Shown: piece by piece, positions 1 to 34,050 of the stretch
How the letters are laid out: every line of letters starts with the position of its first letter
Position numbering within the stretch: the first letter of the stretch is position 1
Virus record (IMG/VR): IMGVR_UViG_3300031972_002040
Coordinates: 1-34,050 of that record
Strand: one strand, 5' to 3'
Source: a virus
Length of the DNA stretch: 34,050 bases
Translations under genes and position numbers: made by a program
The notes under the pieces: generated by a model
Seen by the model: the letters and a program-made list of their open reading frames with translations, nothing else
Told to the model about the DNA's origin: nothing
The model's database searches: none

Positions 1-104
1 TGGAGAATAAGCCGGAGGTCGCAGCGATGGCCGCTGAGGCGTTTTCTCGGATGCATGACGTTTACGCCGCCCTTGGGGCAATCAGAGGAGGGCAAGACGC
101 ATGA
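1..104 (+). CDS. C-terminal fragment of an unknown early phage protein
   Basis: An open frame enters from the left edge and stops with TGA at 102-104, leaving about 33 residues ending in IRGGQDA. The fragment is acidic to neutral and alanine-rich, and no family is recognisable. Its stop overlaps the next start as ATGA (101-104), the tight coupling used by most genes in this early block, which supports it as a real gene end. The start lies outside the window. Confidence 0.5.
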   Translation, partial: ENKPEVAAMAAEAFSRMHDVYAALGAIRGGQDA

Positions 105-577
105 GGATTTGCCCTGAGCGTGATGCATTGTGCCCGCACGGCATGTCCTGCCCTTTCACGGTGGACAGGTACACGTGCAGCGAATCGCAGGCGATGGATA
201 GCCGGGACGCCGACCCATTCGCGCGCGACCGTGAGCGAGCGGAGCGGATCGAGCACTTCAACCGCATCGTCGAAGCGGGCGTAGACTACGGCACCCCGCT
301 ACGGGTCCCGGTCGGCGATGCATCAGTGATTCAGCCAGAGCGGGCAACCGTTGCCTCCACCGGAGGGGCCACCTCCTATTATGAGCTGCCGGGGCACGCT
401 ACCGAGCTGCGGCACCTCATCAGCCATAAGGGCATGTCTAAGTCTCGCGGCGACATTTTCAAGGCATGCTACCGGCTTGGTGAGAAGAGCGGGACGGATA
501 CCCTCTACGACCTGAATAAGATGAGGTTCTTCGTTGAAGACCTCATAGAGATGTACCATCGAAACGAGCGCCTGTGA
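101..577 (+). CDS. DUF3310-like phage protein with Cys-rich N-terminus
   Basis: 158 residues. Residues about 92-155 (from SYYELPGHATEL to EDLIEMYHR, including the segment DIFKACYRLGEKSGTDTLYDL) have the layout of DUF3310, a small helical domain common in phage early regions and of unknown biochemical role. The first 30 residues hold four cysteines (CPERDALC, CPF, C), which could bind metal or be an unrelated extension. Upstream is AGGAGGGC about 9 bases before the ATG at 101, so this start is preferred over later ones. It overlaps the preceding stop by four bases, consistent with an early operon. The domain assignment is by eye; a precise role cannot be given. Confidence 0.7.
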   Translation: MRICPERDALCPHGMSCPFTVDRYTCSESQAMDSRDADPFARDRERAERIEHFNRIVEAGVDYGTPLRVPVGDASVIQPERATVASTGGATSYYELPGHATELRHLISHKGMSKSRGDIFKACYRLGEKSGTDTLYDLNKMRFFVEDLIEMYHRNERL

Positions 578-675
578 GCCAATCGGATGCGTGCGCGGCG
601 GAATTATCATCGCCGCAAGTCTAGCAAAATCCGCTGTTGATGGCGAGCAAAGCGCGGGGATTACTCGCGAAAAAT

Positions 676-704
676 GAGACGCTTAGCGGAGGGTGAGGTA
701 TAAT
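676..704 (+). promoter_or_regulatory. Putative promoter for the C4-like RNA and antirepressor operon
   Basis: A perfect TATAAT lies at 699-704. Seventeen bases upstream, GAGACG at 676-681 matches three of six positions of the -35 consensus. The predicted start is near 711, exactly where a series of hairpins begins. C4 antisense RNAs of P1/P7-type phages are made from a strong constitutive promoter in the same position relative to the antirepressor gene. The -35 is weak and transcription is inferred. Confidence 0.5.
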
Positions 705-710
705 GAGCGG

Positions 711-803
711 TGTCGGCTTCGATAAGCTGACCAGAGACGGCGGGGCAGGTTTCTCAGGCCAAGCGCCCCGCCGTCTCCCCAACCGCGCCGGTTAGCCCCG
801 GCG
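711..803 (+). ncRNA. c4: C4-like antisense RNA controlling the antirepressor
   Basis: Three consecutive hairpins: GTCGGCTT/AAGCTGAC (712-719 with 724-731, one G-U pair); a perfect 13-bp stem (734-746 with 765-777) with an 18-base loop; and CGCCGG/CCGGCG (786-791 with 798-803). The 5' edge of the large loop, CAGGTTTCT at 746-754, can pair with AGGAACCTG at 826-834, which contains the ribosome-binding site of the following leader ORF (nine pairs, one G-U). The 3' arm GCCCCGCC (765-772) can also pair with GGCGGGGC at 867-874. In P1/P7, C4 RNA is cut from the icd-ant transcript and blocks its translation by such pairing. An RNA promoter, hairpins, a leader ORF and an antirepressor in this order fit that system. 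The assignment is by layout and complementarity, not by a covariance-model search. Confidence 0.65.
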
Positions 804-836
804 TGATCTGCCACCACGGTTGAAAAGGAACCTGTG

Positions 837-926
837 ATGACGGCTTTTGTTACCACGCAGCCCCCCGGCGGGGCAAAGCCGCTGATGCAGCGGTCCCGCA
901 CTCTTGCGGCGGGTGTTGCGCAATGA
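837..926 (+). CDS. Leader ORF (icd-like position) coupled to the antirepressor
   Basis: 29 codons, MTAFVTTQPPGG...GVAQ, preceded by AAAAGGAA about 8 bases upstream of the ATG. Its TGA overlaps the antirepressor start as ATGA (923-926), so translation of the two should be coupled. Its ribosome-binding site is the target of the proposed C4-like RNA. In P1/P7 the same slot holds icd/orfX, whose translation opens the ant start. No sequence similarity to Icd is claimed. It may act only as a translated leader. Confidence 0.55.
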   Translation: MTAFVTTQPPGGAKPLMQRSRTLAAGVAQ

Positions 927-2143
927 CAAATCGCAACAAGGATCTTCGCGCCATCATCGAGCGCGTCATCGGCGAAGCGGGTTTCGAGTACGAAATTCGC
1001 GGCGGCGGCAAGCACCCGAAGGCGGTGATCTACGCCAACGGGCGAACCTTCACCCACTCGTTTCCCTCCACGCCTAGCGATTATCGCTCGCAATTGAACT
1101 GCGAGGCTGAGCTGCGGAGGCGGCTTCGTGACTTCGGCGTGTCGCTGGCGGCTGACGCTGAGCCGGCGGTTGTCGATCTGGTGGCCGAGCCGGTCGCCGC
1201 CGTGCCGCCCGCTGCGGTCGATCACGGCGCGGTGCAGGTCATCCACTTCAACGGTGCCGCTATCGAGACGATGGAGGTCAACGGCGAGCCGCATGTGGCG
1301 CTGAAGCCGATCGTTGAGGGGATGGGACTGGCATGGAACGCTCAGCTTGAGCGAGTGAAGCGCGACCCGGTCTTGTCGGAAGGTATGCGCGTGACACGCA
1401 TACCTTCTTCGGGTGGCGCGCAGCAGGCGGCGATGATCCCGCTGAAGATGCTGAACGGTTTCCTCTTTGGGATTGATTCTGGCCGCGTGAAGCCTGCCGT
1501 CCGCGACGGCGTCATCGCCTACCAGCGCGAATGCTACGACGCGCTTTCCGCCTACTGGATGACCGGCGCGGCGGTGAAGGGCGAGGTGGGCGCGCTAGCG
1601 GCGCCTGATGACGATAGCTTCGAGATGATGCGGATGATCGTCGAAGACGCCACCGCCCCTGTGCGGGATGACATCGGCGCCTTGGGCGACATGCTCGCGA
1701 AGCATGGTGATATCGCGCTGTCCGACGCGAACAAGCGCGCGATCGGCGGCGTGGTGAAGAACATTGTCGGCCCTATCGTCCGCGAGTTGGCTGCGCTTCG
1801 CGAACGCGGGGCCGCTCTCGGCAGCTACGACATGACCGGCCGCGTCACCGCGAGCCAGATCCTCACGATGGCAGGTGTTCCTGAAAAGGGGCGGGTTCGT
1901 GGCGCCGCTCAGCGCGTCACCGGCTCCATGAACCGCAGCGGCTACGCCAAGGACGGCGACCGGATGCCGGCACAATTCAACCCGGCCCAGCCGTGGACGT
2001 GGCCGATCGGCGACGCCCGCAAGTGGCTGGAGAACGGCGGGCGCCACATGGTCCTGGCCGACCATCACCGGGCTCAGGTGGCAAAGGGCGCCAAGGACGG
2101 CGGTCAGGGTGTCCTGCATTTCGACCCGCGGGGGAACGCCTGA
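923..2143 (+). CDS. ant: Phage antirepressor, HicA-like N-terminus plus P22_AR_N domain
   Basis: 406 residues in three parts. Residues 1-75 (GGGKHPKAVI, then FPSTPSDYR) look like the small double-stranded-RNA-binding fold of HicA-type proteins that occur alone in other phages. Residues 106-213 (IHFNGAAIETMEVNGEPHVA, then IPLKMLNGFLFGID) match the P22 antirepressor N-terminal domain (P22_AR_N). After a linker, residues 310-390 (VTASQILTMAGVPEKG...WPIGDARKWL) form a basic C-terminal module, perhaps the repressor- or DNA-binding part. P22 Ant binds and inactivates phage repressors, which promotes lytic growth. The ATG overlaps the leader ORF stop, and upstream RNA hairpins are predicted to control it. 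The N-terminal fusion is the unusual feature; the HicA comparison is tentative. Confidence 0.8.
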   Translation: MTNRNKDLRAIIERVIGEAGFEYEIRGGGKHPKAVIYANGRTFTHSFPSTPSDYRSQLNCEAELRRRLRDFGVSLAADAEPAVVDLVAEPVAAVPPAAVDHGAVQVIHFNGAAIETMEVNGEPHVALKPIVEGMGLAWNAQLERVKRDPVLSEGMRVTRIPSSGGAQQAAMIPLKMLNGFLFGIDSGRVKPAVRDGVIAYQRECYDALSAYWMTGAAVKGEVGALAAPDDDSFEMMRMIVEDATAPVRDDIGALGDMLAKHGDIALSDANKRAIGGVVKNIVGPIVRELAALRERGAALGSYDMTGRVTASQILTMAGVPEKGRVRGAAQRVTGSMNRSGYAKDGDRMPAQFNPAQPWTWPIGDARKWLENGGRHMVLADHHRAQVAKGAKDGGQGVLHFDPRGNA

Positions 2144-2475
2144 TGACCGGCCGCACCTGGTCCGACACCGACAAGGAGGCGCTTCTGCGCCTCCACCGCT
2201 CCGGCATGACCTATGACGAGATCGCCGCCGAACTTCGCCGCTCCATCCAGGGCGTGAAACAGGTCGCAAACTCCCTCGGCATCCGTGTCCCCCGCTCCGA
2301 ATCCACCCGAGGCCGCCCGCTCCCTGATGGAGCTGAGTATGTGGCATGGACGCCGTGGCGGGACCGCGAACTTATCGCAATGCGCCAACGCGGCGCCACG
2401 GATCAACAGTGCGCTGACGCGCTCAAGATGCCGCTGGCCCAGGTGCAGGCGCGCAAGATCGGAGCGCCGGCATGA
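2143..2475 (+). CDS. Tandem GcrA/Myb-like helix-turn-helix protein
   Basis: 110 residues starting at the ATG that overlaps the antirepressor stop (TGATG at 2141-2145). The longer in-frame frame upstream only shadows the antirepressor. Two similar units are visible. Residues 5-46 (TWSDTDKEALLRL, then MTYDEIAAELRRS, VKQVANSLG) resemble the N-terminal helix-turn-helix of GcrA, the alphaproteobacterial cell-cycle regulator. Residues 68-107 (PWRDRELIAMRQRGATDQQC, then VQARKIG) repeat the same pattern more loosely. A DNA-binding role is likely; its target is unknown. It sits in a coupled run of regulatory and early genes. Confidence 0.7.
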   Translation: MTGRTWSDTDKEALLRLHRSGMTYDEIAAELRRSIQGVKQVANSLGIRVPRSESTRGRPLPDGAEYVAWTPWRDRELIAMRQRGATDQQCADALKMPLAQVQARKIGAPA

Positions 2476-2945
2476 TGCGCGATCTTCTCGAAGCCGCGTG
2501 GCTTGCCGGGTTTTCGGCGTCCGGTGAGGGTTTCAACGGCGAGTACCCGTTTGAGGGCGATGACGAGCGGATCAAAGCGGACACAAAGAAGGCTCGTGAC
2601 TACGGCATGATGCACATTATGGCGGAAGCCAACCGCCGCCGGGTCTTCCCCCGCTCGAACAGCGTATCATTCAGCGTTCGCCCGGTTCATTCTTTCGATG
2701 ATTGCTGCGAAGTGCGCATGTCTGATCCTGCGGCATGGGGCGGGGAAAAGACCATCGCTCGCTGCGTCGATCAAAACATGGCTGACTGGATCGCCAAAGG
2801 ACTGAATGAGCACGAGCGCCTTCGCGCCGCGCTCCGCTTGATCGCGAACATCGAGAACGGCCCGGACAAGGGGAGTGCGCAGGCTCGCTGTGATGAGGCC
2901 GCTGCAATCGCCCGCTCCGCTCTAAAGGACACCGCCCATGACTGA
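2472..2945 (+). CDS. Hypothetical phage early protein
   Basis: 157 residues, starting in the ATGA overlap with the previous gene. No family is recognised. The N-terminal part (LLEAAWLAGFSASGEGFNGE, KKARDYGMMHIM) looks helical. The C-terminal part (LNEHERLRAALRLIANIEN...AIARSAL) resembles the helical 'NEHERLRAAL' segments common in small phage ORFs that share a modular C-terminus. There are no membrane segments or signal peptide. It overlaps the next gene by eight bases, so it belongs to the same transcript. Confidence 0.6.
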   Translation: MMRDLLEAAWLAGFSASGEGFNGEYPFEGDDERIKADTKKARDYGMMHIMAEANRRRVFPRSNSVSFSVRPVHSFDDCCEVRMSDPAAWGGEKTIARCVDQNMADWIAKGLNEHERLRAALRLIANIENGPDKGSAQARCDEAAAIARSALKDTAHD

Positions 2946-3915
2946 GAGAGAGGCACTGTTGCGGCTCGCAAGCATTATCTCGGAGATGGCGACTGACCTC
3001 GGCCTCTGTCACTACAGCGACGAAGCCGAAACGGTCGAGCGGGCGTTTTTGTATGACGAGCAACCTGCGGATAAGCCCGAGGGAATCGCCGAAGAGCCCT
3101 GCGATGATGGTAACATAGCGGGTGGAAAAGGCGAGGAGGAAATCGCCCCTTGCCCGCTGTGTGGGGGAGAGTGGGAGGCCAGGGAGGCGAAAAACGGCGA
3201 CGATCCGTCAACGTGGTGGGCTTGCTGCGCCTATTGCTGCCTTGAAGCGCAGGGCTTCGGCTCTGAGGCGGACCTTCTCGCCTACCTCAACGGCTCATGG
3301 AGGGAAGGGGCTTCACAATCTGAACACCCTTCGCCCGCTCATCCTTGGAGCAACGCGGCACAGAGGAGGCGGAACGATACGACCCACTTGGAGCCCGTGC
3401 CACCCGCTCCAGACGACGCGCTGAAAGTGGCCTACCAGAAGACCACCCGACCTCTGATCAAGGCGGCGCAGAGGGAAATCGTGGCCAGTTTGCTGAAAGA
3501 ACTGCGCAAGAGGCGCGCCATGGTCTCAGACCCCGCTCCGATGGAGCCCCTGGGCCGCGATTTCGAGCAGGTTTGGGAGGATAACCTAGACGCGCTCTAC
3601 GAGTCCGACCCCGCTCCCCAGCCCAAGCAAGAGCCGGTGGCGTGGGCAATTCGAGGATCGGACGGCCTTATCGCATCTGAGACATACGACAGCAAAGTGC
3701 AGGCGACTCGTGCACGCCAACGTTACTTCCAAGAGGGCACCGTCGTCCCCCTCTACACCCACCCCGCTCCCCTCGGGACAGGTGAGCCGACAGATGCACA
3801 GTGCGTGGACATCTGGCGGACATGGCAGATGGACACCGTGCGAATTGACGGAGAGGCCGATGCCGGACGCTCGCTCTTCAAGGCCGTGCGCAAAGTCCTA
3901 GGAGGCGAGGCGTGA
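2938..3915 (+). CDS. Lar-like zinc-finger protein (putative restriction alleviation)
   Basis: 325 residues. Around residues 70-119, CPLCGG (C72, C75), an aromatic WWACC and CAYCC (C96-C101), then a SEADLLAYLNG helix, match the layout of the Lar restriction-alleviation family (Lar_restr_allev), small treble-clef proteins of prophages. Lar of the Rac prophage modulates type I restriction. The remainder is low-complexity, with repeated DPAP/HPAP segments. Residues about 235-277 (EPVAWAIRG, then VVPLYTHPAP) form a tail shared by many phage early proteins of unknown role. The length is several times that of a plain Lar protein, so this is a mosaic. An anti-restriction function is inferred only from the zinc-finger pattern. 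Confidence 0.6.
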   Translation: MTEREALLRLASIISEMATDLGLCHYSDEAETVERAFLYDEQPADKPEGIAEEPCDDGNIAGGKGEEEIAPCPLCGGEWEAREAKNGDDPSTWWACCAYCCLEAQGFGSEADLLAYLNGSWREGASQSEHPSPAHPWSNAAQRRRNDTTHLEPVPPAPDDALKVAYQKTTRPLIKAAQREIVASLLKELRKRRAMVSDPAPMEPLGRDFEQVWEDNLDALYESDPAPQPKQEPVAWAIRGSDGLIASETYDSKVQATRARQRYFQEGTVVPLYTHPAPLGTGEPTDAQCVDIWRTWQMDTVRIDGEADAGRSLFKAVRKVLGGEA

Positions 3916-4079
3916 GGCTCTGCATAATCTTTATCTACTGGATGGGCGTCATCATGCACGGAATGACATTGCAAGACATGCGGCCCGACCTCCCATCTGA
4001 GGTCATTGTTATACGGGCGCTTGGCTGGCCGGCCGGTGCCGCCCGCGCCGCTGCTGCGATGGAGGCGGAACGCCAATGA
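3912..4079 (+). CDS. Small hypothetical protein, hydrophobic N-terminus
   Basis: 55 codons starting with GTG in a GTGA overlap with the preceding stop. It begins RLCIIFIYWMGVIMHG, a short hydrophobic stretch that could be a membrane anchor, and ends with an alanine-rich helix. Its stop overlaps the next start (ATGA at 4076-4079). No family recognised; reality is supported by perfect end-to-end packing with its neighbours. Confidence 0.5.
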   Translation: MRLCIIFIYWMGVIMHGMTLQDMRPDLPSEVIVIRALGWPAGAARAAAAMEAERQ

Positions 4080-4198
4080 CCCCCTCCCACTACAAGACGG
4101 CATACGACGCATTGCGAGCGGCAGGCTTTGGCCACGGCTCCGCTCAGGCTGGCGCTCGTGGTCTGGTGGAGTGGGTGGAGAAGGCGGCAAAGCGATGA
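4076..4198 (+). CDS. Small hypothetical protein (40 aa)
   Basis: Forty residues from MTPSHYKTAYDALRAAGFGH to LVEWVEKAAKR, start and stop both in ATGA-type overlaps with neighbours. The predicted product is a short amphipathic helical protein, of a kind frequent in phage early operons. No family or role can be given. Confidence 0.5.
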   Translation: MTPSHYKTAYDALRAAGFGHGSAQAGARGLVEWVEKAAKR

Positions 4199-4326
4199 TC
4201 ACCGCGGCCCGCTGGCACATCTTCCGCGCCCTCTGCCACATCGGCTGGCACATCTGTCCAGAGCCCCGCCGCTCCGAATTACTCGGCTCCATGAGCTATG
4301 ACGAGACCCTATGGAGGCGCAAATGA
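4195..4326 (+). CDS. Small hypothetical protein (43 aa)
   Basis: Forty-three residues, MITAARWHIFRALCHIGWHI...LWRRK, in a chain of four-base overlaps. Three histidines and two cysteines lie in a short helix-like N-terminus. No family is recognised. The last codons carry GGAGG at 4313-4317, the ribosome-binding site of the following NusG-like gene, so translation of the two is linked. Confidence 0.45.
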   Translation: MITAARWHIFRALCHIGWHICPEPRRSELLGSMSYDETLWRRK

Positions 4327-4898
4327 CCAAGGCCGCAACCATCCCGTCTAGCGTGAGCGTAGACGACACCGTATGGCACATCGCCTACACGAACCCCCGC
4401 TCGGAGATCAGCGCCGCCATCCGCCTTGCTGCGGCAGGCTACCGGGCTTTCGCGCCGCACTACTACATCACCAAGCCTCGCGACCATAAGGCGCCGCACA
4501 TCCGGCACCGCGTCCGGCGTCAGGCGTTCACCCGCTACGTCTTCTTCGGCGTCATCAACCCGGACCAGGGCCTCTACGCCGCTGCGAACTGCGTAGGTGT
4601 TCATTCGATGCTGATGAATGGAGACGCCCCCGCCATCGTGTCATCCCGCTTCATGGCTCGGCTCATGGCAAGGTGTGAGCCGGACGGCTGGATGCGATCG
4701 GCAGACGATAACCCTTACCTCACAGAAGAGTTCGAGGCCGGGCAACGTGTGAAAATCACCTTCGGCCCGATGGAAGGGTTGATTGTTCAGATCGCGCGCC
4801 TTGACGGTCGCGATGTTGCTGAGGTAGAACTTGAGATGTTCGGGTCCAGACGGACCGCTAGGGTTGCCACATCGGGGCTCACCGCTGTTGAAGCGTAG
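4323..4898 (+). CDS. NusG-family transcription factor (phage NusG/RfaH paralogue)
   Basis: 191 residues. The start at 4323 is chosen over the in-frame ATG at 4311 because GGAGG lies six bases before it and it forms an ATGA overlap with the previous stop. Residues about 15-115 (VWHIAYTNPRSEISAAIRLA, then GYRAFAPHYY, TRYVFFGV) match a NusG N-terminal domain, which binds the RNA polymerase clamp. Residues about 138-188 (EAGQRVKITFGPMEGLIVQI, then VELEMFGSRRTARV) match the KOW domain. NusG paralogues such as RfaH suppress pausing and termination on specific operons. This gene is the last before a non-coding control region, an intrinsic terminator and the late operon, so a late antitermination role is an attractive inference. 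Confidence 0.8.
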   Translation: MTKAATIPSSVSVDDTVWHIAYTNPRSEISAAIRLAAAGYRAFAPHYYITKPRDHKAPHIRHRVRRQAFTRYVFFGVINPDQGLYAAANCVGVHSMLMNGDAPAIVSSRFMARLMARCEPDGWMRSADDNPYLTEEFEAGQRVKITFGPMEGLIVQIARLDGRDVAEVELEMFGSRRTARVATSGLTAVEA

Positions 4899-4925
4899 TG
4901 ACCCTGAGATGCGGAGCGCTGCCAA

Positions 4926-5010
4926 GTTGAGCGCCCCGCGAGCGGCGAATGAATGACCCTCGATAGTGCCGATGGTCATTCGGTGCTCTGGAGCCCACCC
5001 GCCGCTCAAC
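4926..5010 (+). promoter_or_regulatory. Foldable RNA/DNA element downstream of the NusG paralogue
   Basis: Several inverted repeats nest here: GAATGACC (4951-4958) with GGTCATTC (4974-4981), and outside it GAGCGGCG (4940-4947) with CGCCGCTC (5000-5007). A second outer pairing, GTTGAGCG (4926-4933) with CGCTCAAC (5003-5010), uses the same 3' strand, so the two outer helices are mutually exclusive. A small GCTC/GAGC hairpin lies at 4985-4994. No convincing gene covers 4899-5077. The element could act in RNA (antitermination or riboregulation) or as protein-binding DNA. Confidence 0.4.
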
Positions 5011-5077
5011 AGAATGCGCCCGAGGAAACGGTCACTGCCCTCGCACACCCCCTCGGGACACCAACGAGGCCCGCTCA

Positions 5078-5236
5078 ATGTCCTACGCCGCTGGAATCGG
5101 GAACAGGACAGAGCACAACGGCCCGAAGCGCGGCAAAGGCGCATGGTGCCGTAAGGCCCTCGCCAAGCTCGCAGCTAAGCGGCGACGGCGACAGGAAGAC
5201 AAGAAGGCATCACGGCCCGCGCCTCTGCTCCGGTAA
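5078..5236 (+). CDS. Small basic hypothetical protein (52 aa)
   Basis: Fifty-two residues beginning MSYAAGIGNRTEHNGPKRGK and continuing with a lysine/arginine-rich helix (LAAKRRRRQEDKK). The ATG at 5078 follows CGAGG by nine bases. The strong positive charge suggests nucleic-acid binding. The GPKRGKGAW segment recalls short basic proteins encoded near terminase genes in other phages, but this is not a firm family call. It is isolated between two foldable segments, upstream of a terminator. Confidence 0.5.
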   Translation: MSYAAGIGNRTEHNGPKRGKGAWCRKALAKLAAKRRRRQEDKKASRPAPLLR

Positions 5237-5240
5237 GCGC

Positions 5241-5353
5241 AGGCCCTCTCATCAATGCGGCGGCGCTGAAAGCAGAAGCGCCATGGTCTCGATCACCGGA
5301 GGAGGGCCTTGGAATCCTCCCGCACAGCCGGAGTAGCGCCCGGCCCGCATTGA
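5241..5353 (+). promoter_or_regulatory. Pseudoknot-capable segment ahead of the terminator
   Basis: Perfect inverted repeats AGGCCCTC (5241-5248)/GAGGGCCT (5302-5309) and TCAATGCGG (5252-5260)/CCGCATTGA (5345-5353) are interleaved, so both helices together would make a pseudoknot. A third hairpin, GGCGCT (5262-5267)/AGCGCC (5277-5282), lies inside. No credible ORF is seen in 5237-5580. The segment ends eight bases before an intrinsic terminator, a typical place for a small RNA or an antitermination signal. Function is inferred. Confidence 0.35.
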
Positions 5354-5360
5354 CCTATCA

Positions 5361-5400
5361 CAGCCCGCTAGGCCCATCCGCTTAGCGGGCTGTTGTTATT
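5361..5400 (+). terminator. Intrinsic terminator upstream of the late operon
   Basis: A perfect 10-bp stem, CAGCCCGCTA (5361-5370) with TAGCGGGCTG (5383-5392), has a 12-base loop and is followed by TTGTTATT. This is the clearest rho-independent terminator in the window. It separates the early block from the terminase gene at 5581, so late transcription needs either a promoter in 5401-5580 or read-through. Confidence 0.8.
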
Positions 5401-5517
5401 CAGGAGCACCACGAGGGCGCCCGCTCACCAACCGGGCCACCCCGAAGCCTCGGCAAGATTCGCCCGTCACGCCGAAACAGTGGTCAACCTTTGCATTCCT
5501 GTCCAATTCCACGGCGC

Positions 5518-5545
5518 CGGTCTCGCTAAACACGGCTTGAGACCG
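5518..5545. promoter_or_regulatory. Inverted repeat upstream of terminase small subunit
   Basis: CGGTCTC (5518-5524) and GAGACCG (5539-5545) form a 7-bp inverted repeat with a 14-base spacer, 35 bases before the terS start. TTGAGA at 5537-5542 resembles a -35 box but no good -10 follows. The repeat may be an operator or an mRNA hairpin. The stretch 5401-5580 holds no credible gene. Confidence 0.35.
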
Positions 5546-5580
5546 AATTCGTCGACATTCATGCAAAATCGGAGGGTGCA

Positions 5581-5979
5581 ATGAGCGGAGGCAAGCACCC
5601 CGGCGGGCGTCCATCGAAGTACGAGCCCGAGTACTGCGACCTCGTGGTCGAGCACCTGAGCGGGGGGGCATCGCTCACCTCGTTCGCCGCTGAGATCAGC
5701 GTTTCCCGCGCCACCATCAACGTTTGGATGGACGCGCACCCTGAGTTTTTAGAAGCAACAAAGATCGCCAAGGCGAAATGCGCCGCTTGGTGGGAGCAGG
5801 TGAACCGCGACAATGCGCAGGGCGGGGGCGGAAACGCGACTTCGTGCATCTTCGGGCTGAAGAACATGGCGGCCGACGACTGGAAGGATCGCCAGCAGCA
5901 CGAGCACTCCGGCCCCGATGGCGGCCCGGTCACCACCGTGACCCGCCGCATCATCGACCCTGCAAAGGCGGATGGCTGA
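5581..5979 (+). CDS. terS: Terminase small subunit
   Basis: 132 residues, with GGAGG six bases before the ATG. The GGRPSKYEPEYCDLVVEHL opening followed by SLTSFAAEISVSRATINVWM (residues about 31-50) is the helix-turn-helix N-terminus typical of small terminases, which recognise the packaging site on phage DNA. The central region (NATSCIFGLKNMAADDWKD) is the conserved oligomerisation segment seen in this type. It overlaps the large terminase gene by eight bases, the usual arrangement, and opens the late operon. Confidence 0.88.
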   Translation: MSGGKHPGGRPSKYEPEYCDLVVEHLSGGASLTSFAAEISVSRATINVWMDAHPEFLEATKIAKAKCAAWWEQVNRDNAQGGGGNATSCIFGLKNMAADDWKDRQQHEHSGPDGGPVTTVTRRIIDPAKADG

Positions 5980-7177
5980 CCTCGTCATAGACACCCCGAG
6001 GTGGATGCTCCCGGTCTTTGAAAGGCCGTACCGCTACATCGGGATCAAAGGCGGCCGGGCTTCCGGCAAGTCTCACCAGATTGCGCAGTTCATCGTTGAG
6101 GCGATGGTCCTCGACCCGGACTGCCGTGTCGTCTGCATCCGAGAGATCCAGAAGTCTCTGAAGTTCTCGGCTAAGCAGCTCATTGAGGACAAAATCGCAA
6201 GCCTCGGCGTTGGGCACCTGTTCGATGTTCAGGCCGCTGAGATTAAGCGCATAGGCGGCAGTGGGCTGTGCATCTTTCAGGGCGCGCAGGACCACACCGT
6301 TGACAGCATAAAGTCACTCGAAGGGTTCAAAATCTGCTGGGTGGAAGAGGCTCAATCCCTCTCGCACCGCTCACTTAGGCTTATCCGTCCGACGATCAGG
6401 GCGCCGGGCTCGTTCATCATCTTCACCTGGAACCCTGACCAGCCAGACGACGCAGTTGACACGTTCCTTGTGGGGCATGGGCCGCCGGATGACTCGGTGG
6501 TCCTTCACGTCAACTACTCGGACAACCCATGGCTCCCCGATGAGATCAGGGCGGAGTTAGAGCACGACCGGAAGGGCGACCCGGAGACATTCGCCCACGT
6601 CTGGCTCGGTGAGTACAACACCCGGTCGGACGCCCAAATCTTCGCCGGCCGCTACCGTATCGAGGAATTCGAGCCCGGCCCTGATTGGGATGGCCCCTAC
6701 TACGGCGCTGACTTCGGCTTTGCCCAAGATCCGACGATCCTCGTCAAATGCTGGCTGCACGCTGGCAACGTCTGGATCGAGCGAGAGAGTGGCAAGGTCG
6801 GCCTCGACATCGACAAGACCGGCGCGCTGTGGTCGCAGGACATCCCCGAGGCCCAGAAGGCGACCATCCGAGCGGACAGCGCCCGCCCCGAGACGATCAG
6901 CTATCTGAAGCGCCACGACTGGCCCGGAGTCACCGGCGTTGAGAAGTGGAAGGGCAGCGTTGAGGATGGTGTGGCGTGGCTCCAGGCACGCGGGGTGGTG
7001 ATCCATCCTCGCTGCGACAGGGCTCAACGTGAGGCCCGTCTGTACCGCTACAAGACGAACCGCGCGGGCGATGTGCTGGCGCAGGTCGAAGACGCCAACA
7101 ACCACGTCTGGGATGCAGTGAGGTACGCGATGGCGCCGCTCATCAAACGTGGATACACCTACCGGATCGCGCTTTGA
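5972..7177 (+). CDS. terL: Terminase large subunit
   Basis: 401 residues. The N-terminal ATPase has Walker A GGRASGKS (27-34) and Walker B ICWVEEA (121-127), followed by the coupling motif TWNP (152-155). The C-terminal RNase H-like nuclease shows acidic residues in YYGADFGFAQDPT (D247), IRADSARPE (D302) and NNHVWDAVRYA (D381). The sequence fits the PBSX-type family that drives DNA into proheads at the portal and cuts the concatemer. Length and motif order are normal, with no sign of damage. The portal gene starts inside its stop codon (TTGA at 7174-7177). Confidence 0.95.
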   Translation: MADLVIDTPRWMLPVFERPYRYIGIKGGRASGKSHQIAQFIVEAMVLDPDCRVVCIREIQKSLKFSAKQLIEDKIASLGVGHLFDVQAAEIKRIGGSGLCIFQGAQDHTVDSIKSLEGFKICWVEEAQSLSHRSLRLIRPTIRAPGSFIIFTWNPDQPDDAVDTFLVGHGPPDDSVVLHVNYSDNPWLPDEIRAELEHDRKGDPETFAHVWLGEYNTRSDAQIFAGRYRIEEFEPGPDWDGPYYGADFGFAQDPTILVKCWLHAGNVWIERESGKVGLDIDKTGALWSQDIPEAQKATIRADSARPETISYLKRHDWPGVTGVEKWKGSVEDGVAWLQARGVVIHPRCDRAQREARLYRYKTNRAGDVLAQVEDANNHVWDAVRYAMAPLIKRGYTYRIAL

Positions 7178-9072
7178 CCAAGCCCCACTACCGCCGCACG
7201 GCGGACGGCTCGACATTCCGGATCGACGACGGCTACCGAAACCTCGTGGCGAACCTCGGCACCGAGCGGGACAAGGCCGCATGGGGCACCTACGCCACCC
7301 GCGTCCTCAACCCGTATGAGCTGCTGGAGATGTATCGGGGCAGTGCGCTGCCTCGGAAGATCGTCGATATCCCTGCGCTCGACACCGTGCGCAAGTGGCG
7401 CCAGTGGAACGGCGGAGACGATCAGATCACCGCGATCGAGGCTGAGGAGAAGCGCCTCGGCGTCGTTGAGAAGGTCCGTGACGGGAACATTGCAGCACGG
7501 CTCTATGGCGGCGGGGCGATCTACATCAACGTGGGCGACAGCGACGTTTCCCAGCCGCTCAATCCCGAGCGCGTGGGTCTAGGCGGCATCCGCTCGCTCA
7601 CTGTCCTCACCCCGATGCAGCTTTCGCCGGGCGAGATCGGCCGCGACATCGAATCCGACACGTTCGGGCTGCCGGATGACTACCGGCTGACGACGGATAA
7701 AGGGCAGTACCTCACGATCCACCCGTCCCGCCTCGTGATTTTCACCGGGGCATCCGTCCCCGATGCGTGGATGGTCGGCGCAGGGTGGGGCGACAGCGTG
7801 CTCATGTCCACGCTGGACGCGATCCGGCAGACGGACAGCACGGCGGCCAACATCGCCTCGCTGGTGTTCGAAGCCAAGGTGGATGTGATCAGCATCCCCG
7901 GTCTGATGGAGATGATGGAGAGCGCTGCCGCTGAAGCTGCGGTCACATCCCGCCTCGCACTCGGAGCCCGAGCGAAGGGCGTCAACGGCACGCTCATCCT
8001 TGATGCCGGCCGCAACGGCGAAGGCGCTGAGACATACGAGCAGAAGTCCCTCTCGTTCGGCACGCTTCCGGACATCCTCGACCGCTTCATGATCCTCGTG
8101 TCCGGCGCGGCTGACATCCCCGTCACGCGCCTGTTTGGCCGGTCCGCAGCGGGCATGAACGCCACCGGAGAGGGCGACGAGAGGAACTATTACGACAAGA
8201 TCCAGGCGATGCAGGAGCTTGAAGTGTCGCCCGCCATGGCGATCCTCGACGCCTGCCTTGTTCGCTCGGCAACGGGCCGGACGCTGCCGGACGTGTACCA
8301 CGAGTGGCGCCCGCTCCGTCAGGAGACGGCGAAGGAGCGCGCCGAGGTCTTCAAGATGGTTGCCGATGCCGCCCGCGCGCTGATCGGCAACGGGGGCACG
8401 ACGCCTGAGCTGTTGCCGGTTGAGGCGTTGTCTGACGCGCTGGTGAACCGGCTGGTCGAAGACGGCTCGCTGCCGGGCCTTGAAGCCGCGATCGACGAGT
8501 TCGGGCGTCTCGCGGACCAGGAAGACGAGACGGACGGCGCGGAAGCCGCGATGACGCCGCCGCTGATGGTGCCGGCCGAGGAAGCCGAGCAAGAGCGCAC
8601 GGTTTCGGACGCTGCGCCCCGCACGCTCTACGTCAACCGCCGCGTCGTGAATGCGGACGAGATCATCGCTTGGGCGAAGGCGCAAGGGTTCGAGACGACG
8701 CTGCCGGCCGATGACCTCCACGTCACCATCGCGTTCAGCCGCAAGCCGGTTGATTGGATGGCGATCGGTGAGCCGTGGGCCGCTGAGCTGACGATACACC
8801 CTGGCGGGCCGCGCCTGATGGAACGGTTCGGTGATGCGCAGGTGCTGCTGTTCGCCTCGTCTGAGTTGAAGTGGCGGCATGACGCAATCCGTGAGGCGGG
8901 TGCCTCGTGGGATCACGCCGAGTACCAGCCGCACATCACGATCAGCTACACCGGGCACCCGGATTTCGAGAGCGTCCAACCTTACCAGGGCCGCATCGTG
9001 CTCGGCCCTGAGCGGTTTGAAGAGGTCAAAGAGGACTGGGCCGCCAGCCTCACGGAAGACCAAGCGGAATAG
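7174..9072 (+). CDS. Portal protein fused to an Acb1-like 2H phosphodiesterase
   Basis: 632 residues from a TTG start inside the terL stop; the next in-frame ATG is far downstream, so TTG is needed. Residues about 40-410 match the DUF1073-type portal (ALPRKIVDIPALDTVRKWRQ, then ARLYGGGAIYI, AGMNATGEGDERNYYDKIQ), the dodecameric gate for DNA packaging. An acidic linker (about 430-480) leads to a C-terminal domain with two H-x-T motifs: HVT (516-518, in LHVTIAF) and HIT (587-589, in PHITISY), 71 residues apart. This is the active-site signature of 2H phosphoesterases, including T4 Acb1, which destroys the cyclic nucleotide signals of CBASS defence. Such portal-Acb1 fusions form a recognised family. 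Whether this domain is active on cyclic nucleotides is inference. Confidence 0.88.
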   Translation: MTKPHYRRTADGSTFRIDDGYRNLVANLGTERDKAAWGTYATRVLNPYELLEMYRGSALPRKIVDIPALDTVRKWRQWNGGDDQITAIEAEEKRLGVVEKVRDGNIAARLYGGGAIYINVGDSDVSQPLNPERVGLGGIRSLTVLTPMQLSPGEIGRDIESDTFGLPDDYRLTTDKGQYLTIHPSRLVIFTGASVPDAWMVGAGWGDSVLMSTLDAIRQTDSTAANIASLVFEAKVDVISIPGLMEMMESAAAEAAVTSRLALGARAKGVNGTLILDAGRNGEGAETYEQKSLSFGTLPDILDRFMILVSGAADIPVTRLFGRSAAGMNATGEGDERNYYDKIQAMQELEVSPAMAILDACLVRSATGRTLPDVYHEWRPLRQETAKERAEVFKMVADAARALIGNGGTTPELLPVEALSDALVNRLVEDGSLPGLEAAIDEFGRLADQEDETDGAEAAMTPPLMVPAEEAEQERTVSDAAPRTLYVNRRVVNADEIIAWAKAQGFETTLPADDLHVTIAFSRKPVDWMAIGEPWAAELTIHPGGPRLMERFGDAQVLLFASSELKWRHDAIREAGASWDHAEYQPHITISYTGHPDFESVQPYQGRIVLGPERFEEVKEDWAASLTEDQAE

Positions 9073-9087
9073 CCCGAGGGGCACCCC

Positions 9088-10218
9088 ATGAAATTCACCG
9101 ACGCTGCCGAAGTCATCGCCCCGCGCATGACGCGAGACGGCTATCTCGCCGCGTCCGTCCGCTGCGCTCGCACGGGTTGCCAAGACTACCTCGGTGCCGA
9201 GATGGGCCGGCCGGACCTTGCCCGCGTGACGGTCTACCGTCCTGATGACGCGGTATTCGCACGCGACAGCATGACCACGTTTGCCGGCAAGCCGGTGACG
9301 GTAGGCCACCCGGTGGACCCGGTGACCGCGGAAAACTGGAAAGATCACGCGGTCGGCACGGTGGGCGAGGACGTGATCCGGGACGGCGATTTCGTCCGCG
9401 TCTCGCTCGCTCTCATGGACGCCTCCGCAATCCACGCGGTGCAGACCGGGCAACGCGAAATCAGCATGGGCTATACGGCCTCGCTCGATTTCGTGGACGG
9501 CACGGCCCCTGACGGCACCGCCTATCAGGCCGTGATGCGTGACATCGCGATCAATCACCTCGCCGTCGTGCCTCGTGCGCGTGGTGGGTCGGAGCTTCGC
9601 ATCGGAGACGGTGCGAAGGACGGCGGGACAGACCGCGCGCGGTGGGGCGCTACCCCCATCACCCCCGTAACCGATGGAGACAGTATGGCTGATCTCAAGA
9701 CGGTGGTGCTGGGCGATAAGGCCGTGCAGGTCACGCCCGCCGACGTTGCCACCATTGAGGCTTTCAAGGCCGAGACCAAGACCGCGCTGGCGGATGCGAC
9801 CAAGGCGCATGATGCCGCCATCGCCGCCAAGGATGCCCAGATCGCGGCGAAGGATGCCGAGATTGCCGACCTCAAGGGCAAGGTGCTCGACGGCGCCGCG
9901 CTCGACGCCAAGGTGGCCGAACGGGCTGACCTGATCACCCGCGCCAAGGCCATCGCGCCGAACGTCGTCACGGACGGACTCGACGCTCACGGCATCCGCC
10001 GGGCCGCGCTCGCCGCTCGCCTGACCGACGCCGAAGTGGCCGGCAAGTCTGACGAGTACGTCACCGCCTATTTTGACATCGTCGCCAAGGACGCCGGCAA
10101 GACCGTCGACCCTGTCGGCGCTGCGCTGAAGGTGGGCGTCCGCGCCAATGACGGCGCCAACACCTGGAACGATGCCGCCTTTGCAGCGGCTGGCGTCAAG
10201 ATTAAGGGGGCTCACTAA
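9088..10218 (+). CDS. DUF2213 prohead protease with C-terminal scaffold
   Basis: 376 residues. Residues about 5-170 fit DUF2213, a phage capsid maturation protease group. GKPVTVGHP (H74), REISMGYTA (S126) and INHLAVV (H157) would give the Ser-His-His triad of assemblin-type proteases. Residues 200-376 are charged, alanine-rich and helical (repeated AAKDAQIAAKDAEIADLKGK), as expected of an internal scaffold. The gene lies between portal and decoration/capsid genes, the standard position. AGCCCGAGGGGCACCCC precedes the ATG. An internal ATG at residue 200 may give the scaffold separately. The catalytic residues are deduced from motif context. Confidence 0.85.
   Translation: MKFTDAAEVIAPRMTRDGYLAASVRCARTGCQDYLGAEMGRPDLARVTVYRPDDAVFARDSMTTFAGKPVTVGHPVDPVTAENWKDHAVGTVGEDVIRDGDFVRVSLALMDASAIHAVQTGQREISMGYTASLDFVDGTAPDGTAYQAVMRDIAINHLAVVPRARGGSELRIGDGAKDGGTDRARWGATPITPVTDGDSMADLKTVVLGDKAVQVTPADVATIEAFKAETKTALADATKAHDAAIAAKDAQIAAKDAEIADLKGKVLDGAALDAKVAERADLITRAKAIAPNVVTDGLDAHGIRRAALAARLTDAEVAGKSDEYVTAYFDIVAKDAGKTVDPVGAALKVGVRANDGANTWNDAAFAAAGVKIKGAH
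9685..10218 (+). CDS. Nested in-frame scaffold protein (internal start)
   Basis: Within the protease gene, ATG at 9685 begins MADLKTVVLGDKAVQVTPAD, preceded by GGAGA seven bases upstream (GATGGAGACAGTATG). This would yield a 177-residue scaffold lacking the protease. Lambda makes its scaffold Nu3 from an internal start in gene C in the same way. The sequence before the ATG (ATPITPVTDGDS) is linker-like, which places the start at a domain border. Independent translation is inferred from the ribosome-binding site and domain boundary. Confidence 0.5.
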   Translation: MADLKTVVLGDKAVQVTPADVATIEAFKAETKTALADATKAHDAAIAAKDAQIAAKDAEIADLKGKVLDGAALDAKVAERADLITRAKAIAPNVVTDGLDAHGIRRAALAARLTDAEVAGKSDEYVTAYFDIVAKDAGKTVDPVGAALKVGVRANDGANTWNDAAFAAAGVKIKGAH

Positions 10219-10586
10219 TGGCCACGCTCACCGAAGGCACCCGCAACGCCTCGTTCCTCGTGTCCGAGGCGAACGGCATGTACCGCAGCCGCGAGAAGGT
10301 CACTGTGACCGTCCCGTCCGGTGGTTTGGCCGCCGGCACTGTGCTCGGCAAGATCACCGCGTCCGGCAAGTACGTCCGTCACGATTCCGACTTGGAGACC
10401 GGCGGCGAGACTGAGGCAGGCATCCTCTATGAGACCCTGACCGAGACTGGCGACACCGAAGTCACCATCATCGCCCGCGACGCCGAAGTCGTCGGCGCTC
10501 ATTTGACCTACGAGGACGGCGCCGACGCTGCGGCTATCACCGCATCGAACACGGCCCTCGCCTCGCTGGGCATCATCGTCCGCTAA
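10218..10586 (+). CDS. Head decoration protein (lambda gpD type)
   Basis: 122 residues, starting one base inside the previous stop region with AAGGGGG upstream. The pattern EGTRNASFLVSEANG, then GLAAGTVLGKITASGKYVRH, EAGILYE and TEVTIIARDAEVV fits the head decoration protein D family, trimers that clamp the capsid three-fold axes. Its position directly before the major capsid gene matches lambda D-E order. Confidence 0.88.
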   Translation: MATLTEGTRNASFLVSEANGMYRSREKVTVTVPSGGLAAGTVLGKITASGKYVRHDSDLETGGETEAGILYETLTETGDTEVTIIARDAEVVGAHLTYEDGADAAAITASNTALASLGIIVR

Positions 10587-10600
10587 AGGAGGCATCGACA

Positions 10601-11623
10601 ATGGCTTCGATGGATATTTTCGCGTCGTCGGCCTTTTCGATGACCTCCCTCACGGGGGCGATCGACAAGGTTGACTATGTTCCGCAGCTTCTGGGCTCTC
10701 TCGGCATTTTCGAGCCGATGCCGGTGCGCACGCGCACGGTGTGGGTGGATCGCCGCGACGGCGCCCTGAACCTCATCCCGACCTCTCCGACCGGCGCCCC
10801 GCCGGATGAGTTGGCGACGGATGATCGTGATGCTGTGGCCCTCAAGACCACGCGTCTTGCGAAGGGCTTCACCATCTACGCCGAGGAAGTCCAGGGCATC
10901 CGCGCCTTCGGCTCCGAAAGCGAGATGACGCAGGTGCAGAGCGAGTATCTGCGCCGCATGGCCCGTGTCCGCACGGACATGGAGCTGACCCACGAGTATC
11001 ACCGCCTTGGTGCGCTCCAGGGTGTGCTCCTCGACGCTGACGGTTCGACGGTCATCTATGACTACTTCGACGAGTTCGGCGTGACCGAAGCGGCGGCGGT
11101 GTCGTTCGAGTTGGACGTGACCACCACCGATGTTCACGGCGTGATCAAGGATCTGGTCCGCGCCATGATCCGTGCCTCGCGCGGTGCCTTCACGCCCGGC
11201 ACGACCATCCACGCCATCGCTGGTGACGATTTCTACGACGCGCTGGTCTCGCACCCAAACGTCGAGAAGTTCTATCTCAACCAGCAGGCGGCGGCCTCGC
11301 TCCAGCAGACGCAGGGGCAGGTGTGGGAGAGCTTCCGCATCGCGGGCGTGACCTTCCACAACTACCGGGGGACGGACGACAACTCGACGGTTGCCGTGGC
11401 CACCAATCAGGCGAAGTTCTTCCCGGTGGGCGCGCGTGACGTGTTCAAGAAGGCGATGGCCCCGGCTGAATTCGGTCCGTTTGTCAACACGATGGGGCAG
11501 GACGTGTACGCGATGAACATCGTGGACCGTGACCGGCAGGCGTGGTCGCGCGGCGAGCTTTATTCGTACCCGCTCTACCTCTGCCAGCGCCCGGAAGTTC
11601 TCCGGAAGGCGACGCTGACCTGA
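10601..11623 (+). CDS. Major capsid protein (lambda gpE type)
   Basis: 340 residues, about the length of lambda gpE. Characteristic stretches are MDIFASSAFSMTSLTGAIDK, then GFTIYAEEVQGIRAFG, a central GVLLDADGSTVIYDYFDEFG, FYDALVSHPNVEKFYLNQQA and a C-terminal YPLYLCQRPEVLRKATL, matching the phage major capsid E family (HK97 fold). The start is preceded by AAAGGAGG, the best ribosome-binding site in the window, fitting a product needed in several hundred copies. Little doubt about identity. Confidence 0.93.
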   Translation: MASMDIFASSAFSMTSLTGAIDKVDYVPQLLGSLGIFEPMPVRTRTVWVDRRDGALNLIPTSPTGAPPDELATDDRDAVALKTTRLAKGFTIYAEEVQGIRAFGSESEMTQVQSEYLRRMARVRTDMELTHEYHRLGALQGVLLDADGSTVIYDYFDEFGVTEAAAVSFELDVTTTDVHGVIKDLVRAMIRASRGAFTPGTTIHAIAGDDFYDALVSHPNVEKFYLNQQAAASLQQTQGQVWESFRIAGVTFHNYRGTDDNSTVAVATNQAKFFPVGARDVFKKAMAPAEFGPFVNTMGQDVYAMNIVDRDRQAWSRGELYSYPLYLCQRPEVLRKATLT

Positions 11624-11678
11624 TCGGCAGGGCGGTCCGCCGCCCTTCCATCTCTTCGCTTGGCTCATGGGGACACTG

Positions 11679-12038
11679 ATGGCGACCTACACCGTTAACA
11701 ACGGCTCTCACCGCACGAAGGCGTTCCGGGTGTACGGTGGGCTTGCCCGCGTGAAGCCTGGCGCGACTGAGACAATCAACGATGCCTCGGTGCTTTCTGA
11801 GGAGGCGATCGCGGCATTCGGACGTGACCTTGTCGAGATCACCGAGGCCGGGACGGACGGACCCGCCGAACCGTCCCGCGCCGATCGGCTGGTGGAGCTT
11901 ATCGCCATGCTTGGCGATGAGGATTACACCAAGGCCGGAAAGCCCGAGGTGGACGCCATCAACGCGCTCATGGGCGAGGATGAGGAGCCCGTCACCGCTG
12001 CGGAGCGTGACGCGGTGTGGTCGCAGGTGGGCGCCTAA
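11679..12038 (+). CDS. Hypothetical head/neck protein with FluMu-N-like C-terminus
   Basis: 119 residues. The ATG at 11679 has GGGGACAC upstream and is preferred to the ATG at 11667, which has no ribosome-binding site. The N-terminal half (ATYTVNNGSHRTKAFRVYGG, then RVKPGATETI) looks like a beta-rich small domain. The C-terminal half (ELIAMLGDEDYTKAGKPEV, then VTAAERDAVWSQV) resembles the short helical motif of Mu-like FluMu-N/HI1506 proteins. It lies between capsid and connector genes, so a head completion role is likely, but its function is not established. Confidence 0.65.
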   Translation: MATYTVNNGSHRTKAFRVYGGLARVKPGATETINDASVLSEEAIAAFGRDLVEITEAGTDGPAEPSRADRLVELIAMLGDEDYTKAGKPEVDAINALMGEDEEPVTAAERDAVWSQVGA

Positions 12039-12041
12039 ACC

Positions 12042-12509
12042 ATGACCGGTTACGGCACTGACGAGGACTTCGCCACCTGGGCTTCCGCTGGCGGGTACAC
12101 TGTCCCGTCCGGCACTGTCGCGGCCGCTCGCCAACGTGGCAGCGCCTTTGTCGATGGGGAGTATGAGGCGCGCTTTCCTGGCGTCCCGACCGCTGGGGCG
12201 ACACAGGAACGGGCATGGCCGCGCACGGGCGCCGTGGACCGCTACGGCAACGCAATCGCGTCTGACGCCATCCCTGAGCGCGTCGTGTGGGCCTCCTATG
12301 AGGCAGCCTTGGCGGAGCTTCAATCGGCCGGGTCGCTCTCTCCGCAGCAGGTGGACACGGCCCGGGTCAAGCGCCGGAAGACCGATGTGATTGAGCGCGA
12401 GTTTTTCGAGCCGGGTGTGGGCGCATCAAGCGTGCCGAAGCTGCCGCAGGTGGAGCGGCTGTTGCTGCCCATCCTGAAGCCCCGCAATGTGGGGGTGATC
12501 GTTGTCTGA
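12042..12509 (+). CDS. Head-tail connector protein (DnaT-like/neck adaptor family)
   Basis: 155 residues. YTVPSG...ARQRGSAFVDGEYEARFPG, ERAWPRTGAVDRYGNAI, IPERVVWASYEAALAE and KRRKTDVIEREFF form the recurring pattern of a phage connector family, often labelled DnaT-like ssDNA-binding by homology but encoded at the neck position in many siphoviruses. It directly follows the capsid module and overlaps the next gene by eight bases. A head-completion role is inferred from position and pattern. Confidence 0.75.
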   Translation: MTGYGTDEDFATWASAGGYTVPSGTVAAARQRGSAFVDGEYEARFPGVPTAGATQERAWPRTGAVDRYGNAIASDAIPERVVWASYEAALAELQSAGSLSPQQVDTARVKRRKTDVIEREFFEPGVGASSVPKLPQVERLLLPILKPRNVGVIVV

Positions 12510-12861
12510 CTACAGCGAGGATCGGGCAGGAGCGATTGAGGCGATCAAGGAGGACGGCGGGCCTGCGATCCTGCGGCGCGAGACAGAAGAACCCACGGCA
12601 GAGCCGTGGAACCCGACCTTCGTCACGGTGGACCACCCCTGCACTGTGGTCGTGACCTCCTACCGGGCGGAAGAGGTCGATGGAACGCTTGTCCAGCGCA
12701 GAGACCGCAAGGTTTTGATGGCCGCCGATGTGGCCGTTGAGCCGTCCACCAGTGACGCGCTCGTTATCGACGGGCGGGTGTTCCAGATCGTGAGCGTCGA
12801 CCCGCTACAGCCTGCGCCGGGCGGGGTGACGGTCATGTACACAGTACAAGCGCGAGGCTGA
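12502..12861 (+). CDS. Putative head-tail joining protein
   Basis: 119 residues from a TTG start. An in-frame stop lies just upstream at 12496-12498, so TTG is the first possible start, and GGGGGTG precedes it. The product has a helical opening (SEDRAGAIEAIKEDGGPAIL) followed by beta-rich segments (CTVVVTSYRAEEVDG, RRDRKVLMAADV, IDGRVFQIVSVDPLQPA, VMYTVQARG). This layout is typical of small head-tail stopper or joining proteins. No specific family motif proves it. Confidence 0.65.
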   Translation: MSDYSEDRAGAIEAIKEDGGPAILRRETEEPTAEPWNPTFVTVDHPCTVVVTSYRAEEVDGTLVQRRDRKVLMAADVAVEPSTSDALVIDGRVFQIVSVDPLQPAPGGVTVMYTVQARG

Positions 12862-12864
12862 GTG

Positions 12865-13116
12865 ATGCGCCTGTCCGTTGACAGCAATGACCCGAATGCA
12901 TTCGCGCTGTGGCAGCATTCACAAGCTGTCTGGGGGCATGCGGACATCTACCTCAATGGCGTGATGGTCCGGGAGTGCCTGATGGCTGACACCGACAGCG
13001 GCACAGTTGAGCGGATGCAGCGAGACGATGTCGGGCGGATCGTCGTGGCCGGTGATGAAATCCAGTTCGACACCCTTTGTGGGCAAGTCGAAATCGTCTT
13101 TCGCGAGGTTGAATGA
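12865..13116 (+). CDS. Hypothetical neck-region protein
   Basis: 83 residues from the ATG at 12865; a GTG three bases upstream is also possible. The sequence LYLNGVMVRECLMADTDS-like pattern (actual: IYLNGVMVRECLMADT) and QRDDVGRIVVAGDEIQFDTL suggest a small beta-strand protein. It occupies the neck/connector block and overlaps the next gene as ATGA. No family recognised. Confidence 0.6.
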   Translation: MRLSVDSNDPNAFALWQHSQAVWGHADIYLNGVMVRECLMADTDSGTVERMQRDDVGRIVVAGDEIQFDTLCGQVEIVFREVE

Positions 13117-13316
13117 CGGACACTGACACCCACGCGGCCCAGCGGGTCCGTGAAGCCGTGGCCGCGCTCAATGCAGCGGTGGCGGACGCTGAACGGGTCG
13201 GGCTGACGGTCGAGATCGACCCGAGAGCCGAAATGCCCCTCGCCTTGAACGGCTATGGCGAGACCTACCGCCCGGCGGGGTCTCTCGTCGCCGTGACGAT
13301 TAATCGGCCGCTCTGA
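13113..13316 (+). CDS. Small hypothetical phage protein (67 aa)
   Basis: 67 residues starting in the ATGA overlap with the preceding gene. The N-terminal half is an alanine-rich helix (RVREAVAALNAAVADAERVG), followed by LTVEIDPRAE and a strand-like end (VAVTINRPL). Small genes of this type often accompany neck genes in prophages of alphaproteobacteria. No function can be assigned. Confidence 0.55.
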   Translation: MTDTDTHAAQRVREAVAALNAAVADAERVGLTVEIDPRAEMPLALNGYGETYRPAGSLVAVTINRPL

Positions 13317-13471
13317 TGGACCTCGACACCATCACCGCCGACCTCGAAACCCTCCACGGCCAGTCCGACAAGGAGATGCGCCTTGCGTGCCTCCACATGG
13401 CCGAGGGCGATCTAGAGCTTGCCAAGGAGTTCTGGCGCTGGGTCCGCGACGATGAGCGGACGGAGCACTAA
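13316..13471 (+). CDS. Small acidic helical protein (51 aa)
   Basis: 51 residues beginning MDLDTITADLETLHGQSDKE, with TGATG coupling to the gene before and TAATG coupling to the gene after. Predicted all-helical, with HMAEGDLELAKEFWRWVRDD. No family recognised. Its exact fit between two overlapping starts and stops makes it a likely real gene. Confidence 0.6.
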   Translation: MDLDTITADLETLHGQSDKEMRLACLHMAEGDLELAKEFWRWVRDDERTEH

Positions 13472-14481
13472 TGGCGCGGCGACCGTCGCTGTTCACTCAG
13501 GTCTCTGAGCTTCTCGCGAAGCTGGAGCCGGAGATGGAGGCGGCATTCCGAGCGGTCATCGCAGAGGTCGTCAGCCGAGCCACCATTCGCGAGATCGTCG
13601 CCGCGCTGGAGGCCAACGATATTGAGCGCGCCGTCGCTGCTGTTGGTCTTGACCCTGTCGCTTTCAGTCCGGTGGTTGAGATCTACCGGCAGGGCTATGT
13701 GCAGAGCGGTACGGCCTCAGCCGCCTACATCTCCAAACGATCCGGGGCGACATACCGCTTCGATGTGCGCTCGCCTCGGTCGGAGGAATTCTTGCGGGTG
13801 CAGTCGTCGCGCCTCGTCACTGAGATGACCGAAGACCCTCGGAAGGCGCTTCGGGAAACGCTGTCGGAAGGCATGTTTGGCGGGCGCAACCCCAATAGCG
13901 TCGCGCTGGACGTTGTTGGGCGGATCAACCGGGTCACCGGGCAGAGGCAGGGCGGCATCGTCGGTCTAACGTCCCGTCAGGCCGAGTATGTCCGCGACGT
14001 GCGTCGGGCTCTGTCGGACCCGGAGACGATGAGCGAGTATCTGGACCGCGCCGACTCCATGCGTGATCGTCGGTTCGATCGGACCGTAGCGAAAGCCATC
14101 CGCGAGGGGCGGAAGCTGGACCCGACCACGGTCAACAAGATCGTCAACGCGTACAGCTCCAATCACCTTCGTCTCAGGGGGCAAACTATCGCTCAGACTG
14201 AGATGCAGGAAGCGTTTGCGTCGTCCGAGGCCCAGGCATTCGACCAGGCGATCGCGGACGGGGTGGTGTCGCCTGAGGTCATCACCGTCACGTGGCGAAC
14301 CGCGGCCGATGCGCGTGTGCGTGACACACACAGGAACCTGAACGGGAACTCTGTAAAGCAGGGTGAGCGCTTCTCGAACCAGATGCGCTATCCGCATGAC
14401 CCGGAAGGGCCGGCACGAGAACGTATACGCTGCCGCTGCCGGGCCGAGCGATCAATTGACTTCCTGGCGGGGATCCAGTGA
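13471..14481 (+). CDS. MuF/SPP1 gp7-like minor head protein
   Basis: 336 residues. A helical N-terminal two thirds is followed by the conserved C-terminal motif set of the phage head morphogenesis (MuF/SPP1 gp7) family: RGQTIAQTEMQEAFASSEAQ, TWRTAADARVRDTHRNLNGN, then PHDPEGPARERIRCRCR (about residues 240-325). Members are minor capsid proteins, some ejected with DNA. The gene ends at the family domain, with no C-terminal toxin extension. It usually sits beside the portal gene; here it is more than 4 kb downstream, among neck genes. Confidence 0.85.
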   Translation: MARRPSLFTQVSELLAKLEPEMEAAFRAVIAEVVSRATIREIVAALEANDIERAVAAVGLDPVAFSPVVEIYRQGYVQSGTASAAYISKRSGATYRFDVRSPRSEEFLRVQSSRLVTEMTEDPRKALRETLSEGMFGGRNPNSVALDVVGRINRVTGQRQGGIVGLTSRQAEYVRDVRRALSDPETMSEYLDRADSMRDRRFDRTVAKAIREGRKLDPTTVNKIVNAYSSNHLRLRGQTIAQTEMQEAFASSEAQAFDQAIADGVVSPEVITVTWRTAADARVRDTHRNLNGNSVKQGERFSNQMRYPHDPEGPARERIRCRCRAERSIDFLAGIQ

Positions 14482-14924
14482 TGGCGGGATCATTCGCGGC
14501 GTCGGTCTCCCGCTGGGTCTCCGAGACAGAGCAGCGCATCGAGGCCGTCCGAAAACAGGCGACGCAAGAAGTGTTCGAGGAGGCCCGCCGGCCGCGCGGT
14601 GAGGGCGGCAAGATGCGTGTGGATACGGGCTTCCTGCGGAACACCGCAGTCGCATCGCTGTCCGCTATGCCGCCGATCGACAAGAACGCGAGGCCGGTCC
14701 CAGGACAGTCCTACAAGGACAACTCATCGGCCATCGCCCTGATCATCGCGCAGTCGAAGCCGGGAGATACGGTGTACCTGGGGTTCGTCGCCGCGTATTC
14801 GGCGGAGAGAGAGCTTGGCGCTCGCGGCCAACCGCCGGACGCATTCGCCCGCTCGGCTGCGGAGCAGTGGCAGTCTATCGTTCGTCGGGTGTCTCAGAGG
14901 GCACAACAGAGAGCTGGGGGGTAG
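14481..14924 (+). CDS. HK97 gp10-like neck/tail protein
   Basis: 147 residues from the ATG at 14481, preceded by GGGGA; a GTG at 14478 is also in frame. A basic helical start (SRWVSETEQRIEAVRKQATQ), then MRVDTGFLRNTAVAS and GDTVYLGFVAAYSAERELGA, then a final helix, fits the HK97 gp10 pattern (cut through 'vdTGrLr.S', then 'YA..vE.G'). These proteins join head and tail. The stop is overlapped by the 3' end of the opposite-strand gene at 14875. Confidence 0.7.
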   Translation: MAGSFAASVSRWVSETEQRIEAVRKQATQEVFEEARRPRGEGGKMRVDTGFLRNTAVASLSAMPPIDKNARPVPGQSYKDNSSAIALIIAQSKPGDTVYLGFVAAYSAERELGARGQPPDAFARSAAEQWQSIVRRVSQRAQQRAGG

Positions 14925-15255
14925 TCTCCCGGTCTCGGTGCGCCCGGTAAGCAAGGGCGACGGCGTAAAGGATGACCTTTCGCGCGGCCTCTAGAGCAAC
15001 GTTCACGGGAACCGTAGACCCCGGCGCGGTCCCGATGATGGCAAACGCGGCTTTGATCCGGTCTTGAGCCTCCATCTCATGGATCGGCTCGTCATCAGTC
15101 ACCATCGCCTTGCGGCGGTCTAGGACGCGTTGAGCGTGCCTGAGAGAGATCGAGCTATCGCCGTCATCGTTCGCGCGTTCACGCTCGCGTTTCCGGTTCA
15201 GGATTGCCTCTACCGCCTTCCGCCGCTCCGGCGTGTAGCCCGTCAGCGCCTCCAT
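14875..15255 (-). CDS. Reverse-strand hypothetical protein (moron candidate)
   Basis: 126 residues from the ATG at 15255. A longer form from GTG at 15357, with GAGACAGG before it, would add 34 residues but overlap the next forward gene, so the start is uncertain. The protein has a basic helical region (TPERRKAVEAILNRKRERER), an acidic patch, RHAQRVLDRRKAM, and a C-terminal part with a hydrophobic helix-like stretch (ARKVILYAVALAYRAHRD). It fills a 377-base gap in the rightward operon where no forward ORF is plausible. No family recognised. Transcription against the late operon implies separate regulation. The weak ribosome-binding site lowers confidence. Confidence 0.5.
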   Translation of the reverse strand: MEALTGYTPERRKAVEAILNRKRERERANDDGDSSISLRHAQRVLDRRKAMVTDDEPIHEMEAQDRIKAAFAIIGTAPGSTVPVNVALEAARKVILYAVALAYRAHRDRETTPQLSVVPSETPDER

Positions 15256-15301
15256 GCTGAACGGATCGTCACCATCGTCATCACCCACAGAGGGGCCGCG
15301 A

Positions 15302-15736
15302 TTGCCAACGCATATCGAGGCGCTGATTGCTGACGCGCTGTTCCGCCATCTGTCCACCCTGTCTCTGTCGCCGGCCCTACAGATAGCTTGGCAGGGGACG
15401 AGTTACGACCCCCCATCGGACGGGGGCGCCTACCTTCGGGCGAGCTACATCCCGAACACCGTGGACACGGCCACCATCAGCAGGTGGGACCGGCGCTACG
15501 GCATCTTCCAGGTCGACGTGATGTGGCCCGAGAACAAGGGCGTCATCCCCGCCGCAGAGGTTGCCGGTCAGATCGCTGACCATTTCCCCCGTGACACCAC
15601 CAAGCTCACGGCGGGCACCTCCACCGTGAAGATCTACCGCACTCCGGTCATCGGCTCTGCTCTGCCAGATCCGCCCCGAATGATGATCCCGGTGAGCGTC
15701 TACTACGAGTGTTTCCATGAAAACCAGGAGCAATGA
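15302..15736 (+). CDS. Tail terminator protein (DUF4128/lambda gpU-like)
   Basis: 144 residues starting with TTG at 15302, seven bases after AGAGGGG. The earlier in-frame ATG at 15254 would add a low-complexity serine/proline stretch and overlap the reverse gene, so it is not used. PTHIEALIADALFRHLSTL, RASYIPNTVDTATIS, GIFQVDVMWPENKG and IPAAEVAGQIADHFPRDT fit the DUF4128 tail terminator family, which caps the finished tail tube. Its place immediately before the tail tube gene supports this. Confidence 0.82.
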   Translation: MPTHIEALIADALFRHLSTLSLSPALQIAWQGTSYDPPSDGGAYLRASYIPNTVDTATISRWDRRYGIFQVDVMWPENKGVIPAAEVAGQIADHFPRDTTKLTAGTSTVKIYRTPVIGSALPDPPRMMIPVSVYYECFHENQEQ

Positions 15737-15739
15737 GGC

Positions 15740-16231
15740 ATGACGCTTTACAATGTGAGCGGGTGCAAGTTCTATGTCGGTGATGCGGTGATTACCGCGG
15801 ACCCCGAAAGCCTGTCGTCGTCTGACTTCTCTTCCGTTACTTGGACGGAAGTCAAAGGTTGGCAGTCGATGGGCGAGCTTGGCAACGAGGCCACGGTTAC
15901 GAGCACCGAGCTGATCAACTCTTCCATCGTCCGCAAGACTGTCGGCCCCATCGACGCGGGGAATTACGAGAACACATTCGCGGAAATGGGGGCGGACGCC
16001 GGGCAGATCGCGATGAAGGCTCTCGTCGGTTTGAATGCCAACTACCCCTTCAAGGTCGAGTACAACGATGACCCTAACGACGGTGAAACGTCCGCTCCTT
16101 CGATGACCCTGATCGCGGGCAAGGTGTACTCGTCGCGGCGTGTCGGCGGAGAGGCAGCGGCGGTGCGGATGCGGCGTTTCAACGTCGCGGTTGAGAACAA
16201 GGTCGAAGTCGCTGCGGTGAGCGGGGCTTAA
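15740..16231 (+). CDS. Major tail tube protein
   Basis: 163 residues. The pattern VSGCKFYVGDAVITADP, TWTEVKGWQSMGELGNEAT, INSSIVRKTVGPIDAGNYEN and FKVEYNDDP is that of lambda gpV-like tail tube proteins, whose hexamers stack to form the tube. Gene order terminator-tube-chaperone-tape measure is the standard siphovirus order. Length is normal and no C-terminal immunoglobulin-like domain is attached. Confidence 0.87.
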   Translation: MTLYNVSGCKFYVGDAVITADPESLSSSDFSSVTWTEVKGWQSMGELGNEATVTSTELINSSIVRKTVGPIDAGNYENTFAEMGADAGQIAMKALVGLNANYPFKVEYNDDPNDGETSAPSMTLIAGKVYSSRRVGGEAAAVRMRRFNVAVENKVEVAAVSGA

Positions 16232-16234
16232 CCC

Positions 16235-16660
16235 ATGAAAATTTCGTCGATTGAGCGCGACCCCGGCGCTACCGAAGCCGGCACGTGGGTCAACGAAATC
16301 CCTCAGATGGGCGACCTCGCTCTGAAGGTGCGCGGCTGGACGAGCCCCCTCGTCCTCGAAACCCGGAACCGGAAAGAGCGGGCCGTGCCGAAGGAGGGTC
16401 GCAACCGCGACGGCACGCTCACCATCGAAGCGCAGCGCAAGGTCAATTCCGAAGCGATGCACGAGGTGGTGATCCTGGACTGGTCCGGTATTGAGGACGA
16501 TTCTGGAGAGCCTGTGCCTTTCACGACCGAGCAGTGTAAGGCCTGGTGCCTTGACCCGCGCTACCGCCAGTTCGTCGACGCCGGCATCTATGCCGCAAAC
16601 GTTGCTGAGAACATGACGGCGGAGGATCGAGCGGCAGCGGGAAAAAACTCGCGGAAATAG
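16235..16660 (+). CDS. Tail assembly chaperone, zero-frame product (gpG-like)
   Basis: 141 residues, starting three bases after the tail tube stop. It lies between the tail tube and tape measure, where siphoviruses encode the chaperone that coats the tape measure during assembly. DLALKVRGWTSPLVLETRNR, AVPKEGRNRDGTL and PVPFTTEQCKAWCLDPRYRQ suit this class (the last segment resembles the end of the conserved chaperone core). The final codons run through slippery sites at 16639-16648, so part of translation should continue into the -1 frame. Confidence 0.8.
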   Translation: MKISSIERDPGATEAGTWVNEIPQMGDLALKVRGWTSPLVLETRNRKERAVPKEGRNRDGTLTIEAQRKVNSEAMHEVVILDWSGIEDDSGEPVPFTTEQCKAWCLDPRYRQFVDAGIYAANVAENMTAEDRAAAGKNSRK

Positions 16661-16998
16661 TCGCCTGGGATCTCCAAGCGACTGAGGATAGCGACCCGAG
16701 AGACCGGCCCGAACTACTCCCTGGGCTGGAATGTTGGCTTGAGGCCTTCCGCGAGCTATCCACCGACCGTCAGATCGGCATGGGCGGCTGTGGACCGCTA
16801 CCAGCGTCGTCTATCGATCGGTGGGCGCCACGGTATCCGGGCGAAGAGCTGGAGTTTCGGCGCTGCATCAGGGCGATGGACGCCGCTTATCTAGCGCACG
16901 TCAACAAGCCGGATGGTGGGGAAGCGGAACCCGCCGTCGAAACGCTTCCGGCCCTTACACCTGGGACTATCCAAGGGAGGTTCGGCAAGCGGCCCTAG
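16235..16998 (+). CDS. Tail assembly chaperone frameshift fusion (gpGT-like)
   Basis: A -1 shift at 16639-16648 joins the zero-frame product to an open -1 frame that stops at 16996-16998, giving about 254 residues. The extension reads LAEIVAWDLQAT, RPELLPGLECWLEAFRELST, then MGGCGPLPASSIDRWAPRYP and ends GRFGKRP; it has no good start of its own with a ribosome-binding site near the overlap. Making G and GT in a fixed ratio by frameshifting is conserved in most long-tailed phages, and the T part binds tail tube protein. The exact shift codon is inferred. Confidence 0.75.
16639..16648 (+). other. Programmed -1 frameshift site (two overlapping slippery heptamers)
   Basis: GGGAAAAAAC contains G GGA AAA (16639-16645) and A AAA AAC (16642-16648), both in the reading phase of the chaperone gene. 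Lambda G-T uses the related G GGA AAG. The zero-frame stop TAG follows at 16658-16660. No strong downstream hairpin was identified by eye. Confidence 0.8.
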
Positions 16999-17486
16999 CG
17001 GCAGTAGCGGGCAACCGTCTCGGCCGTCTGAAGTACGCCAACGGACGGAAACACGCCCTGGCCGTCCTTGCTGCGGAACGGGACCGAGTTCCCGTTGGCC
17101 GCAGCAAAGCCCTGTATCAGCCGCTCGGTGCTGGCAGGATCAAGCGACGGCAGGCGCCCCATCAGCGGGATGTCCGCCACGCGGAACACGACATCGGCCG
17201 GGCCACCCGCGAAGCGAAACGTCACCGCTTCGTCGTTCAGGTAGCGAGAGAAACCGCCGCCTGAAAAACTGGCGACCGGGCGGCCGTCTGCCCCGCAATG
17301 AAGGCCGATTGAGGCCGGGCGGAGGGACAACCGATCCCCCGTGTCCTCTTTGATTGTGCCGAACGGGACTACGACCCCCTCGAACGTCTCAAGCGCAAAA
17401 CCGACCCCCCAGCCGCTTTGCCACTGCTGGGCATGGGCGGGGATGAGAGCGGCAAGAATCGCCGCAACGCACAGAAACAACCTCAT
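16995..17486 (-). CDS. Secreted/periplasmic protein with signal peptide (moron)
   Basis: 163 residues from the ATG at 17486, preceded on its strand by AGAGGA seven bases upstream; an upstream in-frame start lacks this. It begins MRLFLCVAAILAALIPAHAQ, a textbook signal peptide with an A-x-A cleavage site. The mature part is beta-rich (GVVVPFGTIKEDTGD, LRPASIGLHCGADGRPV, VTFRFAGGPADVVFRV) and ends YCR, so two cysteines could form a disulphide. It faces against the tail operon, between chaperone and tape measure. Reverse-strand secreted proteins in phages often alter the lysogen's envelope or block superinfection. That role is only a possibility here; no family is recognised. Confidence 0.72.
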   Translation of the reverse strand: MRLFLCVAAILAALIPAHAQQWQSGWGVGFALETFEGVVVPFGTIKEDTGDRLSLRPASIGLHCGADGRPVASFSGGGFSRYLNDEAVTFRFAGGPADVVFRVADIPLMGRLPSLDPASTERLIQGFAAANGNSVPFRSKDGQGVFPSVGVLQTAETVARYCR

Positions 17487-17575
17487 CAAAAATCCTCTCG
17501 CGAACACCCCGCCATCAAAGCCGGATGGCTGACAGGTGTCCAGCGGGTGCGTGCAGGTCAAGGAGCACCGCCGAT

Positions 17576-20500
17576 ATGACGAACGTCGCCGTGCTCGGTC
17601 TCCAGGTTGTCACCCGTCCCGTCACCGAAGCGCGGGTTGAGCTCAACAAGTTCGAGCAGGAAGCCGAAAAGGCAGAGCGGGCGGCCCACGAGTTCGGCGA
17701 TGAGGTTCAGCGGGCCGGACGGAAGGCGCATCAAGCGTCACGTCAGGCATCAACCTCATTCAACACGCTAGCCGGTGCAGCGTCCCGTGCGCACGTCGCT
17801 CTGGCCGGCATGGCCGCTGCGATGGGGTCAGGGGTCGGGCTCTCTGGGATTGTCAGGACGCTTTCGTCTTTCGAGGGCGGAATGTCTCGGGTCCAGGCGG
17901 TGACACGTTCCACGGCTGCGGAGATCGCGGCGCTTCGTGCGATCGCCAAAGACCTTGGCGGAACGACCGAGTTCAGCGCGACCCAAGTTGCCAGCGGCCT
18001 CGAATATCTGGGCCGGGCGGGTTTCGGTGCAGCCAACTCGATCGCCGCTATCCCTGCGGTGCTGGACCTCGCGACCGCCGCGAGCATGGACCTTGGCCGC
18101 GCTGCGGACGTGGCGTCCAACATCATGTCAGGCTTCGGCATCGCGGCCGAGCGTGCGGGGGATGTGGCGGACCTTCTTGCCGTGGCGTCGTCGTCGGCCA
18201 ACACGGACGTGTCCCAGCTTGGCGCCGCCATGAAGTATGTCGGCCCCGTCGCGGCCCAGTTGGGCATCTCCATGGGTGACGCGGCGGCAGCGGTCGGCGT
18301 CCTCTCGGATGCCGGCATCCAGGGTCAGCAGGCGGGTACGGCGTTGCGCGCCATCCTGGCCCGGCTTGTGAAGCCCACGAAGGAGGCCGAGGCAGCCATC
18401 AAGGGCCTGGGCCTCACTGTGGCCGATCTGAACCCCGCCACGAAGTCGCTGACCGAGATTGTCGACACCCTCGCTGCGAGCAACATGTCGGCGGCCGAGG
18501 CAACGACAATCTTCGGCGTCGAAGCACTGGCTGCGATCCTGGCGCTATCTGCGGGGTCGGAAAAGCTGACCGACCTCACCGACAAGTACAACGATGTGAC
18601 CGGGGCCGTTTCCGAAATGGCCGGCGTGATGCGGGACAACATCCAAGGTGATCTTCAGTCCCTCGCCTCGGCGTGGGAGGCCGTCACCATAGCGATGGGT
18701 GAGGCAGGGGTGACGAACGCCTTGCGCTCGCGTCTCCAGGGCATCACCGGGATGTTGCGCGACTTGGCGGCGAATATGGATACCGTTGCGCAAGCCGCGT
18801 CCGACATGTGGACGATCATCACGGCACCGACCCATTTGGTGCAGGAGGTCTTCCGGACGCTAAGCGAGGCGATCCAAGGATACCTTGGCGTGGATATCGC
18901 GAACGCTGTCGGCTCTGCGATGCCGCTCGTTTTGGATCACATGCACGCGGCCGCCGTTGCGATCGAAGATGCGTTCAGCGACATCCCTAACTACTTTGGC
19001 GACCTCGGAATTCTCGCGATTGAGCGGTTCCTGAACAACCTCACCCAAGGGCTGCGTTGGGCGACAGAATTGTCCGCGATGCTTCCTGAGGTTCTGGGCC
19101 TCGGGAAGGGCTGGACCCTGCCAGAGTTCGATTTCTCGGGATATCTGCACGGCGGACTGCAAGCGTCCTATAACCGCGGCCTTCGTGAGCGCCGCTCGCA
19201 ACTGACGAACGAAGGCCCTCCTGGGATTGGAATGGGCGGCGTCTCGCAGGACACGAGCGGCGTAACGGCAGCGACAGACGCCCTTTCCACCGCTCTAGAC
19301 CGTCTCAGCACCGCGACAGAGACGGCCACGACAACCGGCGGGCGGTACAAGGTCACCCTCAAGGACATCATCCAGGGTGCCGATGAGTACGTGGCCGGGC
19401 AAAAGATCGAAGCGGAGGCCATGGGCCTCACCGCAAAGGCTGCTGCGGCGCTGCGTCATGAGTATGATCTAAGCCTCCAGGCCATCCAGGCTGATATCGC
19501 GTTGACGCCTGACGTCGTGCGGTCCCTACGCGAGCGAGCTGAGGCCATGGCTGAAGCGGACATGGCGGCCGAGGCTTCTCGCAAGTCGCTGGACGCGGCC
19601 AACGACAACATCAGCGAAGCGCGCGGGGCGTTCAAAGGCTTCTTCTCGGACATCATCAGCGGCTTCCGTGAGGGCAAGAGCGCGGCCGAGGTCTTCGGCA
19701 ACGCGATCCAAGGTCTGCTTGATCGGCTCGCGGACCGCGCACTTGACCGTCTGGCGGACCTGCTGTTCCCCGAACAGGACGGGGGCACGAAGACCCAGGC
19801 GGCGCCCGGCTTTCTGCAATCCGTGCTCGCGGGCATCACCCCGGCGGCGGCGAACAGCAACGACGTCACCTCGGTCTCCATCGGCTCGGCGGCGAAGGCG
19901 GCCACGACGTCGCTTCAGCAGGTCTCGGCCAACGCAGGTGAACTGGCGCAGGGCATCGCGGGTGCGGCCCAGCGGCTCGGCATCGATCCCGTCGACCTCG
20001 CCACGGCCATCTCATATGAGACGGCTGGCACGTTCGACCCGACCAAGCGAGGGCCGACAACCCAATGGGGCCAGCACAAGGGGCTGATCCAGTGGGGCGA
20101 ACCCCAGGCGATGAAGTACCTTGGCGGGGACTTCTCCATCGGCTCTCAGATGGACGGCATCGTGAAGTACCTTCAGGACGCTGGCGTGCGCCCTGGGATG
20201 GGCCTGATGGACATCTACAGCGCCATCAACGCCGGGTCTGTCGGGCGTTACGGCGCGTCTGACGCGGGCACCGGCGGCGCCTGGGGCACGGTGGCGGACA
20301 AGGTAAACTACCAGATGGCCGGTCACCGCGCGAAGGCCGAGCAGCTTATGGCCGGTACGATCGACCCAGCGCAGAGCCAAGCGGCCCAGGCGGCAGCGCA
20401 GGCGAACCAGCAGCTTGCGCAATCGGCCCAGCAGGCGGCGTCGGCGCTCCAGCAGGTCGGGCAGACGGCGCCCGGTGCAGCCAACGACAACCGCTTTGAC

Positions 20501-21145
20501 GACGCCTTCGGCATGTTCGAGATGAACGACCAGGGCGGCGGCGCGCCGGCGGCTCAACCGCTGCAAGCCTCGGTGGCGTCCCTCCAGAACACGGCAGCCA
20601 CCTTCCCGGCGGCGCTGGACGCCAATCTCAACGCCATCAACGCAGGCGTAGGCCAAGTCGGTCAGGGCTTCGTCGGACAGTTCGGCGGTATCCTGCAATC
20701 CATCCTCGGCAGCCTTGGCGGCGAAGGCGGTGGTGCTGGCGGGCTCCTCTCCATCATCCCCGCAGTGTTCAGCCTGTTCGGCGGCGCGCGTGCTGCGGGC
20801 GGCCCCGTTGACGCGGGTAAGGCGTACCTCGTGGGCGAGAACGGACCGGAGCTGCGGACGTTCGGATCGTCGGGCTACATCCACAACGCTGCGCAGACGC
20901 GGGCGATGATGCGTCCGTCCGGCGGGGCGATGCGCCCGCAGATCATCGAGCGCGAGCGGGTTGTCGTCGTCGGTGGTCAGGTGCAGCAGGACGGGCGTCT
21001 TGTAGCGCTCATCGAGAACGTGTCCGAGCCCATCGCCAAGGGGCATGCCGACGCCGCGCGCCGTGACGTCCCCGCGATCAGCCGCGCGTCCGAGCGTGAG
21101 AGCAAGCTGCGCAAGACGCGGACGCTACGGGGGAGGGCCGCTTGA
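17576..21145 (+). CDS. Tape measure protein with embedded lysozyme-like domain
   Basis: 1189 residues from the ATG at 17576, ten bases after AAGGAG. Residues about 80-400 (SFEGGMSRVQAVTRSTAAEI, then GGTTEFSATQVASGLEYLGR, LSDAGIQGQQAGTALRAILA) match the TP901-type tape measure core. A helical, hydrophobic middle follows. Residues about 790-930 resemble a lysozyme/transglycosylase domain (LGIDPVDLATAISYETAG, with E815 as the likely acid; QWGQHKGLIQWG). The end (GGPVDAGKAYLVGENGPELR) is typical of these proteins. It sets tail length and enters the cell envelope with the DNA. At the usual 0.15 nm per residue the tail would be near 180 nm. Glutamine/alanine-rich linker at about 930-985. Confidence 0.93.
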   Translation: MTNVAVLGLQVVTRPVTEARVELNKFEQEAEKAERAAHEFGDEVQRAGRKAHQASRQASTSFNTLAGAASRAHVALAGMAAAMGSGVGLSGIVRTLSSFEGGMSRVQAVTRSTAAEIAALRAIAKDLGGTTEFSATQVASGLEYLGRAGFGAANSIAAIPAVLDLATAASMDLGRAADVASNIMSGFGIAAERAGDVADLLAVASSSANTDVSQLGAAMKYVGPVAAQLGISMGDAAAAVGVLSDAGIQGQQAGTALRAILARLVKPTKEAEAAIKGLGLTVADLNPATKSLTEIVDTLAASNMSAAEATTIFGVEALAAILALSAGSEKLTDLTDKYNDVTGAVSEMAGVMRDNIQGDLQSLASAWEAVTIAMGEAGVTNALRSRLQGITGMLRDLAANMDTVAQAASDMWTIITAPTHLVQEVFRTLSEAIQGYLGVDIANAVGSAMPLVLDHMHAAAVAIEDAFSDIPNYFGDLGILAIERFLNNLTQGLRWATELSAMLPEVLGLGKGWTLPEFDFSGYLHGGLQASYNRGLRERRSQLTNEGPPGIGMGGVSQDTSGVTAATDALSTALDRLSTATETATTTGGRYKVTLKDIIQGADEYVAGQKIEAEAMGLTAKAAAALRHEYDLSLQAIQADIALTPDVVRSLRERAEAMAEADMAAEASRKSLDAANDNISEARGAFKGFFSDIISGFREGKSAAEVFGNAIQGLLDRLADRALDRLADLLFPEQDGGTKTQAAPGFLQSVLAGITPAAANSNDVTSVSIGSAAKAATTSLQQVSANAGELAQGIAGAAQRLGIDPVDLATAISYETAGTFDPTKRGPTTQWGQHKGLIQWGEPQAMKYLGGDFSIGSQMDGIVKYLQDAGVRPGMGLMDIYSAINAGSVGRYGASDAGTGGAWGTVADKVNYQMAGHRAKAEQLMAGTIDPAQSQAAQAAAQANQQLAQSAQQAASALQQVGQTAPGAANDNRFDDAFGMFEMNDQGGGAPAAQPLQASVASLQNTAATFPAALDANLNAINAGVGQVGQGFVGQFGGILQSILGSLGGEGGGAGGLLSIIPAVFSLFGGARAAGGPVDAGKAYLVGENGPELRTFGSSGYIHNAAQTRAMMRPSGGAMRPQIIERERVVVVGGQVQQDGRLVALIENVSEPIAKGHADAARRDVPAISRASERESKLRKTRTLRGRAA

Positions 21146-21828
21146 TGCGCATGGTCGATTGGCCGCGCAGCATCGGCTACTCCAGCATGAGCCTCCCCAC
21201 GGGGCCGAATGTGTACCGCTCTGGCGTCAACGAAACGACCGCTGGCGGGCAGAAGGCCTATGCCGGTGTCGGGTCTCGGCTCCGCTGGTCGGTAACCTTC
21301 GGCCGGTGCCAGAGACGGAACGCACGCGAGCTGGAGGGCGCGCTCGACAACGCGGGAAACGGTGCGGAGATCATCCGCATGCCGTGGCTCCACGGCGACC
21401 GCCTCACGCTGGACGAGGCCGGGGCGACACCCGTCGTCTGGGATGACGTGGAGTGGTCAGAGGGCGGCACGTGGGGACCGTCCTACCCGCTCGTAACGCC
21501 TGCGGTCTTCCACCCCAAGGGCGCGACCATCGTGCAGCTCACGTCAGAAGCATGGGGGCATGACCTCGGCATCGGTTCTTGGATCGGCTTCACCGGGGTC
21601 TTCGCCGCGCACCGCATCCGCGAGGTTCTTGCCCCGGGTGTCTACCGCGTCGGCCCGCGTCTCCGTGCGCCTGTCGCCGCCAGCGAACAGCGCTGCACCC
21701 TGGAGCCCGTCGTCGCCTGCACCGTGGTCCCTGGATCGGTGGAGCTTGAGCGAGACCCCACCACGTTGAGCGGGTCGGCATCCTTTGTGGAAGTGCTGCA
21801 CTCCGAGGTGGAGACTTACGCGACGTGA
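21145..21828 (+). CDS. Distal tail protein
   Basis: 227 residues from the ATG overlapping the tape measure stop (TGATG), with GGGGGAGGG upstream. It opens MRMVDWPRSIGYSSMSLPTG and has a mixed beta pattern (RLRWSVTFGRCQRRNARELE, IIRMPWLHGDRL, GSWIGFTGVFAAHRIREVL). As the first gene after the tape measure it should be the distal tail or equivalent baseplate component linking tube to hub. The family is assigned by position and general pattern; no diagnostic motif is visible. Confidence 0.7.
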   Translation: MRMVDWPRSIGYSSMSLPTGPNVYRSGVNETTAGGQKAYAGVGSRLRWSVTFGRCQRRNARELEGALDNAGNGAEIIRMPWLHGDRLTLDEAGATPVVWDDVEWSEGGTWGPSYPLVTPAVFHPKGATIVQLTSEAWGHDLGIGSWIGFTGVFAAHRIREVLAPGVYRVGPRLRAPVAASEQRCTLEPVVACTVVPGSVELERDPTTLSGSASFVEVLHSEVETYAT

Positions 21829-22400
21829 GCCGGATCGACACGGCCCACAAGGTTCACCTCGGCAGCCTGCACGTCGGGCGGTCGTGGTTCGCGCACCTGC
21901 GCATCCCCGGTGCTGAGCGGCGCCTGTCGCAAGCCGATGAGCCGGTGGAGATCGGCGGGCACGTCTGGGAGGGGACCACGGACCTCTACGGTGCGCAGAT
22001 CGTGCGGGTGGAGGAGATCACCGAACCCGTCATCGGTGAGGCCCCCATCGTCCGCGTGATCATCAGCGGGGCCAACAAAGAATGGCGCCGCAACATCTTC
22101 GGTGGGACGCCCATCCGCAACACACTCTGCGACCTCTATTTCGCGACGATCGACAACGAGACCCTGCTTGAGAAAGTCCCGCTCACGATGCTGTTTCCAG
22201 GCCGGCTGACGGCTCCGAGCAACATCACGGATGGGACCGAAATCCGCCACGTCGCGATCGGGGTCGAGCACATCGGTGCGGCGATCAATTACCCGGCGCC
22301 CAACATGGACTGGTCCGCGGCGGGGCACAGGTCTCGATACCCAGGTGATAGCGGTCTGGACGCCATCAAGAAGGGCCGTCGGGAGAAGTACAAATCATGA
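21825..22400 (+). CDS. Tail tip protein, DUF2163-like position
   Basis: 191 residues starting with GTG in a GTGA overlap. Beta-rich throughout: VHLGSLHVGRSWFAHLRI, EPVEIGGHVWEGTTDLYGAQ, PIVRVIISGANKEWRRN and PLTMLFPGRLTAPSNI. Gene transfer agents and related alphaproteobacterial phages carry a DUF2163-type protein in this slot, before the cysteine peptidase and hub genes. The similarity here is of position and general type, so the name is tentative. Confidence 0.65.
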   Translation: MSRIDTAHKVHLGSLHVGRSWFAHLRIPGAERRLSQADEPVEIGGHVWEGTTDLYGAQIVRVEEITEPVIGEAPIVRVIISGANKEWRRNIFGGTPIRNTLCDLYFATIDNETLLEKVPLTMLFPGRLTAPSNITDGTEIRHVAIGVEHIGAAINYPAPNMDWSAAGHRSRYPGDSGLDAIKKGRREKYKS

Positions 22401-22825
22401 CCCGTGCTGAAAGCCTCCGAGCCTTTATCGGGTCGTGGGACCGCGTCCCGGTGGTGGATGGCCAGTCGGATTGCTCCATCGTCCCCGCGCTTTGGGCGGC
22501 GGAAATCACGGGGTTGCCGATCGAATGGCCGGACTATTCGTCGGCGGACGAGGCAGCGGCGATGATCGAGGATGCGGGCGGGCTTGATCATCTGTGGCGC
22601 GACGTAGCGCGCGGCCCTGGCTTTCGCGAGTACCACGCGCACGATGTGCCGTCCTTGGGCGATATCGGCATCGTCAACACCCGGACGCGCGGCCCCATCG
22701 GCGGCATCTTCGTCAACCACGGGGTCATCATGGTGCGCTGCGACCCGAGAGACGATGCGCCCCGCGGGATGCGCCCGCTGACATGGACGGTCCGCAGCGC
22801 CGTTGCCGCGTGGGCGATCCCGTGA
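22397..22825 (+). CDS. DUF6950/NlpC-P60-like tail protein
   Basis: 142 residues in an ATGA overlap with the previous gene. The motif DGQSDCSIVPALWAAEITG (C26) followed by PSLGDIGIV (85-93) and VNHGVIMV (H108) follows the Cys-then-Gly-Asp-then-His layout of NlpC/P60-type and DUF6950 tail proteins. In gene transfer agents and many phages the peptidase in this position opens peptidoglycan during DNA entry. C26 and H108 are candidate catalytic residues, but the fold is degenerate and activity is uncertain. Confidence 0.68.
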   Translation: MTRAESLRAFIGSWDRVPVVDGQSDCSIVPALWAAEITGLPIEWPDYSSADEAAAMIEDAGGLDHLWRDVARGPGFREYHAHDVPSLGDIGIVNTRTRGPIGGIFVNHGVIMVRCDPRDDAPRGMRPLTWTVRSAVAAWAIP

Positions 22826-25512
22826 GGGTTCTGCTGCTCGGCACCACAGCGTTGGTGTGCCTGACAACGCCAGCCGACGCTGGGCCGCTTATTCCGGTCA
22901 TCGCCGGTGCGGGGGCGGCGATCGGGGGACTCGGCGGGTTCGGTACAGTCGCGCAGGTGGCCGTAGGCCTTGGCGGCTCGCTGATCCCGGCATTCATGAG
23001 CCGACAGAAGCCGCCGCGGCCGGACGACGTAAAGCGGCAGAGCGAAGGCGAAGAAGGCCCCGGCACATGGGCGATGGGCTATGCGCTCGTCACCGGGATG
23101 GACGCATTTTGCAACTCTCGTGAGGAAGACACCTACCTCAACACCCTCCAATGCTTCGGCCCGATCGACGGCATTGAGGAGATGTTTTATAAGAACCGCA
23201 TCATCACGGTCCGGGCTGATGGCAAGGTGGACACGCCGCCCTTCATCCGCCCCGATGATGACTCCTGGCTCCGCATCTGGTTTCGCGACGGCGACGGACT
23301 GAACGCCCATTATCCGCAGCTCTCCTACAATTTCCCGAAGGAGATCACGGACGAATATCGGCAGCACGGCATCGCCACCTGCCTCACCCGCCTCCGCTCG
23401 CCGGGTCAGGGAGACGAAAAGCAGATCAAGCTGTTCCAGAAGGTGGTTGGCAACGGGATTGAGCCGCCATCCGCTCTGGTGCGCGTCAGCCCTATGTCGC
23501 ATCCCTACGATCCGCGCACGGACGAATACGCCTGGACGCGCAACGGCGTCCTCCTGTGCCGTCATCTGCACTCTCTGCTGCCTGGCGCAGCGAACGAAAC
23601 CTACGACGACGACACCATCAGCACGCTTGCCGATGAGGCGGACGCGCTGGAGGACAAGATCATCCTGCTGGACTTCAATGCGCAGGTCGATCTCACAGAC
23701 GATCGCAAAGGCGAAATCATCGTCGATGGGACGTGCGAGGCGACATACTCGTTTGAAGAACGTCTGCTGACGACGACAGGCAGCAGCGCCACGAACGTCC
23801 TGCCTCGGCTCAATTTCGACGATGTGCTTGACGATGCGATAGGTCTGCCGACCACTGTCAAGCTCCAGCTTAGCCGCGACGACAAGGACAAGTTCGTCGC
23901 GTTCCGCCTCGGGAGCGTCACCCCCACGGTAACGCGCGACGAAGTGCTCACCAGCCACGGTGCCAGCGTCCGAGTGATCGAGGTGACTGGAACCCCGGAC
24001 GGCGGGCAGCTCGGCATGCTCTGGAACGGCACAGGCGGCCCGCTTGAGGCCAAGATCGACAGCGTGCAGGTCACGGCGATCACGCAAGGGCCGTTCTGCA
24101 CCCTAGGCGGCGGCGGGACCGGCTCCATCACCATGGAGACCTTCAAGAAAGCGTGTGAGAGCGCTGGGCTTCATCCGTTCCGCAACAATGCCGGTGAGAT
24201 CAGCTTCCGCTGGATCTGGGACGTGCAGACGCCCGAATTCGCCATCCTGGACGAAGAAGACGACATCCTCGGGCAGCAATTGCAAGAGGGGCCTGAAGAG
24301 GTCGAGTGCCCCAACCTCGCTAAAGTGCGGTTCTTTAGCCGCGAGCAACGCTACACCATGACCGAATTGACGGTGCAGCAGTTCGAGGAGTTCAGCGGGA
24401 CGCGGGTCTTCATCGGCCCGGAATGGGCGCGTCACCAGGGCGAGATAGACGAGAACGGCGAAAAGGCGTTCGAGCTGGACCTGGACTATTGCGATGACGC
24501 CACGCAGGCGGCCCGCATCCTCCGCTGGCGCTATCTCATGGAGCGTGCCGATCGCGTCTCCACGACCACGACCCTGGTTGGAGCCCTCGCTTGGGGGCGG
24601 CAGGTTTTTGACCTCGATTTGGTCGACATGGCCGAGGATGGCGGCGCCGAAACCGCTCGCGTCTGGAAAGACAGCGCGGTCGTTATTGACGATGAGAATT
24701 GCCGTTGTGACATCGTCGCAAAGGTCATCCCTACCGAGCTGCTAGAGGTGCCGTGGGACACCGCTACCCACGGCGTTGCCCCGCCGCCGACTGTCAGGCT
24801 GGATCAATACGAGGCCGATATCGACACCCCGCCCGCGCCCTATGCCGCGTGCTGGGTCAAGTATCAACCGGGCGGGGACATGAGCGGCGCCTACGAGATG
24901 CGGATCGGCTTCCAGGGCGTCTCGATTGAGGATGCCGTGGTGGCAAACGCCAACTATCGCGGCTACAACGAAGAAGACCTACCCGAGACGTGGGCCTCAA
25001 TGGAGGAGACCTCCAGCAACCTCGGCGCGGATGTGGACTCGCTGCGGTTCGCGTGGAAGACGGGGGATTTCCGGGACGAGAAGCTCGATTTCCGCGTGTT
25101 CGTTTTCAACGACGATGAGGACGGCAGCCACGCGAGCGACCTTCTCGAAATCGCATCGCTGGCGGTCAACAACACCGAACCCGATCCGCCCGCCGGCACG
25201 GTCACCCCCAATTTCGACGACGGCGAGGGTGGGACGTTCACGACCGCGCCAACTGTTGACATCCAGATCAGCGTGGCCCGCGATATCAGCGCCGTCCGCT
25301 GTGTCGTCGAGATGGCGTCCCCACCGCTGGGCACGAGCTACGCGGTTCTTGCTGAGGTGGATGTGAGGCCCGACGACGTGTTCGAGGTGGCGGACGTCAA
25401 CGTGAGCACCACAGGGACGTACAATATCCGGGCGCGCACCGAGACCACAGACGGCACCGCGTCGGATTGGTGGGAGACCACCCACACGACCGACGATCCC
25501 GAGACGCCTTAA
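22822..25512 (+). CDS. Central tail hub/host specificity protein (J-like)
   Basis: 896 residues from GTG at 22822 (GTGA overlap); the open frame extends further left only as a shadow of the previous gene. The N-terminus (RVLLLGTTALVCLTTPADAG, then AGAGAAIGGLGGFGTVAQ) is strongly hydrophobic. It is followed by the hub pattern GPGTWAMGYALVTGMDAFCN, QCFGPIDGIEEMFYKNRI and a long central part with YTMTELTVQQFEEFSG. The last 300 residues look like fibronectin-type beta domains (TYNIRARTETTDGTASDWWE). J-like proteins form the tail tip and bind the receptor through the C-terminus. The exact receptor domain cannot be defined. Confidence 0.82.
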   Translation: MRVLLLGTTALVCLTTPADAGPLIPVIAGAGAAIGGLGGFGTVAQVAVGLGGSLIPAFMSRQKPPRPDDVKRQSEGEEGPGTWAMGYALVTGMDAFCNSREEDTYLNTLQCFGPIDGIEEMFYKNRIITVRADGKVDTPPFIRPDDDSWLRIWFRDGDGLNAHYPQLSYNFPKEITDEYRQHGIATCLTRLRSPGQGDEKQIKLFQKVVGNGIEPPSALVRVSPMSHPYDPRTDEYAWTRNGVLLCRHLHSLLPGAANETYDDDTISTLADEADALEDKIILLDFNAQVDLTDDRKGEIIVDGTCEATYSFEERLLTTTGSSATNVLPRLNFDDVLDDAIGLPTTVKLQLSRDDKDKFVAFRLGSVTPTVTRDEVLTSHGASVRVIEVTGTPDGGQLGMLWNGTGGPLEAKIDSVQVTAITQGPFCTLGGGGTGSITMETFKKACESAGLHPFRNNAGEISFRWIWDVQTPEFAILDEEDDILGQQLQEGPEEVECPNLAKVRFFSREQRYTMTELTVQQFEEFSGTRVFIGPEWARHQGEIDENGEKAFELDLDYCDDATQAARILRWRYLMERADRVSTTTTLVGALAWGRQVFDLDLVDMAEDGGAETARVWKDSAVVIDDENCRCDIVAKVIPTELLEVPWDTATHGVAPPPTVRLDQYEADIDTPPAPYAACWVKYQPGGDMSGAYEMRIGFQGVSIEDAVVANANYRGYNEEDLPETWASMEETSSNLGADVDSLRFAWKTGDFRDEKLDFRVFVFNDDEDGSHASDLLEIASLAVNNTEPDPPAGTVTPNFDDGEGGTFTTAPTVDIQISVARDISAVRCVVEMASPPLGTSYAVLAEVDVRPDDVFEVADVNVSTTGTYNIRARTETTDGTASDWWETTHTTDDPETP

Positions 25513-25542
25513 TCACGGATTACGCGGTGAAAGGAGTTGCAC

Positions 25543-25794
25543 TTGCTACTGACGATCACCGGAGCGAACGGCGTCTTGCTGGAGAGCGGGGGTCAGAACT
25601 CCATCATTCCGCTGGCTGACGGCGAGCGCGAGATAGCATTCGAAATGCTCACGAGTGCGCTCGCCGCCTTAGCGGGGATTAACCCCTCAGCATCACTTTG
25701 CGCCACTGAAGGCTGTCGAGAGGCCGTCGCGACAAAGCCCGAGCAAGATCAGGCCGACCATACCCGCGGAGTTGTCGTTCCCCTACGAGGATGA
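25543..25794 (+). CDS. Small hypothetical protein after the hub gene
   Basis: 83 residues from TTG at 25543, six bases after AAGGAG; the TTG at 25537 directly abuts that site and is rejected. The first 45 residues (LLTITGANGVLLESGGQNSI, then REIAFEMLTSALAALAG) look protein-like. The remainder overlaps the reverse gene at 25679 in another frame and has less convincing composition. Function unknown; small proteins in this slot occur in many tail operons. Confidence 0.5.
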   Translation: MLLTITGANGVLLESGGQNSIIPLADGEREIAFEMLTSALAALAGINPSASLCATEGCREAVATKPEQDQADHTRGVVVPLRG

Positions 25795-25966
25795 CAGGGC
25801 ACCCAAGTTGCTCCGACAGGGTGCTAGCGGTCGTGTCCCGCTGCATGGGGGACGAAATGACGAAGTCTTTCACCATGACGACGGCGAACCGCTCCATCCG
25901 CTCGGCGGTGAAGGCGACGTTACAAGCATAGCGGAATGGCGACGGTTGCGACTGGGGCAGTACCAT
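25679..25966 (-). CDS. Reverse-strand hypothetical protein (moron candidate)
   Basis: 95 residues from the ATG at 25966, with AAAGGA seven bases upstream on its strand; a longer frame upstream has no ribosome-binding site and is not used. The sequence MVLPQSQPSPFRYACNVAF, then ERMERFAVVMVKDFVISSP and EQLGCPVILVGERQLRGYG looks like a compact alpha/beta domain with a conserved-seeming core, and ends in a basic helix. No family is recognised. It is convergent with the forward gene at 25543 and the two 3' ends overlap by 116 bases. Located between tail and lysis modules, a common place for accessory genes. Confidence 0.6.
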   Translation of the reverse strand: MVLPQSQPSPFRYACNVAFTAERMERFAVVMVKDFVISSPMQRDTTASTLSEQLGCPVILVGERQLRGYGRPDLARALSRRPLDSLQWRKVMLRG

Positions 25967-25998
25967 TAGGGCATCCTTTGCACCTTTGCGTGGACGCC

Positions 25999-26027
25999 TT
26001 GACAACCGATTCATGAGACTCAATATC
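25999..26027 (+). promoter_or_regulatory. Possible promoter upstream of the lysis genes
   Basis: A perfect TTGACA (25999-26004) is followed after 17 bases by AATATC (26022-26027), a weak -10. A start near 26034 would transcribe through the hairpins at 26075 and 26229 toward the endolysin. It lies in the gap 25967-26267, which holds no forward gene. Activity is inferred from consensus only. Confidence 0.35.
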
Positions 26028-26074
26028 TCAGTGCGTACGAACCGCTCCCCGGCGCCCACAACGCTTGGGGATCT

Positions 26075-26106
26075 GAAGCCCGGACCGTTGGAGCGGTCCG
26101 GGCTTC
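26075..26106. terminator. Strong hairpin, possible terminator, between tail and lysis genes
   Basis: GAAGCCCGGACCG (26075-26087) pairs perfectly with CGGTCCGGGCTTC (26094-26106) around a 6-base loop. No run of T follows on either strand, so it may be a weak terminator, an RNA end protector or a processing site rather than a classical intrinsic terminator. It could also insulate the reverse gene at 25679-25966 from its right-hand neighbours. Confidence 0.5.
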
Positions 26107-26228
26107 GTCATGTCTGCGTGCAATTTGGTGCTGGTACAAAAACAGCACAAGGGGCGGGTCTGGAATCTTAGATTTCAGCTTCCGTTTTTCACAACCGCCG
26201 CCACGATCCCGAAAATCCAGACTGATCC

Positions 26229-26253
26229 AGCCGCCAGCTGAGGCGGCTATTTT
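26229..26253 (+). terminator. Terminator-like hairpin before the endolysin gene
   Basis: AGCCGCC (26229-26235) and GGCGGCT (26242-26248) form a 7-bp stem with a 6-base loop followed by ATTTTC. It ends 15 bases before the endolysin start, so it could attenuate lysis gene transcription unless read through. Confidence 0.55.
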
Positions 26254-26267
26254 CGTTGCGAGGACGC

Positions 26268-27095
26268 ATGAACGTCACCGACGCTCAAATGCTGCTGGCG
26301 CGCGCCGGCTACTACGCTGGCTCGATCGACGGGGATGCCGGGCCGAAGACGATGGCCGGGGCGCAAACGCTCCTGATCCGCCGTTCCGATGAGGTGGCGG
26401 GCAACTGGCACGCTTGGCCGGAGAAGCGCCGTCTCGTGGCGGCCGGCCAGTTGGTCCTGAAGCACGCGGGCTATGAACCCGGTGTGATCGATGGGTTGAG
26501 CGGGCCAAACACCGGCGCAGCCCTAGAGCGTTTCCGGGCCTACATTTCGCTGGGGTCCGAGCCCGAACCGTGGCGTGCTGAAAACGATCCTGACGAAGAG
26601 GAAGCGATCCTCTTCACGTCGCAGGTGTGGCCTCGCCAGAACGCTGTGACGGCCTTCTACGGTCAGGCGGGCGGCCCGCAATGCACCGCGGGCAAGGTAA
26701 ACACCCCGTTCAAGCTCAAGATCGCATGGAACAAGACGCAGCAGGTGTCGCGCTTCTCGTGCCACGAAAAGGTGGCGCAGCCGATGGAGCGGGTCTTCCA
26801 GCGGATCGCGGATGCCTATTCCCAGGCCGATATCTCGCGCCACGGCTTCGACCTGTTCGGCGGCTGCTACAACTACCGCAAGATGCGCGGCGGCTCGTCA
26901 CTCTCCATGCACTCATGGGGCATCGCGATCGACCTAGACCCTGAGCGCAATCAGCTCAAGTGGGGCAAGGACCGCGCCTATTTCGCCCGGCCAGAGTGCT
27001 CCGAATTCCTGCGGTGCTGGAAGAGCGAGAGCTTCGTGTCGCTAGGGGCGGCTCGGGATTACGACTGGATGCACTTCCAAGCGGCTCGCCTCTGA
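26268..27095 (+). CDS. Endolysin: peptidoglycan-binding plus M15-type peptidase
   Basis: 275 residues from the ATG at 26268, six bases after GAGGA. The N-terminus has two peptidoglycan-binding-like units (AQMLLARAGYYAGSIDGDAG at 6-25; VLKHAGYEPGVIDGLSGPNT at 63-82). The C-terminal domain (about 145-275) carries SMHSWGIAIDLDPE (H215, D222) and DYDWMHF (H269), the zinc ligands of the M15/VanY-type peptidase family, which cut stem-peptide bonds in the cell wall. There is no signal peptide, so release should depend on a holin. It starts the lysis cassette. Confidence 0.88.
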   Translation: MNVTDAQMLLARAGYYAGSIDGDAGPKTMAGAQTLLIRRSDEVAGNWHAWPEKRRLVAAGQLVLKHAGYEPGVIDGLSGPNTGAALERFRAYISLGSEPEPWRAENDPDEEEAILFTSQVWPRQNAVTAFYGQAGGPQCTAGKVNTPFKLKIAWNKTQQVSRFSCHEKVAQPMERVFQRIADAYSQADISRHGFDLFGGCYNYRKMRGGSSLSMHSWGIAIDLDPERNQLKWGKDRAYFARPECSEFLRCWKSESFVSLGAARDYDWMHFQAARL

Positions 27096-27169
27096 ACCCC
27101 TCCGGCACGCGCTCGCGGGCGCCGCGTGCCGCTCCGATAGCCCGCATCCCAAACACACAGGCGAGGTCG

Positions 27170-27508
27170 ATGGAAATCGAAGCGCGTGAAGTGACGGACA
27201 GCATCCGCCGCATGGCGGCGCGACAGTCCGCATCCAAAACCCGAGAGGCCGTCTCCGCTGGGCTCAGGCAGGCGGGGGTCGATCCGTCTGCGGCGTTGGA
27301 GGCGGCAAAGCCCTGGTGGCAGAGCCGCGCCGTGATCGGCGGCATCATCGCGGGCATTGGTGTCCCGCTCGCTGGTGCCTTCGGCTACAGCGTGAGCGAT
27401 GCCGATGCAGAGCAGATGACGATGCTGATCATGGGCATCGGGTCGGCGGTTGGTGGCATCCTCGCGATCGTCGGCCGCGTGAAGGCCACCAAGGCGGTGA
27501 AGAAATGA
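27170..27508 (+). CDS. Holin-like membrane protein
   Basis: 112 residues from the ATG at 27170, preceded by GGCGAGG; the longer upstream frame only shadows the endolysin. A soluble N-terminal half (EAREVTDSIRRMAARQSASK) is followed by two membrane segments at about 53-73 (AVIGGIIAGIGVPLAGAFGY) and 84-103 (TMLIMGIGSAVGGILAIVGR) with a basic tail (KATKAVKK). Two transmembrane helices, small size and the position next to the endolysin fit a class II holin, but no holin family motif is certain. Confidence 0.65.
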   Translation: MEIEAREVTDSIRRMAARQSASKTREAVSAGLRQAGVDPSAALEAAKPWWQSRAVIGGIIAGIGVPLAGAFGYSVSDADAEQMTMLIMGIGSAVGGILAIVGRVKATKAVKK

Positions 27509-27573
27509 AATTCCGCCGCCGCCATCACCGCATCACCGGGGGAGGGCGCCGTTTCAACGGCGTCCTGATGTGA
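27505..27573 (+). CDS. Tiny basic ORF, possible coupling leader
   Basis: 22 codons (MKFRRRHHRITGGGRRFNGV, LM) starting in an ATGA overlap with the holin-like gene. The next gene at 27577 has no clear ribosome-binding site and starts three bases after this stop, so ribosomes finishing here may restart there. It may encode no functional peptide. Confidence 0.3.
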   Translation: MKFRRRHHRITGGGRRFNGVLM

Positions 27574-27576
27574 CCC

Positions 27577-28038
27577 ATGGCCGATGAGGCTAAGGGTAAC
27601 GGCCCGCTGATCGCAGTTGGCGCCGGTAGCGCGACGGTCGGCGCGCTCCTCTCCAAGCTCGTGGAGGTCAATGCCCAAGGTGTCATCGACAAGTTCCTAG
27701 GCGAGATGACGCTCGCCGGGATCGCGTTTGCTGTCATCGCACTCGCCGAAGCGGTGGCGCTGGCGGTCCTCTACATGGCCGGGCGAATCGTCACCAGAGA
27801 CCAGACCCGCGCCGCTGTCGCCTCGGCGGTGTCGTCCGAGCGGGTCGCAAACCACCTGGCCCAAATGACCCAGGTGCTCGGCCGCGCCGAGGGGAGCGTC
27901 TCCGATCTGGAGACCGCCATCATCCGCCTTCTGGACAAACAGGACGAAGCGGCCCGCCAACGCGACGACATGGAGCGAAAAATTGACACTCTCTTGGCCG
28001 GGAAGCCCAGGGAGGGCGTGGCCCATGGGTCTGTTTGA
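27577..28038 (+). CDS. Membrane-anchored coiled-coil protein of the lysis region
   Basis: 153 residues. A hydrophobic N-terminal stretch (PLIAVGAGSATVGALLSKLV) and a stronger membrane segment at about 46-70 (LAGIAFAVIALAEAVALAVL) precede a long heptad-like helix (AAVASAVSSERVANHLAQMT, then IIRLLDKQDEAARQRDDMER). The design recalls inner-membrane spanins or accessory holins, which act with the endolysin, but a spanin pair with an outer-membrane lipoprotein is not evident. Translation may depend on coupling from the preceding tiny ORF. Confidence 0.65.
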   Translation: MADEAKGNGPLIAVGAGSATVGALLSKLVEVNAQGVIDKFLGEMTLAGIAFAVIALAEAVALAVLYMAGRIVTRDQTRAAVASAVSSERVANHLAQMTQVLGRAEGSVSDLETAIIRLLDKQDEAARQRDDMERKIDTLLAGKPREGVAHGSV

Positions 28039-28204
28039 TTTCTTGACCAACAATGCAGCGTCCACCGTGCGGGACGCCAGACGACGCGCGGAAGCTGCCC
28101 AAGCCCGGATCGAGCTCATCGAACTAACTGAAGCGGAAAGGCAGGCAGCCATGGAGCGCAAGCGTCACCTGTTGGGCGAAGAAATGCTGAGGCGCCAGCG
28201 ATGA
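28025..28204 (+). CDS. Small helical hypothetical protein (59 aa)
   Basis: 59 residues from the ATG at 28025, overlapping the end of the previous gene by 14 bases, with GGGAGGG upstream. It opens with an amphipathic MGLFDFLTNNAAS and continues as one charged helix (RDARRRAEAAQARIELIELT, EAERQAAMERKRHL). It could be peripheral to the membrane proteins around it. No family recognised. Confidence 0.55.
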   Translation: MGLFDFLTNNAASTVRDARRRAEAAQARIELIELTEAERQAAMERKRHLLGEEMLRRQR

Positions 28205-28668
28205 GGCTCGACCTATGGGCCAACTTCGGCGTTGGCTTTGCCGCTGTCGTGCTCATGTCGCTGGTGCTGGTCGGCCACGGGAAAGCTTCGCTGATTGTCG
28301 GCCGGCTTATCCTGTCCAACATTTCCGCGTGGATACGGGCGCGCCGCTCGCGCGTCACTCGTATGGCTTTCGTGGCACCCCACTCCCTCACGCCCGGCGA
28401 TCTGATGCGGTTCGCCATCGCGATTTTCCACATCAAGGGCCTGACGCGTATCGGCTACTACGACGTGTTTCGCCTCTGGGACGCGTGGGAGCGAAGCGCG
28501 CCCGTATCCATCGCCAACTCCGGCTTCTCGCTGATGGCAATTGTGGCGAGCCTGAGTGCGCTCGCAGCGATGTTCTACGTCATCCCCGAACATGAGCGGC
28601 GCGCTTACACCTGGCTGTCCGCGCCCTGGTATCCGAGCCCGCCGCCGTTGGTGCTTCGACACCTCTGA
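28201..28668 (+). CDS. Two-helix membrane protein of unknown role
   Basis: 155 residues in an ATGA overlap with the previous gene. Membrane segments at about 9-25 (FGVGFAAVVLMSLVLVG) and 108-128 (GFSLMAIVASLSALAAMFYV) flank a basic central part (WIRARRSRVTRMAF, RLWDAWERSAP). It ends proline-rich (YPSPPPLVLRHL). It closes the lysis block and could be an accessory lysis or superinfection factor. No family recognised. Confidence 0.55.
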   Translation: MRLDLWANFGVGFAAVVLMSLVLVGHGKASLIVGRLILSNISAWIRARRSRVTRMAFVAPHSLTPGDLMRFAIAIFHIKGLTRIGYYDVFRLWDAWERSAPVSIANSGFSLMAIVASLSALAAMFYVIPEHERRAYTWLSAPWYPSPPPLVLRHL

Positions 28669-28781
28669 ATTGTGTCGTTTCCACGCCTACTTCACGGCGC
28701 TGACCTGACCCGCTGAGCCGGACAGCCCAACCGGCACCTCCCCAAAAATCAGACCCGACCGCTCGCCCATAGGAGCAGACC

Positions 28782-31700
28782 ATGGCGCACACCACCTGGA
28801 GCCCTGACGACATCCAGCACCCGGACGGCTTCTCGCGCCTCCAGACCTGGATGCGTGAGACCGATAATGCCATCTCCGCCGCCAACAGCGGACGTCTCGT
28901 CTACCAGACCCTTGCCGCTGCCAACGCTGCCGGGGGCGCTGATGGTCTGTGGGCCGAGATTGTCGCTGACAGTACGTCGTCCAACAACGGCATCTACCAG
29001 CGCACGGGTGGAGCCTGGGTCAAGCGGGCCGGGCTCATCGGCAGCAACGGCGCTACGGGAGCGCAGGGACCGGCTGGCCCCGCTGGTGCGACTGGCGCGA
29101 CTGGCGCGACTGGTCCTGCTGGACCGACCGGCGCGACTGGCAGCACTGGCCCCGCTGGCCCGGTTGGCGCGGCGGGACCGACAGGCGCTACCGGCGCGAA
29201 GGGCGACAAGGGCAATCCGGGCAACGATGGCACGGACGGAGACGACGGCCGCGACGGCTATTCGGCGGATCGGCTCAACCGCCCCGGCGACAATCCGCTC
29301 GCCTTTTCCAGCCAGACCACCGGGGAGGGCTCATCCAAGCCGGACCTGACCGGCGGCACCGTCCAGACCCATGCGCGCCTCGGCAAGATGTACGTCGTCA
29401 GCGGCTCGGCCTACGTCGCCGTCCGGAATCCCACCGCCCTCAAGGGCCTCGTGGTCGAGGTCAAGGCGCGGGTCAAGCGCCTCGTCAACTCGGCCGACCC
29501 GTCCGGCGATGCGGTGGCGCTGCGCGTAGTCTATCTGGACAAGGACAAGCTGGCTATCTCGTCGCAGGCAGTGGCGACAATCACCAACTTGACCACGTCG
29601 TCCGGTGACAGCGACGGCGTGGCCGAGATGACGGCGCGCATCTCCGCGCTGGACGTGGACGGTGTCACCGCCCCGCCCGCGAACACAGCCTACGTCTGCG
29701 CCTACGTCCAGACCTACGGCACCGGCGCACAGACGGCCGTCATCACGCTTGAGCAGCGCGACGTGACGGACCTGCACATCGCAGAGATCGCTGACCTCTC
29801 CCAGCTCGTCGCGGACGTTGAGGCGGCCACGGCGGCGGCCAACGCTGCGGCGGATCTGGTGGCGACGGAGACCCTGGACACGATGGCGTCGGTCGCGACG
29901 TGGACCCGCCCGGCTGGCGTCGGCGTCATCAGCCTCAAGGGCGGATATGCCGCTCACGATGGCCTCGGCGGACAGTGGGCTTATGACCCGACCGACACGA
30001 CCAGCGCCGCCAACCCTCCGGCGGTTTTGCGAGACGCAGGCACCGCACGGTTTAAGCCGGTGCTCCGCCGGTCACGGGCGATTTACCTCGACAGCATCAA
30101 CGGCAACGACAGCAACGCGGGGACGTCGTGGGATCGAGCGGTGCAGAGCGTTGGTGCAGCGACCGCCAAGCTCCGTGATGGGGACACGCTCTATCTGGCC
30201 CGCAACGGCGTCTATTTTAAGCTCGACATGGGAGGCATCCGAGATCTCAAGGTCAGGCCATTTGGTGATGGCCGCCGCCCGATCTGCACTGGAGCGCGAG
30301 AGATCCCGTCTGGAGCGTGGAGCTACGTCGCCGGGTCGAGCAACATCTACAAGGCGACGGTCACGCACACGATCCCCACAGCGAATGAATCGAACACGGG
30401 GATGAATTACGGACTGTGGGTGGACGTCGGGCTGTCGTGGGAGCCAGGTCGGCTCGTGGGGCTGAGGCGGGTCTCCGATGCAGGGACACTGACCGCGGCC
30501 CTCGCAGCTTTGCAGCCCGGTCAATTCGTGGCCCGTGTCGTGGGTCAGCCCGACTCGAACCCCGGGACAATCGTCGGCGCCACGCAGATCGAATACTACG
30601 TGCGTCTGGTCGATGAGACCAACCCCGCGACTGGCCCCGTGCAGGGCCGGGTAATCCGGTATGCAGAGGCAGGTAACGTCGCAAATTTCGGGTATGGCTC
30701 GGACGTCGAGGGCATCGATTTCATGCGCTCGGCAGGAAAGGACCATGTCGGCGGGGGAATCGGATCAGGCCTTGGCGGTGTCGGTCGCGTCCACGACTGT
30801 CGATTCATCGACTATCATGTGCACGGATGCGTGATGAGATGCAACAGTTACACAAAGGTATACTTTGAGGGCAATGGCGCCGCAGACGTCCCGTTCTCTG
30901 GAACGTCGCTGCACCTTTATCGCGGCATCGCATTTGACGGGTATTCACGCGGCGCGTGGGTTGATGAGGCCGAATTTTTACACGTCGCCAGTGCTATTGC
31001 TGTACACGGATCGGGCAGCGACAGTATCTACGGCGGCTGGACGCACGAGGCCTGGGAAGTAGGCCGAGTAAAAATAACTGATTGCAAAGGGGCAATCGGC
31101 GGCACGTCGCTCGCGCACGGCATTAATATGCGCATCAAAGAACTTATCGTCCTCGGCGGTGAAGTTGGCATAGATCGAGGCGCTCCCTTCACGGGAGGTA
31201 GCGATGCGACCACGACGATCGACCACTTCATTTTCGTGGCCAAGAAGAATGTGCCGCAGATCAGGGTGTTCAACTCTAACGTACACATAAAAAGGGGATG
31301 GTGTTACATCGAGCAGTACACGTCTCTCGGCGCGTCTGACAGGGCTCTGCTCGGGCGTGGATTCATCGGCGGCGGCGGATACGCCAAGCTCGAAAATTTT
31401 ACTTGCGTCGGAGGTAATTTTGACTCGCCCGCAGAGGGGGTCAACGGTCTTCCGACGCTGGAGATGCGCAATTGCGTGATGGGCGACATCGGCTCGAAAC
31501 CGATGAATAGCTCCTATCGCCTGATCGCGACCAACACACAGCTCACATGTGACCGTGCTACCCTCGCTGCGATCCAGGCAATCCATCCCGACGTGGACGA
31601 CACCTGCGTCTCACCCTATGTGATCTCCCCGGTGCGCTACACCGTGCCGGCGTCGGCGGTGAGCGAATCGGCGGCAGGCACCGCCACCACCACAGCCGGA

Positions 31701-32606
31701 GCGACATACTTCCTGGCGTCCCAAAGCAACCTGGCCAGTAATGCAGCCGTCAGCATTGCAGGAGCCGATGGCTCGGGCGGCAAACTGCGGCTCCAAGGTC
31801 TCGCGCGCAGTGCAGGCAACGACTCAGGCGGCCTCTACGCGTACACAGCCGCCTCCACGGCGACTATGCCTGCCACAGTGTCCGGCGCAGCGGTTACGCT
31901 GCCTCGGACCACTCAAGACTTTTTCGCTGCAGGGGTCACTGCGCGTCTACTCGCGGCAGACGCCTATGGGACGCTGGCCAGTCAAGACACGTATTTGGTG
32001 GTCGCTGATGACACGATCTTTGCTGTCGGCCAGTACGTGCGCCTATCCGGCATTCCGCGCGTCGACGCAAACGGATGGTACAAAGTGGCCGCCAAACTCG
32101 GCAGCACCGTAAACGGCCTTGTGATCCAGGTGGACCGGCTGATACCTTGGCGCTTGCTGGGCGGCGCCGGGGGCACCTATCAGCATTTGGGGAGCGCCAA
32201 CGGTCAGGCCGGACCTGATGTGTCGGTGTCGTGGCCTCGGGTGGGCTTTAGGACGGGTCCGGCGGTGAGCGGCACTGTCACATATGCATCGGGGCACACC
32301 CTCGCCATCGACAGCAATGCTGGTGGTGCACCAGGGCTGCTCAACCCGACTATTGCCAGCGCAGGTGTTACGACAGGATCAACCAACTACTTGGATGCCG
32401 TGACGGGTCGGTTGCCGTGGCGCATCCGTGCGGATGTGGGAGACTACATTTCGCTGGACGTCAAGAGTTACATCGAGGATTTCGAGCCGATCTTCGCTGG
32501 CGCGTGGCCTCACGATCTCACACCGATACTGCGGGGCGGCACGGAGTGTGCCCGTCGTCAGATGGGCTACACTGCTGCGCGGGGCGATGTCGTCGCCTAC
32601 ACCTGA
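28782..32606 (+). CDS. Tail fibre/spike with collagen-like repeat and beta-helix
   Basis: 1274 residues, with AGGAGCAGACC before the ATG. Residues 1-85 form an N-terminal attachment region ([34 protein letters not shown]). Residues 87-161 are an unbroken Gly-X-Y collagen-like run of about 25 triplets that would trimerise as a rod. Then comes a beta-rich linker and, from about residue 433 ([20 protein letters not shown], then [20 protein letters not shown]), a pectate-lyase-type right-handed beta-helix to about 950, followed by a C-terminal beta domain. Such spikes bind or cut host surface polysaccharide. The beta-helix part, about 30800-31560, is visibly richer in A+T than its surroundings, suggesting exchange of the receptor-specific module. 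Confidence 0.85.
29040..29264 (+). repeat. Collagen-encoding short tandem repeat
   Basis: Degenerate 9-base and 18-base units such as ACTGGCGCG, repeated several times near 29088-29115, encode Gly-Ala-Thr and Gly-Pro-Ala triplets of the fibre. Tandem copies of this kind can expand or contract, altering rod length. Confidence 0.8.
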
Positions 32607-32833
32607 CGGTGCGGCTCCACGCTGATCGCCACATCCCGCCCGCCGCACTCACACCGGAGCGGCAGGCGGCCACCGTGGGCGCTGAGGCTATAGTCGGCGC
32701 CCACGTGGTCGATGAGGGTGGGGAGGTCCAGCACGCGGCTCCGGTGGCATGAGCGGCAGTGCCCCCATAGCCGATAGCCGTGGGCCTGCATGTCGCCCAG
32801 GGTGGCGATGATGATGGGGGTGTGGGGCTTCAT
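32597..32833 (-). CDS. Small zinc-ribbon-like protein (reverse strand)
   Basis: 78 residues from the ATG at 32833. [20 protein letters not shown] is followed by HCRSCHRS (C-x2-C) and later LRCECGG (C-x-C), which together could bind one zinc ion. The ordered, strand-and-helix composition, unlike the shadow ORFs nearby, suggests a real gene. Its 3' end overlaps the fibre gene by ten bases, convergently. An inverted repeat at 32847-32872 lies just upstream. Similar small proteins are frequent in alphaproteobacterial genomes, so this may be a cargo gene near attP. Function unknown. Confidence 0.65.
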
Positions 32834-32846
32834 CCGCAGCGATATA

Positions 32847-32872
32847 GGCGAGACCGGACGGCGCGTCTCGCC
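32847..32872. promoter_or_regulatory. Inverted repeat between zinc-ribbon gene and attP
   Basis: GGCGAGAC (32847-32854) and GTCTCGCC (32865-32872) form a perfect 8-bp inverted repeat with a 10-base spacer. It is 14 bases upstream of the reverse gene, so it may be an operator or leader hairpin for that gene. On the plus strand TTCAATCC follows, too poor in T for a good terminator. Confidence 0.45.
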
Positions 32873-32880
32873 TTCAATCC

Positions 32881-33086
32881 ACGGAACCGCTTCGGAACCG
32901 TTTCGCGCGAACGAACCGTGATTAGGCGCCTCCGTAGATCCGCCAAAGCGCCCGGTTTCTGCGGGCCTGCGTCAGGCGAGCCTCCTTTGTAATCAGGGGG
33001 TCGGGGGTTCGAGTCCCTCAGCCGGCACCAGTACTTAGCCCGCCTTGGTGCCCCTTACGGAACCGCTTACGGTACCGTTTCGCCGG
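32881..33086 (+). other. attP: Phage attachment site attP: tRNA-Thr 3' core with flanking arm repeats
   Basis: Bases 32986-33030 match the 3' part of a tRNA-Thr(UGU): anticodon loop TTTGTAA (anticodon 32988-32990), the T arm with GGTTCGAGTCC, and acceptor strand AGCCGGC with ACCA. The sequence to the left is not tRNA-like, so only the attachment core is present. On both sides lie imperfect 30-base direct repeats, each with two copies of an 8-base unit: CGGAACCG at 32882 and 32893 on the left; CGGAACCG at 33058 and CGGTACCG at 33070 on the right. A further CGAACCG lies at 32912. These look like arm-type integrase sites around a core. The right arm lies inside the integrase 3' end. Confidence 0.75.
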
Positions 33087-34050
33087 CTCATCGCTCGGTG
33101 GACCGATTGCTGGTGGTCGGGGTGGTGATGGCCATACACCTCCTCGATCACCTTCATCGTGACGCCGAAATAGCCCGAGACCTCCCACCGATCGGCGCCG
33201 GCCTGCATGGCCCAGGTGATCGCGGTGTGGCGTAGGCAATGAGGCGTCACGTCGTCGGACAGCTTCGCCCGCGACACCGCCCGCGCGAAAGATTTCTTGA
33301 TGCTGCCGACTGGCTCGCCCTTCCATGAGATGACGTGGCGGTCCCGGTTAAAGCGGTTCCGGTGGCGGCGCAGGTGGGCGATAAGCTGGGACGGCAGGCG
33401 CACTGTCGTCTTGCGCTTGTTGCTGGCCCGCTCGCCGTCTGCCGATCGGTGGAACACACCGGCCTCAAGGTCGATCCAGCCACGCCCGGGTAGCGGTTCC
33501 CAGGAGGCGTTCAGGATCGCGCCCGAGCGCGTCCCGGTGTAGCGGCCGATCAGGATGAACAGGGCGAGGTGACGGCTCTCAGGGAACGTCCTGGCGGCCT
33601 TGATGAGCCGGGCCATCTCCGATCGCGTCAACCACCGCTCGCGCGGCTTACCGCTCGGCGGGACCCGGACCGGAACCACGGTCGAGATGATGCTCTGGTG
33701 GGCGGCATAGCGGATGGCGGCGCGGAGATAGGCGAGCTCGCGAGCGGCGGCGGTTCTGGCGCCGCGGTGCGCGGTATACTCGGCGCAGAGCGTGTCGCTC
33801 ACCTCGGTGACGGCTTTGGCGCCCCACCATTCGTTCAGGCGGGCGATCTGGCCCCGCAGTTCGTCGGGCCGGGCCACGCTGGCGTGCTTGTGCTGGTAGT
33901 AGGCGATGAGCACGTCCGCGATCGGCGTGTCGTTGATGTCGCGGTTGCGAGCGGCGGCCGCGTCTCGGGCGTGTCGCTCGGCAAGGTATTGGGCTAGCGC
34001 GCGCTCGGCGCCTGCAAGATCGTCTTTAGCGCATCCTGTGCTGCGGCGTG
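33035..34050 (-). CDS. int: Tyrosine-family integrase (5' end beyond the window)
   Basis: The frame is open from the right edge to TAA at 33035-33037, giving at least 337 residues. An internal GTG at 33913 is not the true start, since coding sequence continues upstream (LAQYLAERHARDAAAARNRD). An N-terminal SAM-like helical domain leads to the catalytic domain with GRYTGTRSGAIL (arginine I), PHCLRHTAITW (H-x-x-R) and VIEEVYGHHHP, whose tyrosine codon is at 33134-33136. It would recombine attP with the tRNA-Thr gene. The stop is five bases from the att core, and its last codons carry the right-hand arm repeats. Confidence 0.93.
   Translation of the reverse strand, partial: RRSTGCAKDDLAGAERALAQYLAERHARDAAAARNRDINDTPIADVLIAYYQHKHASVARPDELRGQIARLNEWWGAKAVTEVSDTLCAEYTAHRGARTAAARELAYLRAAIRYAAHQSIISTVVPVRVPPSGKPRERWLTRSEMARLIKAARTFPESRHLALFILIGRYTGTRSGAILNASWEPLPGRGWIDLEAGVFHRSADGERASNKRKTTVRLPSQLIAHLRRHRNRFNRDRHVISWKGEPVGSIKKSFARAVSRAKLSDDVTPHCLRHTAITWAMQAGADRWEVSGYFGVTMKVIEEVYGHHHPDHQQSVHRAMSRRNGTVSGSVRGTKAG

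Follow-up and report, generated by a model that had tools for sequence, protein, structure and literature searches.

Organization of the antirepressor locus

The window analysed here, that is, the whole stretch of DNA examined, is a virus record of 34,050 bases. It carries terminase, portal, capsid, tape measure, endolysin and integrase (33035-33913) genes of a temperate, siphovirus-like phage. The locus described below lies on the plus strand and consists of a predicted promoter, a structured leader, a short open reading frame (leader ORF) and a gene for a P22-type antirepressor (ant).

The ant gene (923-2143) encodes 406 amino acids, and its product is a clear member of the P22-type antirepressor family PF10547 (E = 4.6e-33; 114 bits against a curated cut-off of 30.7); it also matches phrog_524, 'anti-repressor Ant' (8.8e-44). 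Compared with other PF10547 antirepressors, it has an extra N-terminal domain of approximately 100 residues containing a GKHP motif (window 923-1230). The nearest relatives, with 61-68% identity, were found in loci L089 (from a Mesorhizobium) and L090/L009 (L090 from Kaistia). In L009 (2171-2410) and L089 (2170-2385) these N-terminal residues are encoded by a separate ORF overlapping or adjacent to ant on its upstream side, and the window gene therefore looks like a fusion. When the antirepressor was sought in 385 alphaproteobacterial genomes, the known locus was the sole result. Inside the ant coding sequence there is also a perfect 11-bp inverted repeat, GAAGGTATGCG-N7-CGCATACCTTC (1379-1407), which might possibly serve as an operator or attenuator.

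The leader ORF (837-926) has 29 codons from ATG to TGA, encodes MTAFVTTQPPGGAKPLMQRSRTLAAGVAQ and is preceded by a well-spaced Shine-Dalgarno (SD) sequence, AAAAGGA (823-829). Its stop codon overlaps the ant start in the tetranucleotide ATGA (923-926), as the preliminary description of this DNA had proposed, and the PF10547 match supports the identity of the downstream gene assumed there. Nearly all of the ant start region is paired in the predicted fold, and a weak, GC-rich SD-like stretch lies within it. A search of 50,697 phage records with the leader-ORF product gave only two matches, both weak (E 10) and to Stenotrophomonas phage SMA6; a search of plasmids gave zero matches at E 10, and nothing credible was obtained overall. 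No relationship to the Icd protein of phage P1 emerged from these searches.

Two other genes of this phage were observed in passing. The product of window 4311-4898, located ahead of the terminase genes, is a NusG-like transcription factor (PF02357, 3.9e-7) that also matches phrog_6386, 'transcription antiterminator' (2.4e-18). The portal protein (window 7174-9072) has a C-terminal Acb1 domain, an anti-CBASS 2H phosphoesterase (PF23474, 5e-43, residues 483-624), in which both HxT motifs are present (residues 516-518 and 587-589).

Predicted structure of the leader RNA

A perfect -10 box, TATAAT (699-704), is the sole exact copy of this hexamer on both strands of the 34 kb and would belong to the leader promoter, with a predicted transcription start near 710-712. 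No -35 box was found at consensus spacing before it, which counts against the reading proposed below. The minimum-energy fold of the following RNA comprises three side-by-side hairpins: hairpin A (712-731, 8 bp), hairpin B (734-777), in which a perfect 13-bp stem closes a single loop of 18 nt, and hairpin C (784-805, 8 bp). The -10 box, the three hairpins and the leader ORF were thus each located exactly where the preliminary description had placed them, and all of its coordinates were correct. The structure is unusually stable for this genome: the RNA at 706-840 has a folding z score of -4.68 and was equalled by none of 200 shuffles, and when 618 stretches of 110 nt were sampled from the phage, just one was more stable than 705-814. 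Perfect inverted repeats of at least 11 bp occur four times in the phage, hairpin 734-777 being among them. A weak inner hairpin is predicted to take up part of the hairpin B loop, a further point against our preferred reading.

No intrinsic terminator was detected for the leader RNA, and none of the three hairpins is followed by a U-tract. Similarly, we identified no processing site that would free a small RNA from the leader, which also weakens the reading favoured here. At most, the CC-rich motif CCCCAA directly 3' of the hairpin B stem hints at processing by RNase P.

Homologs of the element were found neither in phages nor in 289 alphaproteobacterial genomes or viral contigs, and this result must be counted against the proposed function. 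Matches to mycobacteriophage DNA spanned just the 36-nt inverted repeat. Eighteen weak DNA matches were obtained in the 289 alphaproteobacterial genomes; eight were inspected and all of these were unrelated. An exact-pattern search of viral contigs and a search with a single-sequence model (R1) gave no relatives of the element, and none of the loci reached through relatives of the portal protein had an upstream region that matched. In L089 and L090/L009, the sequence upstream of ant contains no such RNA and ant follows another ORF, which again argues against the best reading.

Complementarity between the hairpin loop and the ribosome-binding site

The leader contains an anti-RBS sequence, CAGGTTTCT (746-754), that is complementary to AGGAACCTG (826-834), the latter including the SD sequence of the leader ORF. 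The two sequences pair over 9 nt with one G-U, and eight of the nine pairing bases of 746-754 fall within the 18-nt apical loop of hairpin B. The target region is predicted to be largely unpaired at 823-828.

The preliminary description had noticed this match by eye, and we found it to be above chance by its length (P ~0.001-0.01). A 9-nt loop/RBS match arose in 0.14% of loop shuffles and was reached by 0.10% of random phage 20-mers (P ~0.001), by 1.0% of whole-RNA shuffles (P ~0.01) and at 1.9% of arbitrary window positions; only one of 82 foreign RBS regions was matched over 9 nt by the window RNA. Total duplex energy alone was not significant relative to shuffles (P ~0.12-0.14) because GC-rich shuffles also pair strongly. 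Energy being non-significant in such GC-rich DNA, we instead judged the match by where it lies and by how many bases pair without interruption.

The window target extends from the SD sequence to 2 nt short of the start codon, whereas the targets of C4 and sRNA-Xcc1 RNAs usually end 6-10 nt upstream of the start codon; this difference counts against a role of the same kind. A second contact is possible between CAACCG (780-785) and CGGTTG (817-822), which lies just 5' of the RBS and forms the second block of the best duplex. Its order fits a two-part contact, and it adds no significance by itself. Another second contact suggested earlier, between 765-772 and 867-874, was rejected because the 8-mer recurs by composition, being found five times in the window, and because 765-772 is fully paired within the closed stem. 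A 9-nt loop match was also noted before an ORF at 11667; it involves a different part of the loop, lies off the SD sequence and was taken as chance.

Antisense leaders upstream of related antirepressors

In further relatives of ant, a C4 RNA (RF01695) or an sRNA-Xcc1 RNA (RF02221) is present directly upstream of the gene. From such antirepressor-adjacent copies we built two models, R2 (sRNA-Xcc1) and R3 (C4), which gave 44 and 14 matches, respectively, across the loci searched. We then compared the longest loop/RBS match of cognate pairs with that of non-cognate pairs, after collapsing similar RBS sequences, using 50,000 permutations. The cognate match averaged 7.6 nt against 5.2 nt for non-cognate pairs in C4 (n = 12) and 7.5 nt against 5.7 nt in sRNA-Xcc1 (n = 21); in neither family did any of the 50,000 permutations reach the observed mean. 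The loop thus co-varies with the downstream RBS in both families, the part involved in sRNA-Xcc1 being the P3 loop. Examples include CTCCTTTGA/TCAAAGGAG and TTCCTGTAC/GTACAGGAG for C4, and TCTTTGTCT/AGACAAAGG (L068), TTCTGTTTG/CAAACAGGA and CTAGTCG/CGACTAG for sRNA-Xcc1. Exceptions to this rule were observed in a few loci (L018, L053, L059 and L016).

One locus, L007, provides a precedent for the arrangement in the window. There, an ORF (1031-1510) lies upstream of a P22-type ant gene (1507) and overlaps it by ATGA, and the RBS of this ORF is matched over 11 nt by a C4 RNA (889-976). This is the layout of the window.

Accounts of the sRNA-Xcc1 family usually describe a trans-acting sRNA that is linked to virulence or carried by integrons. 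Recent work has likewise treated it as virulence-linked (PMC12189769). Here, it was found before P22-type antirepressors at L002:1354-1440, L056:2374-2463, L068:2362-2450, L131:2062-2144 and approximately 27 other loci, and on the basis of these loci sRNA-Xcc1 in prophages looks like a C4-like antisense leader of antirepressors. No report of this role, and no paper mentioning both sRNA-Xcc1 and antirepressors, was found in the literature searched. The location before antirepressors and the RBS-co-varying loop give the family a directly testable function, and call for caution when its targets are predicted on the assumption that it regulates virulence.

Some other leaders were also noted. In L018, L048, L050 and L060, isrK (RF01394) occurs in tandem before C4 (RF01695), just upstream of a P22-type antirepressor. 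The ant leaders of L051, L082, L096 and L101 show 7-10 nt of anti-RBS complementarity with neither R2 nor R3 matching, such as TCCTTTTTGA/TCAAAAAGGA in L096 and GCCTCCG/CGGAGGC in L101, and are possibly additional uncatalogued antisense leaders. As a group, the 45 ant leaders unmatched by either model gave a permutation P of 0.04 for anti-RBS complementarity.

Proposed control of the antirepressor

With a probability of roughly 0.6, we propose that the region at ~711-812 encodes an uncatalogued C4-like antisense leader RNA, and that this RNA blocks translation of the leader ORF and, by translational coupling, of the antirepressor. The promoter with the perfect -10 box would start the leader RNA, in which hairpin B would present CAGGUUUCU; this would pair with AGGAACCUG, located at the leader-ORF ribosome-binding site. 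Such pairing would halt translation of the leader ORF, either in trans by a processed small RNA, in cis, or both. Since ant starts within the stop codon of the leader ORF (AUGA) and its own start is buried in predicted structure, synthesis of the antirepressor would depend mainly on ribosomes that have passed through the leader ORF. Given this coupling and the paired ant start, repression of the leader ORF would silence ant, and with the antirepressor off, lysogeny and superinfection immunity would be favored. Because neither a close relative of the element nor a transcript was found, we can only infer the action in trans. If the proposal is true, current annotation cannot detect the RNA that governs the exit of this phage from lysogeny.

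Among the alternatives, a switch acting in cis only appears to be the strongest, and we consider it unlikely. According to this explanation, the element belongs to the ant mRNA, its loop forms a pseudoknot by folding forward onto the RBS, and no separate small RNA acts in trans. Loop and RBS are approximately 70 nt apart on one transcript, where contact would be easy, neither a terminator nor a processing site was located, and in the isrK-orf45-anrP system the RBS is indeed controlled by alternative cis folds (PMC4825925). However, the C4 RNA of P1 is trans-acting (PMC8546580) and the C4-type RNAs of A. baumannii accumulate in processed form (PMC5320573), and the strong, closed hairpin B is shaped like a stable, independent RNA.

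A still less probable explanation is that the hairpins form a transcription attenuator or a processing or protein-binding site and that the loop/RBS match is coincidental: the whole-RNA shuffle P of 0.01 is only moderate given that the feature was chosen by eye, and other perfect inverted repeats exist in the phage, but the missing U-tracts, the position of the match on an apical loop and an SD sequence, as in C4 and sRNA-Xcc1, and the 0.1% frequency among random phage 20-mers speak against it.

Relationship to RNA families

The window RNA was compared with covariance models of the candidate families. At the gathering thresholds of Rfam (45 bits for C4, RF01695; 53 bits for sRNA-Xcc1, RF02221; 50 bits for isrK, RF01394), none of the three families matched, and no match was obtained even to E 10 on 600-1000/700-840. 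The C4 scan suggested in the preliminary description was therefore negative. When the whole phage was scanned with filters off, hairpin B was the best match of R2 (15.6 bits, E = 0.027) and the second-best match of R3 (11.6 bits, E = 0.37).

These scores bear on the possibility, to which we give little credence, that the element is a genuine member of the C4 or sRNA-Xcc1 family whose second hairpin has been lost and whose sequence has drifted past the reach of the models. Besides ranking hairpin B so highly, both models place its stem on P1 and CCCCAA on the conserved CC-rich 3' flank. Nevertheless, the alignments cover the outer stem alone and skip 48-58 model positions, Rfam gives no C4 or sRNA-Xcc1 match, the opposite-strand copy of the hairpin B stem scores 6-7 bits, and unrelated phage sites reach 12-14 bits.

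The window RNA shares with C4 a loop complementary to the target RBS and a position upstream of a phage antirepressor. The earlier label 'C4-type' holds as a mode of action, in view of the above-chance pairing, the layout and the leaders of the relatives, and fails as family membership. The earlier interpretation is thus partly supported: the element would work like C4 yet cannot be placed in that family. These data suggest that antisense leaders should be sought by the grammar of loop and RBS rather than by a family model.

Comparison with known systems

The layout of the window resembles c4-icd-ant of P1. As in the C4 systems of P1/P7, a structured RNA with an RBS-complementary loop lies just 5' of a short ORF and an antirepressor, and C4 copies themselves precede P22-type antirepressors among the relatives of the window ant. 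In C4, according to the P1/P7 work as cited in PMC5320573, RNase P cuts at the base of P1, the b' loop covers the RBS and a' binds upstream of the RBS. Unlike C4, the window RNA lacks a covariance-model match, its target sits between the SD sequence and the start codon, and its fold has one long single-loop stem instead of the nested architecture in which a P1 stem encloses P2 and P3.

With sRNA-Xcc1, the window RNA has in common the position upstream of P22-type antirepressors and the loop/RBS rule. It differs in having no conserved AUACAAuACC...GGGAAAUA segment, the outer stem alone being alignable, and in its predicted target, which for sRNA-Xcc1 is usually the ant RBS and for the window RNA is the RBS of the leader ORF.

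A third comparison can be made with isrK-orf45-anrP of the Salmonella prophage Gifsy-1, in which orf45 overlaps anrP as AUGA and its translation is required for anrP (PMC4825925). The short ORF in the window overlaps the antirepressor in the same way. In Gifsy-1 an RNA controls both the ORF and the antirepressor by coupling (PMC4825925), and comparable RNA control at the leader ORF RBS would operate in the window. However, the window contains no match to isrK, and IsrK of Gifsy-1 acts in trans as an activator, in contrast to the repression proposed for the window.

Systems of this kind are already known; the window RNA is uncatalogued and different in architecture. It is conceivable, at somewhat less than even odds, that anti-RBS leaders are a recurrent means of controlling P22-type antirepressors, with C4, sRNA-Xcc1 and the window RNA as separate architectures that are either convergent or rewired, the window RNA being the first example of a third kind that is absent from the catalogues.
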